Part shown: positions 1 to 64,000 of the stretch, piece by piece | How the letters are laid out: every line of letters starts with the position of its first letter | Numbering within the stretch: position 1 is the first letter of the stretch | Assembly (NCBI GenBank): GCA_000171835.1 | Contig: ABHC01000027.1 | Location: 1-64,000, forward strand | DNA length: 64,000 nucleotides | From: an alpha proteobacterium BAL199 | GTDB taxonomy: Bacteria > Pseudomonadota > Alphaproteobacteria > Thalassobaculales > Thalassobaculaceae | Direction: 5' to 3' | Made by a program: the position numbers and the translations under genes | The notes under the pieces: generated by a model | What the model saw: only the letters and a program-made list of their open reading frames with translations | Databases searched by the model: none | What the model was told of the DNA's origin: nothing

Positions 1-2
1 CA

Positions 3-821
3 CCACCCCCGGCAGCCTGGTTCGCCAGCCGCGCGCCGCGGATGCTGCCCACGCTTCTGCTGGCGCGGCTGCTTGCATTCACGCAGGCGGGGACCGCGGG
101 TGACGACTTGCCTGCCATCATCGCCCAAGCACGCGCCGGGCTTGGTAACAACGCCTACGAGTCCTTGCGACCGGTCCTGCTGCGCTGCGACCTGCTCGCC
201 AACCGCCTCGACGCCATGCGCGCCGATTTCGTCGGCCGCGATGATGACCGCCTGGCGCTGGACGGCACGATGGCTTTCCTCGAGGGCCGCAACGACGCCG
301 CATTGGCGTTGTATCGCGACGCCCTGAAGGCGCGGCGCAAGCGACTGGGCAAGCGCAAGCTGTTCCTGCCAGACGAGCACGGCATGTTCTTCCTGCTGGC
401 GCTGCTGCGCGCCAACGACGCTGCCCTGCACGCCGAACTCCAGACAGGGATCGAGGCGGCGCTGTTTGAACTGCCGGAGGTGGCCAACAGCGCGGGCTGG
501 CGGGCGATCCAGGCCATGCTCTGGATGGCGCAGGGGTTGGAGGTCAAGGCGCAGGCCGAGGTGATGCAAATGCTCCATTACGGATCGCCAGGCCCGTTCG
601 GCGATGCCTGCGTCGCCCTGGCGGAATACGCCGTCGACCCGGCGCTCAGCCGGCGGCGCGCCGGCGCGCTGGACGCGGCCTTCCAGGCCCTGGCCAAAGC
701 GGCGCCACTGGCAGCCCGCGTTCTGGCGGAAATCCTGGCCGCGATCGAATCGGACCCGAAGCCCTATCTGACCTGGCTCGACACGCCCGCGGCGGCTTGT
801 GGCGTCACTTCACCCGCCTGA
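3..821 (+). pseudogene. SNF2-family helicase gene, N-terminal fragment (frame broken near 795)
   Basis: This frame is open from the left edge and ends at a TGA at 819-821, so the true start lies outside the window. The peptide is alpha-helical and alanine- and leucine-rich, with no motif I can name. At about 790-800 the reading continues one frame over with residues WRHFTRLIAVRQPWERALES, which carry on into the middle of an SNF2 protein. A change of one base near 795 would join the two frames. I infer that this is the N-terminal accessory region of the helicase completed by the next two entries. Decay and sequencing error cannot be separated here. Confidence 0.6.
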
Positions 822-2053
822 TCGCCGTCCGCCAACCTTGGGAGCGTGCGCTGGAGAGCCTGGACGCGCTGCTGGACACCAGGGCTACCAAGGCCACCGC
901 CGCCAAGGCGCCGCGCCGCTCCAAGCGTCTGGCCTGGTTCGTCGATCCGGACGCCTGGGATGTCCACGCGGTGGAACAATCCCCCAAGGGCAAGGATGGT
1001 TGGACCGACGGCCGCCCCGTCAGCATGAAGCGGCTTCGCGACCTCGATCCCCGGCTGGACTACCTCACGGAACAAGACCGCTCGGCGCTGCGCCATATCC
1101 GCAAGGACAGCGGCGGCTGGCACGGCGAGGACCAGTACGCATTCGACGTCGATCGCACCATCGCCGCGCTGGTCGGCCATCCGCTGGTGTTCGACGCCCG
1201 CAAGCGCTCGCAGCGCCTCGATCTGGTGTCCTATCCGCTGGAACTGCTGGTGACCGAGCACCGTGGCGGCTATCGCATCGCATTGTCGCACTCGGCCACC
1301 GACGCGAGCGTGTTCCTGGAACCGGAGACCCCGTCGCGGTACCGGGTGGTCGAGTTCCCGAAATCACTGTTGCCGGTTCAGGAACTGCTGGGGCCGAATG
1401 GCCTGACCGTGCCGGCCGCGGCGCGTGACCGCGTCATCGCCCTGGCGCAGCGCGACAACCCTGCACTGCCGGTCCGCGCCGAGATCGCCGAGGCGCAACC
1501 CGGGATCGACGGACTGACCGCACCGGTGCTGCAACTTTCACCCGAGGGCGAGGGCCTGCGCGTCTGCCTGCTGGTGCGACCCTTTGGCTCCAGCGGCCCC
1601 GCCTATGTCGCCGGCCTGGGCGGGCGGTCGGTGTTGGCGACCATCGACGGTTGCCAGTTGCGCGCGGTCCGCGACCTGCCGCGGGAAGTCGCGGACCGCG
1701 CCGCCGTGATCGCTGCGTGCCCGACCCTGCGCGACCGCCTGGGCAGTGACTCGCATGAGCTGACAGTCGACGACCTGGACGGCAGCCTGGAGTTGTTGCT
1801 GGAGCTACGCGACTGTGCCGTGCCGCTGACGGTGGAGTGGCCAGAGGGCCGCACGCTGCGTGTCAGTCCGGTCGAGCCCCGCAAGCTGCGGGTCAACGTG
1901 ACCCAGGAGCGCGACTGGTTCAGCGTCGACGGCTCGGTCCCGCTGGACGAGGACCAGGTGCTGGAAATGCGCTTCCTGCTCGACCGCCTGGGACAGGCGC
2001 GCGGCCGGTTCGTGCCACTGGGCGACGGACAGTTCGTGGCGCTGTCACGGCAC
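797..2053 (+). pseudogene. SNF2-family helicase gene, middle fragment between two frameshifts
   Basis: The frame encodes about 420 residues that precede the ATPase domain of the same protein. A TTG at 797 could start it, but the sequence reads as the continuation of the upstream fragment. It runs well to FVPLGDGQFVALSRH near 2053 and then degenerates into Cys/Ser/Arg-rich shadow sequence. In the neighbouring frame the text continues as LQMQLERLAAVSEPHRNGRR. Adding one C at 2051-2054 (reading CAC CTG CAG ATG) would restore one continuous protein, so a single-base loss is the simplest explanation. Confidence 0.65.
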
Positions 2054-3624
2054 TGCAGATGCAGCTCGAGCGACTCGCCGCGGTGTCGGAGCCGCATCGC
2101 AACGGCCGTCGCGTGCATGCACTGGGCGCGCCGGCGCTGGACGCGGTGCTGGACGATGCGGGCAAGGTCAGCGCCGACGCCGCCTGGAAGAAGCACGTCG
2201 CGCGCATCCGCGCCGCCGAGGGTTGGACACCACGTCTGCCGGAGACGTTGCAGGCCGAATTGCGCGACTATCAGATCGAGGGCTTCGTCTGGATGTCGCG
2301 CCTGGCGCGCTGGGGCGCCGGCGCCTGCCTCGCCGATGACATGGGCTTGGGCAAGACGGTGCAGGCGATCGCCGTGCTGCTGGACCAGGCCGAGGAGGGC
2401 CCGTGCCTGGTCGTCGCGCCGACCTCGGTGTGCCCGAACTGGCATGCCGAGATCGCCCGCTTCGCCCCGACCCTGCGCACCCATGCGTTGGCCGGCGACC
2501 GGGCGGCGCTGGTCAACGGGCTCAGCTCGCGCGACGTGCTGATTTGCAGCTACACCCTCCTCCACCTCGCCGCCGAGGAGCTCGGCACTCGGCCCTGGCG
2601 GATGGTGGTGCTGGACGAAGCGCAGGCGATCAAGAACGCCGAAACAAGACGCGCCCAGGCGACGTCATCGTTGCAAGCGGACTTCCGGCTGGCGCTGACC
2701 GGCACGCCGGTGGAGAACTACCTGGACGAGTTGTGGAGCCTGTTCGCCTTCGTCAATCCTGGTTTTCTGGGCTCGCGGGAGGGGTTTCAGAAGCGCTTCG
2801 CCCGCCCGATCGAGCGCGACCGCGACCCGGCGGCACGACAGGCGCTGCGCGCGCTGATCCGCCCGTTCATGCTGCGCCGGACCAAGGCCATGGTGCTGCA
2901 TGAACTGCCGCCGCGCACCGAGCAGACGATGCGGATCGAGATGGAGGACGGCGAGCGCGCCTTCTACGAGGCATTGCGCCGCCAGTCGCTGGATCGCCTC
3001 GCCGCAGTGGATGCCCCCGCTGGGCAGCGCAAGATCCAGATCCTGGCGGAGATCACCCGGCTGCGCCGAGCCTGCTGCAATCCCGCACTGATCGACCAGG
3101 ACGCGGGCGTGCCCAGCGGCAAGCTGGCGGCGTTCCTGGACCTGGTGGACGATCTGGTGCGCAACCGCCATCGCGCGCTGGTGTTCAGCCAGTTCGTCGC
3201 GCACCTGGCGCTGGTCCGCGCCGCGCTGGACGCGCGCGGCATCCGCTATGAATACCTCGACGGTAGTACACCAGCCGCCGACCGCGAACGCCGCGTCGCC
3301 GCCTTCCAGGCCGGAACGGCCGATGTCTTCCTTATCAGCCTACGCGCCGGCGGCACCGGGCTGAACCTGACCGCCGCGGACTATGTCGTGCATCTCGACC
3401 CCTGGTGGAACCCGGCGGTGGAAGACCAAGCCTCGGACCGCGTCCACCGCATCGGGCAGGAGCGGCCGGTCACCATCTATCGCCTGATCATGCAGGACAG
3501 CATCGAGGAACAGATCCTGCGCCTGCACCGCGACAAGCGCGATCTGGCCGCCGACATCCTGGAAGGCGGCGAGGTCTCCGCCAGGCTGAGCGAGGACGAC
3601 CTGCTGGCATTGATCAAGGGATAG
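2053..3624 (+). CDS. SNF2/Rad54-type ATP-dependent helicase, C-terminal ATPase part of a frameshifted gene
   Basis: This is the catalytic part of an SNF2 superfamily-2 DNA translocase. In order it shows the Q-motif region (LRDYQIEGFVWMSRL), Walker A (DDMGLGKT), the DEAH-type box as DEAQ (VVLDEAQAIKN), motif III (LTGTPVENYLDELWSL), and then the helicase C lobe with LVFSQFVAHL, SLRAGGTGLNLTAADYV and the motif VI arginines in DRVHRIGQERPVTIYRL. It ends naturally with DDLLALIKG. The usable frame begins near 2053, downstream of a one-base frameshift; an ATG at 2059 could start a truncated product. Its 3' end overlaps the convergent gene on the minus strand by 11 bases. Confidence 0.85.
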   Translation: MQMQLERLAAVSEPHRNGRRVHALGAPALDAVLDDAGKVSADAAWKKHVARIRAAEGWTPRLPETLQAELRDYQIEGFVWMSRLARWGAGACLADDMGLGKTVQAIAVLLDQAEEGPCLVVAPTSVCPNWHAEIARFAPTLRTHALAGDRAALVNGLSSRDVLICSYTLLHLAAEELGTRPWRMVVLDEAQAIKNAETRRAQATSSLQADFRLALTGTPVENYLDELWSLFAFVNPGFLGSREGFQKRFARPIERDRDPAARQALRALIRPFMLRRTKAMVLHELPPRTEQTMRIEMEDGERAFYEALRRQSLDRLAAVDAPAGQRKIQILAEITRLRRACCNPALIDQDAGVPSGKLAAFLDLVDDLVRNRHRALVFSQFVAHLALVRAALDARGIRYEYLDGSTPAADRERRVAAFQAGTADVFLISLRAGGTGLNLTAADYVVHLDPWWNPAVEDQASDRVHRIGQERPVTIYRLIMQDSIEEQILRLHRDKRDLAADILEGGEVSARLSEDDLLALIKG

Positions 3625-4033
3625 ATCGGCTCCACGTCTGTCGTCCAGACCGATCGAACACGATCCCCATCTGCTCCGCCCACGGCCGGGCGGCGACGTC
3701 GGCCAAGTCGTAGAGCGAGAGCGCCGACGGTACGCGCCTGATCACGAGGTATTCGAGAACCTCCGGCGAGAGATAGGCGAGCCGCATCATCCGGCTCACG
3801 AACCGGTCGGAGACCTTCTCGGCGGCGGCGATATCCAGGATGGTGGAAGCGGCACCGGTTTCCAGCTGCCGCCGCCAACTCCAGGCGCGGGCAATGGCGC
3901 GCAGTACATGCGGATCCTGTGCCCGGCCATCCCGCAGGCCGATATCGTCGGGCGGCAGGATCTTCGGCCGCCCGTTGCGCTTGCGGATCGTCAGCGGGAT
4001 GACGACGCGGATTGTTCCCCTCGAGCCGCTCAT
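3614..4033 (-). CDS. Recombinase-linked conserved protein (139 aa)
   Basis: This is the last gene of a minus-strand operon; its ATG overlaps the end of the serine recombinase gene by four bases. A diverged homologue sits in the same place beside the second recombinase (12644-13033). Shared blocks are RKRNGRPKILPPDD, QDPHVLRAIARAWSWRR, VSRMMRLAYLSPEVL and PWAEQMGIVFD. The middle is helical and could form a helix-turn-helix. The other copy stops soon after the last block, while this one runs on for about 12 residues into sequence next to the helicase gene, so its stop is probably borrowed from the flank. The function is unknown; a partner or regulator of the recombinase is an inference. Confidence 0.7.
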   Translation of the reverse strand: MSGSRGTIRVVIPLTIRKRNGRPKILPPDDIGLRDGRAQDPHVLRAIARAWSWRRQLETGAASTILDIAAAEKVSDRFVSRMMRLAYLSPEVLEYLVIRRVPSALSLYDLADVAARPWAEQMGIVFDRSGRQTWSRSIP

Positions 4034-5367
4034 GCGGCGGTCTCCGTCTGGCGGGGCGCCATCATTTCCCGGACAACCGATCCCAACCCCTCATGGCGCA
4101 GATCGACGGCGATGCCGTCCTCGCCGACGATCACCCGCTCGACCAGAAGCTGGACGATGCGGGCCTGCTCCGCCGGATAGAGCGCTGCCCAGAGCTGATC
4201 GAACTCGCCGAGGGCCCTGACGACCGCCTTCTCGTCGACGGGTGGGCTGTCTTCCCGCATCAGCTTGATCGTCCGTGCCGCGATCTCGGGCGCGCGGATC
4301 ATACGGCGGATTTCGCCGACGACGGCGTCCTCGATCATGCCTGCGGGCAAGCGCAGCGGGCCCGAGGCATCGCCGGTCGGGCGGTTTCGGATCAGGTCCA
4401 TGGACGCGTAGTAGCGGTAGAGGCGCGTGCCCTTCTTCGTCGCGGTCGGCGTCATCGCCGCGCCCGTTTCGGTGAAGATGATCCCTTTCAGCAGGGCCGG
4501 CGTCTGGCGGCGGGTGTTCTTCGCCCGCAGGCGCGGGCTCTCCTGAAGGATGCTGTGCACCTTGCCCCACAGGTCACGATCGATGATGGCCTCGTGCTCG
4601 CCGGGATAGGCCGCGCCCTTGTGCACGGCAGCGCCGATGTAGACCCGGTTGTTCAGCAGCTTGTAAACGGCCCCCTTGTCGATCGGCTTGCCTCGTTTGG
4701 TCGTGACACCTTCCGCAACGAGGGCCCTGGCGAGCACTGTCGCCGAACCGACGGTAACGAACCGCTCGAAGATCATCCTGACCGTCGCTGCCTCAACCTC
4801 GTTGATCACCAGTTTTCGGTCGCGCACGTCGTAGCCGAGCGGCGGGTGGCCGCCCATCCACATGCCGCGGGCGCGGGAGGCCGCGAACTTGTCGCGGATG
4901 CGCTCGCCGATCACTTCCCTCTCGAACTGCGCGAAGCTGAGGAGGATGTTCAGCGTCAGCCGCCCCATCGAGGTCGTGGTGTTGAACGACTGCGTGACCG
5001 ATACGAAGGTCACCTGGTTGCGGTCGAAGTTCTCCACCAACTTCGCGAAGTCCATCAGGGAGCGCGAAAGCCGGTCGATCTTGTAGACGACGATCACGTC
5101 GATCAGGCCTGCCTCGACATCCTGGATGAGGCGCTTCAGACCGGGCCGCTCCAGCGTGCCGCCGGAGACGCCGCCGTCGTCGTAGCGTTCGCGGATGGCG
5201 GCCCAGCCCTCAGCCTTCTGGCTCGTCACATAGGCCTCGCAAGCCTCGCGCTGAGCGTCGAGGCTGTTGAACTCCATGTCGAGCCCTTCCTCGCTCGATT
5301 TGCGGGTGTAGATGGCGCAGCGTTGGCGGCGCGGCATGATCGCGACGGATTCCGAGGAGCGGCTCAT
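4030..5367 (-). CDS. Large serine recombinase (resolvase/invertase family, 445 aa)
   Basis: The protein is a site-specific DNA recombinase. The N-terminal resolvase domain carries the nucleophile motif YTRKS (Ser24), the FNSLDAQREAC block, IVVYKIDRLSRSLMDF and the helix ILLSFAQFEREVIGERIRDK. The recombinase domain follows (GGHPPLGYDV, KLLNNRVYIGAAVHKG, YPGEHEAIID), then a C-terminal region with TPALLKGIIF. There is no obvious CxxC zinc ribbon of the classical large-serine-recombinase type. The ATG at 5367 was chosen because it overlaps the stop of the DUF2924 gene in an ATGA arrangement. The frame stays open upstream to 5913, but that part is the DUF2924 gene in another frame. It probably moves or rearranges the module it sits in. 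Confidence 0.92.
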   Translation of the reverse strand: MSRSSESVAIMPRRQRCAIYTRKSSEEGLDMEFNSLDAQREACEAYVTSQKAEGWAAIRERYDDGGVSGGTLERPGLKRLIQDVEAGLIDVIVVYKIDRLSRSLMDFAKLVENFDRNQVTFVSVTQSFNTTTSMGRLTLNILLSFAQFEREVIGERIRDKFAASRARGMWMGGHPPLGYDVRDRKLVINEVEAATVRMIFERFVTVGSATVLARALVAEGVTTKRGKPIDKGAVYKLLNNRVYIGAAVHKGAAYPGEHEAIIDRDLWGKVHSILQESPRLRAKNTRRQTPALLKGIIFTETGAAMTPTATKKGTRLYRYYASMDLIRNRPTGDASGPLRLPAGMIEDAVVGEIRRMIRAPEIAARTIKLMREDSPPVDEKAVVRALGEFDQLWAALYPAEQARIVQLLVERVIVGEDGIAVDLRHEGLGSVVREMMAPRQTETAA

Positions 5368-5870
5368 CGCTCGTCCCTCCGGGCTTCGCGGAGGCCGAAG
5401 AAGCGGTAGCCGTTCCATTGTGTGCCGGCGATTGCTCGCGCCACCGCCGAAAGCGACTTGAACTTGCGTCCCTGCCAGTCGAAGCCGTCCTTCATCACGG
5501 TGACCGTGTGCTCTACTCCGTCCCATTCGCGCACGAGCCGGGTGCCGACGACCGGGTTGCGGGAATCCGCGATGATCGCCTTGCGCCCGATCTTGCCCTC
5601 GATTTCGTCGGCCAGCAGATCCAGCGTCCGACGCGTCTCGCGCGAAAGCCCCCCGAGGGTCAGTTCCTGGATCCGATAGCCGAGCCTCAGCTCGAGGTAA
5701 CTGCGGCTGTTGTTCGGGGCGGGTGTGCCGAAGAGGCTCTCCCACTTCGCCTTCAGCTCGGCCACGGACATCCGCTTCAGCGCCGCCAGTTCCGCGACCA
5801 CGCTCGCGTCCGCCGCTGTGGCGGTTCGTCGCTCTGGCTCGGCGACACTCCTTTTCATCGTTCTTGGCAT
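5364..5870 (-). CDS. DUF2924 family protein (168 aa)
   Basis: This matches the DUF2924 family, which is commonly found next to serine recombinases in phages and mobile elements of proteobacteria. Visible blocks are MSVAELKAKWESLFG, PNNSRSYLELRLGYRIQEL, GTRLVREWDGVEHTVTV and FKSLSAVARAIAGTQWNGYRFFGL. The last blocks resemble the DNA-binding fold of recombinase accessory proteins. The start at 5870 overlaps the stop of the 74-aa gene by one base, and its own stop overlaps the recombinase start, so the three genes are probably translated in a coupled way. The molecular role is not established; a DNA-binding accessory factor is my inference. Confidence 0.85.
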   Translation of the reverse strand: MPRTMKRSVAEPERRTATAADASVVAELAALKRMSVAELKAKWESLFGTPAPNNSRSYLELRLGYRIQELTLGGLSRETRRTLDLLADEIEGKIGRKAIIADSRNPVVGTRLVREWDGVEHTVTVMKDGFDWQGRKFKSLSAVARAIAGTQWNGYRFFGLREARRDER

Positions 5871-6094
5871 CAGTGCCCTCCAATCCGGTTGCTCGGTTTG
5901 CGACGACCAACACGGCGTTTGAGGGCGAGAATGTCGAATGAACTGTCTTCAGCAGGAGAAGATAAAGAACTGGACTGATTTACGTTTATTCGCCTCAGCC
6001 CGGCAGCAATAATGCCAGCGATTTCATTGAGGCGTTCTTCTGCCGACACATGGTCGGCCGGAATTGGGTTCGGTCCGGTAGATGCAGCATGCAT
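5870..6094 (-). CDS. Small recombinase-operon protein (74 aa)
   Basis: This is the first gene of the recombinase operon, and its stop overlaps the DUF2924 start (TGATG). Residues AEERLNEIAGIIAAGLRRI form a helix, followed by a serine-rich stretch and a basic end. From memory, small proteins with such a helix plus Ser-rich tail are found near recombinase and DUF2924 genes, which supports it being real; I could not run a search. The ATG at 6094 is the first reasonable start. No function is known. Confidence 0.55.
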   Translation of the reverse strand: MHAASTGPNPIPADHVSAEERLNEIAGIIAAGLRRINVNQSSSLSSPAEDSSFDILALKRRVGRRKPSNRIGGH

Positions 6095-6225
6095 GGAGAC
6101 GGTTCGCAGTCAGCTTTGCTGGGCGAACGTTCCGATTTAATGGGACAATCGTCAATCCAAATCAAATAGTTATCGATTTTCTTCCAAGTCATTAGAAGCT
6201 GTGCGCAGGCAGGTGAGGATGGAGA

Positions 6226-8367
6226 TTACCGCTCGGTGCGGTCGGCTTGCCCCCCAAGCCATTCTTTGAGCTTCGACCATCTCTGTCTCCCAGATATGTT
6301 CTTAACCGCGATGGCGACCGCTTTCTTCTGGCCGACGAGTACCACCAACCGCTTACCGCGGGTCACGCCGGTGTAGACCAAGTTGCGCTGCAGCATCGTG
6401 TAGTGCTGTGTGAGGAGCGGGATCACGACGGCCGGATACTCCGATCCCTGGCTCTTGTGGATGGTTGCCGCGTAGGCCGGCACCACGGTGTCGAGTTCGC
6501 CGAAGCCATAGGTCACGGCCCGACCATCGAAGCTGACGGTCAACTCACCGGCGTCCGGGTCGACGTCGTCGATGTAACCGATGTCACCGTTGTACACCTC
6601 CTTCTCGTAGTCGTTCTCGATCTGCATCACCTTGTCGCCGGGAGCGAAGGTCCAGCCGAAGCGCTCCACCTTGCGATCGCCAGCCGGATTCAACGCAGCC
6701 TGCAGTTCGATGTTCAGCGAGCGAGCGCCGACCCCGCCGCGGTTCATGGGGCAGAGAACCTGGATGTCCCGGATAGGATCCAGGCTGAAACGCTGCGGAA
6801 TCCGGGTCTTCACCAGTTCGATGATCCTGGACACGGCGGTTTCCGGATCGTCGGCCTGTACGAAGTAGAAGTCGCTTTGCCCTTCGGGTCTGGAGAGGTC
6901 CGGCAGGGCGCCCTGGTTGATCCGGTGGGCGCTGGTGATGATCCGGCTCTCGGCCGCCTGACGAAACACTTCCGTCAACCGCACGACCGGCACCGCCTCG
7001 GAGGCGATCAGGTCAGCCAGGACCTGGCCCGGGCCGACCGAGGGGAGTTGGTCGATGTCGCCCACGATCAGCAGCGCCGCGCGGTCGGGAACCGCCTTCA
7101 TCAGCGCCTGCATCAGCATGACGTCGACCATCGAGGTCTCGTCCACAACGAGCAGGTCGCAGTCGAGCGCATTATCCGCGTTGCGCTTGAATCCGCCGGT
7201 CTTCGGATCGATCTCCAGCAGCCGGTGAATGGTCTTCGCCTCGAACCCGGTCGCCTCGGTCATGCGCTTGGCGGCACGCCCGGTCGGTGCGCACAGGAGC
7301 AATTCAACGCCCTTCGCCGACAGGATACGCAGGATGGCGTTGATGATCGTGGTCTTCCCGACCCCAGGCCCGCCTGTGATCACGAGAACCTTGGACAGCA
7401 GCGCCAGCCGAATGGCTGTAACCTGGCTTTCCGCGAGCGACAGGCCGGTCTTCTGCTCGATCCACGGCAGGGCCTTCACAGGGTCGATGAAGGGCCAAGG
7501 CAGGGCGCCGTTCGCCAAGCGCCGGACGCGCTCCGCGATGGCCTTCTCGGCGTGGTAGAGGCCTGCAAGGAAGATGCATCGGGTTTCGCCGACTGTGTCC
7601 GAAACAACAGTTCCGTCGCTGAGTTCCAGGTTGAGAGCGGTCTGGATCAACTCGCCCGGGACCTCCAGAAGCTCGACGGCCATCGGCGTCAGTTGATCTG
7701 ACGGCAGGCCGCAATGACCGCCGTCCATCGCTTCGGTCAGCGCGTAGGAAATGCCGGCTCTGACCCTGATCATCGCGGTCTTCTCGATGCCGAGTTTCAT
7801 GGCGATGGCGTCGGCTGTCTTGAAGCCGATGCCACGGATGTCGCGCGCGAGCCGGTACGGGTTCTCCGTCATGACCTGCACGGCGTCGGCACCATAGGTC
7901 TTGTAGATCCTCACGGCGCGCGCCGTGCCGACGCCGTGGCTGTGCAGGAAGACCATGATCTCGCGCACGATCTTCTGCTCCGCCCAGGCATCGGTGATGC
8001 GCTTGGCGCGCACCTGACCAATCCCCGTCACCTCGCGCAGTCGCTCCGGCTCGGCTTCGATGATGTCGAAGACCTTCTCACCGAAAGCCTTGACCATCTT
8101 CCTGGCGTAGACGGGGCCGATGCCGCGGATCATGCCGGAGCCGAGGTATTTCTCGATCCCATCGATCGAGGTCGGCGCCGACGTGCGCATGAAGCGCGCC
8201 TTGAATTGCTGACCATGGGTACGGTCGTTGACCCAGTCGCCTGAGGCCGTGATCCACTCGCCGGCGGCGATCGTCGCAGCATGCCCGACGACCGTGACCA
8301 GATCGCGATGCCCGCGCGCCTTGATGCGCAGGACGCAGAAGCCGCTTTCAAGGCTGTGGAAGGTCAC
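6226..8367 (-). CDS. RecD2-like ATP-dependent DNA helicase
   Basis: This is a superfamily-1B 5'-3' DNA helicase of the RecD2 (YrrC/RecD-like) type. It has an N-terminal OB-like region, helix-hairpin-helix repeats (GSGMIRGIGPVYARKMVKAF, VTGIGQVRAKRI), Walker A (GGPGVGKTTIINAI), motif II (LLVVDETSMVDV), motif III (LIVGDIDQLPSVGPG) and a C-terminal UvrD_C_2 block (AATIHKSQGSEYPAVVIPL, VYTGVTRGKRLV). The GTG at 8367 is the first standard start, but the family-like N terminus (EVLAGLVERVTFHS) begins upstream of it. An ATG overlapping the lipocalin stop (8446) lies one frame off, which suggests a one-base indel. It belongs to the same module as the lipocalin and the recombinase. Confidence 0.88.
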   Translation of the reverse strand: MTFHSLESGFCVLRIKARGHRDLVTVVGHAATIAAGEWITASGDWVNDRTHGQQFKARFMRTSAPTSIDGIEKYLGSGMIRGIGPVYARKMVKAFGEKVFDIIEAEPERLREVTGIGQVRAKRITDAWAEQKIVREIMVFLHSHGVGTARAVRIYKTYGADAVQVMTENPYRLARDIRGIGFKTADAIAMKLGIEKTAMIRVRAGISYALTEAMDGGHCGLPSDQLTPMAVELLEVPGELIQTALNLELSDGTVVSDTVGETRCIFLAGLYHAEKAIAERVRRLANGALPWPFIDPVKALPWIEQKTGLSLAESQVTAIRLALLSKVLVITGGPGVGKTTIINAILRILSAKGVELLLCAPTGRAAKRMTEATGFEAKTIHRLLEIDPKTGGFKRNADNALDCDLLVVDETSMVDVMLMQALMKAVPDRAALLIVGDIDQLPSVGPGQVLADLIASEAVPVVRLTEVFRQAAESRIITSAHRINQGALPDLSRPEGQSDFYFVQADDPETAVSRIIELVKTRIPQRFSLDPIRDIQVLCPMNRGGVGARSLNIELQAALNPAGDRKVERFGWTFAPGDKVMQIENDYEKEVYNGDIGYIDDVDPDAGELTVSFDGRAVTYGFGELDTVVPAYAATIHKSQGSEYPAVVIPLLTQHYTMLQRNLVYTGVTRGKRLVVLVGQKKAVAIAVKNISGRQRWSKLKEWLGGQADRTER

Positions 8368-8442
8368 GCGTTCAACCAGACCGGCGAGGACTTCACGGTC
8401 CGGCGCATTCGTCTGATCGGTTGGTCGGGCGCGTGTCAGAGA

Positions 8443-8850
8443 TCATCCTCCGGCGGCGCAAGCCGCCGACCCGTGGTCCACCAGGATCAATTCATCCACG
8501 GGGAAGCCGAGGTCACGGGCCTTGTCGACGAGGCGCTGTCGGATCTCGGGTGACAGATCGGGCTGTCGCGCCAGGATCCACAGGTAGTCGTGTGAGGGGC
8601 CTGATATCATGGCCCAGCCATAATCCTGTCGGTCGAGAGCAAAAACGTGATAGCCGCCGGCGAACGGCCAGAAGAACGTGACGGAGAGGCTGGCCGTATC
8701 AGGCGGGCCTTGGAATACGGCGCTGCCATCGGCTTCCTTCCAGCGGCAGTTCGCACGGTCAAAGCCGCGGTTGAGCACGCCGACTGACTCGCCGTCCCGC
8801 AGCGTGTACGTCGCCGTCACGTTCGTCAGGCCACGCTCAAAACTATGGTC
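8443..8850 (-). pseudogene. Lipocalin (Blc-like), 5'-truncated by IS630
   Basis: The readable protein begins exactly at the insertion point with DHSFERGLTNVTATYTL and continues through CRWKEADGSAVFQG, LSVTFFWPFAGGYHVFALD and the bacterial lipocalin signature region DYLWILARQPDLS. It ends with VDELILVDHG and an Ala/Gly tail. The normal N terminus (signal peptide with lipobox and the GxWYEIAR motif) is missing because the IS630-family element occupies 8853-9905, flanked by the TA target. A GTG at 8820 could allow a fragment to be made, but it would lack the export signal. Intact Blc proteins are outer-membrane lipoproteins that bind fatty acids or lysophospholipids. Confidence 0.8.
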
Positions 8851-8865
8851 TAGAGCATTTTCCGA

Positions 8866-9475
8866 TCATTCTCGATCATAACCTGCAGCAGCGAAGTAGT
8901 TGAGGCACTCGATCGGGGTGAAGGTGTCGATGCCGCGGGCGATGGCGTTCCAAAGGTCGTCGACGGTCCTCGGCGCGTGCTTCTTGAGGAATGCCTTGAG
9001 CTTGGCGAAGGCCATCTCGATCGGGTTGAAGTCGGGGCTGTAGGCCGGCAGGAAGCGCAGCTCGGCTCCGGCCCGCTCGATGGCCTGGCGCACGGCGGTG
9101 GGTTTGTGGGCCGGCAGGTTGTCCATGACGACGATGTCGCCGGGCCTGAGCGTCGGCAGCAGGACCTGCTCGACATAGGCCAGGAAGGCACGGCCGTGCA
9201 TGGCGCCGTCGAGCACCATGGGTGCCGTCATGCCGCTGGTCCGCAGGGCGCCGACGAAGGTGGTCGTCTTCCAATGTCCGTGCGGCACCGGTGCCCGGCA
9301 GCGTTCGCCTCGCCGGGAGCGGCCGCAACGGCGGGCCATCTTGGTCGACGCCCCGGTCTCGTCGATGAACACCAGGCGATCAGGGTCCAACTCCGGCTGG
9401 AGCGCAAACCAGGAACGCCGGCACCGCAGAACGTCAGGACGCTGCTGCTCGCTGGCGTGCGCGGTTTTTTTTGAA
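8866..9475 (-). CDS. IS630-family transposase, C-terminal DDE part (orfB)
   Basis: This carries the catalytic DDE domain: [18 protein letters not shown] (first Asp), [13 protein letters not shown] (second Asp), and [20 protein letters not shown] (Glu). The frame is open from the poly-A run near 9475 ([15 protein letters not shown]) and ends at 8866. A GTG or ATG within 9390 could start it, but in this family a frameshifted fusion with orfA is the usual active form. It would recognise the element's own ends and insert at TA. Confidence 0.85.
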
Positions 9476-9814
9476 GGTCATGCCGTGACGGTCGAGCAGA
9501 CGCCACACGGTGCTCTGCGCCACCGTCAGCCCGTGCTCACGATCCAGGTGCTCGACGATCTCCGCCAGGGTGATGTCGTGCCGGACCTCGATCAGGCCCA
9601 GGATCTCGTCAGCGTAAGCCTCGATGTGGTGAGAGCGGTGATCGCCACCCTGTGGGCGCGGCTCAACGCCGCCCGTCCGCTCCCACTGATCGACCCATTT
9701 GACCGCCGTCGAGGGAGCTACCCCGAACCGCTTCGCCGCCGATCGCCGGGTCATGCCGCCCACAACCGCCGAAATCAGCCGGGTGCGGATATCCATCGAA
9801 AGAGGTCGCGTCAT
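9434..9814 (-). CDS. IS630-family transposase, N-terminal part (orfA)
   Basis: This encodes the helix-turn-helix DNA-binding half of the transposase: [20 protein letters not shown], then [19 protein letters not shown] and a second winged-helix-like part [20 protein letters not shown]. The frame ends just past a run of eight A residues on the minus strand (encoding TFKKN). Reading seven A residues at this run would fuse it directly to orfB, so transcriptional slippage or a homopolymer indel links the halves. Confidence 0.85.
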
Positions 9815-9907
9815 ACAGGCTGGCCTCCTTCACCAGCCTGTATCTTGAATCAGAAATCGAGCCGTCCGGGAATCCCCTACGATTCAATCAGCTGAGAAAG
9901 TGCTCTA

Positions 9908-10001
9908 GTGGTGGGAATCAGACAGATGAAACCCGTGCATCAGCAAACGCATGGCGGAAATCTGCCGATCCAGACGGACTCACCCGTTTGATTTTCACCA
10001 C
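9908..10001. mobile_element. 94-bp MITE, copy 1
   Basis: The sequence is identical to 13448-13541. Its termini are near-perfect inverted repeats (GTGGTGGGAATC against GTGGTGAAAATC) and both copies are bounded by TA. It has no coding capacity. This copy begins immediately after the TA that also closes the IS630 element, so one inserted beside the other at a shared TA. Confidence 0.85.
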
Positions 10002-10118
10002 TAGCAGGATGATGGGTTTGGCAAGTTGAATAGTCGTGTGTCATTGTAATCATAAATAACATTATAGATCTCCATTTCGTGGCGGCAAAATTAAGTCAGT
10101 GGAAAGCTACAAAGACTG

Positions 10119-10406
10119 TTATTCGATGGTGCTATGAATTAGGTCACCGCTTAACGCTATGGTGTGTCGGTTTTTCGCATCAAACTCTTGGAGAAGATGC
10201 CGTTGGCCATCCAGCCAATTTACACCGTCAGCCGCATCTTGAGTAAGTATTTCCGAATTTCTTATCACAATTGCATGAAGTTCATCTCCTGATCGCATAA
10301 GATGGAAAATACGGTGCTTACTCCCATTAAATGCGGTAATATTAGCGATAAACTCATTAAAATATTCAGGCTTAGGTTTGAACCTAATAATAGACAGTTT
10401 TTGCAT
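10119..10406 (-). CDS. Small alpha/beta-barrel protein, antibiotic-monooxygenase-like (95 aa)
   Basis: Residues LSIIRFKPKPEYFNEFIANI near the N terminus, followed by alternating strands and helices, resemble the dimeric alpha/beta-barrel (ABM or ferredoxin-like) fold used by small quinol monooxygenases and degradative enzymes. The recognition is by pattern only. The start at 10406 has a GGAG box eight bases upstream. It is the last gene of the four-gene cassette operon read away from the HxlR regulator. Base composition is clearly more AT-rich than the surrounding chromosome, in line with recent acquisition. No substrate can be given. Confidence 0.6.
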   Translation of the reverse strand: MQKLSIIRFKPKPEYFNEFIANITAFNGSKHRIFHLMRSGDELHAIVIRNSEILTQDAADGVNWLDGQRHLLQEFDAKNRHTIALSGDLIHSTIE

Positions 10407-10553
10407 GATTTCTCCAATTTAAGTTGATTTAGGTTTTGTTGTGAACGAACGCTAGTCGTTGGCCCTGGCCACCTAACGCGATTTTCCTCTGATAGTGCCA
10501 TCTAAATCTTTGATGTGATGGGCGGCTTTAATTTTCTGGTAAAGCGACATCTT

Positions 10554-10901
10554 TCACTCTCCCCACATACCAGCAAACTCGAAGACGACCGCTTGTTTTC
10601 CGCCGACACACCAAGCGTCGTGGTTGGGTGAGATCGCATACGCATCACCTGCGGTGTAGGTTGCTTCGGAGCCGTCGTCGCATACGCAATGAATTGTACC
10701 CTCGATAATGACCCCAACATGCGTTGCTTTGCAGCTGGCCGTGCCTACGATCGGCTTGATGTCCTTCGACCATTTCCAATCTGGTGCGAGTGTGAGCTTC
10801 ATCACACGCTGACCGAGAACGTTAACAGCTTCCATACGAGCGTTCGGCATGTCCTTGGCTTCATCAGCTTGAGACGCGAAACTTTTCACTTCTATCGGCA
10901 T
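10554..10901 (-). CDS. Cupin-domain protein (115 aa)
   Basis: This is a single-domain cupin. The first motif is around THVGVIIEGTIHCVCDDGSE and the second around GDAYAISPNHDAWCVGGKQA, giving the small beta-barrel with His and acidic ligands for a metal. It starts at 10901 after an AGGAAAG box. It lies between the MAPEG and the alpha/beta-barrel genes in the cassette operon. Such small cupins include dioxygenases and isomerases as well as sensors, so the reaction cannot be fixed. Detoxification of a small, possibly quinone-like compound is suggested only by the neighbours. Confidence 0.8.
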   Translation of the reverse strand: MPIEVKSFASQADEAKDMPNARMEAVNVLGQRVMKLTLAPDWKWSKDIKPIVGTASCKATHVGVIIEGTIHCVCDDGSEATYTAGDAYAISPNHDAWCVGGKQAVVFEFAGMWGE

Positions 10902-10968
10902 TATTCTTTCCTTTAGTTTGATTATTCAATTTCATTGAGGGAGTGAGGCGCCACAACTTTTTGACGAG

Positions 10969-11355
10969 TCAAAGAACCAAGCTCACATACAGCAAAGCGG
11001 TGCATACGAAGGCCGTTACCCAAGCAGCGGTTCGGAACCAAATAATCCCGAGCCCATAGAGTGCAACATATGCAATTCTAGAGAGCAGAAACGTCAGCAT
11101 CACCTGATCAGTCCAATTGTGGGCGGCATCATACAGGTGGGTCATCAAAACTGCAGGTGCTACCAAAGCGAGCGCAAGCAGCGAGTTATTCGCGGCGCGT
11201 TCCATTCGCCCAGCAAGGCCTGTCAGAACGAGATCTTCTCGATTGCCGGCAAGCGTCGATAGCCCGACCTGCTGGGCCGCTACCAAGACTTGCGCCAAGA
11301 TTACAATAACGACAATCAACCCGTAAAATGCCAGATAAAGCATAAAGTCTTGCAT
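10969..11355 (-). CDS. MAPEG-family membrane protein (128 aa)
   Basis: The protein has four hydrophobic segments (about residues 3-25, 50-72, 80-97 and 105-128) and the MAPEG-like stretch LTGLAGRMERAANNSLLALA between the first two. MAPEG proteins are membrane-bound, often glutathione-dependent enzymes of eicosanoid and xenobiotic metabolism; most bacterial members are uncharacterised. The ATG at 11355 was chosen over the GTG at 11370 because a GGAGG box lies just upstream of it and would otherwise be coding. It sits second in the cassette operon. Confidence 0.8.
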   Translation of the reverse strand: MQDFMLYLAFYGLIVVIVILAQVLVAAQQVGLSTLAGNREDLVLTGLAGRMERAANNSLLALALVAPAVLMTHLYDAAHNWTDQVMLTFLLSRIAYVALYGLGIIWFRTAAWVTAFVCTALLYVSLVL

Positions 11356-11390
11356 ATGGTCGTCCTCCACTCGGTTAGTTTCGTAAGTGC

Positions 11391-12020
11391 CTACAGGATG
11401 CCAGCAATTTTCGTGATTGAACGCATGTCGATTTCGAGACCGTTCATCAGCTGCCCAAATTCAGGACTGGCCGCCAAAGCGTCGTAGGTTCTCTCAATCG
11501 CCGACATGTCAGGATAGGTTACGCCCAGCATGTAACTTCCGAGATCCGAGCCGGTGAATGTTTGTCCCATGCGCATGGTTTGTGCGCCTGATGATTTGAA
11601 CACGGGCGCGGTCTTGTTGAGCAAATCCAACATCGCGGCCTCTTCCAAGGACCGCCGATGGGCCCTCGTCAACATGAGATACTTTGGCGTGGGTTCAAGC
11701 TTTGGCTCGAACTCGATCGGTTTTCCCCGAAATACATTTCTAGAAAAGGGCGCTACAGCATGATCGTTGACCATACGCGAATATGCGGAGGATTGCGGGA
11801 TCATGTTCATAACGCCCTCAAATCCTTGCAGGTCATCGAAGAACTGAACGAATACCAAAGCCCCGGGATAGCGGCCTGAAATCACGCTGCCATAGGTGAC
11901 GCGAACCGCACCATTTTGTCGGCAGTCTTGAGCAAAATGTCCCATATCCTCCAAAGCAGCTGACTTGCTTGCTGCAGGGCAAGTGGCGGCCGTGATTGCA
12001 ATGAAATTTGGTGTCGACAT
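11391..12020 (-). CDS. Two-repeat alpha/beta-barrel protein of unknown function (209 aa)
   Basis: This is the first gene of the cassette operon, starting at 12020 with a GGAGGT box at 12027-12032. Two halves look alike: GALVFVQFFDDLQGFEGVMN in the first and GSYMLGVTYPDMSAIERTYD in the second, each preceded by a strand and ending in SRM or PEFGQLMNG-type helices. This suggests a tandem ferredoxin-like (dimeric alpha/beta-barrel) fold. I do not recognise a characterised enzyme. The divergent regulator and the shared intergenic operator region suggest that it is the main regulated product. Confidence 0.7.
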   Translation of the reverse strand: MSTPNFIAITAATCPAASKSAALEDMGHFAQDCRQNGAVRVTYGSVISGRYPGALVFVQFFDDLQGFEGVMNMIPQSSAYSRMVNDHAVAPFSRNVFRGKPIEFEPKLEPTPKYLMLTRAHRRSLEEAAMLDLLNKTAPVFKSSGAQTMRMGQTFTGSDLGSYMLGVTYPDMSAIERTYDALAASPEFGQLMNGLEIDMRSITKIAGIL

Positions 12021-12135
12021 TGGAAAACCTCCAGGTGAGTAGCAAATCCGCCAGGGCTCGGGCGGATTTATACCTAGGTTGACCCCACGCCGATGAGTGG
12101 TCTAGTCTTTATGTTAAAGTGGTCTGGGGGCTGAT
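12021..12135. promoter_or_regulatory. Divergent control region of the HxlR cassette
   Basis: It separates hxlR from the four-gene operon. It holds a perfect inverted repeat AAATCCGCC (12044-12052) / GGCGGATTT (12061-12069) with an 8-base spacer. A TATAAAT box on the minus strand (12066-12072) overlaps one arm, so a bound repressor would cover the operon promoter. On the other side, the direct repeat AGTGGTCT occurs at 12096-12103 and 12118-12125, 22 bases apart, just before hxlR. TTGACC at 12079-12084 could be the -35 box of hxlR. These are sequence observations; regulator binding is inferred. Confidence 0.55.
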
Positions 12136-12609
12136 ATGCTAGATTCGAAGATCGTCGAAGAAGAGATGTGCCCTATAGGGCTGGCTGGTTACCTACTTGG
12201 TGATAAGTGGATTCCGGTAATTCTGCGAGACATCGCATTGTTTGATCGGCGGGGCTTTAACGAGATATTGAAAAATAGTCGTGAAGGTATTTCTTCGGCG
12301 ACGCTCGCATCACGCCTGCAATACATGGTGCAGCTGAACCTTTTACATGTCGAAAAATCAGACGACCATGCACAGAAGAAACTCTATTTCCTCACTGAGG
12401 CAAGTATCGCTTTTGTGCCTATCTTGTTTCATTTGGCCAGTTGGACTGCCGAGTTCAGAAATCCTGCACCAGACATCGTTGCACTCACCAATCCATTTCA
12501 TTCAGGGCGTGGAGACTTGCAAGAGAAGCTGCTTGATCGACTGCGCCAGATCCATGTAACGAAGACAATTGAACCAGCGCCTCTCTGGTGGCTGGCTGAC
12601 AGGCTGTGA
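12136..12609 (+). CDS. HxlR-family transcriptional regulator (157 aa)
   Basis: This is a winged-helix regulator of the HxlR/YodB type. The N-terminal CPIGLAGYLLGDKWIPVILR, the RRGFNEILKNSREGISSATLASRL recognition region and the wing LLHVEKSDDHAQKKLYFLTE are all present. It has a single cysteine, Cys12, at the position where redox-sensing members of the family (YodB, HypR) carry their reactive cysteine. A C-terminal extension of about 50 residues follows the usual domain. The start at 12136 has a GGGGG box. It is divergent from the four-gene operon, the common layout for a local repressor that also controls itself. Confidence 0.88.
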   Translation: MLDSKIVEEEMCPIGLAGYLLGDKWIPVILRDIALFDRRGFNEILKNSREGISSATLASRLQYMVQLNLLHVEKSDDHAQKKLYFLTEASIAFVPILFHLASWTAEFRNPAPDIVALTNPFHSGRGDLQEKLLDRLRQIHVTKTIEPAPLWWLADRL

Positions 12610-12643
12610 TTTTGCGGCTACACACTGTTGCGGAGCGACGAAA

Positions 12644-13033
12644 TCAAGTTTGAAGTTCAAACATCACCCCAGCTTGCTCCCCCCACGGTAAGGCCGCGCA
12701 TTCCGTCAGCTGCATGACGGTAACGGCTGTAACCTCCCGACAAAACACCAGCCGCCGCAAGACATCTGGCGCCAGATAAGCCAATCGCAGCTGACGGCTG
12801 ACATGGCGCTCGGCCAAATCCATTGCGATGGCAAGATCGCGCACAGTGGCAAACTCTCCCGCTTCCATGCGCCGCCGCCAGCCCCATGCGCGGCCAATGG
12901 CGCGCAGGATATGCGGGTCTTGGGTCTGATCCTCGCTCGGCAGATAGTCTGCGGGCGGCAGAATCTTTGGCCGTCCGTTTTTCTTGCGAAGTTTGAGCGG
13001 CACGAAAACCTGAATGGTGTCAGGCGCGGTCAT
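12644..13033 (-). CDS. Recombinase-linked conserved protein, second copy (129 aa)
   Basis: This is the homologue of the protein at 3614-4033, sharing LRKKNGRPKILPPADY, QDPHILRAIGRAWGWRRRME, RHVSRQLRLAYLAPDVLRRL and the terminal PWGEQAGVMF block. Its start overlaps the stop of the second recombinase by one base (TAATG). The two copies are clearly diverged, so they came from separate elements, not a local duplication. It converges on hxlR, with only about 34 bases between the stops. The role is unknown. Confidence 0.7.
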   Translation of the reverse strand: MTAPDTIQVFVPLKLRKKNGRPKILPPADYLPSEDQTQDPHILRAIGRAWGWRRRMEAGEFATVRDLAIAMDLAERHVSRQLRLAYLAPDVLRRLVFCREVTAVTVMQLTECAALPWGEQAGVMFELQT

Positions 13034-13755
13034 TATTCTGCCGCCTCAAGCCGGCGTGGTGTCATTAACTCGCGCATGACGCCTGCGATGCCGTCGGTGC
13101 GCAAATCAATAACCAACCCCTCGGCGGTGACGGTGATGCGGCGCACCAGCAGCTGGGTGATCCGAGCCTGCTCTGCGGGAAAGAGTTGCGTCCAAAGGCC
13201 GTGGAACCCCTGTAGGGCTGCAATGGCGTCGGCCTCGTTTATGTCTGCTCGCCCGTCTCGCGCCAATGTCGCGATCACCTGCGCCGTGGTTTCTGGCGTG
13301 CGTAAAACCCGCCGGATTTCCTGAACGACGGCGCTCTCAACCGTATCGGCCGCCAGCCTGCTTGGGGCCTGTTCGTCGATCTCGCGGTTTTTCAAAACAT
13401 CTGTTGAGACGTAATAGCTGTAACGCCGGCTGCCCTTCTTGGTGCTAGTGGTGGGAATCAGACAGATGAAACCCGTGCATCAGCAAACGCATGGCGGAAA
13501 TCTGCCGATCCAGACGGACTCACCCGTTTGATTTTCACCACTAGACGGCGTCATGGCCGCGCCGTTGGCGGTAAAGATCAGCCCTTTAAGTAGGGCAGGG
13601 CTCTGCGTGCGGCTGTTGTTGGCCCGCTTGCGGGGGCTTTCGCCAAGAATGTCGTGAACCTGTTCCCAGAGCCGTGCGTCGATGATGGCCTCATGCTCGC
13701 CTGGATAGGCTGTCCCCTTGTGCATTGCCTCGCCACGATAGACACGGTTGTTTAA
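13033..13755 (-). pseudogene. Second serine recombinase, C-terminal remnant
   Basis: The remnant reads LLNNRVYRGEAMHKGTAYPG, EHEAIIDARLWEQVHDILGE and SPALLKGLIFTANGAAMTPS, is interrupted by the MITE at 13448-13541, and resumes with STKKGSRRYSYYVSTDVLKN through to LRTDGIAGVMRELMTPRRLE. Removing the MITE and one TA restores the frame exactly. The catalytic resolvase domain and the companion genes are absent: an IS5-family element occupies 13756-14709 and the sequence beyond it is not the missing part. The gene is therefore dead, with at least two independent lesions. It is homologous to the recombinase at 4030-5367. Confidence 0.9.
13448..13541. mobile_element. 94-bp MITE, copy 2, inside the second recombinase
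   Basis: It is identical to 9908-10001 and flanked by TA at 13446-13447 and 13542-13543. The host gene reads ATGACGCCGTCTAGCACC when the element and one TA are removed, which proves that it is an insertion and defines its ends. The ends are GTGGTGGGAATC and its near-complement. It encodes nothing and must have been moved by a transposase from elsewhere. Confidence 0.92.
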
Positions 13756-14709
13756 GAGCCTGATCCGAAATTAAGTTGATTGGTATCAGCAGGTTGGCTT
13801 GACGCGCGGCCCGATCGTTGATTCTGGAGGTTTGAGACAACTTCCCAAGGACCGACGATGTGGACCGATACCACTCGCGCGCTTCATGCCCGCGCGGGCC
13901 TGGCGTTGCCAAGTGATTTGACCGACGCCGAATGGGCGGTGATCGCCCCCTTCTTGCCACCACCATCGCATGTCGGGCGTCCTCGCCGATGGTCGATGCG
14001 GCGGATTGTCGAAGCGATCCTGTATCTGCTGCGCGGTGGCCTGCCGTGGCGGATGCTGCCGCCTTGCTTCCCACCGGTGTCGACCGTCAGGCGCTGGTTT
14101 TACATGTGGCGCGACAGCGGGTTGTGGCAAACGCTGAACCATTCCCTGCTGATGGCCACGCGCGAGATTCATGGCCGTGAAGCCTCGCCCAGCGCCGGCG
14201 TCATCGATAGCCAGAGCGTCAAGACCACCGAGAGCGGCGGTCCGCGCGGCTATGATGCGGGCAAGAAGATCAAGGGCCGCAAGCGGCATATCCTGACCGA
14301 CACCGAGGGCAATCTGGTCCATGCCATAATCCACACGGCCGATATCCAGGACCGTGATGGGGCACCGCTGTTGCTCGCCGAAATCATCCACCGCTTCCCC
14401 TGGCTGCGCCATCTCTTCGCCGATGGTGGCTATGCCGGCGACAAGCTGCGCGAGGCGTTGCGCTGCATCGGCAAATGGACCATCGAGATCATCAAGCGAT
14501 CCGATGTTGCCAAGGGCTTCGAGGTCCTGCCCCGCCGATGGGTCGTCGAACGAACGCTGGCCTGGCTCAGCCGCAACCGACGCCTCGCCAAGGACTTCGA
14601 GCAAACCATCGCGTCCGCAAGCGCATGGCTCTTCGTCGCATCCGTCCAAATCTTTACCCGACGCATCGCAAGACATTGCAAAAGCTCAGATTAATTTCGA
14701 ATCAGTCTC
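13756..14709 (+). mobile_element. IS5-family insertion sequence (about 0.95 kb)
   Basis: The termini are imperfect inverted repeats: GAGCCTGATCCGAAATTAA on the left and GAGACTGATTCGAAATTAA read from the right end. One transposase gene fills the element. The bases outside the ends (TTTAA and CAAGG) show no clear target duplication, and the left neighbour (a recombinase) does not continue on the right, so a deletion or recombination next to the IS has happened since insertion. Confidence 0.85.
13858..14694 (+). CDS. IS5-family transposase (278 aa)
   Basis: This is a DDE transposase of the IS5/IS1031-like group. An N-terminal DUF4096-type block (LPSDLTDAEWAVIAPFLPPP, RRIVEAILYLLRGGLPWRML) is followed by the catalytic domain: GVIDSQSVKTTESGGPRGYD (first Asp), HLFADGGYAGDKLREAL (second Asp) and RRWVVERTLAWLSRNRRLAK (Glu). 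The length is normal and I see no lesion, so it may be active. It starts at 13858 after a GGACCGACG stretch and is the only gene of the element. Confidence 0.93.
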   Translation: MWTDTTRALHARAGLALPSDLTDAEWAVIAPFLPPPSHVGRPRRWSMRRIVEAILYLLRGGLPWRMLPPCFPPVSTVRRWFYMWRDSGLWQTLNHSLLMATREIHGREASPSAGVIDSQSVKTTESGGPRGYDAGKKIKGRKRHILTDTEGNLVHAIIHTADIQDRDGAPLLLAEIIHRFPWLRHLFADGGYAGDKLREALRCIGKWTIEIIKRSDVAKGFEVLPRRWVVERTLAWLSRNRRLAKDFEQTIASASAWLFVASVQIFTRRIARHCKSSD

Positions 14710-14866
14710 CAAGGTCGATGGTAAAGGTGCGCGGCGGCACTAGAAGTCCGCGGGCAATCAGCGTGCCGATCCTCAGATGGTAGCCGACATTGCTGATGGG
14801 TTACGCCGGGAATGCCGAGCCCATCGAGCGATCCACTGCCGGCCACCTTCTGGAAGAACGCGTCGT

Positions 14867-15124
14867 TCAAAGCATTCGTGTAGGCGGCGTAGCAGCGGTC
14901 GCCCCGACGTCGCCGTTCTCGAGTGCATCCAACTTCTGGAACATTCTGTAGCAGTGGACGGCGAACTTCTGCCGGTCGTCCTTCGGGACCTTCCGGCACG
15001 CCGCGAGACGCTGCCTGATTTGCTCTGCTTCCGACCGCAATGCCGCTGCGCCGCGCTGCCGGTGCTCCTCGGCGGCTTGCCGTCGAGGATCGGGACCGAA
15101 CGGTCCGGTGATGACCTCTCCCAT
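14867..15124 (-). CDS. Hypothetical protein (85 aa)
   Basis: The ATG at 15124 is preceded by GGGGAG about 12 bases upstream. The product is rich in Arg, Gln and Ala and mainly helical (QAAEEHRQRGAAALRSEAEQ, DRQKFAVHCYRMFQKLDALE). I do not recognise a family. It is 14 bases downstream of the 110-aa gene on the same strand and probably shares its transcript. The last 15 residues may be out of the ancestral frame. Coding is plausible but not certain. Confidence 0.4.
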   Translation of the reverse strand: MGEVITGPFGPDPRRQAAEEHRQRGAAALRSEAEQIRQRLAACRKVPKDDRQKFAVHCYRMFQKLDALENGDVGATAATPPTRML

Positions 15125-15138
15125 CTTCCGAACTCCCC

Positions 15139-15471
15139 TCAGTACCGCTTGGTGTCGATTTCGTAGGCGCGGGCCTTGCGGCCGTATCGCCAGCACACGG
15201 TCAGCACCGTTGAGGCCTCCTCGTGGACCAGGACCGTCAGGCGTGGCAGGCGCTCGCAGATCGCGGCCGGTGCGAGGCCGGCCTCCTGTAGTTCATCGGC
15301 GCCAGCCCGGCTCAGCGACAGCGCGACCACACCGCCGCCCACCGGCTTGGCGCGGTCGCCGTGCCGCAGGACCAGGGCTGCCGCACTGCGGCGAATCCCG
15401 CGCTGCTGCATCGGTGTGACCGCGTGGCGGCTGAGTGTCGGTTCCGTTGTCTGGATGTTGGTCATCGCCAT
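15139..15471 (-). CDS. DUF4258-like small protein (110 aa)
   Basis: The N-terminal motif SRHAVTPMQQRGIR, followed by LRHGDRAKPVGGGVVALSLS and a C-terminal strand pair TVLTVCWRYGRKARAYEIDT, fits the pattern of small DUF4258-like proteins that often sit on mobile DNA. The ATG at 15471 is preceded by a GGGAG box. Such proteins resemble the fold of RelE- or BrnT-like toxins, but no partner antitoxin is evident here apart from the unrecognised 85-aa gene just downstream. The function is unknown. Confidence 0.55.
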   Translation of the reverse strand: MAMTNIQTTEPTLSRHAVTPMQQRGIRRSAAALVLRHGDRAKPVGGGVVALSLSRAGADELQEAGLAPAAICERLPRLTVLVHEEASTVLTVCWRYGRKARAYEIDTKRY

Positions 15472-15586
15472 GTCTCCCGTCGTTCGAGAAAACAGGATGA
15501 CGACGTGAAACCGGCATGGCACCCCAATTCGTGGGAGGTATCTTAGGGAGATTGGCGGAAATTTGTGGGGGATTATTTGGGGTAAT

Positions 15587-15841
15587 TCACCGCTCCCGAT
15601 CCCTCGGATGCGCCGAGCGGTGCACGTCGAGCAGGGGATCCGACGGACGGCCGGTCCCCCGGATGCCGAGGCCGGCGGCATAGGCGTCCCAGGCCTCGCG
15701 GCCGTCGAATGCGATCTCGCCGCCACGGCGCAGTGCTGCGATGCGGCCGGGGCTCACGGCCGAGAAACGGCTTGGCGTCGCCGAGCGGATTGGCGCGGCT
15801 GTGACCCGACCGCCGCGATCCCACGCGCCGATTTTGACCAC
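15587..15841 (-). CDS. Hypothetical protein, possible remnant (84 aa or longer)
   Basis: The frame reads naturally from about 15870 (KIQKKSGGQFGVVKIGAWDR) to its stop, with RFSAVSPGRIAALRRGGEIA and a proline- and histidine-containing end. The only standard start in this part is a GTG at 15841, and the text upstream of it also looks coding, so the N terminus is probably lost. I do not recognise the family. It lies among fragments between IS elements and may be a broken gene. Confidence 0.35.
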   Translation of the reverse strand: MVKIGAWDRGGRVTAAPIRSATPSRFSAVSPGRIAALRRGGEIAFDGREAWDAYAAGLGIRGTGRPSDPLLDVHRSAHPRDRER

Positions 15842-16066
15842 CCCAAACTGTCCGCCAGATTTCTTCTGGATCTTGCACCTTTGCGCAGAGAACGTTCGAT
15901 CCGAGGTCCTCTCCCTCCGCCAACTCTGTCAACTGGCCTTGAAAATCACTGAAACTTCAATGCCTTGCTGAGGCCTTGTTTGCCTTGGCGGGGGTGCCTT
16001 GTAGGAATGCTTTTCCTATATCATCAAGGCCTACTTCGATGTTTCTCTGATCGACGGAGTGGGCGG

Positions 16067-16534
16067 ATGCGAGCAGAACTCAAGCGCTCCAGTTGGGAGG
16101 TATATGGCCTCTCGGCATATGACATCGACCGAACAGTGGCGATGTTTCGGGCCCTAGTTGAGCAGAGAGATCGCCAATTCAACGAGGACTGGGCTCGCTT
16201 GAGGGTGGAGCAGCCTGATGTAGCCGACGACATCATGGACGATGTCGCACACTACACCTACGAACGCCTGAACCACCTTTGGGCTTGTTGTCTGTGGCGG
16301 ATGCAGGGTGTTTTCGAGGGCATACTGGCGCAGCAGTTCATCGGGCGGGAGAGACGTTTTCCAGGCTTGCGGGCTAAGTTGACGGCACTCAGAGAGGCTG
16401 GACACATCATATCGCCAGCGAAGGAATCCGAACTGATGGAGTGGGCAGATCTTCGAAACGCGCTGTCTCACACGCCGCCTGAGACCCATCGACCTCCATC
16501 GCTCACCCTTGAAGACCTGTTGGAGTACCGTTAG
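16067..16534 (+). CDS. Standalone HEPN-motif protein (155 aa)
   Basis: The product is almost entirely alpha-helical and carries WADLRNALSH near its C terminus: Arg130, Asn131 and His135 form the Rx4-6H motif (R-N-x3-H) typical of active HEPN ribonucleases. The ATG at 16067 was chosen because GGAG lies upstream; the frame is open 34 codons further, but that part looks non-coding. HEPN proteins act as RNases in toxin-antitoxin, abortive-infection and CRISPR systems. No nucleotidyltransferase partner is adjacent. The HEPN assignment is from the motif and helix pattern only. Confidence 0.6.
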   Translation: MRAELKRSSWEVYGLSAYDIDRTVAMFRALVEQRDRQFNEDWARLRVEQPDVADDIMDDVAHYTYERLNHLWACCLWRMQGVFEGILAQQFIGRERRFPGLRAKLTALREAGHIISPAKESELMEWADLRNALSHTPPETHRPPSLTLEDLLEYR

Positions 16535-16718
16535 CTCATCCTTGGGATGCTAGGGGAACTAGGCATGGAAGTGCCGAGCCCGACTGATCTGTCACTCACC
16601 GAGCCAAGCATCTAGTCTGTTGATCTATGCCGTTGGGAGTCGTCGTCGGGTCAGAAGGAGTTTGGTCCAGTGGCTACTGATCCGTTGCTGACCCTTGCTT
16701 GGGCAGAGCTCTTTGTTG

Positions 16719-17524
16719 GGCACTGTCACATCTTCGTAGGTCGGGCGCACGAAGCCCAGGTTCTGATCTGGGATCACGCTGCCTCGGCAGCGGCTTGCCA
16801 TTGAGCGAATGCTTCGCCGCGGAGGGGCCGAAGGGTGCGGCGGGAGATCAGATGGCACTGGACATTGAAGGTGTTGTAGACGGCGGCGTGAGTGGAAAGG
16901 AAACGCTGAGTGGATCCCGGTCCCTGGATGCCGATCCACGATCGTTCCTGTCGGCGGGTAGGCTGGTGTGAATTCTCAGCGCGATTGTTCAGCCGGCCGC
17001 CGGTAACGTGCCGATCGGCCATGCCAATCTCGCGAAGTGCCGCACTGTAGGACCGCAGCTTGTCGGTCACGATGGCATCAGGCGCGAAGCCCTGCTTACG
17101 AAGCAAGCGGCGCATCAGCGTCAGGGCGGCCCGCTTGTCAGGTCTCGGCTGCACCAGGACATCGAGGACCTCGCCTTCGGCATCGACAGCGCGCCATAGG
17201 TACATCATTCGGCCGCCGATCGAGACGAACACCTCGTCCAAGTGCCAGGTGTCGCAGGGCCGTAGTCGCATCGCGCGGAGCCGCCGGGCGTAGGCCGGCC
17301 CGAAGCGCGCGACCCAGCGCCGGACCGTCTCGTAGCTGATGTCAAGGCCTCGCTCCGCCAACAGGTCCTCCACGTCCCGCAGGCTGAGGTTGAAACGCAG
17401 GTACAGCCAGACGACGTGCTGGACGATCGATGACGGATAGTGCAGCCGGGTGTATGAGATCGGGTTCATGAGGCGACGTTACCGGCCGCGACCGGCGTCA
17501 GCCATGGGTTCGTGTGACAGCGCC
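16719..17524 (-). mobile_element. IS6-family insertion sequence (about 0.8 kb)
   Basis: The ends are short inverted repeats, GGCACTGTCACA on the left and GGCGCTGTCACA read from the right, matching the size and end type of IS6-family elements. The eight bases outside each end (CTTTGTTG and ATCCAGGG) differ, so there is no target duplication. IS6 elements make cointegrates and adjacent deletions, so this element probably marks the right edge of the island, 53 bases from tRNA-Gln. Confidence 0.85.
16774..17469 (-). CDS. IS6-family transposase (231 aa)
   Basis: This is a full-length DDE transposase with an N-terminal helix-turn-helix (LSLRDVEDLLAERGLDISYE) and the catalytic residues in DTWHLDEVFVSIGGRMMYLW, APDAIVTDKLRSYSAALREI and GRLNNRAENSHQPTRRQE. 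The end reads FLSTHAAVYNTFNVQCHLIS, as in many alphaproteobacterial relatives. I see no frameshift or stop. It performs replicative transposition of the surrounding element. Confidence 0.93.
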   Translation of the reverse strand: MNPISYTRLHYPSSIVQHVVWLYLRFNLSLRDVEDLLAERGLDISYETVRRWVARFGPAYARRLRAMRLRPCDTWHLDEVFVSIGGRMMYLWRAVDAEGEVLDVLVQPRPDKRAALTLMRRLLRKQGFAPDAIVTDKLRSYSAALREIGMADRHVTGGRLNNRAENSHQPTRRQERSWIGIQGPGSTQRFLSTHAAVYNTFNVQCHLISRRTLRPLRGEAFAQWQAAAEAA

Positions 17525-17577
17525 ATCCAGGGTATACCCGCGAGGGTCGGGGAGAGACGGGAGAGCGCGGAGAAGAT

Positions 17578-17651
17578 TGGCTGGGGGACCTGGATTCGAA
17601 CCAGGGTTGACGGAGTCAGAGTCCGTAGTCCTACCGCTAGACGATCCCCCA
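17578..17651 (-). tRNA. tRNA-Gln (anticodon CTG)
   Basis: On the minus strand the 74-nt sequence folds as a cloverleaf: acceptor TGGGGGA pairs with TCCCCCA, the anticodon stem ACGGA/TCCGT encloses the loop CTCTGAC, and the T arm contains GGTTCGAATCC. The discriminator G and CCA are encoded. Anticodon CTG reads CAG (Gln). The weak U1-A72 pair is typical of bacterial tRNA-Gln. It lies just outside the island's IS6 element. Confidence 0.96.
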
Positions 17652-17849
17652 GCGGATCGCGCGCCGTTCCGTGGAACGGGCGGTGTCATTATCACAACCT
17701 CGGTTCGCGATGCAAATGCTGAAAGAGCCAAGGTTATCGTACGAATTTGGGCCGGCGCACGCGAAGGGGATGGCCGCATCGGCTCCCGGACGGCTACACT
17801 GCTCTGGAAGCAAGTCCGCAAGGGCCAACGAACCAGAGCGAGGAACGGG

Positions 17850-18974
17850 ATGACCACGGGGCTGGAAGGCCACCGTAGCACCCCGTCCCGGCGACGAACG
17901 CGACGGCTGGACAACGGCCGCGGCGAGGGAGCGACACCAAGGGACGGGGCGGCGGCACAGGGGACTGCCGACGAGGGAGCCTATCCGGGTGTCCGAGTGT
18001 CGGGGCGGCCGGATGCTGCGCGGAGCGGCGACGTGCTGGCGGCGCTGGATCTCGGGACCAACAACTGCCGGCTTCTGGTGGCCCGCCCGGATGGGCGCGG
18101 ATTCAAGGTTATCGATGCGTTCTCGCGGATCGTCCGGCTGGGGCAGGGGCTCAGCCAGTCCGGCCAACTGACCGAGGACGCCATCCAGCGGACCATCGAG
18201 GCGCTGGTGATCTGTGCCGCCAAGATGGATCGCCGAAGGGTCACCCGGTTCCGGGCGGTGGCAACCGAGGCCTGTCGGCGCGCCGGCAACGGCGGCGATT
18301 TTCTGAAGCGTGTGGTCGAGCGGACCGGACTGGCGCTGGAGGTCATCACCACCGAGGAAGAAGCGGCGCTGGCGCTGGCCGGTTGCCGGCCGCTGTTTGA
18401 CCCGGGCATCCCGGGTGCCCTGGTTTTCGACATCGGCGGAGGTTCGACCGAGATCGCCTGGCAGCAAACGGTGCCGGAGGGCCTCAGGGTTGCCGCGGTA
18501 TCGATGCCGATCGGGGTGGTTACGCTGGCGGAGCGTTTCGGTGGCGACCGGTTCACCGACGATGGCTATGAGGAGATGATTGCCGAGGTCGGCGGACGGC
18601 TGCAGGCGTTCGAGCGCCAGCACGGAATTGCCGCCGCCGCCGCCGCCGGACAGGTCCAGTTGGTCGGAACGTCGGGTACGGTGACCACGTTGGCGGGGGT
18701 GAAGCTGGAACTGACCCGCTACAAGCGCGACCGGGTCGATGGGTTTTTTCTGGACGTGCCGGAGACCCTGGCGATCGGCCGGCGGCTGGCCGCCATGGAT
18801 TTTGAAGAACGTGCAGCACACCCGTGCATCGGCCGGGAACGCGCCGATCTGGTGGTCGCAGGCTGCGCGATTCTGGAGGCGATCTGCCGGGCCTGGCCGG
18901 TTCCGCGCTTGCGTGTTGCCGACAGGGGTGTGAGAGAAGGCATCCTTTTCGGTTTGATGACGCAACGGAGCTGA
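17850..18974 (+). CDS. Exopolyphosphatase / guanosine pentaphosphatase (Ppx/GppA)
   Basis: This is an ASKHA-fold phosphatase that removes phosphate from polyphosphate or pppGpp. The phosphate 1 motif LAALDLGTNNCRLLVARP, the GQGLSQSGQL region and the phosphate 2 motif LVFDIGGGSTEIAWQQ are present, as is VGTSGTVTTLAGV; the end is DRGVREGILFGLM. A basic low-complexity extension of about 65 residues precedes the domain; the ATG at 17850 has an AGGAA box. It is followed after four bases by rlmE, a pairing common in alphaproteobacteria. Polyphosphate and pppGpp specificity cannot be told apart from sequence. Confidence 0.92.
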   Translation: MTTGLEGHRSTPSRRRTRRLDNGRGEGATPRDGAAAQGTADEGAYPGVRVSGRPDAARSGDVLAALDLGTNNCRLLVARPDGRGFKVIDAFSRIVRLGQGLSQSGQLTEDAIQRTIEALVICAAKMDRRRVTRFRAVATEACRRAGNGGDFLKRVVERTGLALEVITTEEEAALALAGCRPLFDPGIPGALVFDIGGGSTEIAWQQTVPEGLRVAAVSMPIGVVTLAERFGGDRFTDDGYEEMIAEVGGRLQAFERQHGIAAAAAAGQVQLVGTSGTVTTLAGVKLELTRYKRDRVDGFFLDVPETLAIGRRLAAMDFEERAAHPCIGRERADLVVAGCAILEAICRAWPVPRLRVADRGVREGILFGLMTQRS

Positions 18975-18978
18975 CGAC

Positions 18979-21322
<2,344 letters not shown>

Positions 21323-21338
21323 AAGAGATTGATTTAAA

Positions 21339-22685
21339 ATGAGAGATGGACCCCGCCTTGCGGCGGTGATCGAGGTTCTCGAAGCGATCGGCGCGACCGA
21401 GCGTCCGGCCGACCGTGTCCTCGACCGATACCTGAAGGACCGCCGCTACATCGGCAGCGGCGACCGCGGGATGATCGCCAACCGGGTGTGGGCGGTGCAG
21501 CGGCGGCGTGCCCGCCTGGACTGGTGGATTCACAAGGCCGGCAAGGGGTTGCAGCGCAACGCTCGCGGCCGGGTGCTGGCCGACGTGGTGCTGATCGACG
21601 GTGCCGACGTCGCCCGGATCGCCGAACTGTTCGACGGCTCCCGACACGCGCCGGACGCCGTAACGCGGGACGAGAGCGACGCCCTGCGCCGGCTGGTTGG
21701 TCGGTCGCTGGATCACCCCGACATGCCACCACCGGTCCAGGCGGAATGCCCGAACTGGCTGTGGCCGCGGATGCAGGCCGTGTTCGGCGACGATGTCGAC
21801 CTGGCGGTTCGCACCCTCGGTGAGGAAGCCAGCTTCGACCTGCGGATCAACCCGTTGGCCGGGGCCGACCGTCCGGCGGTGATCGCCGAGTTGGCGGTCG
21901 CCAGTGTGCCGGCCGAGCCGACGCCGCTGTCGCCGCTGGGCCTGCGCCTCGACCGCCGCCGCCCGGTCGACCGGATGCCGGCGTTCAAGGACGGCCGGAT
22001 CGAGGTGCAGGACGAAGGCTCGCAGATCGCCGCCGCCCTGGTCGGCGCACAGCCGGGCCAGTTGGTCGTCGACTACTGCGCCGGGGCCGGCGGCAAGTCC
22101 CTGGCGCTCGCTGCCGACATGGCGAACAAGGGCCGCCTGCTGCTGTTCGATGTTTCCAAGTCACGGCTCGACCGGGCCGCGGTGCGGCTGCGCCGGGGCG
22201 GGGTGAACAACGCCGAGCGGCGGCCGCTGGTCGAGGGCGACAAGTCGGTCAAGCGCCTGGCCGGCAAGGTCGACCGGGTGCTGGTCGATGCGCCGTGCAC
22301 CGGCACCGGCACCTGGCGGCGCAATCCCGACGCCAAGTGGCGCTACGACGCCGACGCGCTGGCCGAGATCACCAAGGTGCAGCGCACGATCCTGGAACGG
22401 GCCGCCGCCCTGGTGAAGCCGGGCGGCCGGCTGGTGTACGTCACCTGTTCGGTCCTGACTGACGAGAACGAGCAGGTGGTGGACGGATTCCTGGCCGAGA
22501 CCACGTCGTTCAAGGCGCTGCCCATGGCTGAGGTATGGGCAGCGACCGTGGGCGCGAGCGGCGGCGGCGCCTGTCCGGCGGACGGCGCTTATCTGCGGCT
22601 CAGCCCGCACCGCCACGGCACCGACGGCTTCTTCGTCGCGGTGCTGGAGCGCGGCTACAGCCCGGGGTCGGTGGACAGCGCCTGA
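21339..22685 (+). CDS. RsmB-type RNA (cytosine-5-)-methyltransferase (448 aa)
   Basis: This is a SAM-dependent m5C methyltransferase of the Nol1/Nop2/Sun (RsmB/RsmF) family, acting on 16S rRNA in known cases. A NusB-like helical N terminus (residues 1-140) is followed by the SAM pocket VVDYCAGAGGKSLALAADM, motif IV with its cysteine VDAPCTGTGTWRRNPD, and motif VI with the catalytic cysteine LVYVTCSVLTDENE. It sits between guaB and guaA, as in many Rhodospirillales. The exact target base is not deducible. Confidence 0.92.
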   Translation: MRDGPRLAAVIEVLEAIGATERPADRVLDRYLKDRRYIGSGDRGMIANRVWAVQRRRARLDWWIHKAGKGLQRNARGRVLADVVLIDGADVARIAELFDGSRHAPDAVTRDESDALRRLVGRSLDHPDMPPPVQAECPNWLWPRMQAVFGDDVDLAVRTLGEEASFDLRINPLAGADRPAVIAELAVASVPAEPTPLSPLGLRLDRRRPVDRMPAFKDGRIEVQDEGSQIAAALVGAQPGQLVVDYCAGAGGKSLALAADMANKGRLLLFDVSKSRLDRAAVRLRRGGVNNAERRPLVEGDKSVKRLAGKVDRVLVDAPCTGTGTWRRNPDAKWRYDADALAEITKVQRTILERAAALVKPGGRLVYVTCSVLTDENEQVVDGFLAETTSFKALPMAEVWAATVGASGGGACPADGAYLRLSPHRHGTDGFFVAVLERGYSPGSVDSA

Positions 22686-22743
22686 CCGTGGTGCCTAGAC
22701 TTCCCTGGAGCCGTCGCGAACCGGCGGCGCCCAGGAGGAGCCG

Positions 22744-23319
22744 ATGGCCGAGTACGAAGTTACGATCCGGCCCGTTGAACCGGGAGACGCGCTCGGGCTG
22801 TCCCGTGTCCAGATCGACACCTGGCGGGATGCCTATGTCGGCGTGCTGCCGGACGACACCCTGCTCGACCTCGACGAGATGCGCGCGGCGGTCCGCTGGA
22901 CCCGGATCGTCGGCACCCTGAAAGCGCCGGAGGTGGTGGCGGTCGCCGATTACGAATGCCGCATTGTGGGGTTCTGCCACGGCGGGCTGGGCCGCAAGAC
23001 CATTTCCGACGTGATCGATCGCGATGGGTCGGTGGCGGAAGTCTACGCGATGTATGTCGATCCGAGTTTCCAGGGCCTCGGGCTTGGCCGCGCGCTGCTG
23101 GCCGATGTCGCGCGCCGGCTGATCAGCCACGGCTTCGAATCGCTGGTGCTGACGACACTCGCCGACAACCGTCACGGCCGGCGCTTCTACGAGCGGATCG
23201 GCGGCGCGGTCGGCGACGCGATTCCCTCGATCGTGGTCGGCTCGCCGGCCGAGCAGGTGCCGTATTTCTGGCCGGACATGGAACGGCTGGTCCAGCGACT
23301 CGACGCGCCGGCTGCGTAG
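22744..23319 (+). CDS. GNAT-family N-acetyltransferase (191 aa)
   Basis: An acetyl-CoA-dependent acyltransferase fold covers most of the protein. The CoA-binding motif A is AMYVDPSFQGLGLGRALLAD (QxxGxG as QGLGLG), and the C-terminal motif B region reads LADNRHGRRFYERIGG. The N terminus (VEPGDALGLSRVQIDTWRDA) resembles the subgroup annotated as PhnO- or Ttr-like acetyltransferases. A strong AGGAGGAG box precedes the ATG at 22744. The substrate is unknown; its place between rsmB-like and guaA gives no clue. Confidence 0.9.
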   Translation: MAEYEVTIRPVEPGDALGLSRVQIDTWRDAYVGVLPDDTLLDLDEMRAAVRWTRIVGTLKAPEVVAVADYECRIVGFCHGGLGRKTISDVIDRDGSVAEVYAMYVDPSFQGLGLGRALLADVARRLISHGFESLVLTTLADNRHGRRFYERIGGAVGDAIPSIVVGSPAEQVPYFWPDMERLVQRLDAPAA

Positions 23320-23415
23320 GGCGGTTTGCCGCGGCGCCGGTGCGCCTTGGCGCTTGCCGCTGCGGCCCCCTTCGGGTAGCGTCCCGCGCTTCTCAGACCC
23401 GCCCGGTGCTGCCCC

Positions 23416-24963
23416 ATGACCGACCGCGTCCTCATCCTGGATTTCGGCAGCCAGTTCACCCAACTCATCGCCCGCCGGGTGCGTGAGAACGGCGTCTACT
23501 GCGAGATCTTCCCGTGCACCGTCGACCCGTCGCGGATCACCGAGTTCGGTGCCAAGGCGGTGATTCTGTCCGGCGGCCCCGCTTCGGTGTTCGGCGAGGG
23601 CTCACCCCAGGCGCCGATGCTGGTGTTCGAGCTCGGCGTGCCGGTGCTCGGGATCTGCTACGGCCAGCAGTTGATGTGCCATCAACTCGGCGGCCGGGTC
23701 GACCCGTCCGACGAGCAGGAGTTCGGCCGTGCTGAACTGACCGTAACCGGTGACTGCGCGCTGTTCGACGGCCTGCTGGCGCCGGGTACGGTGGAACCGG
23801 TGTGGATGAACCACGGTGACCGGGTGATGGCGTTGCCGCCGGGTTTCCGGGTGGTCGGCACCAGCGGCAACGCGCCGTTCGCGGCGATCGCCGACGACGG
23901 GCGCCGGTTTTACGGCGTGCAGTTCCACCCGGAGGTGGTGCACACCCCCAGCGGCGCCAAGCTGCTGCGCAACTTCACCCACGGGGTGGCGGGGTTGGCT
24001 GGCGACTGGACCATGGCAGCCTTCAAGGACCAGGCGATCGCGCGGATCCGCGAACAGGTCGGCAGCGGCCGGGTGATCTGCGGCCTGTCGGGCGGCGTCG
24101 ACTCCTCGGTGGCGGCGGTGCTGATCCACGAGGCGATCGGCGACCAGCTGACCTGCGTGTTCGTCGACCACGGCCTGCTGCGTGCCGGCGAGGCCGACGA
24201 TGTGGTCCGGATGTTCCGCGACCACTACAACATCCCGCTGATCGCCCGCGACGCCAGTGAGCTGTTCCTGGGCGAGCTTGAGGGCGTCGACGACCCGGAA
24301 TTGAAGCGCAAGACCATCGGCCGGCTGTTCATCGACGTGTTCCAGCAGGAAGCCGACAAGATCAAGGACGCCCGCTTCCTGGCCCAGGGCACCCTGTACC
24401 CGGACGTGATCGAGAGCGTGTCGTTCACCGGCGGCCCGTCGGTGACCATCAAGTCGCACCACAACGTCGGCGGCCTGCCGGAGCGCATGAACCTGAAGCT
24501 GGTGGAGCCGCTACGCGAGCTGTTCAAGGACGAGGTCCGCGAGCTTGGCTGCGAGTTGGGCCTGCCGGAGATCTTGGTCGGCCGCCACCCGTTCCCCGGG
24601 CCGGGTCTGGCGATCCGGGTGCCGGGCGCGATCACCCGCGACAAGCTGGAGATCCTGCGCAAGGCCGACACCATCTACCTGGACGAGATCCGCAAGGCCG
24701 GGCTGTACGACGTGATCTGGCAGGCCTTCACCGTGCTGCTGCCGGTGCGCACGGTCGGCGTGAAGGGGGATGCCCGCTCCTACGACTACGCCTGCGCGCT
24801 GCGGGCGGTGACCTCGACCGACGGCATGACCGCCGACTACTACCCGTTCGAGCACGACTTCCTGCGCCGGGTCTCGACCCGCATCGCCAATGAAGTCCGC
24901 GGCATCAACCGGGTGACCTACGACATCACCAGCAAGCCGCCGGGCACGATCGAGTGGGAGTGA
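23416..24963 (+). CDS. guaA: GMP synthase (glutamine-hydrolysing) GuaA (515 aa)
   Basis: This converts XMP to GMP with glutamine and ATP. The class I amidotransferase domain (residues 1-195) shows the nucleophile in [17 protein letters not shown] and the His-Glu pair in [13 protein letters not shown]. The ATP-pyrophosphatase domain follows with the P loop [14 protein letters not shown], then the dimerisation domain with [15 protein letters not shown], ending [15 protein letters not shown]. Length and motifs are standard. Together with guaB upstream it completes GMP synthesis from IMP. Confidence 0.98.
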
Positions 24964-25252
24964 GGGGATGACGGCGGCGGAATAGTTTAGGTGGCCTTTT
25001 CGCCGCCTGTCGCTCGCCGTTCCGTCTGCTCTCAACTCCAGCCGACCGATGTCGGCCTCATTGCCGAGCTTGTAAGCCCTATCCGGTCCGAACACGGGGA
25101 TCTCGCCGCTGCGACCCCGAGCAACGGACGGTGATGGGCGTTCCGCTTCCCCACCGGTCAAGAAAGTTCCAGGACGATGTCGGTTCCCGACGGTTCCATA
25201 CGTCGTTCCGGCATCAGGCCATTGAGGCCGGCTGGAACAGAGGAGACCGACG

Positions 25253-25621
25253 ATGCGTGTGATGGTGCTGGTGAAGGCAACCGAGGACAGCGAGAACGGC
25301 TTTTCTCCGACGCCCGAGGCGCTCGAGATGCTCAAGGTGATGGGCCGATACAATGATGAGCTCGTCAAGGCCGGGATCATGCAGGCCGGCGATGGCCTGA
25401 AGCCGTCCTCGGAGGGCAAGCGCATTGCGTTCGATGGCTCAAGCCGCACGGTCATCGACGGGCCGTTTGCTGAAACCCGTGAGTTGGTCGCCGGCTTCTG
25501 GCTGTGGGAGGTCAAGGACATGGACGAGGCAGTCGCCTGGGTAAAGCGCTGCCCCAATCCCATGCCGGGACCGAGCGAGATCGAAATTCGCCCGCTGTAT
25601 GAGGCGGCCGATTTGCAGTGA
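25253..25621 (+). CDS. YciI-like (DGPF-domain) protein (122 aa)
   Basis: This is a small ferredoxin-like protein of the YCII-related/DGPF family. The namesake motif is in TVIDGPFAETRELVAGFWLW, with the N-terminal strand MRVMVLVKATEDSENG and the end PGPSEIEIRPLYEAADL. A GGAGAC box is upstream. Family members are fused or adjacent to ECF sigma factors or act as small hydrolase-like enzymes, but the biochemical role here is unknown. The 289 bases between guaA and this gene show no other gene. Confidence 0.88.
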   Translation: MRVMVLVKATEDSENGFSPTPEALEMLKVMGRYNDELVKAGIMQAGDGLKPSSEGKRIAFDGSSRTVIDGPFAETRELVAGFWLWEVKDMDEAVAWVKRCPNPMPGPSEIEIRPLYEAADLQ

Positions 25622-25737
25622 GGGCCTGACGCCGGAGGTTGCCAAACCGTCGTCGAACCGCCGCGCGTCGCCGGACGCGCGGCTCGGCTCCGCTTGGAGA
25701 TCGGGCGAATTGAAAGACGAGCAGATCCCGGCAGAAA

Positions 25738-25777
25738 AACGCGGTCCCCGTGTAGCCAGACAAGGGGGGCCGCGTTT
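25738..25777 (-). terminator. Hairpin resembling a terminator, best on the minus strand
   Basis: AAACGCGG and CCGCGTTT pair, with CCCC/GGGG stretches inside, giving a stem of about 12 bp with one mismatch. On the minus strand the stem is followed by TTTTTC; on the plus strand only TTT follows. The genes on both sides are on the plus strand, so a role in ending the YciI transcript is likely but the T run is on the wrong side. Confidence 0.45.
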
Positions 25778-25862
25778 ACGTTCCGGCCCTGGGGCGGGTT
25801 CTGGCGTGGACGTATTGACGGCCGGCGCGGCGGGCAAACTCAGACCAGGTGAATGAGGCACC

Positions 25863-26261
25863 ATGAACAAGACCGGATCTCAATCAGACAGAACGCCGTC
25901 CCAGTTGATCGACGACCGGATCAGGGAGTTGGATGACTGGCGGGGGGAGGTGCTCGCCCGGCTCCGCGCCCTGATCAAACAGGCCGATCCCGAGGTGGTC
26001 GAGGAGTGGAAGTGGCGAGGGGTTCCGGTGTGGTACCGCGACGGCATGATCTGCACCGGCGAGACCTACAAGAAGGTCGTTAAGATGACCTTTGCCAAGG
26101 GGGCGGCGCTTGACGATCCGTCCGGCCTGTTCAACGCAAGTCTGGAAGGCAACACACGGCGCGCCATCGATTTTCGCGAAGGCGAGGAGATCGACGAGGA
26201 GGCGTTGAAGTCGCTCATCCGCGCCGCCGTGGCGCTGAACGGCGTCGGCAACGGCGGCTGA
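25863..26261 (+). CDS. DUF1801-family protein (132 aa)
   Basis: The family pattern is visible: RALIKQADPEVVEEWKWRGV, PVWYRDGMICTGETYKKVV, and the hydrophobic strand KMTFAKGAALDDPSGLFNAS, then the helix DEEALKSLIRAAVAL. DUF1801 (YdhG-like) proteins are small, soluble, frataxin-like folds whose activity is not established. It stands between a YciI gene and a broken reductase of the RibD type, a grouping frequent in soil bacteria. The start ATG at 25863 fits, with GAATGAGGCACC upstream. Confidence 0.88.
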   Translation: MNKTGSQSDRTPSQLIDDRIRELDDWRGEVLARLRALIKQADPEVVEEWKWRGVPVWYRDGMICTGETYKKVVKMTFAKGAALDDPSGLFNASLEGNTRRAIDFREGEEIDEEALKSLIRAAVALNGVGNGG

Positions 26262-26380
26262 TCGGACTGGTGCTGCCGGCCGAACGAGCACCGGGATGTC
26301 GATCGTCGTAAAAAATCGAAACCACCGTGTCGGCTGCGATGCAGCTCGGTCGTCTTACAGCCACAACTGTGGAGAGCGAG

Positions 26381-26956
26381 ATGACCAGGAAGATCGTCGT
26401 TACCGAATACATCTCTTTGGACGGTGTGATCGAGGATCCCGTCGGCATGGAGGATTCAGGCCTTGGGAACTGGACGGGCCCCTTCAGCCGAGGTCCCGAA
26501 GGCGACCGATTCAAGCTTGAGGAACTGCTGGCCGCCAACTGCCTGATCTTCGGCCGCGCGACCTACGATGCCTTCGCGGCGGCATGGCCGCACATGAAGG
26601 ACGAGACCGGTATGGCCGATCGGATGAACAGCCTGCCGTAATATGTCGCGTCGACTACTCTGAGGCAGGCGACCTGGGGCGAAAGCACGATCTGGGAGGG
26701 CGACATTGTCGCGGCGGCCAAGGCTCTCAAGGCCGAGGGCAACGGCGAGGGCGAGGCGCTCATCTACGGCAGTGCTTCGGTCGTTCACCAACTCGCATCC
26801 GCCGGTCTCATCGACGAGTACCGGCTGATGGTCTATCCGACCGTTCTTGGCGCCGGAAAACGCCTCTTTGCGGATGGCTCGACCATCCCGCTGCGACTGG
26901 ATGAATGCCGGCAGTTCGAGGACGGGATCGTCCTTCTGCGCTACACCGCCGAGTAG
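26381..26956 (+). pseudogene. RibD C-terminal/dihydrofolate-reductase-like protein with an in-frame stop
   Basis: The first half (KIVVTEYISLDGVIEDP, LIFGRATYDAFAAAWPHMK, MADRMNSLP) and the second half (YVASTTLRQATWGESTI, LIYGSASVVHQLASAGLIDE, RLMVYPTVLGAGKRLF) form one complete domain in the same frame. They are split by a TAA at 26639-26641 where relatives usually have a lysine codon (LPKYVAS). One substitution, AAA or AAG to TAA, explains it. The missing half carries conserved cofactor-site residues, so the 86-residue fragment should be inactive. Substrate and role of this NADPH-reductase-like family are mostly unknown. Confidence 0.88.
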
Positions 26957-27017
26957 CTGGAGCGCGATGGCAGAGACGGTGCGGGCCACCACCGGGAACC
27001 GGTACGGCCCGCCCGAC

Positions 27018-27671
27018 TCACATCGCCCGTCTCAGTGTCAGGTTGAACCGCGTCCGTCCGGTCGCCGGGTGCTCTCCGTCCCTCAAGGTCAGCACCCCGT
27101 GATGGTGCAACCGGGCCGGGCCGCCCCACACCACCACGTCGCCGTGGGACAGTGCGACCTTGGACACCGAATCGGCACGCTTGCGTCCGCCGAACTGAAA
27201 GGTCGCCGGCAGGCCGAGCGACACCGAGACGATCGGGTGGGCGTAGTCGCGCTCATCCTTGTCCTGGTGCAGCGACAGCCGGGCGCCCGGTTCGTAGCGG
27301 TTGATCAGGCAGGCGTCGGGCACGAAGCCAGGGAAACCGGCCTCGGCCGCGGCTGCTTCGGCGAGGTCCAGGAACACCCCCGGCATGGCGGGCCAAGGCG
27401 CGCCGGTTTGCGGGTCGGTTGGTGTGTATCGGTAGCCCTTGCGGTCGGTCACCCAGCCCCCGCCGCCGCAATTGGTCATGGCGACCGACATCTCGAAGCC
27501 GCCGGGCGTGATCATCCGCCGGAACGGGGCCGCGTCAGCGACGGTCCGGATAGCGGCCAGCAGGGCGTCGGCCACCGGCAGCGCCCGGCCGCGCAACACG
27601 ACGGCGCCCTCCGACAATGCCTCCAGATACGAACCGACGGCTCCCGACGCACAGAACAGGTCACCGGTCAC
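27018..27671 (-). CDS. alkB: DNA/RNA demethylase AlkB (217 aa)
   Basis: This is a 2-oxoglutarate- and Fe(II)-dependent dioxygenase that removes alkyl groups from bases such as 1-methyladenine and 3-methylcytosine. The iron ligands are in LSLHQDKDERDYAHPIVS (HxD) and GPARLHHHGVLTL (distal His); the 2-oxoglutarate arginines are in RTRFNLTLRRA. The N-loop region with GYRYTPTDPQTGAPWPAMP fits the bacterial AlkB type. Its start overlaps the stop of the next gene upstream by four bases (ATGA), so the two are translationally coupled. Confidence 0.94.
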   Translation of the reverse strand: MTGDLFCASGAVGSYLEALSEGAVVLRGRALPVADALLAAIRTVADAAPFRRMITPGGFEMSVAMTNCGGGGWVTDRKGYRYTPTDPQTGAPWPAMPGVFLDLAEAAAAEAGFPGFVPDACLINRYEPGARLSLHQDKDERDYAHPIVSVSLGLPATFQFGGRKRADSVSKVALSHGDVVVWGGPARLHHHGVLTLRDGEHPATGRTRFNLTLRRAM

Positions 27672-28312
27672 CGGCCTGCCTCCGACCCGGCGCTGGGATG
27701 CATGGCAGGATGATAACCGGCGGCCAGGGCAGCGACGGTCGAGGGCGGGGTGATCAGGCGGTCGAACGCCGGTGTCGGACTTGCTTCCTGGTAGCCATCC
27801 GGAGTCCAGCGCAGCGTCCGCCGTCTAGCGACCAGGAACGCTTCGGCGCCGGCCGCGACCATGGTGCCGTCCGGCAGACCCGCTGCCGGTCCGGGCAGCG
27901 GGTGCAGGCGCTTGGCGCGGCGTTCGACCCGCTCGCCGTGCAGGGCCGCGTCCATGGCCGGCGCCCTGGGGAGTTCGCTCTGGTTCCCGGCCGCCCAGGC
28001 GGCCTGGAACGCCTTGGCGTCGGCCCGCCGACAGTAGAAGCAGGGGCGATGCCCGGCGGCCAGTGCCGTTGCCTCGTCGAGGAAGAACAGTTCGGTCCAA
28101 CTGCGGCGAGCCATCACGTCGCGGCGGCGTCCGCGAAACGCGCAGACGCAGATGATCCAGGCCTTGCTGGTCCAGCGCCGGGGCAACAGGGTGCGGGTCG
28201 CCGGGTCGTGGATGACCCCGCGGTTGCCGGTGAAGGTGCCGCGCTGCGGAATCGCCACGATGTCACCGAATGGCGTGACCCGGTTCTGCAGCGGACGGCG
28301 GTCGGGCAGCAC
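27668..28312 (-). CDS. Conserved hypothetical protein coupled to alkB (214 aa)
   Basis: I do not recognise a named domain. The sequence is rich in Arg, with WTSKAWIICVCAFRGRRRDV and a paired-cysteine element GHRPCFYCRRADAKAF that could bind a metal. The stop overlaps the alkB start, which implies a shared job, perhaps in repair of damaged nucleic acid. The start at 28312 is close to the DUF72 gene end at 28315, so all three genes form one minus-strand operon. Coding is convincing from the tight packing. Confidence 0.75.
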   Translation of the reverse strand: MLPDRRPLQNRVTPFGDIVAIPQRGTFTGNRGVIHDPATRTLLPRRWTSKAWIICVCAFRGRRRDVMARRSWTELFFLDEATALAAGHRPCFYCRRADAKAFQAAWAAGNQSELPRAPAMDAALHGERVERRAKRLHPLPGPAAGLPDGTMVAAGAEAFLVARRRTLRWTPDGYQEASPTPAFDRLITPPSTVAALAAGYHPAMHPSAGSEAGR

Positions 28313-28314
28313 GG

Positions 28315-29121
28315 CTAGCCGAGCCGTTCGATGAGCGCTGTGGCAGCCGCCGGGTTGCGCTCCTTGAAACCGCTGATGACGTACAGGAACACATCTCGGC
28401 CGGCCGTGTGCGGTGCCGATGAGGTCACGCTGTCCAGGTCGTCCGGGATATCCCCTGCCGCCCAGCGCCGCGCTCGACCGGTCCAGGCGTCGAGAGCGGC
28501 CGGCGAGTATCCGGCGTCATCGGACTCGGTCGTGCCCATGATACGGGCGTAGACGAAATCCGCGGTGGCGTCGGCGATCTGCGGATACTTGGAATCGGCT
28601 GCCGTGATGACCGCCACGCCATAGCTGCGGGCGAGGTCGATGAACTCCGGCGTGCGGAAACTGTCATGCCGCACCTCAACCGCATGGCGCAGCGTGCGGC
28701 CGTCGAGCGATCTTGGAAGCAGCTTCAAGAAGCCTTCGAAGTCGGCGGGATCGAACTGCTTGGTGGCCGCGAACTGCCAGTTGATCGGCCCGAGCTTGTC
28801 CTTCAACTCCAGCACGCCGCCGGTCAGGAAGCGTTCGACCGACTCGCCACCTTCGGCCAGTACCCGCCGGTTGGTCGCGTAGCGCGGTCCCTTGAGCGCG
28901 AACACGAAGCCATCCGGCGTCTCGTCGTGCCATTTGGCGAAGGTTTCCGGCTTCTGCGAGCCATAGAAGGTGCCGTTGACCTCAATGGTGGTCAGCTTCC
29001 GGCTGGCATACTCCAGCTCGCGTTTCTGGATCAGTCCGTCGGGATAGAACGTTCCCCGCCATGGCTCGAACGTCCATCCTCCGATCCCAACCCGAACCCG
29101 CTGCTTTGCTTCGCTTGGCAC
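28315..29121 (-). CDS. DUF72 family protein (268 aa)
   Basis: This has a TIM-barrel-like fold of the DUF72/YecE family: VRVGIGGWTFEPWRGTFYPD, ASRKLTTIEVNGTFYGSQKP, FVFALKGPRYATN and VEVRHDSFRTPEFIDL are the family blocks. The catalytic role is unknown; links to nucleic-acid metabolism have been proposed for relatives because of genomic context. Here it heads an operon with the hypothetical gene and alkB, which supports that kind of link. Length is typical. Confidence 0.9.
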   Translation of the reverse strand: MPSEAKQRVRVGIGGWTFEPWRGTFYPDGLIQKRELEYASRKLTTIEVNGTFYGSQKPETFAKWHDETPDGFVFALKGPRYATNRRVLAEGGESVERFLTGGVLELKDKLGPINWQFAATKQFDPADFEGFLKLLPRSLDGRTLRHAVEVRHDSFRTPEFIDLARSYGVAVITAADSKYPQIADATADFVYARIMGTTESDDAGYSPAALDAWTGRARRWAAGDIPDDLDSVTSSAPHTAGRDVFLYVISGFKERNPAAATALIERLG

Positions 29122-29323
29122 GTTTTACGCTCCTGGCTATCGCGATTGCCCGATACTCATGTAAGGCCGATGGAGCGGTGTGACACTCCGGCGCTTGCGC
29201 GGACCCAGACCGTAGCGGCCGACTACTGACACCGTGCCGTCAGCAGCGGTCGCGTCGGTTGCCCGCTTCCATGCATCCCGTCACACTCCGGCGGCTGGAC
29301 GCCCATCGAACAGGATTGCTGAA

Positions 29324-30022
29324 ATGGCTGACATCGACGATCTGGTTGCCCGGCGATTGTGCCAGGCTGGCGATGTCGTGCTTGATGTTGGTGCGTACCA
29401 GGGCGAGACCGTCCAGCGCTATCTGGATTCCGGCGCGCGGATGGTTCACGCCTTCGAACCGCACCCGGACTCGTTCGCGCTCATCGTGAAGCGGTTTGCC
29501 CGTGAACCAGCTGTCTTCCCGCACAACCTGGCACTTGGGGACGTCGATGGCCCGGTGGAGTTCGCGGGGCCGGTGGGCAAGGTCGAGAAAAGTTCGATCG
29601 ACACCGCGTTCGGACGCCGCGCCGCCGACGCGATGGCGATCGGGATCCAGAATCGCACCGTCCCCTGTGCCCGACTGGATTCCCTGGCGCTTGGTCCAAC
29701 CGACTTCTGGAAGCTGGATGCCGAGGGGGCGGAGAACCAGATCATCGCCGGTGCCGAGCGCACGTTGCAGGACACGCCGCCCCGCATTCTCCAGGCCGAG
29801 ATCTTCAGCATGCCGTACAACGAAAAGGGCTATCAGCCTCGGACGATCGCTAACATCAGGCGGTATTTCGCGCATTGCTGCCTCGCCGGAATCACCGAAA
29901 CTGGCGAGTTGGGATTGTACCGCCTGGAGCCCCGCAGCCGGGATGAAGGCGAGACGGCGATCAAAGCCAGTCGCCGCGGTGGCCCGCCAACCTTCGTATT
30001 CTCACACGAGCCTTTGGTTTAG
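29324..30022 (+). CDS. FkbM-family methyltransferase (232 aa)
   Basis: This is a SAM-dependent methyltransferase of the FkbM type, which usually O-methylates sugars or polyketides. The SAM motif is VVLDVGAYQGETVQRYLDSG followed by MVHAFEPHPDSFALI. The family block FWKLDAEGAENQIIAGAERT and the strand PRILQAEIFSMPYN follow. The ATG at 29324 has AGGA upstream; a GTG at 29234 is an alternative. It ends convergently with the cyclase gene, overlapping it by four bases. The target is unknown. Confidence 0.88.
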   Translation: MADIDDLVARRLCQAGDVVLDVGAYQGETVQRYLDSGARMVHAFEPHPDSFALIVKRFAREPAVFPHNLALGDVDGPVEFAGPVGKVEKSSIDTAFGRRAADAMAIGIQNRTVPCARLDSLALGPTDFWKLDAEGAENQIIAGAERTLQDTPPRILQAEIFSMPYNEKGYQPRTIANIRRYFAHCCLAGITETGELGLYRLEPRSRDEGETAIKASRRGGPPTFVFSHEPLV

Positions 30023-30831
30023 TCGGGGTTGAGGCGTGCATGGGCACGCACCGGGAAGGTGCCCGCGCCCGTTACCCTGGGCGGAACCGCCGAGAACCGA
30101 AAGCCATCGATCGGCAACCGATCCAGGCCGGTCAGGTGCTCGACGATCGGGATGCCGGCCTCCAGCAGAACGGAATGCACGGGCCGGCCGGGTCCGGAGG
30201 TATCGTCGAGGTTGGGCGAATCGATTCCGACGAGTGCCGCACCCTGGTCGCGCAGGTAGCAGGCTGCCTTCTCGGTCAGGAAGGGATGGCCTTCGAGATA
30301 GTGGTCGGTGCGCCAGTGGGAATCCCATCCGGAGTTCACCAGCACGGCGCGTCCGCGCAGTTCGATTGCCGCAAAGGCCTGCCAGTCGATCGCCCGGCCG
30401 TCGAATCCGGACAATCGGACCATTACGCCGGGCACGTCGGCAACCGAGTGAAGGGTGATGCCGGATGGGTCGCCGTCGTCGGGGCCTTGGCCGCGCGGCG
30501 TAGCGAGACACGTACCGACCGCCGCTTTTGCGCTGTCCAAGGGGTGGCTGAGGTCGACGAAAACCGGTCGGCCGGATTGCGACGGCAGGTGTTCGACAGT
30601 CGACGGTCGCTTGTGCCGCTCCTCAATGATTCTTTTGTTGAGAATGCGGACCGTGCCGACCATCAGCAGGCGCAGGTCGCGGATCACGAATGCGGCGAGC
30701 GCGTCGTCATCGATGTTGTCTCCATCGATGTCCAGGCGAAACCCTTGTCCCTGGATGCCGCCGCCGTTTGAAAAACCGATGTCGAAATCGAAGCACACCC
30801 GATGGTCCACCATGCGACCGGTTCCCGTCAT
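30019..30831 (-). CDS. Cyclase-family (kynurenine-formamidase-like) protein with an N-terminal extension (270 aa)
   Basis: The metal-dependent amidohydrolase domain of the cyclase family begins near residue 80: FVDLSHPLDS, then PGVMVRLSGFDGRAIDWQAF, RAVLVNSGWDSHWRTDHYLE and LVGIDSPNLDDTSGPGRPVH. The preceding region, RVCFDFDIGFSNGGGIQGQG through RLLMVGTVRILNKRIIEE, is unlike the usual cyclase N terminus and resembles small proteins that in other genomes stand alone. This suggests a fusion. The ATG at 30831 overlaps the stop of the CGNR gene (ATGA). The substrate is unknown. Confidence 0.8.
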   Translation of the reverse strand: MTGTGRMVDHRVCFDFDIGFSNGGGIQGQGFRLDIDGDNIDDDALAAFVIRDLRLLMVGTVRILNKRIIEERHKRPSTVEHLPSQSGRPVFVDLSHPLDSAKAAVGTCLATPRGQGPDDGDPSGITLHSVADVPGVMVRLSGFDGRAIDWQAFAAIELRGRAVLVNSGWDSHWRTDHYLEGHPFLTEKAACYLRDQGAALVGIDSPNLDDTSGPGRPVHSVLLEAGIPIVEHLTGLDRLPIDGFRFSAVPPRVTGAGTFPVRAHARLNPD

Positions 30832-31388
30832 TCTGGTTGGAGGCGTTTGGCGCGGTGCCGACGCACTTTCGCCCGGTTGCCGCAGCCGGTGGCGGACGAG
30901 CACCAGCGCCGTTTTCCGGGACGCGAGGTGTCGACGAACATCATCGCGCACTCCGGACAGATGCGGATGCGCCGCCGCGCCGGGCCGGTGATCGTAGCGA
31001 TGGCGTCGGCGGCCAGGGTCGACAGGGCAGCCTCGATCGGGCGGTCGGCGTGGAGCGCCACGGCTCCGCCCTCGATCTGTGGCCTAAGCGGCGGTTGCTG
31101 GGCATGCCGGTTAATGCATCTGGTGTCGGTCGGATCGAACGGAGCGTCGTCGATGATTGCCAGCCCGCAGCGATAGATCGCTTCGCGCAGATCCCGCGTC
31201 CGCAGCAGGTCATCGAGCGAGGCAGGCTGCGCGCCATCGACACCCAGGCCTGCTGCCGCCATCCAAGCATCAAGATCGGCCGGATCGCGAAGCCGATCCG
31301 TTGCCGTGTTCTCACGGTCGCCGACGGTGTCAACGAGACACAGGGCAGGGGTGCCGGCTATGAACGCGAAGTCGGGCTGAACGGTCAT
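30828..31388 (-). CDS. CGNR zinc-finger protein, ABATE type (186 aa)
   Basis: The C-terminal motif gives the name: RRIRICPECAMMFVDTSRPG, then KRRWCSSATGCGNRAKVRRH, with four cysteines for a zinc and the CGNR box. The N terminus (FAFIAGTPALCLVDTVGDRE) is the predicted ABATE (stress-induced regulator) domain. These are proposed DNA-binding regulators in stress-linked operons. It is directly upstream of, and coupled to, the cyclase, so it may regulate it. The promoter should lie just above 31388; the plus-strand stretch 31389-31508 holds no gene. Confidence 0.9.
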   Translation of the reverse strand: MTVQPDFAFIAGTPALCLVDTVGDRENTATDRLRDPADLDAWMAAAGLGVDGAQPASLDDLLRTRDLREAIYRCGLAIIDDAPFDPTDTRCINRHAQQPPLRPQIEGGAVALHADRPIEAALSTLAADAIATITGPARRRIRICPECAMMFVDTSRPGKRRWCSSATGCGNRAKVRRHRAKRLQPE

Positions 31389-31508
31389 GTAACCAGTATA
31401 AAAAGTTACATGACCAACGCAAGCCGTGATGCCCTACCTTGACCGCAGTGGCCATGAGGGAGGGCATGCATTGCCGGCGTCTCGCTCCGTGCCCGACAGG
31501 TCAAGCAC

Positions 31509-32420
31509 TCAGCCGGGGGCGGGCGCTTCAGGATCGATGGGGCGGAAATCGACGTTCGGATATTGAGCGTAGAGCGCACGCACCAGGGTTTTGTCGTCGT
31601 CCGACAGTGATTGGCCGCGACCGGCCTCGCTGTGGGCGTCCGCAGGACGTTTGGCGTACCGCTCGGCGACGACTTCCGGCAGCAGTTGGTGCCCGCGCTC
31701 GGCGGCACGGTCGACCAGAAAGCCGGGCCAGTCTTCGCGGACGTCTTCCCAGCGATAAACGACACAACGGCCAGCGGATTGCTCGATCGACCAGGTTCCG
31801 TAGAAGTCGACGAGTTGTGCCGCCATCCGGAGCACCAGGATCCGTTGACGGGCCTGCGGCTCCAGCGCAGCCCGCCGATAGCCGGGTGCGATCACCGGAT
31901 CGCTGCGGTCGTCCGCGTAGCTGGCGATCGTATCGAAAATGTCGCGGACCAGCACGATCGGTCGGACCGCGAGGGCGGCAAGGCAGGCCCGGAACCGGAC
32001 ACTGGCGATCAGGTGGGCGCGGACCAGCGATCGGCTACGAAGCTCTCGGACGCCTACGCCAAGGTCGAACCCGGCCTCACCGGAGGAATTGCCCGGATAA
32101 ATGCTGCCGCGCCGAAGGCCGAGCGACTCCACCAGAACCGTTTCGGCCGCGGCCGTGGGAACACGCGGGAAGGTGTTGACCAGCACGACCGTGTCCGGTG
32201 GGGTAGCCGGATATCCGATCAACCTGGCGGCGAGAGGACGAAGTTCGTCGGCCCACGGTCGGTTGGCTAACACTTGCTCGAAGAAACCGAGGTCCAGCCG
32301 AATCGGGCGTTCGACGAGCCGTTGCTCGAGCAGGGTGCGATAGGCGTCGGCGGTGGGCTGGGCGGCGGCTTCGCGTTCCTCGGCGAACAGCCCGCGCAGA
32401 TCGCGCTGCTCTGCGCTCAC
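31509..32420 (-). CDS. Sulfotransferase-like P-loop protein (303 aa)
   Basis: The pattern of PAPS-dependent sulfotransferases is present in order: a phosphosulfate-binding loop region VLVNTFPRVPTAAAETVLVE followed by LGLRRGSIYPG, and the 3'-phosphate part in RPIVLVRDIFDTIASYADD. The C terminus has VVYRWEDVREDWPGFLVD. The PSB loop is not canonical, so activity is uncertain. GTG at 32420 was chosen as start because it overlaps the DUF3126 stop in a GTGA arrangement. Pairing with DUF3126 is conserved in context here only; function is unknown. Confidence 0.65.
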   Translation of the reverse strand: MSAEQRDLRGLFAEEREAAAQPTADAYRTLLEQRLVERPIRLDLGFFEQVLANRPWADELRPLAARLIGYPATPPDTVVLVNTFPRVPTAAAETVLVESLGLRRGSIYPGNSSGEAGFDLGVGVRELRSRSLVRAHLIASVRFRACLAALAVRPIVLVRDIFDTIASYADDRSDPVIAPGYRRAALEPQARQRILVLRMAAQLVDFYGTWSIEQSAGRCVVYRWEDVREDWPGFLVDRAAERGHQLLPEVVAERYAKRPADAHSEAGRGQSLSDDDKTLVRALYAQYPNVDFRPIDPEAPAPG

Positions 32421-32632
32421 AGCCCCTCGAGGTCGATGTCCAGCATGGTCATCTGGAAATGAAAACAAGTCTCGCCATCCTCCACATCCTTGTAGATGAC
32501 ACCGAGAAACTCATCGTCCAGCATCACCTCGACGGAATCGGTCTTCTTTTCCCGCCGGATCAGGCCAATGCGCGGGTTGGCGAACCGCTTGCGCATATAG
32601 GTTTGGACCTGGGCGATGTCGGTCGGCGTCAC
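32417..32632 (-). CDS. DUF3126 family protein (71 aa)
   Basis: This is a short alphaproteobacterial protein: TPTDIAQVQTYMRKRFANPR, then DSVEVMLDDEFLGVIYKDVE and GETCFHFQMTMLDIDLE. The match to DUF3126 is clear in length and blocks. GTG at 32632 is the start; longer upstream frame text looks like shadow. It lies directly before the sulfotransferase-like gene with overlapping codons. It is widely conserved in the class but its function is not known. Confidence 0.88.
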   Translation of the reverse strand: MTPTDIAQVQTYMRKRFANPRIGLIRREKKTDSVEVMLDDEFLGVIYKDVEDGETCFHFQMTMLDIDLEGL

Positions 32633-32783
32633 GGTCGTTCTCCCCGGAGTGTGGTGATGAGGTCCCCGCTTATCCCAAGCGCGCCGGCCGGCGCAACCGT
32701 GAACGCACTCCGCGGCCACGGAAGGTGACGGGGTGGGCTGGGGTGGATATGGTCCCGCACCCATCGATTTTGGAGCCCGGACG

Positions 32784-33710
32784 GTGACGGATCCACGCCC
32801 TTTGTTGATCGATTGCGACCCCGGTATCGACGATGCCATCGCCCTGCTTCTGGCATTCACGGTGCCGGAAGCGCTGCACGTGACCGCGGTTACTGCAGTT
32901 GCTGGCAACGTCCCGCTCGAGACGACGTCGCGCAACGCCCTCCGGGTTCGCGGGCTGGCCGCCCGGCCGGAGGTTCCGGTTTTCGCGGGATGCCCGAGGC
33001 CCCTCGTGGCGCAGCCGTACTTTGCGTCGGAGGTTCATGGCGCGGATGGACTCGGCGGTGTGCCGTTGCCCGGAGAGTCCGGGGGGCTGGCAGCCCAGCA
33101 CGGCGTCGATGCGATCATCGAACAGCTTGCCGCGCACCCGGGGCTGTCGATCGCAGCGGTCGGGCCGCTGACCAATGTCGCCGTTGCACTGGTGAAGCGG
33201 CCCGACATTGCGGACCGCATCGGAAAGCTGGTGATCATGGGGGGCGGCTTGGCCTTTGGTAACGTCACGCCGGCTGCCGAGTTCAACATCTTCGTGGATC
33301 CGGAGGCCGCGCGCACCGTCATCGAGGCCGGACTGCGGCCAGTTCTGGTCCCGCTCGACGCAACGCACCGCGCGCCCGTCACGGCCCACGCAATCGAGGA
33401 ATTGGCGGCATGCGGCGACGGGGTCGCCCCTGAAGCCGGAGCGATGCTGCGGGCCTACCACGGCAATGTTGGAATCGAGCGGCCGGGCGCCTACGTGCAC
33501 GACGCCATGGCGCTCGCCGTGCTGATCTGGCCGGAGTTGTTCGACATCCGGCCGGCGCGGCTGTCGGTGGTCACCGATTCCGGGCCGGAGCGCGGGCGCA
33601 CGGTTGCTGACTTCGCGTCCCGGGAACCGAACGCCGAGGTAGTCGTTGAACTCGACGCTGACGCATTCCTGAACCGGTTGTTTGAACGGCTGCGTTCGTT
33701 CCCCAGGTGA
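32784..33710 (+). CDS. Nucleoside hydrolase (308 aa)
   Basis: This is an inosine/uridine-preferring nucleoside hydrolase that cleaves the N-glycosidic bond of ribonucleosides with Ca2+. The metal and ribose site DCDPGIDDAIALLLA is intact. AVGPLTNVAVAL, LVIMGGGLAFGNVTPAAEFN with IFVDPEAART, and the late YVHDAMALAVL give the other ligands. GTG at 32784 has GGAG upstream and removes an unlikely N-terminal extension. It probably serves nucleoside salvage in the cytoplasm; base preference cannot be told. Confidence 0.92.
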   Translation: MTDPRPLLIDCDPGIDDAIALLLAFTVPEALHVTAVTAVAGNVPLETTSRNALRVRGLAARPEVPVFAGCPRPLVAQPYFASEVHGADGLGGVPLPGESGGLAAQHGVDAIIEQLAAHPGLSIAAVGPLTNVAVALVKRPDIADRIGKLVIMGGGLAFGNVTPAAEFNIFVDPEAARTVIEAGLRPVLVPLDATHRAPVTAHAIEELAACGDGVAPEAGAMLRAYHGNVGIERPGAYVHDAMALAVLIWPELFDIRPARLSVVTDSGPERGRTVADFASREPNAEVVVELDADAFLNRLFERLRSFPR

Positions 33711-33741
33711 CCCGCGCGACGTTCCTTGCCATCCTGACGGT

Positions 33742-34599
33742 ATGCCGATCCTAGACATTGTCCTTGCCGGTTTGGCCGTGCCTGTCGTGGCGACGATCGC
33801 GGCAGCACTGCTCGTCCGCCTGGTTGGCGGCCGGTCGGTCGGAGCCCGTGCCGCGGCAGTTGGGGTGCCGATCGGATTGGCTGCCGCCTATGCAGTCGCA
33901 CCTGGCTGGCCGTGGGCGCCACCGACCGATCCGTTCGACCAGTTGGCTTGGCTGGCGGTCGGCGGCGGGCTGTTGGGGTTGGCAATCGATCTGGCGACCC
34001 CCGGCCGGCTGACCGCAACCATTGTGGCTGCAGTCTGGCCGGCCATCGGGCTCGCCTGGTTGGGTGGGGCGGTGCTGCTGCACGGCGATGGCAACGATCT
34101 CTATCGGTTCGGTGAAGTGTCGGTGGTGCTGGGGCTGATCCTGGTGCGGCTGTATCGATTGTCCGGAGATGGGGTGTCCGGCCCGCTCACCGCGGCGGTC
34201 ATTGCTGCCGGAATTGGCGTCCTGGGCTTGTTCTCGGATGTCCCAGGACTCGCTGCTGTGGGCCTGCCGCTTGCTGCGACCGGGATCGGCTGGCTGGCGT
34301 GCAATTGGCCGAAGCGCCGTTTCCCGTTCGGCGCCGCCGGTTTGCTTGGCGGTTCGGGGGTGGCGCTGGTGCTGGCGGGTCATGCGGCACTGCTGACACC
34401 GGTGAACGCGTCGCTGGTGTTGGTGGTGCTGACGGCAGTCCTGATACAACCGGTGGTGCCCCTCCTGGTCGGGCGTCTGCCCGGCCTCCGCGCTTTGTCC
34501 ATGCGGCCGGTGGTGACTGCCCTGTTCGTGGCCATTCCCGTGGCGGCTGCGGTGGCTCTGGCTTGGTTGGCGCCGACGCTGATTCCGTCTCTCTATTGA
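33742..34599 (+). CDS. Multi-pass membrane protein of unknown function (285 aa)
   Basis: About nine or ten hydrophobic segments span the protein, starting with LDIVLAGLAVPVVATIAAAL and ending with VALFVAIPVAAAVALAWLAP-like text. There is no cytosolic domain of note and no motif that I can assign. The ATG at 33742 lies 31 bases after the nucleoside hydrolase stop, so co-transcription is likely; a nucleoside-transport role would be a guess and is not claimed. Confidence 0.65.
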   Translation: MPILDIVLAGLAVPVVATIAAALLVRLVGGRSVGARAAAVGVPIGLAAAYAVAPGWPWAPPTDPFDQLAWLAVGGGLLGLAIDLATPGRLTATIVAAVWPAIGLAWLGGAVLLHGDGNDLYRFGEVSVVLGLILVRLYRLSGDGVSGPLTAAVIAAGIGVLGLFSDVPGLAAVGLPLAATGIGWLACNWPKRRFPFGAAGLLGGSGVALVLAGHAALLTPVNASLVLVVLTAVLIQPVVPLLVGRLPGLRALSMRPVVTALFVAIPVAAAVALAWLAPTLIPSLY

Positions 34600-34618
34600 A
34601 TCGGCAAACCGTCGAAGG

Positions 34619-35020
34619 TCAGCGCGTCGGCTGACTGGTTGACGCGGGTTGAGCTCCGTCGGGCGTCGGTTCGGCCGGCCACAGATAGTTCCAGGCGAGA
34701 TAGCCGCCGCTGCCCATGAGGGCGATCTGGATCGGCCAGTGCGCCAGCCACAGCGCGAACACCGCGGCGCCGGCGGTGCCGCCGGCGGCGGCACCCGCGA
34801 CAGCCCCCACACCAACCGCGGCGACTGTGGCGCCGCCAGCGATCAGCGCAGTCTGTTCGCTGATGTTGTTGCTCTCCAGCGTAGCGACCCAGGAATCCGG
34901 AAGGACGCCGACCCGGCCGGAGTGGTCGTGGCCGGCGGGACTTGCCGGACCGGCTGCTACGGCCGGACTTTGCCAGACAGAGAATGCCAGCATCAGCAGG
35001 GCTAAGCGAAGCGGGTGCAT
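34619..35020 (-). CDS. Exported small membrane protein (133 aa)
   Basis: A signal peptide (LRLALLMLAFSVWQSPAVAAG) is followed by a short polar part with SGRVGVLPDSWVATLESNNI, then two Gly/Ala-rich transmembrane segments (ALIAGGATVAAVGVGAVAGA and AGAAVFALWLAHWPIQIALM) and a Pro/Thr tail. ATG at 35020 was chosen; a GTG five codons upstream is possible. No family is recognised. It is convergent with the membrane gene upstream and divergent from the LysE-type gene. Confidence 0.6.
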   Translation of the reverse strand: MHPLRLALLMLAFSVWQSPAVAAGPASPAGHDHSGRVGVLPDSWVATLESNNISEQTALIAGGATVAAVGVGAVAGAAAGGTAGAAVFALWLAHWPIQIALMGSGGYLAWNYLWPAEPTPDGAQPASTSQPTR

Positions 35021-35108
35021 CGGAAGGTCCGTCACAAGAGACTAGTGTTGCAATTATAGCTTTCCACTAGAATCTCGTCGAATGCTGTGGCCGTAGCGTG
35101 GGGGACCG

Positions 35109-35732
35109 ATGACCTTTGAGACCTGGATTGCCTTTGCTGCGCTGGAGACCATGCTGTGCTTGGTTCCAGGACCCGCCGTGCTGTTCGTTCTGGGGCAGGG
35201 CCTGGTGCAGGGACCTCGGTCGGCGGTTGCCGCCAGTGTGGGGATCCTGTCGGCAAATGCCGGGTACTTCGCGATTTCCGCGACCGGCCTGGGGGCATTG
35301 TTGCTGGCGTCCTATGGCGTGTTCTTCGCCATCAAATGGTTGGGCGTTGCGTACCTGATCTGGCTCGGCCTGCGCGCATTGTTCACAAGACCGGAAGCGT
35401 TGACAGTTGAACGCGGTGAGCCGGACAGCGCCTGTCGGGTGCTGCGGCGGGGCTTCCTGGTCCAGGCGGCCAACCCCAAGTCGATCCTGTTCTTCGGTGC
35501 CCTGCTACCACAGTTCATCGATCCGGCAGGCGACGTAGTCGCGCAGATGCTGATCCTCGGTGTCACATCGGTCGTGGTCGAATTCGTCGTCCTGGCTCTC
35601 TACGGTGGTCTGGCCGGGCGTCTGCGGTTATTCGCAACCCGTCCGGCGGTCGCACTGTGGTTCGAGCGAGTTGCCGGTGGCATGTTGATTGCCGCCGGTC
35701 TTGGCATGGCGGCGATCCGGCGGGCGGACTGA
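35109..35732 (+). CDS. LysE/RhtB-family amino-acid exporter (207 aa)
   Basis: This has the six-helix exporter fold. The N-terminal signature CLVPGPAVLFVLGQGLVQGP, the middle GVAYLIWLGLRALF and the conserved loop ANPKSILFFGALLPQF are all present. Members export amino acids such as lysine, threonine or homoserine lactone from the cytoplasm. The substrate cannot be told from sequence. The length is typical and no regulator (LysG type) is adjacent. Confidence 0.9.
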   Translation: MTFETWIAFAALETMLCLVPGPAVLFVLGQGLVQGPRSAVAASVGILSANAGYFAISATGLGALLLASYGVFFAIKWLGVAYLIWLGLRALFTRPEALTVERGEPDSACRVLRRGFLVQAANPKSILFFGALLPQFIDPAGDVVAQMLILGVTSVVVEFVVLALYGGLAGRLRLFATRPAVALWFERVAGGMLIAAGLGMAAIRRAD

Positions 35733-35739
35733 CGGTCGG

Positions 35740-36630
35740 TTACCGGCTACGGCCGAAGACCGCCACCCAGATGTGGCGAAGGCTGCGCGTCGGCTCGTCG
35801 ATCGGTCCGGGCAGATAGCCGATTCCGAGGTCCTGCAGATCCGGATCGTACAGGATCCGAGCGTGGCCGGGGCTGTCCGTCCAGCCTTGAACGACACCAT
35901 CGGCAGTGTCCTGCCCGGCGGCAAGGTTTTCGCCGATCTTTCGGAAGGGATAGTGGTGCCGACTGGCGCGGTCGGCCGGCCCGCTCCCAATGGGCGATCG
36001 GTGGTCGAAGTATCCATTCGACACCATGTCGCGAGCGTGATCCATGGCCGCCGCGGACAGCGCCGGCACTGGCCTGACGGCCGGCAAGCCGCGGCGACTC
36101 CTTGCCTGGTTGATGGCTCTCGCCAGCCGGTCGAACGGCTCTGCCACCGGCGTGAACCGTGTCTCCGACAGCACCAGCAGCCACGCGTGAGTGATGATCG
36201 TGTGATCCGTGGCGTCCCGATAGGGGCCCGGCGAATGCGCGATGCCGACTTCGCCCAGGTTCGGCTCCATAAGCACGTTGTAAGTCGCGTCTGCACCAAG
36301 CAGACCTTCGATCAGCAATTCGGCGTCCGGATAGCCAGCGGTCAGCAGCATACGGCTGAGTGCTGGCACGTATCCGGCCCGAACAAGATGGTCGCGGAAT
36401 TCCGCGGTGCCGGGCGGCTCTAGCGCGAAGTATCGGCGCTCGACCATGTCTGCGGTATGTGCCCGCGCGGCGGCCGTCAATTCACGCCGTTCAACGACCG
36501 GTTCAAGCCCACGCTCCGTTCGAGCGGCGTTTAACGCGACGAGCGCTTCGTCGGCCGGATCGGCGGCGGCCGATGTCGCCACAAAGGCGCCAACCGCCAG
36601 GCCGATCAGCCAGACCAGACGCCGCCCCAT
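35740..36630 (-). CDS. Secreted protein with two tandem CAP (SCP/PR-1) domains (296 aa)
   Basis: A signal peptide (LVWLIGLAVGAFVATSAAAD) is followed by two CAP-like halves. The second, residues about 165-290, is canonical: LARAINQARSRRGLPAVRPV, DMVSNGYFDHRSPIGSGPAD, KIGENLAAGQDTADGVVQGW and HARILYDPDLQDLGIGYLPG. The first, residues 25-150, keeps the plan (LVALNAARTERGLEPVVERR, DMVERRYFALEPPGTAEFRD, YNVLMEPNLGEVGIAHSPGP) but lacks the HxS and GEN boxes. It looks like an old internal duplication in which one copy has lost its cavity residues. The role of bacterial CAP proteins is mostly unknown. Confidence 0.88.
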   Translation of the reverse strand: MGRRLVWLIGLAVGAFVATSAAADPADEALVALNAARTERGLEPVVERRELTAAARAHTADMVERRYFALEPPGTAEFRDHLVRAGYVPALSRMLLTAGYPDAELLIEGLLGADATYNVLMEPNLGEVGIAHSPGPYRDATDHTIITHAWLLVLSETRFTPVAEPFDRLARAINQARSRRGLPAVRPVPALSAAAMDHARDMVSNGYFDHRSPIGSGPADRASRHHYPFRKIGENLAAGQDTADGVVQGWTDSPGHARILYDPDLQDLGIGYLPGPIDEPTRSLRHIWVAVFGRSR

Positions 36631-36637
36631 GGCCAGC

Positions 36638-37414
36638 TCAGGCGAGCCCTTCCAGCCCGGCGTCGACGCTCAGTGATTGCCCGGTGATGCGCCGCCCTGC
36701 ATCGGAGCACAGGAACAGGATCTGGTGGGCGATGTCGGATGCGGTCACGAACGACTTGAGGTGAGTGCCGGACGTCATCTGGTCGCGCATGGCGTTCTCC
36801 GAGATTCCGCCGGCTTCGGCTTTGGCCCGGATGACCCGGTCGATGCGCGCCCCTTCGACCGGCCCGGGCTGGATGCAGTTCACCCGGATGCCGTGCTTGC
36901 CGAGTTCCATGGCGCAGGTCCGGGTGAAGCCGACAATGCCGAACTTGGCGGCCGAGTAGGGGCTGCGCATCGGGAACGCGAACTTACCCGCCGCCGAGGA
37001 CAGGTTGACGATGCTGCCGCCACCGGCCGCCTTGAGCGCCGGCACGGCTTTGCGGGTACCGAGGAACGCACTGGTCAGGTTAACAGTCAGGCAGGCGGTC
37101 CAATCCTCGAGCGCAACCTCTTCCACCGGGGCGGTCGGCCCGGCGGTGCCGGCGTTGTTGACCATGATGTCCAAGCCGCCCAGCTGGTCGATGGCGGAGT
37201 CCAGGAAGCCATCCAGCGCAGTGGCGTCACCCACGTCGCAGATTGATCCGGCGAGGCCGGGGATGCTCGCTTTGGCGGATTCCAATGCGTCCGCATCGAG
37301 ATCGCAGATCACGATCCGAGCGCCTGCGGCGGCGAACAGTTCGGCCGTCCTGCGGCCGATTCCGGCGCCGCCCGCCGTAATGATCGCGCGCTTGCCAGTC
37401 AGGTCCAGCTTCAT
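36638..37414 (-). CDS. SDR-family oxidoreductase (258 aa)
   Basis: This is a classical short-chain dehydrogenase/reductase. The cofactor motif is TAGGAGIGRRTAELF (TGxxxGxG variant), with the acidic end of strand 2 in IVICDLDADALE pointing to NAD(H). NNAGTAGPTAP, the catalytic Ser in GSIVNLSSAAGKFAF and YSAAKFGIVGF (YxxxK) follow, and the end is GQSLSVDAGLEG. The substrate cannot be assigned. A Ser-rich active site with FP suggests a 3-hydroxyacyl or sugar substrate, but that is a guess. Confidence 0.92.
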   Translation of the reverse strand: MKLDLTGKRAIITAGGAGIGRRTAELFAAAGARIVICDLDADALESAKASIPGLAGSICDVGDATALDGFLDSAIDQLGGLDIMVNNAGTAGPTAPVEEVALEDWTACLTVNLTSAFLGTRKAVPALKAAGGGSIVNLSSAAGKFAFPMRSPYSAAKFGIVGFTRTCAMELGKHGIRVNCIQPGPVEGARIDRVIRAKAEAGGISENAMRDQMTSGTHLKSFVTASDIAHQILFLCSDAGRRITGQSLSVDAGLEGLA

Positions 37415-37512
37415 GAAGGCGTCTCCCGGTCAGAGTGTTGCGGTCGACGATAACCGCCAGCCACGTCGACCGGCAATCTCCGGTATTCAACGTCCGGATT
37501 CAGTCCGTTGGT

Positions 37513-38109
37513 TCAGGTGTTGTTGCCGAAGCGATCCCGGATCTTGCTGCGCATTTCCTCGATGTCGTTGCTGCTCATCAGCAGGCCGGCCAGCACGAAC
37601 GCAAACGACAGGCCGATGGCTGACATCGTGGCACCAAGTCCCCAGGCCGGCCCATAGGTCCGCCAAATGTGTACGATGCCGTACCAGAACGCCGTGAACG
37701 CCATGACCGAGGCCAGAAGGAGGAACCCGATCCGAAGGCACAGGCCGCCGATGCGGTTGGCCGACATCAGCTCCCGCATCGAGGCCGATGCTTCGGCCTC
37801 CTGGATGGCTCTGAGGATGCGCTTGCGGGCTACCTTGGCCCAGTCCGAGTAGGCCATGCCGGTGCTGCCGTCGAGCCGGCCCGGGTTCAGGATGGCCTCT
37901 TTGAGCGCATCGACGATCTCGTCGGCTCGTTCGTCGGCGGAACGGCGCCGAAGACTGGGAAACAACGGTTCATCGTCAGTGCCGCCGGTGGGGGCGCTGA
38001 ATGGGTCGGGGCCGGCCGGGAGAACGCCGGCTGGACGGGTCGATCCCCGGTTCATCGGTGTCGAGGTGGACGAAGCGGTCGGTCGGCGCATGCGTCGCTC
38101 AGCGGTCAT
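37513..38109 (-). CDS. Two-helix membrane protein of unknown function (198 aa)
   Basis: A Pro/Thr/Arg-rich N terminus of about 50 residues precedes a soluble helical part (ADERADEIVDALKEAILNPG) and two transmembrane segments (IGFLLLASVMAFTAFWYGIV and LGATMSAIGLSFAFVLAGLL), then a short basic tail. I do not recognise a family. The stop of the upstream PilZ gene is two bases away, so the pair probably forms an operon. Confidence 0.65.
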   Translation of the reverse strand: MTAERRMRRPTASSTSTPMNRGSTRPAGVLPAGPDPFSAPTGGTDDEPLFPSLRRRSADERADEIVDALKEAILNPGRLDGSTGMAYSDWAKVARKRILRAIQEAEASASMRELMSANRIGGLCLRIGFLLLASVMAFTAFWYGIVHIWRTYGPAWGLGATMSAIGLSFAFVLAGLLMSSNDIEEMRSKIRDRFGNNT

Positions 38110-38111
38110 GG

Positions 38112-38522
38112 TCAGGCATGGCTCCGAACGAGCCGCTCCTGAAAGTACCGGTTCAACGTCGATATGGCGACGGTGTCGAGTTGTTCGAAGGTCAAGCCGA
38201 GAGAGCCAGAGTCGGCATCCACCCGATGCACTTTGCCTTCGGTGCGGAACAGGGCTCCGGGGCCGGCGGTCGGTACCAGAATGCGAAGCGAGGCGACGTC
38301 GCCGGGCGCCAGAGGCCCCGCATAGTCGACAACCCGGACACTGCTCGGGCTCCAGTCGCCGATCGCGTAGGGGGTGTTGCCAATAACGACGGTCATTGGA
38401 GCGTTGATCCGTCGATCGCGCCGACGGTCAGTTTGCCGGCGTCCGGCCTTCACAGTGCGTTGCATGGCGGAGGCGCCTCCGTTCGAGGGTTGCGAGGACG
38501 GGTCGCTGCGGGAGCGAGCCAT
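38112..38522 (-). CDS. PilZ-domain protein with a degenerate second motif
   Basis: The PilZ domain binds cyclic-di-GMP through RxxxR and [D/N]xSxxG. The first part is present as RRQTDRRRDRRINAPMTVVI. The second reads DWSPSSVRV where the consensus expects a glycine, so binding is doubtful. LAPGDVASLRILVPTAGPGA follows as the barrel. An internal ATG at 38465 gives a shorter start. It is the upstream partner of the two-helix membrane protein. Confidence 0.7.
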   Translation of the reverse strand: MARSRSDPSSQPSNGGASAMQRTVKAGRRQTDRRRDRRINAPMTVVIGNTPYAIGDWSPSSVRVVDYAGPLAPGDVASLRILVPTAGPGALFRTEGKVHRVDADSGSLGLTFEQLDTVAISTLNRYFQERLVRSHA

Positions 38523-38675
38523 CCGGATCGGTTTGCAACCGACGTGCCGGGTCGGCGAGTCTTGGAAGCCGGCGATTCGAGCGATGCTGAGAACGTCGGG
38601 GCACCGCTGCTGACCAGCCGCAATTTCCTGTCGGCAGATTTTGCCCGGCGCACGGAGGCTAGGAGCGATCCAAGG

Positions 38676-38960
38676 TCAACCGGCGGCCGCGCGCTGTTCG
38701 GTAACGTCCGCCTGCCACGCTGGGCGGGTTGCGACATCTTTGGATCCGCAGGACCGGCAGCGCATGCGGGTACCGATCTCCGGCACCGGGAAATCCAGGC
38801 CGAGTTGCGCGACCAGTATCCCGATCGGCGTTTCGGCGCTGTGGCTGCATCGATTGCACCAGCAATGCACTGCGACCTTGCCGTGCAAGAGGTCGATCAG
38901 CCGCGTCGCTTCAATTCCGTGATCGTCCCGTTCAATCAACTCGCGCTTCATCCGTCCCAT
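38676..38960 (-). CDS. Small protein with two CxxC pairs (zinc-ribbon-like, 94 aa)
   Basis: Two cysteine pairs, VHCWCNRCSHSAET and MRCRSCGSKDVATRP, separated by about 30 residues, look like a zinc ribbon. The start MGRMKRELIERDDHG at 38960 was chosen over upstream codons. It is a soluble cytoplasmic protein with no other motif. It lies beside DUF2794 in the same direction but is separated by about 90 bases. The function is unknown. Confidence 0.65.
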   Translation of the reverse strand: MGRMKRELIERDDHGIEATRLIDLLHGKVAVHCWCNRCSHSAETPIGILVAQLGLDFPVPEIGTRMRCRSCGSKDVATRPAWQADVTEQRAAAG

Positions 38961-39051
38961 GGCACGGCCGCCTACTATCGTTGTCTGGAATGAGAACATA
39001 ACAGGAACACTTGAGGCGCGCAAGAACACCGCATGCCTGCCCTGCGGCCGG

Positions 39052-39390
39052 TCAGCCGGTGACCAGACGTGGCAGCTTGTCGAAGGTCAGGAGCAGGTCG
39101 CGAAGGTTCTGCGTGGTCTTGAGTCGCTTCGGCCCATTGAACAGCGTATAGCTCGGCCGCCGCTGACCGCGGGGTAGGGTTTTGGCCACTGAGTACAAGG
39201 GGCGTTCGTGGGTGTGTCGGAAGATCGAGAACAGCACCATGTCGTCGAGTTGGTCGAGCGCATAGTCACGCCATTCGCCGGCCGCTACACGGCTTGAGTA
39301 GAGCGACAGGAGCTGCCCCAACTCACCGCGTGTGAAGAAGAAATGTCCGACGGATTTCCGGTCTCTTTGGAGGCGGATCAGATTGTCCAT
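39052..39390 (-). CDS. DUF2794 family protein (112 aa)
   Basis: The whole length matches this alphaproteobacterial family: KSVGHFFFTRGELGQLLSLY, VAAGEWRDYALDQLDDMVLF, SIFRHTHERPLYSVAKTLPR and the end TTQNLRDLLLTFDKLPRLV. ATG at 39390 was taken as start because the family begins here; a longer frame to 39501 exists but reads as noise. Function is unknown; it is diagnostic of the class. Confidence 0.88.
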   Translation of the reverse strand: MDNLIRLQRDRKSVGHFFFTRGELGQLLSLYSSRVAAGEWRDYALDQLDDMVLFSIFRHTHERPLYSVAKTLPRGQRRPSYTLFNGPKRLKTTQNLRDLLLTFDKLPRLVTG

Positions 39391-39574
39391 CAGGCGGATC
39401 GAATCTCCCGTTGGTGTCGCGTCAAGGAATGAGTTTTCCTGAATTCGTCGCTGGGGTAAACCCCACCGGCATCGGCGTCGGTGCCGTGCGTTTGATTTCA
39501 AGGGAGCGCCCCGCTACGGTGGCGCGCCCGCAGCCAGCGGTGGCCGGGCCGGCCACCGATCAGGAGACCAGATC

Positions 39575-40213
39575 GTGGCCGAGATTTTCCGCGAGATTGA
39601 CGAGGAACTTCAGCAAGAGCGCGCCGCCAAGCTCTGGCAGCGCTATGGCGGGTGGCTGATCGCGGCCGCGGTGGGCGTCGTGCTGGCGGTTTCCGGCAAT
39701 GTTTTCTGGAACCGCTACAGCACACAGCTCAAGGCGGAGATGGGCGACCGGTACGAAGCGGCGGCAGAACTGGTGGTGTCCGGCAACCCCAAGGACGGAG
39801 CCCAAGCTTTTGCCGCTCTCGCCGATGACGCCGGTGCGGGTTATGCGACGCTGGCGCGGCTTCGTGAGGCGGCGGCACTTGCCACGGCGGGAGACACGGA
39901 GGCTGCGATCCTCGTGTTCCGGAAGGTGGCCACGGACGCCAAGCCGCCCTACGCGGACTTGGCACGCTTGCGGGCCGTTCGTCTTGGGATTGGAACCGGC
40001 GACACCTCGGCACTGCTGAGCGAGCTCGCTCCGGTTCTGGCGGCCGGAAATCCCTGGCGTCCGCTGGCAGCGGAAACCGAGGCGGCGATTCACCTGCGGG
40101 CCGGCGAGACCGGTAAGGCCTTGACGATCTACAAATCCCTGGCTGACGACGCGTCGACCCCGAGCCAGCTTCGTGCACGGGCGGCCGAGATGGTTCGCGC
40201 GCTCGGCGGCTGA
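39575..40213 (+). CDS. YfgM-like membrane-anchored TPR protein (212 aa)
   Basis: A cytoplasmic N terminus (IFREIDEELQQERAAKLWQR) precedes one transmembrane helix (GGWLIAAAVGVVLAVSGNVF), then helical TPR-like repeats in the periplasm. This is the plan of YfgM, a partner of the translocon chaperone PpiD. Position directly before bamB and der fits, as yfgM-bamB-der is an enterobacterial order too. GTG at 39575 has GGAGACC upstream. Its stop overlaps the bamB start by one base. Confidence 0.85.
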   Translation: MAEIFREIDEELQQERAAKLWQRYGGWLIAAAVGVVLAVSGNVFWNRYSTQLKAEMGDRYEAAAELVVSGNPKDGAQAFAALADDAGAGYATLARLREAAALATAGDTEAAILVFRKVATDAKPPYADLARLRAVRLGIGTGDTSALLSELAPVLAAGNPWRPLAAETEAAIHLRAGETGKALTIYKSLADDASTPSQLRARAAEMVRALGG

Positions 40214-41574
40214 TGATCGGACACTCCGCAATGCTCACCCCACGCCGACTGGTTCACCGTTTTGCGCCGATCGGCGCGCTGCTGATCGCTGTCACGCTGA
40301 CGGCCTGCGGGTCCGGTGGCTTCTTCGGTGAGGAAGAAGGAAAGCCGCTGCCCGGGGATCGTATCCCCGTGCTTACCGGAGACGATCTGATCAAGGCGGA
40401 TGAGTCGATCGCATCGCTGCCGGTAATCCTGCCGCCTCCCCATCAGAACCCCGATTGGAGTCAGTCAGGAGGCAACGCGTCGAAGAGCATGGGGCATCTG
40501 GCCGCCGCCGAAGTGCTGCGAGAAGCGTGGTCCGTTTCCGTCGGGTCCGGTGGTGACGATGATGCGGCACTGTTGTCGCAGCCGATCATCGCAGGCGGCC
40601 GGATCTTCGTGCTCGACTCGGAGGCTAGGCTATCGGCTCTCGATCCGCGCGACGGTCGTACGCTTTGGAACAAGGACCTGCGTACGGGCGACGACCAGTC
40701 CGTCTTTCCGGGCGGAATCGCGTCGGACGGCGAGAAAGTTTACGCGGCTACCGGCGTCGGTGAGGCCATGGCGTTGGCGTCCGAGGACGGACGCGAGATC
40801 TGGAAGGTTCGTCTATCCGGACCGGTGCGAGGTTCACCGACGGTGATCAACGGCCAAGTCTATGTCGTGACGTTGGAGAACCGGACCATCGTCCTGTCGG
40901 CCGAGGACGGCCGGCGACTCTGGGAGCACCAGGGCATCAACGAGGTTGCGGCACTCCTCGGAGGCGCCGCACCAGCGGTATCGGGGTCGACGGTTCTAGC
41001 ACCGTATTCGTCCGGCGAGCTCTATGCACTGTTGGCCCAGAATGGTCGGGTTGTGTGGGTGGAGAATCTCTCGAGTGCCCGGACTATGGATGCGATATCC
41101 AGGCTTGCCGACATCCGCGGCAATCCGGTTGTCGATCGTGATCTGGCATTCGCCGTCAGTCACGCCGGCCGGATGGCGGCCGTTGATGTGCGAACCGGCG
41201 CGCGGGTGTGGGAGCGTCCGATTGGCGGTGTTCACATGCCGTGGGTGGCCGGCGATTTCGTGTTCGTCCTCAGTCTCAACGGTGACGTCGTTGCCATGTC
41301 CCGGCGCGACGGCCGGATCCGGTGGGTCCACCGGCTGCCGCCGTTCGAGGACATGGAAGATCGCGAGGATCCGATCCAGTATTCGGGTCCGGTATTGGTC
41401 GGCGACCGGTTGCTGGTTGGCAGTTCGGATGGCTTTGTCTATGCGATTTCGCCCTATACCGGGGAACTGCTCGGTCGGATCGAGATCGGTTCGGCGATTT
41501 TCGTGTCACCGGTGGTGGCCGACGGAACCGTCTACATTTTGAGCGATAACGGTACGCTCCACGCGTACCGCTAA
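40213..41574 (+). CDS. bamB: Outer-membrane assembly lipoprotein BamB (453 aa)
   Basis: This is a PQQ-type beta-propeller lipoprotein of the BAM complex, which inserts beta-barrel proteins into the outer membrane. The lipobox LTAC (Cys32) follows a hydrophobic signal. Propeller repeats are visible, for example [40 protein letters not shown] and [20 protein letters not shown], ending [14 protein letters not shown]. The ATG at 40213 overlaps the upstream stop; a second ATG six codons in is possible. Assignment rests on the repeats and on the gene order. Confidence 0.9.
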
Positions 41575-41587
41575 GGAGAACGGCGCC

Positions 41588-42991
41588 GTGTCCATCAAGG
41601 TAGCCGTCATTGGACGACCGAATGTCGGTAAGTCCACATTGTTCAATCGATTGACCGGCACGCGGCATGCGCTGGTCGACGATACCCCGGGTGTGACCCG
41701 TGACAGGCGCGAAGGGGACGGTCGGATTGCCGACCTGTCGTTCCGGGTGATCGACACCGCTGGTCTTGAGGACGCGTTCGACGACAGTCTTGAGGCGCGC
41801 ATGCGTCGGCAGACCGAGCGCGCGGTGGCAGAGGCCGACCTTGTTTTCATGCTGATCGATGCTCGGGCCGGTATCACCCCGCTCGACTCGCACTTTGCCG
41901 ACTGGCTGCGCCGTGTGGACGTACCGGTGGTCGTGCTGGCCAACAAATGCGAAGGGCGGGCCGGTGCCGCCGGCCTTGCCGAAGCCTATTCGCTTGGCCT
42001 CGGCGACCCGGTGCCGGTCTCGGCCGAGCACGGCGAGGGCATGGGAGAACTGTACGACATCATCCGCGAGCTCGCCGAGCGCAAGGGTGAGTTTGGTGCA
42101 CCGGAGCCGGAGCCCGAGCCGGCGTGGCCCGGCGAAGAGGTCGAACTTTCGGACGAAATGGAAGCGGAACCGGAGGTCGGGCCGATCCGTCTGGCCATTG
42201 TCGGACGACCGAATGTCGGCAAGTCCACGCTGGTCAACCGCCTGATCGGAGAGGATCGACTGCTGACCGGTCCGGAGGCCGGCATCACCCGGGACGCTAT
42301 CGAGGTCGAGTGGCAATACCGGGACCGCCCGATCCGGTTGGTCGACACCGCCGGAATGCGCCGCAAGGCCAGGGTCCAGGAGAAGCTGGAGCGTTTGTCG
42401 ACCGCCGATACCCGCCGCGCGGTCCGTTACGCCCATGTCGTGCTGCTGGTCCTGGACGGCGAGATGATGCTGGAGAAGCAGGACCTGACCATCGCCCGCA
42501 TGGCGTTGGAAGAGGGGCGTGCCCTGGTCATCGCAGCCAACAAATGGGACGTCATCCAGGACAAGAATGCCGCCAGCCAGATGCTGCGCGACCGGCTGGA
42601 TACCTCGCTGACCCAGGTACGCGGCGTGCCGTGGGTACCGGTTTCTGCGGTGCGCGGAACCAACCTCACGAAGCTGCTGGACGCGGTGCTGGAAACCTAC
42701 GACCGCTGGAACACCCGGATCCCGACAGCCAAGTTGAACCGCTGGCTTGAAGGCATGCTGGAAGCGCATCCGCCGCCGCTGGCCAAGGGCCGCCGCGTCA
42801 AGATCCGCTACATGACCCAGGCCAAGGCGCGTCCGCCAACATTCGCGGCGTTTGTCAGCCAGGCAACAGAGTTGCCGGATTCCTATGTCCGGTATTTGAC
42901 CGGTGGGCTGCGCGATGAATTCGGGCTGGTCGGCGTGCCGATCCGACTTTACTTGCGCCAGCGCGCCAATCCTTACGTGGACAATGGCTGA
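41588..42991 (+). CDS. der: Ribosome-maturation GTPase Der (EngA, 467 aa)
   Basis: This is a tandem two-domain GTPase required for 50S assembly. Both G1 loops are intact, [18 protein letters not shown] and [18 protein letters not shown], with DTAG boxes in [12 protein letters not shown] and [12 protein letters not shown], and NKxD as NKCE (first) and NKWD (second). The C-terminal KH-like domain contains [19 protein letters not shown] charged linker ([14 protein letters not shown]) joins the domains. GTG at 41588 after AAGGAG is a good start. It follows bamB by 13 bases. Confidence 0.97.
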
Positions 42992-43080
42992 GAGGCAGCG
43001 AGCGAGGGGTGGCCCTTCGCCCAGTTCGCGCGTTAGCATGCTTTGTGCAAGGCCGATTGCCAGGCACTGAAGAGGCAAGC

Positions 43081-43401
43081 ATGAGACAGCGTCGAGCATC
43101 GAAGCCGGAAGGCCGGGTCACCATTGGCGATCTGGCGCGGGCCTACGACCAGAGCAAGGCCGGCCGACCGGTCCGGCTCGGCATCAGACGTTCGGCCGCC
43201 AATGCCGTCAGTCGCTCGGCGCCCCTCAACGGCGATCAGAGAGACCATCGTCTGGCACGCCTGAAGGCCCGGGCAGACGGCATCCGCTTCGCCCTGCAGT
43301 ATGAGAATCAAGGCGCGTCGCAGGCTAAAGTTCTGCAGCAGATCCTGCAGAACTTGGAACTGGCAATCCGCGGAATGGAGATGACCGCTCGAGAGTCCTG
43401 A
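43081..43401 (+). CDS. Hypothetical protein (106 aa)
   Basis: The ATG at 43081 with GAAGAGG upstream opens a basic N terminus (MRQRRASKPEGRVTIGDLAR), a middle rich in polar residues, and a C-terminal helix (QAKVLQQILQNLELAIRGME). I do not recognise a family. It lies 89 bases after der on the same strand and ends 13 bases before the convergent SDR gene. Coding is supported by packing, not by homology. Confidence 0.5.
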   Translation: MRQRRASKPEGRVTIGDLARAYDQSKAGRPVRLGIRRSAANAVSRSAPLNGDQRDHRLARLKARADGIRFALQYENQGASQAKVLQQILQNLELAIRGMEMTARES

Positions 43402-43414
43402 TCGGAGGGCTTCG

Positions 43415-44125
43415 CTAGCCTTGAGCGTCGATCCGCTCGCCGTGCCGGGTGCAGGCCGGGTCGGCGAGATCGACAAACACCGGTGCGATGTCTTCCGGGG
43501 TCTTGAGGGTCATCGGGTCTTCGCCCGGGAAAGCGGTCGCGCGCATCTTGGTGCGGGTGCCGCCGGGGTTCAGCAGATTGACCCGCAGCTTGGTCTTGCG
43601 GGTCTCGCCTGCATAGCTGCGCACCATCGCCTCGAGCGCCGCCTTGGACACCGCGTAGGCTCCCCAGTTCGGCCGCTCGCCGACGGCGGCGCCGGAGGTA
43701 ACGAAGATCGCGCGTCCCGCATCCGACTGGCGCAGCAACGGGTCGAGGCTGCGGATCAGGCGGTGACAGGACGACAGATTGACCGCCATCACCTCGTCCC
43801 ACATTTTCGGCTCGTACATGGCGATGGGTGTCAGCACGCCGAGGCTGCCGTGGTTCGCCACCAGCACGTCCAACTTCTTCCAGCGTTCGAAGATCGAGGC
43901 GCCGAGCCGGTCGATTGCCGGATAGTCGGTCAGGTCGAGCGGCACCAACGTGGCGCTGCCGCCGACGGCCTTGACCCGGTCGTCGGTTTCTTCCAGGCCG
44001 CCAACGGTGCGCGCGACCAGGATCAGGTGCGCACCCTCGCGTGCGTATGCTTCGGCGACAGCGGCGCCGATACCGCGTGACGCGCCGGTGATCAGGGCGA
44101 TCCGCCCTTCAAGACGTCCAGACAT
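43415..44125 (-). CDS. SDR-family oxidoreductase next to purF (236 aa)
   Basis: This is a short-chain dehydrogenase with TGASRGIGAAVAEAYA, VANHGSLGVLTPI in the NNAG position, Ser in AIFVTSGAAVGERPN and YAVSKAALEAMV (YxxxK). Basic residues after strand 2 (ILVARTVGG) favour NADP(H). The position immediately downstream of purF, on the same strand, is common in Rhodospirillales, although the substrate is unknown. The length is short but complete. Confidence 0.9.
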   Translation of the reverse strand: MSGRLEGRIALITGASRGIGAAVAEAYAREGAHLILVARTVGGLEETDDRVKAVGGSATLVPLDLTDYPAIDRLGASIFERWKKLDVLVANHGSLGVLTPIAMYEPKMWDEVMAVNLSSCHRLIRSLDPLLRQSDAGRAIFVTSGAAVGERPNWGAYAVSKAALEAMVRSYAGETRKTKLRVNLLNPGGTRTKMRATAFPGEDPMTLKTPEDIAPVFVDLADPACTRHGERIDAQG

Positions 44126-44132
44126 TGATGCC

Positions 44133-45596
44133 TCAGGATGCTTCTGCGAGCAGGGAGAGCTGACGGGTCGACGTTCCGTCTTCGCGATCGGTCAGAGCGA
44201 TCGGGTAGTCGCCGGTGAAGCAGGCGTCACAGTACTGCGCCGCCTCGGGATTGCGGCCCGGCTCGCCCATGGCGCGGTACAGGCCGTCGATCGAGATGAA
44301 CGCCAGGCTGTCGACGCCGATCACCCGTGCCATCTCCTCCACCGACATCTTGTAGGCCAGCAGTTTCTCGCGCTCAGGCGTGTCGACACCGTAGAAGCAG
44401 GAGTAGCTGGTCGGCGGGCTGGCGATCCGCATGTGCACTTCGGTGGCGCCGGCCTGCCGGACCATCTCGACGATCTTGGTCGAAGTGGTGCCGCGCACGA
44501 TCGAGTCGTCGACCAGGATCACCCGCTTGCCGGCGAGTTGCGCCCGGTTGGCGTTGTGCTTCAGCTTGACGCCCAGGTGGCGCACCTGATCGGTCGGCTG
44601 GATGAAGGTCCGGCCGACATAGTGATTGCGGATGATCCCCAGCTCGAACGGGATGCGGGCGGCTTCGGCATAGCCGACAGCGGCGGGTACGCCGGAATCG
44701 GGAACCGGAACCACGACGTCCGCATCGACCCCGGACTCCTTGGCCAACTCGGCACCGATCGCTTTGCGGGCGGCATACACGCTGATGCCTTCGACCAGGC
44801 TGTCGGGGCGCGCGAAGTAGATGTATTCGAAAATGCAGAACCGCTTCTGCGCCTTGCGGAACGGGAAGTACGACTGGACGCCGTCCTCGCCGATCACCAG
44901 CAACTCGCCCGGCTCCACGTCGCGCACGAAATCGGCGCCGATGATGTCGAGTGCACAGGTCTCGGACGTCAGAATGTAGGAATCACCGAGCTTGCCCAGC
45001 ACCAGGGGCCGCACTCCGTTGGGATCGCGCAGTCCGATCAGCGCCGAACTGGACAGGCAGACCAGTGCATACGCTCCGTCGACCTGATTGACCGCCTCGA
45101 TCAGGCGATCGACCACGGTGCGCCGCCGCGACCGGGCGATCAGGTGGATGATGGTCTCGGTATCGGTGGTCGACTGGAAGATGCAGCCCTGGCGGACCAG
45201 TTGCTGGCGCAGAATCAGGGCGTTGGTCAGGTTGCCGTTGTGACACAGCGCGAAGCCGCCGAACTCGAAATCCGCGAACAGCGGCTGGACGTTGCGGATC
45301 GCCGTCTCGCCGGTGGTGGCATAGCGGTTGTGGCCGATTGCCGCGAAGCCCTGGAGTTTGGCAACGGTGTTCTGGGAGTCGGCGCCGAAATTCTCGCCGA
45401 CGTGGCCGAGTCCGCGATGGGCATGGAACTGCTCGCCATCCGTGGCGACGATGCCGGTGGCTTCCTGACCGCGATGCTGCAGGGCGTGCAGGCCGAGCGC
45501 CGTGTGGGCGGCGGCGTCCGTCGTCCCGAAGATGCCGAATACGGCGCATTCTTCATGCAGGTGATCGTCGTCGAAAGGCGAGGTTGTGAGCGTCAT
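44133..45596 (-). CDS. purF: Amidophosphoribosyltransferase PurF (487 aa)
   Basis: This catalyses the first committed step of purine synthesis, PRPP plus glutamine to phosphoribosylamine. A 16-residue propeptide precedes the N-terminal nucleophile Cys17 in HEECAVFGIFG. The glutaminase domain contains GHNRYATTGE and GGFALCHNGNLTNA; the PRTase domain has VILVDDSIVRGTTSTKIVEM (PRPP loop). It needs removal of the propeptide. In the order radA-cvpA-purF-SDR all read on the minus strand. Together with guaB and guaA, much of purine synthesis lies in this window. Confidence 0.97.
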   Translation of the reverse strand: MTLTTSPFDDDHLHEECAVFGIFGTTDAAAHTALGLHALQHRGQEATGIVATDGEQFHAHRGLGHVGENFGADSQNTVAKLQGFAAIGHNRYATTGETAIRNVQPLFADFEFGGFALCHNGNLTNALILRQQLVRQGCIFQSTTDTETIIHLIARSRRRTVVDRLIEAVNQVDGAYALVCLSSSALIGLRDPNGVRPLVLGKLGDSYILTSETCALDIIGADFVRDVEPGELLVIGEDGVQSYFPFRKAQKRFCIFEYIYFARPDSLVEGISVYAARKAIGAELAKESGVDADVVVPVPDSGVPAAVGYAEAARIPFELGIIRNHYVGRTFIQPTDQVRHLGVKLKHNANRAQLAGKRVILVDDSIVRGTTSTKIVEMVRQAGATEVHMRIASPPTSYSCFYGVDTPEREKLLAYKMSVEEMARVIGVDSLAFISIDGLYRAMGEPGRNPEAAQYCDACFTGDYPIALTDREDGTSTRQLSLLAEAS

Positions 45597-45651
45597 ACGG
45601 TCCCGCTTCCTGGGGTGAACGAAGGGTCGTTCTGAAATGGTGAAAGCACCC

Positions 45652-46326
45652 TTACTGGGTGCCTTGGATCGCCCGGTTCATTTCTTGACGTTCGCGGTCA
45701 CTATACCCGCTCGAGCCGTTGGGCGCACCGGCTTTCAGAGCCGGATTGAGTAACCGTTCCTGCAACGCCCGTCGCGTATGCTCCTCAGCTTGGCGTCGAG
45801 CCCGGGACGCGGCTGCATCGGCCTCGTCCAACAGATGGGGAGGCACCAGGTCCCAGAGAAGGTCTGCGCCTTCTTCCACCAGCGGCAGGGCGCGCGCCTG
45901 GGTCAGCCATGTCGGGTGATCGCTGCGCTCGGGAACTGCCCACAGGATCAGCAGGTAGGCCAGGCAGACGAGGGCGGCGCCGCGCGCCAGCCCGAACAGG
46001 AATCCGAGCGACCGGTCGATCGCGCCGAGGCCCGCCATCGACAGCGCGCCCGACAATACCCGGGCGAGCACGGTGAACAGGATCAAGGCGATGACGAACA
46101 GCGCCACCCCCGCGGCGGCATCCGCAGCGGTGGTGTTGATGGTGATGACTTGGCGCGCATAGGGCTGGAGATAGACGTAGCCGTACACGGCGACGAACAA
46201 GGCGCCAATCCAGGATGCGACCGACAGGACCTCGGCAACGAAGCCGCGCAGAAAGGCCAACAGGCCTGACAGCACCAGCACAAGCAGAATCACCAGGTCG
46301 GTTATGTTGATCGGCAGGCTGTCCAT
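45652..46326 (-). CDS. cvpA: CvpA-family membrane protein (224 aa)
   Basis: Four hydrophobic segments are visible (LVILLVLVLSGLLAFLRGFV, ASWIGALFVAVYGYVYLQPY, AAAGVALFVIALILFTVLAR, GLARGAALVCLAYLLILWAV) plus a polar C-terminal tail of about 70 residues. CvpA was named for colicin V production, although its cellular role concerns envelope and membrane integrity. The gene lies upstream of purF, the same pair as in E. coli. The start MDSLPINITDLVIL at 46326 is convincing. Confidence 0.9.
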   Translation of the reverse strand: MDSLPINITDLVILLVLVLSGLLAFLRGFVAEVLSVASWIGALFVAVYGYVYLQPYARQVITINTTAADAAAGVALFVIALILFTVLARVLSGALSMAGLGAIDRSLGFLFGLARGAALVCLAYLLILWAVPERSDHPTWLTQARALPLVEEGADLLWDLVPPHLLDEADAAASRARRQAEEHTRRALQERLLNPALKAGAPNGSSGYSDRERQEMNRAIQGTQ

Positions 46327-46338
46327 CTTACTCCTCGC

Positions 46339-47745
46339 TCAGCCCGAGAACGCGCGCCGGCCGAACTGGACGTCGTCGCCCGGGTCGTGCAGGAGTTCCA
46401 CAAGATCGTGCAGCCGTGAGATCGCCACCAGTTCCAGACCACCGGCCGATGGACCGCCGCCCTTGCGCCGCACGGCCGGCAGCAGCGCTTTGGAGAAACC
46501 GAGCTTCGCGGCCTCCTTCAGCCGCGGTTCGGCGTGAGTGACCGCACGCACTTCGGCGGCCAGCCCGATCTCGCCGAACACCACGCTGGCCTTCGGCACC
46601 GGCACGCCGGTCAAGGATGATATCAACGCTGCAGCAACGGCCAGATCGGCGGCCGGTTCCGACACCCGCAATCCGCCGGCGACATTCAGGAACACGTCGT
46701 TGCCGGCCAAACTAACCCCGCAGCGCGCTTCCAGCACCGCCGTGACCATCGCGAGACGGTTGGAATCCCAGCCAACCACCGCGCGGCGGGGCGTGCCGAA
46801 CGGCGAGGGAGCGACCAGAGCCTGGATCTCGACCAGCACTGGTCGGGTGCCCTCCATGCCGGCGAACACGCAGGCACCGGACACGTCGTCCTGACGGTCG
46901 GACAGGAACAGCGCCGAGGGGTTTCCGACTTCGACCAGCCCGCGCTCGGTCATCTCGAACACGCCGATTTCATCGGTCGGGCCGAACCGGTTCTTGACCC
47001 CGCGCAGGATGCGGAACTGGTGGCCGCGCTCGCCCTCGAAGTACAGCACCGTGTCGACCATATGCTCCAGAACGCGGGGACCGGCGATCGCACCTTCCTT
47101 GGTGACGTGGCCGACCAGCAGCACCGCCACGCCGCGCTTCTTGGCGATGCGGATCAACTCCTGGGCCGAGGCCCGGACCTGGGTGACGGTACCCGGCGCG
47201 CTGTCGAGGGCATCGACATACATGGTCTGGATCGAGTCGATCACGATGATGTCGGGTCGGTCGGCGGTATCCAGGCTGGCGACGATATCGCGGACATTGG
47301 TGGCGGCAGCCAGACCGACCGATGCGCTAGCAATCCCCAGGCGTCGGGCGCGCATGCGCACCTGATCGACCGATTCTTCGCCAGAAACATAGGCGCATTT
47401 GGATTGTCCGGCGAGACCGGCCACCACTTGCAGCAACACCGTCGACTTGCCGATCCCGGGGTCGCCGCCGATCAGCGTCGCTGAGCCCGGCACGAGGCCG
47501 CCGCCAAGGACGCGGTCGAACTCGCCGATTCCGGTGACCCGGCGCGGGGCGTCGGTGGTCTCGCCATCCAGCTCGACGAACGCCAGCCGCCGCCCACCAC
47601 CGGGCCTCATGCTTTTCGGTGCGGCGGATTCAACAATTTCCTCGACCAGGGTATTCCAGGCGCCGCACGCTTCGCATTTGCCGGCCCATTTCGGGTGAAC
47701 GGACCCGCAATCCTGACAAACGAAGGTGCTGGTGGATTTCGCCAT
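46339..47745 (-). CDS. radA: DNA repair ATPase RadA (Sms, 468 aa)
   Basis: This is a branch-migration helicase of recombination repair. In order: the zinc finger FVCQDCGSVHPKWAGKCEAC, Walker A in LIGGDPGIGKSTVLLQ, the KNRFG motif (VKNRFGPTDEIGVFEM), and the C-terminal Lon-protease-like domain. ATG at 47745 (MAKSTSTFVCQDC) is the right start because the zinc finger follows at once; longer frame to 47874 is mlaF in another frame. cvpA follows by 12 bases. Confidence 0.97.
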   Translation of the reverse strand: MAKSTSTFVCQDCGSVHPKWAGKCEACGAWNTLVEEIVESAAPKSMRPGGGRRLAFVELDGETTDAPRRVTGIGEFDRVLGGGLVPGSATLIGGDPGIGKSTVLLQVVAGLAGQSKCAYVSGEESVDQVRMRARRLGIASASVGLAAATNVRDIVASLDTADRPDIIVIDSIQTMYVDALDSAPGTVTQVRASAQELIRIAKKRGVAVLLVGHVTKEGAIAGPRVLEHMVDTVLYFEGERGHQFRILRGVKNRFGPTDEIGVFEMTERGLVEVGNPSALFLSDRQDDVSGACVFAGMEGTRPVLVEIQALVAPSPFGTPRRAVVGWDSNRLAMVTAVLEARCGVSLAGNDVFLNVAGGLRVSEPAADLAVAAALISSLTGVPVPKASVVFGEIGLAAEVRAVTHAEPRLKEAAKLGFSKALLPAVRRKGGGPSAGGLELVAISRLHDLVELLHDPGDDVQFGRRAFSG

Positions 47746-47752
47746 CGCTGCG

Positions 47753-48529
47753 TCAGCTCCGCCGCACGGCCATCTGGATCGGACCCTCGGCCCGGCCGTT
47801 GATGAACTGGTCGACATGGGCGTTGCCGCTGCGATCGATGTCGGCGACCGGACCGGCCCAGATGATCCGGCCATCGTACAGCATGGCCACCCGGTCGGCG
47901 ATCTTGCGGGCGCTGGCCATGTCGTGGGTGATCGACAGCGCGGTCGCTCCCAACTCGCGGGTACACTTGACGATCAGATCGTTGATGACGTCGGACATGA
48001 TCGGGTCGAGTCCGGTTGTCGGCTCGTCGAAGAAGATGATCTCGGGCTCGATCGCGATGGCACGGGCCAGTGACACGCGCTTCTGCATCCCGCCGGACAA
48101 CTCGGCCGGCGACAGCAGCGAAACTTCCTCGTTGAGGCCGACCTGTGCGAGCTTCTCCAGCGCAACGGCCCGGGCCTCCGGGCGTCCCATGCGCTTGGAT
48201 TGGATCAACCCGAACGCGACGTTCTCCCAGACCGGCAGCGAGTCGAACAGCGCACCGCCCTGAAACAGCATGCCGAACTTGCGCATGTAGGCCTCGCGCT
48301 CGGCGCGCGGCAGGCCGACGACGTTGCGGCCATCAATCTCGATGGTGCCGGAGTCCGGGTCGATCAAGCCGAGGATGCATTTCAGCAGGACCGATTTGCC
48401 ACTTCCGGATCCGCCGATCACCACCACGGATTCCGCAACCCCGACATCCAAGTCGAGGCCGTCCAAAACGACCTTGGAGCCAAATCTCTTGTGGAGGTCT
48501 CGGATGCGAATCTTCGGCTGGTCGGTCAT
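47753..48529 (-). CDS. mlaF: MlaF, ATP-binding subunit of the lipid-transport ABC system (258 aa)
   Basis: This is the ATPase of the Mla phospholipid transporter. Walker A is VVIGGSGSGKSVLLKCILGL, the signature LSGGMQKRVSLARAI and Walker B IIFFDEPTTGLDPIMSD. The text DRSGNAHVDQFINGRAEGPI near the end is typical of MlaF, which couples to MlaE. The start MTDQPKIRIRDLHKRF at 48529. The permease gene is seven bases upstream. MlaD and MlaC genes are not in this window, so the set is split. Confidence 0.94.
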   Translation of the reverse strand: MTDQPKIRIRDLHKRFGSKVVLDGLDLDVGVAESVVVIGGSGSGKSVLLKCILGLIDPDSGTIEIDGRNVVGLPRAEREAYMRKFGMLFQGGALFDSLPVWENVAFGLIQSKRMGRPEARAVALEKLAQVGLNEEVSLLSPAELSGGMQKRVSLARAIAIEPEIIFFDEPTTGLDPIMSDVINDLIVKCTRELGATALSITHDMASARKIADRVAMLYDGRIIWAGPVADIDRSGNAHVDQFINGRAEGPIQMAVRRS

Positions 48530-48536
48530 CCGGCCC

Positions 48537-49310
48537 TCAGCGCCCAAAGAACAGTTCGGTGATCGCGTAGTTCGCGATCAAGATCATGATCGAAGCGGTG
48601 ACGACGGCATTGGTGGTGGCGGCGCCAACGCCCTGGGCACCGCCGCGCGAGTGGTAGCCGTGGTAGCAGCCCATCAGCGCAACGATGAACCCGAACACCC
48701 CGGCCTTGACCAGTCCGGAGATCACATCGATCTGTTCCAGGAACTGGACGGTGGACTGGATGTAGTTTCCGGCGTTGAAGCCCAGCTTGTAGACCCCGAC
48801 GACATAGCCGCCGAAGACGCCGATCACATCACCGATCAACACAAGGATCGGAAGGCTGAGCGTGGCGGCGATCAGGCGCGGGGCGATCAGGTATTTGAAC
48901 GGGTTGGTCGACAGCGTGGTCAGCGCGTCGATCTGTTCGGTCACCCGCATGGTGCCGATCTCGGCAGCCATGGCGGCACCGACCCGGCCGGCGACCATCA
49001 GTCCCGCCAGCACCGGCGCCAGTTCGCGCGTGATCGACAGCACGACCACGGTGGCGACCGCGCTTTCGGCGGAAAACCGGGCGAAACCGGAATAACTCTG
49101 CAGCGCCAGCACCATGCCGGAGAACAGCGTCGTCAGCCCGACGACCGGCAGCGAATAGTAGCCGATCTCAAGAAACTGTCGGCCGATCAGCCGCGGATAG
49201 ATCGGCGGACGAACGCAATGCCCGACAGCACTGCCGGCGAACAAGGCGAGCCGTCCGAGGGCGGTGAGGAAGGACAGGAACGTGCTGCCGATTGTGGCGA
49301 GCGGATTCAT
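48537..49310 (-). CDS. mlaE: MlaE, permease subunit of the lipid-transport ABC system (257 aa)
   Basis: This is an inner-membrane permease with five or six helices. Family blocks are FSGMVLALQSYSGFARFSAE, VLSITRELAPVLAGLMVAGR, VGAAMAAEIGTMRVTEQIDA and LTTLSTNPFKYLIAPRLIAA. ATG at 49310 (MNPLATIGS) gives the standard length. A GTG at 49385 that overlaps the alr stop would extend it by 25 residues and is possible. It works with MlaF in moving phospholipids between the membranes. Confidence 0.92.
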   Translation of the reverse strand: MNPLATIGSTFLSFLTALGRLALFAGSAVGHCVRPPIYPRLIGRQFLEIGYYSLPVVGLTTLFSGMVLALQSYSGFARFSAESAVATVVVLSITRELAPVLAGLMVAGRVGAAMAAEIGTMRVTEQIDALTTLSTNPFKYLIAPRLIAATLSLPILVLIGDVIGVFGGYVVGVYKLGFNAGNYIQSTVQFLEQIDVISGLVKAGVFGFIVALMGCYHGYHSRGGAQGVGAATTNAVVTASIMILIANYAITELFFGR

Positions 49311-49381
49311 GCGCGACTGGATCCCGTCGGAATGAGCGAGCCGGACATCGGCATCGAATGCTTCCTCACGCAGCGTCGCCC

Positions 49382-50527
49382 TCACGTCCTGTCGACGGTG
49401 ATCGTTTCAACCGCCGTATCCACGTAATGCCTGACATAGCGCCGCCCCAGCGCCGTCAGCAACTCGTAGCCGATGGTTCCGGCGGCGTCGGCGGCGGCGT
49501 CCGGCGTGATTGTCGGACCCAGGACTTCGACGAAGGTACCTGGAGCGATCTCGGCAGGCGGCACATCCGTGACATCCACCGTGATCAGATCCATCGAGAC
49601 GCGTCCTACCACGGGACAAGTTCGCGCACCAAGCGCTACGGTTCCTGCGCCCGACAGGCTGCGCAGGTAACCGTCGGCGTAGCCCGCAGCGACCGTGGCG
49701 ATACGCGAGCGTCGGCCGGCGGTCCAGGAGTTGCCGTATCCGACACTGTCGCCGGCCGGAACGTCGCGGACCTGCAGGACCCGTCCCTCGAGTCGGATCG
49801 GGCACTCCAGCGGATTCGGCCCGATCGAGCTTGGCCGTCCACCGTACAGCGCGACCCCAGGCCGGCCGAGGTCGAAGTGGTAAGGCGTGCCGAGGAATAT
49901 ACCGGACGAATTTGCCAGACTGGCCTTCATTCCGTTCGGCATGCGCTGGCGCACCCGTTGAAACCGTGCCAACTGCAATGCGTTCGCCGGGTTGTCGGGT
50001 TCGTCCGCCACCGCGAGATGCGAAATCAGGTACTGCCAGTCGACGCCGTCCAGGACGCCTGGCGTCCCCAGCACCCGATCCCATTCGTCGTCACCCAGGC
50101 CCAACCGGTTCATGCCGGTGTCGACATGCAGGATCGCCGGCAGCGACCGCCCCAGCCGGCCACCATGGGTCTGCCAGCGGGTGATCTGGTCCAGCGCGTT
50201 GAGGACCGGCACGATCCGATGCGCCACGAACACATCCTCCGTGCCAGCGAGCAGGCCGTTCAGGCAGCACACGGTGGCGTCAGGAAGCACTGGCCGCAGC
50301 CGAACCGCTTCGTCCAGCGTGGCGACGAAGAAGATCCGGCATCCCTCGGCCGATAGCGCCGGGGCCACCCTTGCGGCACCAAGGCCGTATCCGTCGGCCT
50401 TCACCACGCCGGCACAGGGTACCCCACCGAGCTCTTTGACCAGCCGGCGATAGTTCCGCCGAACCGCGCCGAGATCGATGGTCAGCCGGGACAGCGCCGC
50501 TTCGGCAGCAGGGTCGGTCGGGATCAT
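49382..50527 (-). CDS. alr: Alanine racemase Alr (381 aa)
   Basis: This PLP enzyme interconverts L- and D-alanine for peptidoglycan. PLP-binding Lys43 is in AGVVKADGYGLGA; the N-terminal barrel also has LHVDTGMNRLGL and SLANSSGIFLG. The C-terminal domain has the second catalytic base tyrosine in DSVGYGNSWTAGR and the MD block VGRVSMDLITVDVTD. The end is LGRRYVRHYVDTAVETITVD. Its position after dnaB and before mlaE is common in Rhodospirillales. Confidence 0.96.
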   Translation of the reverse strand: MIPTDPAAEAALSRLTIDLGAVRRNYRRLVKELGGVPCAGVVKADGYGLGAARVAPALSAEGCRIFFVATLDEAVRLRPVLPDATVCCLNGLLAGTEDVFVAHRIVPVLNALDQITRWQTHGGRLGRSLPAILHVDTGMNRLGLGDDEWDRVLGTPGVLDGVDWQYLISHLAVADEPDNPANALQLARFQRVRQRMPNGMKASLANSSGIFLGTPYHFDLGRPGVALYGGRPSSIGPNPLECPIRLEGRVLQVRDVPAGDSVGYGNSWTAGRRSRIATVAAGYADGYLRSLSGAGTVALGARTCPVVGRVSMDLITVDVTDVPPAEIAPGTFVEVLGPTITPDAAADAAGTIGYELLTALGRRYVRHYVDTAVETITVDRT

Positions 50528-50650
50528 GGGCGCGGGATATCAGCGCGTTCCGGCAAAGGCAAGGCGGCTCGCCCGCACGGTCTTTCAATCGCGACGTACT
50601 CGACGCATGCTCGCCGCAAAACCAAGCCGGGACGACAGGGAGGATACGGC

Positions 50651-51457
50651 ATGACATACACCCAACGGATCGAGCGCGTGGCGGAGGCTCTGGAGGCCCA
50701 GCATGCGGCGCGGGCGCGGTTCGAGCCGCTGACCGGGCCACTGGCGCTCGACACGCTGGATGAGGCCTATGCGGCGCAGCGTGTGCTGATCCAGCGCTGG
50801 AAGGACGGCGCTCGCGGGCCAATTGCAGGGTACAAGGTCGCGCTGACGTCGAAGGCGGTGCAGGAGTTGTGCGGCGTCGACCATCCGTGTGTCGGTGCGA
50901 TCTTCGAATCCACGGTCTACGACAGCCCGGCGCGCATTCCGCGCGCTGATTTCGTTCGGTTGGGCCTGGAGTTCGAACTGTGCCTGCGGATCGGAACGTC
51001 GCTGCCTGGCGGTCCCCAGCCTTACACCGCCGAGACGGTGCGCGATGCCATCGCCGAGGCGGTGCCGGCTTTCGAACTGGTCGAGGACCGGGCCAGCGAC
51101 TACTCCAAGCTGAACGCGATCTCGCTGGTGGCGGACAATTGCTGGTGCGGCGGCATCGTGACCGGAGCAGCGACCGGTGACTGGCGCGCGCTCGACCTGA
51201 CGCAAACGCCAGTGCGGCTCGAATACACCAGCGGTGGCAAGGCCGAGACCGAAACGGCGACTACCGGCGCGGTGCTCGACAGCCCGCTGAACGTGCTGGC
51301 CTGGGTGGCCAACGTGCTGGCCGGTCAGGGGCGGCCGCTGGAAGCCGGCATGTGGGTCATGACCGGCTCGGCGCTGCGCACCCGGTTTGCGGAAGCCGGT
51401 GACCGTGCGGTCTACACTATCGAGGGCCTGGGCACGGTGACCATCGATGTGACCTGA
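50651..51457 (+). CDS. Fumarylacetoacetate-hydrolase-fold hydratase, MhpD-like (268 aa)
   Basis: This resembles 2-keto-4-pentenoate hydratases and 4-oxalocrotonate decarboxylases: AGYKVALTSKAVQELCGVDH, VGAIFESTVYD, VRLGLEFELCLRIGTSLPG (metal ligands in ExE), KLNAISLVADNCWCGGIVTG, and VLAWVANVLAGQGRPLEAGM. It could act in an aromatic meta-cleavage pathway, but no other pathway genes lie nearby, so a stand-alone or different role is possible. ATG at 50651 is preceded by GGGAGGA. Plus strand among minus-strand neighbours. Confidence 0.85.
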   Translation: MTYTQRIERVAEALEAQHAARARFEPLTGPLALDTLDEAYAAQRVLIQRWKDGARGPIAGYKVALTSKAVQELCGVDHPCVGAIFESTVYDSPARIPRADFVRLGLEFELCLRIGTSLPGGPQPYTAETVRDAIAEAVPAFELVEDRASDYSKLNAISLVADNCWCGGIVTGAATGDWRALDLTQTPVRLEYTSGGKAETETATTGAVLDSPLNVLAWVANVLAGQGRPLEAGMWVMTGSALRTRFAEAGDRAVYTIEGLGTVTIDVT

Positions 51458-51476
51458 ACCGGCCGTTCGGGTCGTT

Positions 51477-52544
51477 TCAGCCGATGCGGTCGAGCGCGGC
51501 CAGCAGGGCGTCATTTTCTTTCGGCGTGCCGACGCTGATGCGCAGCTTGTCGCGCAGGCGGTCCTGGTCGAACCACCGCACATAGATGCCGTCATCGGCC
51601 AGGGTCCGGTACACCGATCGGGCATCGTCGCCGGGAACCGCGGCCAGCAGGAAGTTGGTCTGCGACGGCGGACTGGCATAGCCCCGTTCGGCCAGCGCGG
51701 CGGCCATCCGGCTCCGCTCGGAACGCACCGCCTGCCAAGTCGCCGCCGCCTCGTCGCGGTGGCGCAGCGACGCCGTCGCCAGTGCCTGGGCGACCGCGTC
51801 GACGTTGTAGGAGTCCTTGGTCTTGGTCAGCATCGGTTGGACCAGGGTCGGCGAGCCGAGGCCATAGGCGAAGCGTAGCCCGGCCAGGGAGTATCCCTTG
51901 CTCATGGTCCGCAGCAGCAGGACGTTCGGCAGATCCCGAACCAGCGGTGTCGAGTCGTAGCCGCGGTCGGGGTCGATGAAGTCGACATAGGCTTCGTCGA
52001 GCAGCAACACGCCCTTGAACGCCTTCGCGATCCCGGCAATCTCCGCGACCGCCGTCAGGCGACCGGACGGGGCGTGTGGGTTGACCAGCATGGCCAGACG
52101 GATTCCGGCGTCGTTCCAGCGCTTGGCGAGATCGGCCGGCTGCGACCAGTCGTCGGCCAGCGGCACCCGGAACAACGGGCTGGCGTTCAGCGCGGCCAGG
52201 ACCGGGTACAGCGAATAACTCGGCTCCACGATTCCCAGCGGCTCGCCGGGTTCCAGGAACGTGGTGATCGCGAGCCGCAGCAGTTCGTCGCCGCCGTTGG
52301 TCGCGATGACGTTGTCGGCCGACAGGTTATGGACAAGCGCTGCCTCGGTCCGGAAGCCGTCGGCCATGGCGCTGGGGTACCGCCGCAATGCGTCGCCGGA
52401 GATGCCGTGCAGCGCTGCCATGACGGCCGGGCAGGGTGGATAGGGGTTCTCGTTGGTGTTCAGCTTGGCGACGACCGTCCGCGCCGGCTGCTCGCCGGGG
52501 ATGTAGCCGGACATCCGGGCAATGGCATCGCGTTCGTAGCTCAT
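51477..52544 (-). CDS. hisC: Histidinol-phosphate aminotransferase-like PLP enzyme (355 aa)
   Basis: This is a fold-type I aminotransferase of the HisC family. Family blocks are AKLNTNENPYPPCPAVMAAL, ATNGGDELLRLAITTFLEPG and VEPSYSLYPVLAALNASPLF. The PLP lysine is in LLLRTMSKGYSLAGLRFAYG. The C-terminal arginine is in LRDKLRISVGTPKENDALLA. ATG at 52544 follows GGGAG. Genomes often hold more than one HisC-like enzyme; this one is not in a his operon, so another substrate such as aromatic amino acids is possible. Confidence 0.88.
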   Translation of the reverse strand: MSYERDAIARMSGYIPGEQPARTVVAKLNTNENPYPPCPAVMAALHGISGDALRRYPSAMADGFRTEAALVHNLSADNVIATNGGDELLRLAITTFLEPGEPLGIVEPSYSLYPVLAALNASPLFRVPLADDWSQPADLAKRWNDAGIRLAMLVNPHAPSGRLTAVAEIAGIAKAFKGVLLLDEAYVDFIDPDRGYDSTPLVRDLPNVLLLRTMSKGYSLAGLRFAYGLGSPTLVQPMLTKTKDSYNVDAVAQALATASLRHRDEAAATWQAVRSERSRMAAALAERGYASPPSQTNFLLAAVPGDDARSVYRTLADDGIYVRWFDQDRLRDKLRISVGTPKENDALLAALDRIG

Positions 52545-52631
52545 GACGGGCTCCCGGCCGAAACGACCGGGGTGTTCCGGCCGACGGCGCAGGAAAAAAC
52601 ACCGTTCGAGACGATCTTGCAAGACCGAGTG

Positions 52632-53450
52632 TCAGCGTGCCGAGACGCGCTCCGCCCAGGTCAGCGCCATCTCGGCCCAGTCGCTCGGGATCATGTGCCC
52701 GCCCGGGTGCAGGCACAGCCGGACCTCGCGCCCGCCGGCGCAGGGTGACCAGATCTCGCAGTTCAACTGACCGACGGTCTCGATCCGCGCCGGGCCGGCA
52801 GTGCAGCCGTCCTGGGCGGCCCAGAACTCGATGCCCTCACGGACATCGCCTTGGTGGAAGGTCTGGCGGATCGGGCGCCCGGCCATCGGGACGACCGTGT
52901 CGGCGGTGCCGTGGGTGTGCAGCAGGTTGACCGGACCGCCGGAGCAGGAAGCCGGGTGCGGCCGCCAGAACGCGCCGGCGACCGGGAAGAACGCTGTGAA
53001 CGACCGTCCACGGTAGCAGGCGGCATGCCAGGCCATCGAGCCGCCCTGCGAGAAGCCCGACGCCCAGCGCCGTGCCGGGTCGATCGGCCAGCGCCGGGCG
53101 ATGTCGGCCAATAGTGCATCGAGGAACGCGTTTTCATCGCGTCGGGACGAGGGTGAGCCCTGGTGTGCCCAACTGCCCTCGACCCCGTCGGGTGCGATCA
53201 CCAGCACACCATGACGGTCAAACGCCTGCATCAATTCGTCCTGGCCCAGGACAGTCTACCCTCGCTGGCGGTAGCCGTGAAAAAACACCAGCAACGGCAG
53301 CGGCGTCCGACCATCCCACCCGGCGGGCAGGCGCGCTTCGTAGCTGCCGCTCGCGACGGAGTAGGTACCGCTGCCGGACCGGGCGATGCCCGGTGCGGAA
53401 AGGGTCAATCCCAACAGGATGAGGGTGATTGCAGCGAGTAGGCGCATCAT
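52632..53450 (-). pseudogene. Poly(3-hydroxybutyrate)-depolymerase-like (LpqC-type) esterase with an in-frame stop
   Basis: A signal peptide (MMRLLAAITLILLGLTLSAP) and the oxyanion region LPLLVFFHGYRQRG are followed by a TAG at 53256-53258. The same frame then continues with MQAFDRHGVLVIAPDGVEGS, the nucleophile elbow ASGFSQGGSMAWHAA (GxSxG) and the catalytic His in LHPGGHMIPSDW. A single change from CAG or GAG would restore the whole enzyme, so this is one gene with a nonsense mutation. A second start at 53234 would give a protein without export signal and oxyanion strand. Confidence 0.88.
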
Positions 53451-53507
53451 TGTTGGCACAGTGGTGCCTGGCACCGACGCAGGTCCAATGACGATCGGGT
53501 GAGCCAG

Positions 53508-54197
53508 TCAGCGCTGCCGGCTTTGCCACCAGCGGTGAACCGCCATGGGCAGCAACGCGAGAGCGATCAGGCCGGCGAGCGGCAATAACGTCTCGGGGGC
53601 GAGCAGCACTCCGAGGTCGAGCCGGGCTGCCTCGCTCAGATCCTGCAGGCGGCTGCCGATACCGCCCAGAACGAAGGACAGCGGCGCCACCCCGATCAGG
53701 GTTGCCAAGAACACCCAACGCACGCGGATGTCGATCGCGACCGGCAGCAGGTTGCCCACCCACGCCGGAACCAGCGGCAGGACCCGGATGGCCGCGAGGT
53801 ACAGCACTCCGTCGCGAGCCACCGCCGCTTCGTAGCGGGCGAACCGGCTGCCCTTGATTCGGGCTACGAGGCCGGGGAACACCCAGCGGCCGATCGCGGT
53901 GACGCCGATCGCCGCCAGCGCCGAACCCAATGCCGCCAGCACCGGCCCGGCGGCCGGTCCGAACAGGTAACCTGCCGTCAGCATAACCACGACGCCGCCC
54001 GGTATCGGGGTCACCTTTCCAAGCGTCGCGAATGTCAAAAACAGTCCGGCGCCGAGCACCGGATTTCGGGCGATCCAGTCCATCAGGCTGCGCGAGGCAT
54101 CGAGCATCTCGCCAGGCGACGGTGCGAACAGCACGACCGCAATGACGACGGCCGTGGCGGTGGCGGCCATCGCTACGCGGAGGGTTCGTCGGCTCAT
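53508..54197 (-). CDS. TVP38/TMEM64-family (VTT-domain) membrane protein (229 aa)
   Basis: The SNARE-associated Golgi/VTT domain covers most of the protein. Its conserved reentrant block is ATLGKVTPIPGGVVVMLTAG followed by YLFGPAAGPVLAALGSALAA. The C-terminal half reads AAIRVLPLVPAWVGNLLPVA, also typical. About six hydrophobic segments occur. ATG at 54197 was chosen over an upstream extension. DedA and TVP38 relatives act in membrane lipid flipping or proton-dependent transport; the role here is open. Confidence 0.88.
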   Translation of the reverse strand: MSRRTLRVAMAATATAVVIAVVLFAPSPGEMLDASRSLMDWIARNPVLGAGLFLTFATLGKVTPIPGGVVVMLTAGYLFGPAAGPVLAALGSALAAIGVTAIGRWVFPGLVARIKGSRFARYEAAVARDGVLYLAAIRVLPLVPAWVGNLLPVAIDIRVRWVFLATLIGVAPLSFVLGGIGSRLQDLSEAARLDLGVLLAPETLLPLAGLIALALLPMAVHRWWQSRQR

Positions 54198-54406
54198 TGG
54201 CTGCGGTGCATCGGTTCGACCCGGTTCATGGCCCCGACATCGCATCCAAAGCGGCAACCGTCCAGGCCAGCGTCCGGTCCGCACGATTCGCTAAGGCCGT
54301 AGCCTTCTAATGGTGATGGGCAAGATGCTGGAATAGCGCAATTTCTCCAGAAGGCTTGTCGTGGTGATCACCAATCCCCATGCTTTTTACATCCTAGTGC
54401 AACAGC

Positions 54407-54422
54407 AGAAAGGAGGTGATCC
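54407..54422 (+). promoter_or_regulatory. Ribosome-binding site matching 16 nt of the 16S anti-Shine-Dalgarno end
   Basis: AGAAAGGAGGTGATCC is the exact reverse complement of the usual bacterial 16S rRNA 3' end GGATCACCTCCTTTCT. It ends one base before an ATG at 54424, with GGAGG seven bases upstream of it. Normal RBS matches are four to eight bases, so a 16-base match is unusual and should bind ribosomes very tightly or act by another mechanism. Confidence 0.7.
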
Positions 54423-54423
54423 G

Positions 54424-54501
54424 ATGTCGAGTGAGATCGCGGTGCGGGTCGAACCCGTGTGTCTGGATCGTATGTCGGGGCATCCTTCGGCCACCTTCTG
54501 A
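54424..54501 (+). CDS. Short leader-peptide-like ORF (25 aa) with extreme RBS
   Basis: ATG at 54424 opens a 25-codon frame, MSSEIAVRVEPVCLDRMSGH then PSATF, ending TGA at 54501. It is preceded by the exceptional RBS at 54407-54422 and followed by a strong hairpin 35 bases later and then by DUF2161. The short length, strong RBS, terminator-like hairpin and downstream gene make a classical attenuation layout. I do not recognise it as a known leader. The peptide has no run of one amino acid to suggest which signal it would sense; Cys13 and the Arg codons are candidates. Confidence 0.55.
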   Translation: MSSEIAVRVEPVCLDRMSGHPSATF

Positions 54502-54535
54502 GGCACGATAACGTGTTCGAGCCAACCGGCTCACG

Positions 54536-54563
54536 GAAAGGCCGCCTCTCGGGGCGGCCTTTC
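54536..54563 (+). terminator. Strong hairpin between the short ORF and DUF2161
   Basis: GAAAGGCCGC and GCGGCCTTTC form a perfect 10-bp stem with an 8-base loop. A T-rich stretch (TTTCTCCGTTG) overlaps and follows the descending arm, weaker than a classical U run. It ends only a few bases before the GGAGG of the DUF2161 gene, so it would lower transcription of that gene unless opened or read through. Confidence 0.7.
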
Positions 54564-54579
54564 TCCGTTGGAGGCCTCG

Positions 54580-55278
54580 ATGCCTGAAACCGATCTGTCG
54601 GCACCGGTCGCCGCGTTCCTGGCCGCCCAGGGCTATTCGGTGAAAAGCGAGGTGGCGAACTGCGACCTGGTGGCGGTTCGCGACGGCGAGGCGCCGGTGG
54701 TGGTCGAACTGAAGCAGCGGTTCTCCCTCGACCTGCTGCTGCAGTGCGTCGACCGGTTGGCGGTATCGGACACGGTGTATCTGGCGTTCCCGGCGGAGAG
54801 CGCGGGTACGGCCTGGAAGAAGCGACGCAAGGCGGTGCTGAAGACCTGCCGGCGCCTGGGGCTTGGAATTCTGGTGCTGCGCGCCCAGCCCGATGGCAGC
54901 TACGCGGTGCTTCCTGTGCTGGATCCGGGAGCCTACCGGCCACGTGTGAACGCCAAGCGGCGAGGACGCCTGCTGAAAGAGTTTGCGAACCGGATCGGCG
55001 ACCCCAACACCGGCGGGTCGACCCGGGTGAAGATCATGACGGCCTACCGCCAGGATGCGCTGCGGGTCGCCGCCGCGCTCGCGGACGGCGGGGACCGGGC
55101 GGTGGCCGAGCTTCGGCCCGAGGCCCGGTCGACGGCGGTGGCCGGGCTGCTGCAACGCAACGTGTACGGCTGGTTCGAACGGGTCAGCCGTGGCCGCTAC
55201 CGCCTGACGCCGGCCGGGCAAACGGCACTGCGGACCTATGCCGAGACGGTGAGAGGCCTTGCCGGAACGCAGTGTTGA
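54580..55278 (+). CDS. DUF2161 family protein, PD-(D/E)xK nuclease fold (232 aa)
   Basis: The N-terminal half shows the PD-(D/E)xK pattern: NCDLVAVRDGEAPVVVELKQ gives Asp, Glu and Lys, and LDLLLQCVDRLAVSDTVYLA is the following helix and strand. DUF2161 proteins are annotated as putative phosphodiesterases; none that I know is characterised. The C-terminal half (residues 120-232) is helical, with a winged-helix-like end (LLQRNVYGWFERVSRGRYRL). ATG at 54580 has GGAGG. Upstream lies the short ORF and hairpin, so its expression may be attenuated. Confidence 0.85.
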   Translation: MPETDLSAPVAAFLAAQGYSVKSEVANCDLVAVRDGEAPVVVELKQRFSLDLLLQCVDRLAVSDTVYLAFPAESAGTAWKKRRKAVLKTCRRLGLGILVLRAQPDGSYAVLPVLDPGAYRPRVNAKRRGRLLKEFANRIGDPNTGGSTRVKIMTAYRQDALRVAAALADGGDRAVAELRPEARSTAVAGLLQRNVYGWFERVSRGRYRLTPAGQTALRTYAETVRGLAGTQC

Positions 55279-55302
55279 CCCGGGCAGGGCAACGGCAGAA
55301 CG

Positions 55303-56799
55303 TCAATGCACCGGCAGGTGCTCGTCGCCGACGTGGTTGCTGAACTTGGTGGTGGCGCCGTCGAAGTGCAGGGTCACGGTCCCGGTCGGCCCGTGGCGCT
55401 GCTTGGAGATGATGACCTCGGCCTTGCCGTAGGCCTTCTCGCAGAGTTCCTTCCACTTGTCGTGGCGGTCGTGGAACTTCTCCGGGCTCTCGTCCGGGCG
55501 CTCGGTCGGCTGGCCCTTGGCCAGATAGTACTCCTCGCGGAAGATGAACATCACCACGTCGGCGTCCTGCTCGATCGAGCCGGATTCGCGCAAGTCGGCC
55601 AATACCGGTCGCTTGTCCTCGCGCTGCTCGACCGCGCGGGACAGCTGGGAGAGAGCGAGCACCGGAACGTCCAACTCCTTGGCGATCGCTTTCAGGCCCT
55701 GGGAGATTGCCGAAATTTCCTGGACCCGGTTATCGACCCGGGCACCGGGTGACGGACGCATCAGCTGCAGGTAGTCGACGACGATCATGGCCAAGCCGTG
55801 CTGGCGCTTCAGCCGCCGGGCTCGGGTGCGCATGGTCGAGATCGGCAATGCCGGCGTGTCGTCGATGTACAGCGGGATGCGCTCAAGCTCCTGGCTCGCC
55901 TGCACGAGACGGCCGAAATCGTCGTCGTTGAGCTGGCCGCGGCGCAGCTTCTCCGACGAGATGCCGGTGCGCTCGGCGAGGATACGGGTGGCAAGCTGCT
56001 CCGAGGACATTTCGAGCGAGAAGAACGCGACCGGCAAGGGCGCTTGACTGGGATCGCGCAGGTTGGTTGTGGCGATGTTGAAGGCGATGTTGGCCGCCAG
56101 CGCGGTCTTCCCCATGGCCGGGCGTGCCGCCAGGATCAACAGGTCCGAGCTGTGCAAACCGCCCAACAGATTGTCCAGGTCGACCAACCCGCTCGAGAGT
56201 CCGGCCAGACCGCCCTCGCGGCGGAACGCGGCTTCGGCCATCGAGACCGATTCCGCCATCGCTGTCTTGAATTCGGTGAAGCCACCCTCGGCCTGACCGT
56301 TCTCGGCCAGATTAAACAAATGGGCCTCGGCCTTTTCGATCTGCTCGGTCGCCGGACTGTCGATGTCGCGGTCGAATGCGTCGTTGACGATGGTCTCGCC
56401 GACTTCGATCAACTGGCGGCGCAGGAAGCAGTCGCGGATCTCGCGGCCATAGTCCTCGGCGTTGATCACCGTGACTACGGAGGCCGCCAAGCGCACCAGA
56501 TAGGCGGCGCCGCCGACTTCCTTCAGCGCTTCATCCTGGTCGAACAGCCCTTTAAGCGTGACCGGAGTGGCCATCTGGCCGCGGTCGATCAACCGTCCGC
56601 ATGCTTCATAGATCCGTCCGTTCACCGGATCGGCGAAGTAGTCGGCGCGCAGGAACTCCGACACGCGCTCATAAGCGCGGTTGTTGATCAGGACGGCGCC
56701 GAGCAGCGCCTGCTCGGCTTCCAGGTTGTGCGGCGGCTCGCGGTGGGTCGCCGCTTCGACACCGGGAAACAGGGCTATGCGGGACTCGGACTCGGGCAT
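55303..56799 (-). CDS. dnaB: Replicative DNA helicase DnaB (498 aa)
   Basis: This is the hexameric 5'-3' helicase at the fork. The N-terminal domain (LEAEQALLGAVLINNRAYER) leads to the RecA-like core: Walker A in ILAARPAMGKTALAANIAFN, the H-motif region, Walker B in AMIVVDYLQLM, and the arginine-finger region in VLALSQLSRAVEQREDKRPV with ESGSIEQDADVVMFI. ATG at 56799 was chosen; an upstream GTG at 56853 would add 18 residues. It lies between rplI and alr in the usual class order. No intein or insert is seen. Confidence 0.96.
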   Translation of the reverse strand: MPESESRIALFPGVEAATHREPPHNLEAEQALLGAVLINNRAYERVSEFLRADYFADPVNGRIYEACGRLIDRGQMATPVTLKGLFDQDEALKEVGGAAYLVRLAASVVTVINAEDYGREIRDCFLRRQLIEVGETIVNDAFDRDIDSPATEQIEKAEAHLFNLAENGQAEGGFTEFKTAMAESVSMAEAAFRREGGLAGLSSGLVDLDNLLGGLHSSDLLILAARPAMGKTALAANIAFNIATTNLRDPSQAPLPVAFFSLEMSSEQLATRILAERTGISSEKLRRGQLNDDDFGRLVQASQELERIPLYIDDTPALPISTMRTRARRLKRQHGLAMIVVDYLQLMRPSPGARVDNRVQEISAISQGLKAIAKELDVPVLALSQLSRAVEQREDKRPVLADLRESGSIEQDADVVMFIFREEYYLAKGQPTERPDESPEKFHDRHDKWKELCEKAYGKAEVIISKQRHGPTGTVTLHFDGATTKFSNHVGDEHLPVH

Positions 56800-57060
56800 G
56801 ACGGGCGCACTGACGGTTTGATTCGGGGCGTCGGGCCGTTCGTGCCGGACCAACTCGGCACCGGCATGGATGGATCATAACCGATACCGGGTTTGATGGC
56901 GTCAAACCACCGGTTGCCGGCAAGAATCATGGGGGCGAATCGGATCAGGTTCTGTGGATCGATGGTGCAACTGGCGGTGTCGCAATGGCGTTGCCCGCCG
57001 CCGGCTGTGGACAATCCGGTTGCGGAACGATTGCCGGGGCGCTGCGGCGGCCGAAACGCA

Positions 57061-57091
57061 ACGACCCGCTCCGGAGCACCGGGCGGGTCGT
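57061..57091 (-). terminator. Hairpin after rplI
   Basis: ACGACCCGC (57061-57069) and GCGGGTCGT (57083-57091) form a perfect 9-bp stem with a 13-base loop, 48 bases past the rplI stop on the minus strand. The following bases hold only a short T stretch, so it may be a weak intrinsic terminator or an mRNA end. The remaining 56800-57138 stretch before dnaB holds no gene that I can see. Confidence 0.5.
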
Positions 57092-57138
57092 GGGCATCGA
57101 TAACGTGTGCCGTCCGGACCGGCCGGACGGAGAGACGA

Positions 57139-57756
57139 TCAGGCGTCGGCCTTCTCGTCCTCGACAGCAGCCGTCTCTGCTTCGGCCTCGGGCTCCGGGG
57201 CCCTGGAGCCGGCTTCGTCGGCAGCAGCGGCGCGGTCGTACTCGTCCTCCATCGTCTCGCGATCGAGAGCGCGGCCCAGCTTGGACTGGGTCTCGGCCTC
57301 CTCGACCGAACGCGCGATGTTGACGGTCACGGTCACCGAGACCTCCGGGTGGAGTTGCACACGGATCGGCTCAAGGCCGAGCTGCTTGAGCGCCTTGTCG
57401 AGGCGGACCTGGGCTCGTGCTACGCTCACGCCGGCGACAGAGATCGCCTGGGCGACGTCGTTGGCGGTAACCGAGCCGTAGAGCTGGCCGGACTCGCTGG
57501 CGGCGCGGACCAGGACGACCGCGAGGCCGTCCAGCTTCGCGGCGACCTTCTCGGCCTCGGCCTTGCGGGTCAGGTTCTCGGCTTCGAGCTGAACGCGACG
57601 CTCGTCGAATACCTTGCGGTTCGCGTCGGTCGCCCGAAGCGCCTTGTTCTGCGGCAGCAGGAAGTTCCGGGCGAACCCGGACTTGACCTTAACCACCTCG
57701 CCCATCTGGCCGAGGCTTTCGATCCGCTCCAGCAGGATGACTTCCATCGTCCTCAC
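57139..57756 (-). CDS. rplI: 50S ribosomal protein L9 with an acidic C-terminal extension (205 aa)
   Basis: L9 binds 23S rRNA near the L1 stalk. The N-terminal domain [40 protein letters not shown] is standard, then the long helix and the C-terminal domain ([20 protein letters not shown]). The usual length is about 150; here roughly 50 residues rich in Ala, Glu and Asp follow ([20 protein letters not shown]). Acidic tails are common on alphaproteobacterial L9. The ATG at 57756 follows GAGG. Downstream of rpsR and DUF2232 in the operon. Confidence 0.97.
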
Positions 57757-57825
57757 TCCTCGTCATGCAGGGCCTGGGCCCCGTGGGGCACCGGCGGCGC
57801 CCCGCTTTGTCTCACCAAACGCCCG

Positions 57826-58743
57826 TCAAGTGCCGGGCGGTGCGGAGGGCGGGCCTGCCCGTCCGCGGAAATCGAAGATCGTGTCGATCAGCCCGATCAG
57901 CATCAGGATGACCGCCGGCCAGCCGAACACGATCAGCAGACCGTACAGCAGTCCAAGCCAGAGACCGGGCGCACCGCTGCGTCGAAGCACCCAATGCGCC
58001 AATGCCAGTCCGCCCAGAAAGAACGGCAACGATGCCACCGGCAACAGATTGTCCGCCAGATACCCGAACCCGCCGGACATCATGGACAGCGCCGCTGTTG
58101 CCCCGAACACCGCGAGCATCCAACGCGGAGCCAGGATTGCCGCGATATCCGGTGTCGGCAGGCGATTCTTGCCGAACCGGCGCAACAGACCTTGCGCCAA
58201 CGCCCCGTTCACCGCGATCAGCAGCGCCCAGAATGTCGAGGCCAAGGCCGGGAACAGTCCGACGATGGTCTCGATGAACGATGCCCACTGCGGCGGGGTA
58301 GTGCCCGCCCGGTCGGTTACCGCGGCATTCAACAGCGGCGACAGCCGCTCCTGGATGACACCTTCCAACCCACCGTCGTGCCCGCTGAAGAAGAATGCTG
58401 CCGCCACGATCGGAACGGCCGCGCAAGCCGCCAGCGTCAGGACAAGCCGGACCGGTTTTCCCGGTTCCCGCTCGGCCTGCCACATCAGTAGGGCTGCCGG
58501 CACGGCGTTGACCGCCGCGTAGTAGATCCCGGCCTCCAGGCTGACGGCGAACAGGATGGCGATGGTAGCCGCCGCCCCGGTCGCCGCGCCATGGAACAAT
58601 CCCCACCACAGCCCGACCACAAACAACGGCAGCGGCGCCAGCACGGCGAGCACCATCCCGCTCGGCGAATCCGGCTGGGCGCCGAACAGCAGCAACGCAC
58701 TGGTCGCTGCTGCCGCTCCGACCTGGAGCCATCCGGAGTTCAT
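57826..58743 (-). CDS. DUF2232 family membrane protein (305 aa)
   Basis: This has about eight hydrophobic segments beginning AAAATSALLLFGAQPDSPSG and ending WLGLLYGLLIVFGWPAVILM and LIDTIFDFRGRAGPPSAPPG. In alphaproteobacteria a DUF2232 protein lies between rpsR and rplI, as here. Gram-positive relatives (YybS) sit by ribosomal genes too. The substrate or partner is unknown. Overlapping frames in the region are shadows. Confidence 0.88.
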   Translation of the reverse strand: MNSGWLQVGAAAATSALLLFGAQPDSPSGMVLAVLAPLPLFVVGLWWGLFHGAATGAAATIAILFAVSLEAGIYYAAVNAVPAALLMWQAEREPGKPVRLVLTLAACAAVPIVAAAFFFSGHDGGLEGVIQERLSPLLNAAVTDRAGTTPPQWASFIETIVGLFPALASTFWALLIAVNGALAQGLLRRFGKNRLPTPDIAAILAPRWMLAVFGATAALSMMSGGFGYLADNLLPVASLPFFLGGLALAHWVLRRSGAPGLWLGLLYGLLIVFGWPAVILMLIGLIDTIFDFRGRAGPPSAPPGT

Positions 58744-58786
58744 CGGTCATGACCGCCCGTCTGATGCTCGCGCCGCAACCCCTACG

Positions 58787-59041
58787 TCACTTCAGGACGT
58801 AGGGCAGCAGGGCCAGGAAACGGGAACGCTTGATGGCGCGGGCCATTTCACGCTGCTTCTTGGCGGACACTGCGGTGATGCGGCTCGGCACGATCTTGCC
58901 GCGCTCCGAGATGAAGCGGGACAGCAGCTTGGTGTCCTTGTAGTCGATGATCGGTGCGCCGGTTCCCGAGAACGGGCACGACTTGCGCCGACGCATGAAC
59001 GGGCGGCGGACGGCCGCGCGTGCGATCTGAAGCTGGCTCAT
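58787..59041 (-). CDS. rpsR: 30S ribosomal protein S18 (84 aa)
   Basis: S18 binds with S6 to the platform of the 30S subunit. [40 protein letters not shown] and [20 protein letters not shown] are the family sequence. ATG at 59041 is three bases downstream of the rpsF stop at 59045, so translation is probably coupled. No extension is seen. Confidence 0.98.
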
Positions 59042-59044
59042 GGA

Positions 59045-59521
59045 TTATTCTCCCTGCTCTGCGCGGTCGCCGTCGCGAGGACGGCGGTCGCCGCGGTCAC
59101 CCCGGTCCCGGTCGCCACGGTCGCCGCGATCCCGATCCCGGTCGCCGCGCTCGCGGTCACCCCGGTCCCGATCGCCACGCCGGCCGCGATCACGGTCCGA
59201 TTTCGCCTGCATCATCACGGACGGGCCCTCTTCGAGAGCGTCGACCTTGACGGTGAGGTAGCGCAGGATGTCTTCGTTCAGCCGCATCAGGCGCTCCATC
59301 TCGCTCACCGCCGCGGCGGGTGCGTCGAGATTGAACAGCACGTAGTGGCCTTTGCGATTCTTCTTGATGCGGTACGCGAGGCTGCGAAGGCCCCAGTACT
59401 CGCGCTTCTTCACTTCGCCGCCACCGGTCGCGACGATTTCCGCGAACTGTTCGATGAGCTGCTCGACCTGAGTCGACGAGATATCCTGGCGTGCGATGAA
59501 CACGCTCTCGTAGTACGACAT
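59045..59521 (-). CDS. rpsF: 30S ribosomal protein S6 with an Arg/Gly/Asp repeat tail (158 aa)
   Basis: S6 forms the S6:S18 pair. The core [60 protein letters not shown] covers residues 1-108. After that comes a tail of about 50 residues built from RDRGDR-type repeats. Such charged tails occur on some alphaproteobacterial S6 proteins and may interact with RNA or assembly factors. Between it and fabD lie 265 bases with divergent promoters expected but not resolved. Confidence 0.97.
59058..59200. repeat. Low-complexity tandem repeat encoding the S6 tail
   Basis: Short units such as CGGTCGCCGCGATCC and CGGTCACCCCGGTCCCG recur with drift on the plus strand and encode RDRGDR-type hexamers on the minus strand. 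The periodicity follows multiples of three bases, so length changes would keep the frame. It is a likely slippage site. Confidence 0.75.
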
Positions 59522-59786
59522 TGCGCACTCCTTGCGGATGTTGCGCCCCGGGAACTATCCCGAAGCAAAGCCGGTCGAGACACGCTCGCGCCGGCAAGGA
59601 GCTATGTTTCCGGACACCAGGGGCGGCCGGAAGGCGCGCACTATACGCATCGCGCGTGACGGTGCAAGTGGAATAGGCTGCCAGGCGTGGAACACCGGCG
59701 GCTCGCCTTGACATCGATGTCGGTCGAGCGCAAATGCCCGGCCCGAACCGCGGGACATCGACAACAACATATGGAGGGAACACGGT

Positions 59787-60746
59787 ATGGACGACGCAAA
59801 GACCGGTCGGGCCTTCGTGTTTCCGGGGCAGGGCAGCCAGGCCGTCGGGATGGGCAAGGACCTCGCCGACGCGTATCCGGCGGCCCGGGCCGTCTTCCAG
59901 GAGGTCGACGACGCCCTGGGTGAGTCGCTGTCACAGCTGATCTGGGACGGGCCGGAAGAGCGGCTGGTCCTGACCGCGAACGCCCAGCCCGCGCTGATGG
60001 CGGTCAGCCTGGCGGTTGCCCGGGTGCTCGAGGCCGAGAGCGGCCGCAGTTTCGCCCAGCTGTGCGATTTCGTCGCCGGGCACTCGCTCGGCGAATATTC
60101 GGCGTTGGCGGCAGCCGGCACCTTCGACGTAGCGACGGCGGCCCGGTTGTTGCGCCTGCGCGGCGAAGCCATGCAGCAGGCCGTCCCGGTCGGCGTCGGC
60201 GCCATGGCTGCGCTGATCGGTGCGGAACTTGAGGTCGCTCAGGCGCTGGCGGCCGCCGCCGCTGAGGGCGAGGTTTGCGACATCGCCAATGACAACGGCG
60301 GCGGCCAGGTTGTCCTGTCGGGCCACGCTGGCGCCATCGACCGGGTGCTGGCATTGGCCGCCGATCACGGTATCAAGCGCGCGGTCAAGCTGACGGTCAG
60401 TGCGCCGTTCCATTGCGCCCTGATGGCGCCGGCCGCTGACGCGATGGCCGATGCCCTGGCGTTGGCCGACCCACGGCCACCGGTCGTCCCGGTTGTCGCC
60501 AATGTCACCGCCATGCCGACAACCGATCCCGATGCCATTCGCCGGCAACTGGTCGAACAGGTCACCGGTCGGGTACGCTGGCGGGAGTCGGTCGCGTCGT
60601 TCGCAGGGCTCGGCGTCCGCTCGATGGTCGAGGTGGGCGCCGGCAAGGTCCTTACCGGACTGGCACGGCGCATCGACAAGGACTTGGCGGCGACCACGAT
60701 CAATGGTCCCGCGGATGTCGACGCCTTCCTGGCGTCACTCGTTTAG
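59787..60746 (+). CDS. fabD: Malonyl-CoA:ACP transacylase FabD (319 aa)
   Basis: This loads malonyl groups onto ACP for fatty-acid synthesis. The nucleophile elbow is FVAGHSLGEYSALAAAGTFD (GHSLG), the start signature is AFVFPGQGSQAVGMGKDLAD, and the partner His is in VSAPFHCALMAPAADAMADA. VEVGAGKVLTGLARRI is near the end. ATG at 59787 follows GGAGGGAACACGGT. It begins the plus-strand fab operon and is divergent from rpsF across 265 bases. Confidence 0.96.
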   Translation: MDDAKTGRAFVFPGQGSQAVGMGKDLADAYPAARAVFQEVDDALGESLSQLIWDGPEERLVLTANAQPALMAVSLAVARVLEAESGRSFAQLCDFVAGHSLGEYSALAAAGTFDVATAARLLRLRGEAMQQAVPVGVGAMAALIGAELEVAQALAAAAAEGEVCDIANDNGGGQVVLSGHAGAIDRVLALAADHGIKRAVKLTVSAPFHCALMAPAADAMADALALADPRPPVVPVVANVTAMPTTDPDAIRRQLVEQVTGRVRWRESVASFAGLGVRSMVEVGAGKVLTGLARRIDKDLAATTINGPADVDAFLASLV

Positions 60747-60766
60747 GACCGACAGGGAGCGGAAGC

Positions 60767-61507
60767 ATGTTCGACCTCAGCGGCAAGACCGCGCTGGTGA
60801 CCGGGGCCACCGGCGGTATCGGTGCGGCGATTGCGCAGGCACTGCATGGCCAGGGCGCCCACGTCGTGCTGTCCGGGACGCGGGAAGCAGTCTTGGAGGA
60901 GAAGGCCGCAGCACTTGGCGACCGGGTTTCTGTGGCGCCGGCCAACCTAGCCGAGTTGGATTCGATCGACGGTCTGGCGAAGCGCGCGGAAGAACTGGCC
61001 GGCGGCGGGATCGACATCCTGGTGAACAACGCCGGCATCACCCGCGATGGCCTGCTCATGCGGATGAAGGACGATGACTGGGACGCGGTGATCGCGGTCA
61101 ACCTGACGGCCGGCTTCCGACTGTCGCGCGCGCTGGTGCGCGGCATGATGAAGCGGCGCTGGGGCCGGATCGTCGGGATCTCGTCGATCGTCGGCGCTAC
61201 CGGCAATCCCGGGCAGGCCAATTATGCCGCCGCGAAGGCTGGTATGGTCGGGTTCTCCAAGGCGCTGGCGGCCGAGATCGCCAACCGCGGCATCACAGTG
61301 AACGTCGTAGCCCCCGGATTCATCGACACAGCAATGACCGAAGCTCTGTCGGACGCGCAGAAAGAGAAGCTCCTGACGGCCGTTCCGGCTGGGCGACTCG
61401 GCACGCCGGAGGACATTGCGGCGTCGGTCGTCTATCTGGCGAGCCAGGAAGCCGCCTATGTCACCGGTGCGACGATCCATGTGAATGGCGGGATGGCGAT
61501 GCTTTAA
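60767..61507 (+). CDS. fabG: 3-oxoacyl-ACP reductase FabG (246 aa)
   Basis: This is the NADPH-dependent SDR of the elongation cycle. Motifs: TGATGGIGAAIAQALHGQGA, NNAGITRDGLLMRMKDDDWD, Ser in GRIVGISSIVGATGNPGQAN and the YxxxK in YAAAKAGMVGFSKALAAEIA. The end is GATIHVNGGMAML, the standard FabG terminus. It follows fabD by 20 bases with AGGGAG upstream. Nothing odd. Confidence 0.97.
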   Translation: MFDLSGKTALVTGATGGIGAAIAQALHGQGAHVVLSGTREAVLEEKAAALGDRVSVAPANLAELDSIDGLAKRAEELAGGGIDILVNNAGITRDGLLMRMKDDDWDAVIAVNLTAGFRLSRALVRGMMKRRWGRIVGISSIVGATGNPGQANYAAAKAGMVGFSKALAAEIANRGITVNVVAPGFIDTAMTEALSDAQKEKLLTAVPAGRLGTPEDIAASVVYLASQEAAYVTGATIHVNGGMAML

Positions 61508-61659
61508 CGCGGAAAAGCGCCGGGTATGCTGGTTTTGCTGTGAGAGTTATGATACAGCCCGCCGATCCAACGGTCGGGACCGGCTAACGGCCCGGACGAC
61601 AACGGAAAGCGCCGGCCGGACCGGCGGATATCATGAGAAAGCTTAGAGGGTCTTGAGAG

Positions 61660-61896
61660 ATGAGTGACGTCGCCGACCGGGTGAAGAAGATCGTTGTCGA
61701 GCATCTCGGAGTCGAAGAAGGCAAGGTTACCGAGAACGCCAGCTTTATCGATGACCTTGGCGCAGACAGCCTCGACACTGTCGAGCTGGTCATGGCGTTT
61801 GAGGAAGAGTTCGGCTGCGAGATCCCCGATGACGCCGCCGAGAAGATTCAGACCGTCAAGGACGCGATCGATTTCATCGAGAGCAGCGCTTCCTGA
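61660..61896 (+). CDS. acpP: Acyl carrier protein AcpP (78 aa)
   Basis: This is the acidic carrier protein that holds acyl chains on a phosphopantetheine arm. The attachment serine is in [20 protein letters not shown] (DSL). The length and the surrounding sequence are standard for fatty-acid ACPs. It is separated from fabG by 152 bases, which may hold its own promoter since ACP is made in excess. ATG at 61660 follows a GAGAG stretch. Confidence 0.98.
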
Positions 61897-61905
61897 CGCC
61901 CCGTC

Positions 61906-61933
61906 GGTGTCGCCGGGTCATTCCGGCGACACC
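61906..61933 (+). other. Perfect 11-bp stem-loop between acpP and fabF
   Basis: GGTGTCGCCGG (61906-61916) and CCGGCGACACC (61923-61933) pair fully across a 6-base loop, ten bases after the acpP stop. No T run follows, so it is unlikely to be a full intrinsic terminator. It may be a stabiliser of the acpP mRNA or a partial terminator that keeps acpP above fabF. Confidence 0.65.
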
Positions 61934-61962
61934 GGTGATTGCTGCGCTAAGGGAACCACGGC

Positions 61963-63228
61963 ATGCGACGAGTGGTTGTCACGGGCCTCGGCCTCGTTAC
62001 CCCGCTGGGCTGCGGGGCACTCCATAACTGGGAGCGGCTGACCGCCGGTCAATCGGGAGTCCGATTGATCGATGGGTTTGACGTGTCCGATCTGCCGGCG
62101 AAGATCGCCGGGCTGGTTCCGGCGGGGAAGCTCGCTGATGGCGGTTTCGACCCGGACGAGTGGTTGGAGCCCAAGGAACAGCGCAAGATCGACCGGTTCA
62201 TCCTCTATGGGATCGCGGCCGCCCATCAGGCGGTGGTGGATTCCGGATGGGTTCCGGACAGTGAAGAAGGCCGATGCCGAACCGGCGTGATGATCGGGTC
62301 GGGGATCGGTGGCCTGTCGACGATCTATGAGGCGAGCCTGGTTCTCATCGAACGCGGCCCGCGCCGGATCAGCCCGTTCTTCATTCCGTCGGCGCTGATC
62401 AATCTAATTTCTGGTCAGGTTTCGATCCGCTTCGGCTTCAAGGGCCCGAACCACGCGGTGGTAACCGCCTGCGCGACCGGCGCTCATGCCATTGGCGATG
62501 CAGCTCGGCTGATCGCGCTGGACGATGCCGACGTCATGGTGGCGGGCGGCGCGGAAGCGGCGGTGTCGCGGCTCGGCGTGGCGGGGTTTGCCGCGTCGCG
62601 CGCGCTGTCGACCGACTACAACGAAACCCCCGAGAAGGCTTCCCGTCCATGGGACGAGGGCCGCGACGGCTTCGTGATGGGCGAGGGTGCCGGCGTGGTG
62701 GTGCTCGAGGAGTACGAGCACGCCAAGCGGCGTGGTGCGACGATCTACGCCGAAGTGGTCGGCTACGGGCTGTCCGGCGACGCGCATCACATCACTGCGC
62801 CGGCGGATGACGGCGATGGCGGGTTCCGCGCGATGACGGCGGCACTGAAGCGGGCCGGCATGACTCCGGACGACATCGACTACGTCAACGCCCACGGCAC
62901 CTCGACGCCGCTCGGCGACGCGATCGAGTTCGGTGCGATCAAGCGCCTGTTTGGTGCGGCGGCCGCCAAGATCTCAATGTCCTCGACTAAATCGGCGATC
63001 GGGCATTTGCTCGGTGCGGCGGGCGCGGTCGAGGCAATCTATTCGGTGCTGGCGATCCGTCACCAGTTGGTGCCACCGACCCTGAACCTCGATCGACCCT
63101 CCGAAGGACTCGAGGGGATCGATTTGGTGCCGCATACCGCGAAGTCCCGGCCGGTTCGCGCCGCATTGTCGAACTCGTTCGGCTTCGGGGGCACCAACGC
63201 CTCGCTGATCTTCGCCAAGACGGACTGA
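61963..63228 (+). CDS. fabF: 3-oxoacyl-ACP synthase II FabF (421 aa)
   Basis: This is the condensing enzyme of the elongation cycle. The Cys-His-His triad is in VVTACATGAHAIGDAARLIA, YVNAHGTSTPLGDAIEFGAI and SSTKSAIGHLLGAAGAVEAI. The start MRRVVVTGLGLVTPLGCG and the glycine-rich end SNSFGFGGTNASLIF are typical. It is followed 15 bases on by mltG. ACP, FabD, FabG and FabF here form one operon. Confidence 0.97.
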   Translation: MRRVVVTGLGLVTPLGCGALHNWERLTAGQSGVRLIDGFDVSDLPAKIAGLVPAGKLADGGFDPDEWLEPKEQRKIDRFILYGIAAAHQAVVDSGWVPDSEEGRCRTGVMIGSGIGGLSTIYEASLVLIERGPRRISPFFIPSALINLISGQVSIRFGFKGPNHAVVTACATGAHAIGDAARLIALDDADVMVAGGAEAAVSRLGVAGFAASRALSTDYNETPEKASRPWDEGRDGFVMGEGAGVVVLEEYEHAKRRGATIYAEVVGYGLSGDAHHITAPADDGDGGFRAMTAALKRAGMTPDDIDYVNAHGTSTPLGDAIEFGAIKRLFGAAAAKISMSSTKSAIGHLLGAAGAVEAIYSVLAIRHQLVPPTLNLDRPSEGLEGIDLVPHTAKSRPVRAALSNSFGFGGTNASLIFAKTD

Positions 63229-63242
63229 TCGGGGCCGGCCGG

Positions 63243-64000
63243 ATGGGGCGCTGGCTTCTCCGGCTCGCTTCGCTGGCGATGTCATTCGCGATTGTTGGCG
63301 GATTGGCGGTCGTCTGGGGTTGGTCGGCATTCACGCAGCCGGGGCCGCTCGGCGAACCTGCGACCGTGGTTGTGCCGCGTGGTGCAGGGCTGGACGGTAT
63401 TGCCCGGCGCTTGGCTGAAACCGGCGTGATCGTTGATACGACACTCTTCGTGATCGGTGCCAAAGCGACTGGCAATGCCCGTGGTTTGAAGGCTGGCGAG
63501 TACCGATTTCCCGCAGCGATCAGCGCGCGAGATGCACTCGGCATGATCGAACGAGGCGAGACCGTAGTGCGCCGCATCACGGTGGCCGAGGGCCTGACCA
63601 GCACACAGGTTCAGGAACTGCTGAACGACGCCGATGGGCTGGGGGGAACAGCCGATCTGCCTCCCGAAGGCAGTCTGCTGCCGGAGACCTATCACTACTC
63701 CTGGGGCGACGATCGGTCGGGCATCGTGCGCCGCATGCGCCGGTCGATGGACGAGACAGTCGCGCGCCTGTGGAAGGAGCGCGCCGACGACCTGCCCGTC
63801 AAGACTCCGGAGCAGGCGGTGATCCTGGCTTCGATCGTCGAGCGCGAGACCGGCGTGGCCAGTGAACGCGGGCTGGTGGCTGGCGTGTTCATGAACCGAC
63901 TGAAGCTCGGCATGCGCCTTCAATCGGACCCGACGGTCGCCTATGGCATCGCCGGCGGGGCCGGTCTCGATCGCCCTCTCACCCGGGAGGATCTGCGGAC
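63243..64000 (+). CDS. mltG: Endolytic murein transglycosylase MltG (5' part, cut by the window edge)
   Basis: This membrane-anchored lytic transglycosylase cuts nascent glycan strands and sets their length. ATG at 63243 opens a signal anchor (LLRLASLAMSFAIVGGLAVV), then a LysM-like part (VVVPRGAGLDGIARRLAETG), and the YceG domain with the catalytic glutamate in PEQAVILASIVERETGVASE and QSDPTVAYGI. The frame is open to the right edge at 64000. The order fabF-mltG is conserved in many alphaproteobacteria. Confidence 0.94.
   Translation, partial: MGRWLLRLASLAMSFAIVGGLAVVWGWSAFTQPGPLGEPATVVVPRGAGLDGIARRLAETGVIVDTTLFVIGAKATGNARGLKAGEYRFPAAISARDALGMIERGETVVRRITVAEGLTSTQVQELLNDADGLGGTADLPPEGSLLPETYHYSWGDDRSGIVRRMRRSMDETVARLWKERADDLPVKTPEQAVILASIVERETGVASERGLVAGVFMNRLKLGMRLQSDPTVAYGIAGGAGLDRPLTREDLR

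Follow-up and report, generated by a model that had tools for sequence, protein, structure and literature searches.

A divergent CC2171-like small RNA of Alphaproteobacteria with a complement of the entire 16S tail, a short reading frame whose translation appears to be selected and a putative role in ribosome gating

The DNA analysed here (the window) is a stretch of 64,000 nucleotides from contig ABHC01000027.1 of the alphaproteobacterium BAL199. An earlier note on this DNA had described an exact 16-nt complement of the 16S rRNA 3' end, followed by a 25-codon open reading frame (ORF) and a perfect 10-bp GC-rich hairpin ahead of the ribosome-binding site of a DUF2161 gene. All of these features were recovered: the motif lies at 54407-54422 and is both unique and conserved, the ORF runs from an ATG at 54424 to its end at 54501, and the hairpin is found within 54536-54563. 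The hairpin region begins about 34 nt past the stop of the short ORF (sORF), has a weak U-tract behind it and is followed by GGAGG and the DUF2161 ATG at 54580. On the other side, a gene for a VTT-domain (DedA-like) membrane protein occupies 53508-54284 on the reverse strand, divergent from the small RNA described below, and it lies on the same side of this RNA in both congeners. The features of the locus, several of them predicted, are as follows.

54355-54360, forward strand: predicted -35 element CTTGTC, assigned in the window copy by analogy with a T-rich block that 77 non-redundant homologs carry some 50 nt upstream of the motif
54379-54384, forward strand: predicted -10 element CATGCT with an 18-nt spacer, corresponding to an A/T-rich block that homologs carry some 20-26 nt upstream of the motif
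54391-54568, forward strand: predicted independent small RNA, CC2171-like, with approximate ends (RF01867 match; promoter-like and terminator-like boundaries)
54400-54406, forward strand: CAACAGC, corresponding to the family's conserved and unpaired leader CAACAA(C) (conservation at positions -7 to -3)
54407-54422, forward strand: Shine-Dalgarno (SD) site, complement of the entire 16S tail GGATCACCTCCTTTCT (pattern search, class tails, duplex energy)
54424-54501, forward strand: sORF of 25 codons, ATG to TGA, with the peptide MSSEIAVRVEPVCLDRMSGHPSATF before the stop (ORF list; family-wide selection on start and length, hardly on peptide)
54431-54435, forward strand: 5' strand of helix P1, GTGAG, codons 3-4 (covarying P1)
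54475-54488, forward strand: putative internal anti-SD TCGGGGCATCCTTC, a degenerate copy of TCGGAGCARCCTYY and mimic of the 16S tail (paired with the SD in an RNAalifold prediction for the window clade; family tests)
54491-54498, forward strand: second anti-SD candidate CCACCTTC
54519-54532, forward strand: predicted small hairpin GAGCC-N4-GGCTC, its 3' arm overlapping the P1 3' strand (window-clade fold)
54530-54534, forward strand: 3' strand of helix P1, CTCAC (covarying P1; window-clade fold)
54536-54563, forward strand: terminator-like GC-rich hairpin, perfect over 10 bp, GAAAGGCCGCC-TCTC-GGGGCGGCCTTTC (terminator in 82/85 homologs)
54580-55278, forward strand: DUF2161 gene, a neighbour without conserved partnership (Pfam PF09929, E=1.1e-36)

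The motif, AGAAAGGAGGTGATCC, is the sole match in the window at up to three mismatches (0.45 expected by chance) and, in a pattern search, the sole match at up to one mismatch across the 6.1-Mb genome. The 16S gene is absent from the BAL199 assembly and the tail was taken from other Alphaproteobacteria, nearly all of which, including two of the same family, read GGATCACCTCCTTTCT. Given this near invariance across the class, the motif can be taken as the exact complement of the tail, and the match proposed in the earlier note stands against the class sequence, the organism's own 16S being unassembled. The motif spans the entire single-stranded 16S end beyond helix 45, and the predicted duplex between the two reaches -30.4 kcal/mol compared with -11.2 kcal/mol for an ordinary AAGGAGG site.

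Copies of the motif outside 16S genes precede a short ORF that starts NRTGTC (61 related genomes). The possibility that they are antisense 16S fragments was rejected, as true 16S ends run on into ...AGCC (these were filtered out) whereas the copies considered here run on into NRTGTC. The exact pattern occurs in 68/387 genomes of the class with essentially one copy per genome, and the reversed-pattern control gave 0 matches in the same 387 genomes. In one sample, the small RNA was present in 57/113 Alphaproteobacteria compared with 0/186 other Pseudomonadota, with group sizes counted by hand from the result table. Among well-assembled Alphaproteobacteria, about half have the element, each in a single copy. 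One genome (G193) carries a copy of the motif (L241) in which the start codon is one base nearer (GATCCATGTC) and the open frame is longer.

The Rfam family RF01867 (CC2171) covers window positions 54400-54561 over its full length (model 1-159) in a cmscan search, with 40 bits and E=3.7e-7, which falls under the gathering score of the family (40 vs 75 bits). Four homologous loci elsewhere exceed this cutoff, and the Rfam-positive copies bridge to the window copy via intermediates. In a class sample, RF01867 matches 55/241 genomes at E<=0.001, with 9/241 passing the cutoff, and among 14 control genomes Caulobacter vibrioides alone matches. The structural hallmarks of the family, the terminator and a helix P1 that joins codons 2-6 to the bases ahead of it, are present in the window copy, where P1 is GTGAG/CTCAC. 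At the Rfam gathering score the window itself yields one tRNA only, and no riboswitch or RNA-thermometer family. Judging from its sequence, we regard the feature in the window as a separate small-RNA gene, a divergent relative of CC2171 with a predicted promoter and terminator of its own. CC2171-like copies also occur on contigs listed as viral in IMG/VR (L255-L258, L260), perhaps representing prophages or host flanks.

CC2171 itself is said to go back to Landt et al. in 2008, as a small RNA of Caulobacter. In the papers that our literature search found, it appears only among Rfam families or genome predictions; no functional study was among them, and neither selection on its ORF nor its spread across the class is described there. 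Schrader et al. (PMC4117421) report ncRNA regions that are mostly untranslated and two earlier-predicted ncRNAs that are in fact translated, and CC2171 is not named in their text on the translated ncRNAs. What has so far been a Caulobacter sRNA in Rfam can now be tested across a whole bacterial class.

The order of motif, sORF and hairpin had been interpreted in the earlier note as a cis attenuation leader, in which translation of the 25-codon ORF would set termination at the hairpin before DUF2161. Within the window's genus, 17 nt separate the hairpin from the DUF2161 start and the U-tract of the hairpin is weak, so that read-through could feed DUF2161. However, the association with this gene is absent outside the genus: among the 80 DUF2161 loci fetched in all, the motif was near the gene at 0/79 other loci outside the genus, the congener M30B52 being the one nearby case. 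The motif is present in 19/31 named DUF2161-bearing genomes, away from DUF2161 save in this congener. Moreover, in four genomes of the window's family (G026, G030, G034 and G035) the same RNA directly precedes a convergent dnaB with no DUF2161 between them. DUF2161 sits between the small RNA and the convergent dnaB in the window's genus only (window 54580-56853), which suggests that it was gained or lost there. In other families the neighbours are unrelated and lie on either strand, and include genes for a PLP decarboxylase, an FGGY kinase, a methionine synthase, a cupin, an FAD oxidoreductase, an integrase, a phosphotriesterase, a TetR regulator and a dehydratase. An attenuation leader would be expected to be conserved together with its gene and to encode a peptide that is either conserved or rich in regulatory codons; in this family leader and gene are not conserved together, the ORF lacks a run of regulatory codons and its peptide is unconserved. 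Control of DUF2161 by attenuation is thus extremely unlikely, and an exact 16-nt complement of 16S followed by a short ORF need not mean a leader for the next gene.

When 77 non-redundant homologs are aligned at the motif, the SD is preceded by blocks resembling a -35 element (T-rich) and a -10 element (A/T-rich) and by a conserved CAACA leader, and the start triplet follows it at fixed spacing; the SD was the search key for these homologs, but its flanks were not. Hexamers similar to the predicted -10 element CATGCT are present in both congeners. An intrinsic terminator follows in 82/85 homologs compared with 33/252 control windows. Its distance from the motif hardly varies, the stem ending at a median of 165 nt past the motif, and the ORF never reaches it (median gap 42 nt). 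The predicted RNA is about 170-190 nt long and would consist of an unpaired leader, the SD, a start codon at fixed spacing, an ORF of about 25 codons and the intrinsic terminator.

With the start triplet left free in the search pattern, 62/64 non-16S exact matches carry ATG, GTG or TTG at the fixed spacing and 0 carry CTG. The ORF is 18-36 codons long in 92.5% of 94 homologs, compared with 23-27% for the two other frames. This conservation of start codon, spacing and length would also be expected of an ordinary small-protein gene, in which a functional peptide is made and the strong SD serves high expression, and coding constraint is indeed seen in a distinct gene of Azospirillum and Skermanella that has this SD. 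However, substitutions in the small-RNA ORF are even over the codon positions (73:76:76 in 23 independent pairs), and the synonymous fraction is 0.39 compared with 0.30 under neutrality, slightly above it, so that weak selection on the peptide may still be at work. In the comparison coding gene with the same SD, the corresponding values are 35:22:46 and 0.65 vs 0.31. The peptides cannot be aligned between families, and conserved nucleotide elements sit in differing frames, with GGAGCARCC being read as E-Q-P or as R-S-S/N-L depending on the family. A functional peptide was rejected on the basis of the codon-position counts and the frame changes, which makes an ordinary small-protein gene very unlikely. 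It is the act of translating the ORF that appears to be under selection, while the peptide appears not to be, or hardly so.

Two groups of loci differ from the rest in this respect. The gene in Azospirillum and Skermanella (L261-L270, L113, L116; a related type in L200-L201) shares the ultra-long SD and an MSHG.. start, encodes a putative exported protein of 55-59 aa (MSHGA.PV..LFGLAALLTAGIA.ADCS...), is followed by a terminator and shows clear coding selection; some Azospirillum genomes (L280-L283) carry this gene plus a CC2171-like copy. In addition, a clade with a 14-codon ORF (L183, L255, L256, L258, L312, L313, L316) has a near-constant peptide, VS(Y/F/L)xKRCHLAGIAR, and here, unlike in the rest of the family, either the peptide or the RNA beneath it is conserved.

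Two pairings recur across the family. In P1, codons 2-6 pair with the pre-terminator stretch, in variants such as CATTGTC/GACAATG, CATTGCC/GGCAATG, AATGAG/CTCAT and GTGAG/CTCAC, among others. This helix is part of the Rfam consensus, shows changes on both sides in two alignments and was matched in strength by 0/5000 permutations. The second pairing joins the SD/start region to the body of the ORF, with -16.2 kcal/mol compared with -13.3 kcal/mol for dinucleotide shuffles (72/82, p=9e-12) and 0/5000 body permutations as strong. Pairing of the SD region with the 3'UTR, the post-terminator DNA or the upstream DNA was no better than with shuffles. In the CC2171-like clade, all four combinations A-U, C-G, G-C and U-A are seen between the base just after the SD (base 15) and its partner, in covariation counts that include phylogenetic relatedness. 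The comparison coding gene shows some SD-body pairing too (10/12, a small number). For the window copy, 115/1000 shuffles pair as strongly, which is within chance, and the mimic is degenerate, so any mechanism drawn from this pairing applies at the level of the family.

A held-out set of 33 further loci, with less than 80% identity to the earlier set and to one another, gave an ORF of 14-36 codons in 33/33, a terminator in 31/33 and SD-body pairing at p=4e-7, with 30/5000 permutations as strong for the SD-body pairing and 0/5000 for P1. These loci were found via the SD and the TGTC that follows it, so those two features are not independent in this set.

The element in the ORF body that pairs with the SD resembles the 16S tail, with one clade having CTGGATC-N3-GCCTC and the other GGAGCARCCTYY, compared with GGATCACCTCC in the tail. 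As no other part of the ORF body is as conserved, and as the element is kept at the RNA level, it could in principle be the seed of a trans-acting anti-SD sRNA that blocks target mRNAs, with the SD as a lock opened by the ribosome. However, elongating ribosomes would cover the mimic, and the mimic may serve closure of the SD alone, and we consider such a trans-acting function quite unlikely.

Because P1 and the helix between SD and mimic cross, they would either make up a pseudoknot concealing the ribosome-binding site or represent two alternative folds. Simple sequestration of the SD within a nested fold found no support, as the nested folds of full-length RNAs leave the SD slightly more open than in shuffles, and this leads us to the reading with crossing helices. 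Closure would then require a pseudoknot that lies beyond the folding program, or be confined to the nascent RNA. When nascent RNAs are folded only as far as just beyond the mimic, the SD is predicted to be covered, whereas in full-length nested folds it is freer than with a shuffled 3'UTR. This difference may represent a real switch or an artefact of pseudoknot-free folding, since the two helices cross. A literature search for precedents of an SD mimic or such a pseudoknot returned nothing directly relevant.

The openness of the SD in full-length nested folds, relative to a shuffled 3'UTR, would also be in line with a decoy or sponge, in which the exposed SD would titrate 30S subunits or sRNAs like alphaR8/SisA, which bear anti-SD sequences. 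The anti-SD of SisA-D is a 10-mer, and CrfA of Caulobacter, in the same class, acts as an RNA sponge for such sRNAs (PMC12559287). However, the conserved complement spans the whole 16S tail, beyond the need of a CCUCC-type seed, the conserved start codon and ORF length would be superfluous in a decoy, and the internal mimic would lower exposure of the SD. A decoy is unlikely on these grounds, and its specific form as a sponge for alphaR8 was rejected because a seed of that kind would need less than the full conserved complement.

Instead, we propose that this is probably a ribosome-gated small RNA, for which translation matters rather than the peptide. In the closed state, the internal mimic of the 16S tail would cover the SD/start region and a free 30S subunit would have to displace it, which the 30S tail could do because it pairs better. 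The translating ribosome would then melt P1 and the mimic helix, keep the RNA open and stop short of the terminator, and its release would let the RNA close again. The closed and ribosome-loaded states might differ in the lifetime of the RNA, in the exposure of its anti-SD strand to other mRNAs or in the holding of 30S subunits, all of which are candidate outputs. We infer this switching from what is found across the family, namely the anatomy of the RNA, its distribution, the selection on start codon and ORF length and the covariation. The function of the small RNA may therefore lie in sensing or handling ribosomes and not in control of the gene downstream. The suggestion of the earlier note that ribosome binding could itself be the signal has become the best-supported lead, resting on a start codon and ORF length that are kept without peptide selection and on covarying pairings, while the mechanism is our reconstruction. 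A more tentative and somewhat doubtful extension is that these RNAs are class-wide switches with the ribosome as ligand, in which the 30S tail and an internal copy of it compete for a long SD, which would make the RNA a reporter or a buffer of initiating-ribosome supply and the peptide a by-product. Few dedicated RNA sensors of ribosome supply are known, and if the mechanism holds this would be a natural sensor or buffer of that supply. The family would in any case represent an mRNA-like RNA in which ribosome binding and translation appear to be selected but the peptide does not, and in which the ribosome-binding site covaries with an internal imitation of the 16S tail.

Several known systems resemble parts of this arrangement. 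In the SAM-II and preQ1-II riboswitches a pseudoknot covers the ribosome-binding site, as predicted here, but in the CC2171-like RNA the covering strand lies inside the ORF and mimics the 16S tail, there is no Rfam riboswitch match and no metabolic gene lies downstream. The rnTrpL/peTrpL system of Sinorhizobium (PMC7298713, PMC10117765) likewise combines a short RNA, a short ORF and a terminator, whereas the CC2171-like RNA lacks a conserved downstream operon and regulatory codons and has a predicted promoter of its own and an unconserved peptide. Alphaproteobacterial small RNAs that act via SD and anti-SD sequences are also represented by alphaR8/SisA-D and CrfA (PMC12559287). However, the window RNA has no CCUCCUCCC-type loop motif within 54391-54568, and it appears to hold both SD and anti-SD in one molecule, together with a start codon and an ORF. 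Finally, although Rfam treats RF01867 as a plain ncRNA family, with P1 in its consensus line but without the SD-mimic helix, CC2171 aligns with the window RNA over its full length, from the CAACA leader and the SD through to the terminator stem, with P1 at the same place.
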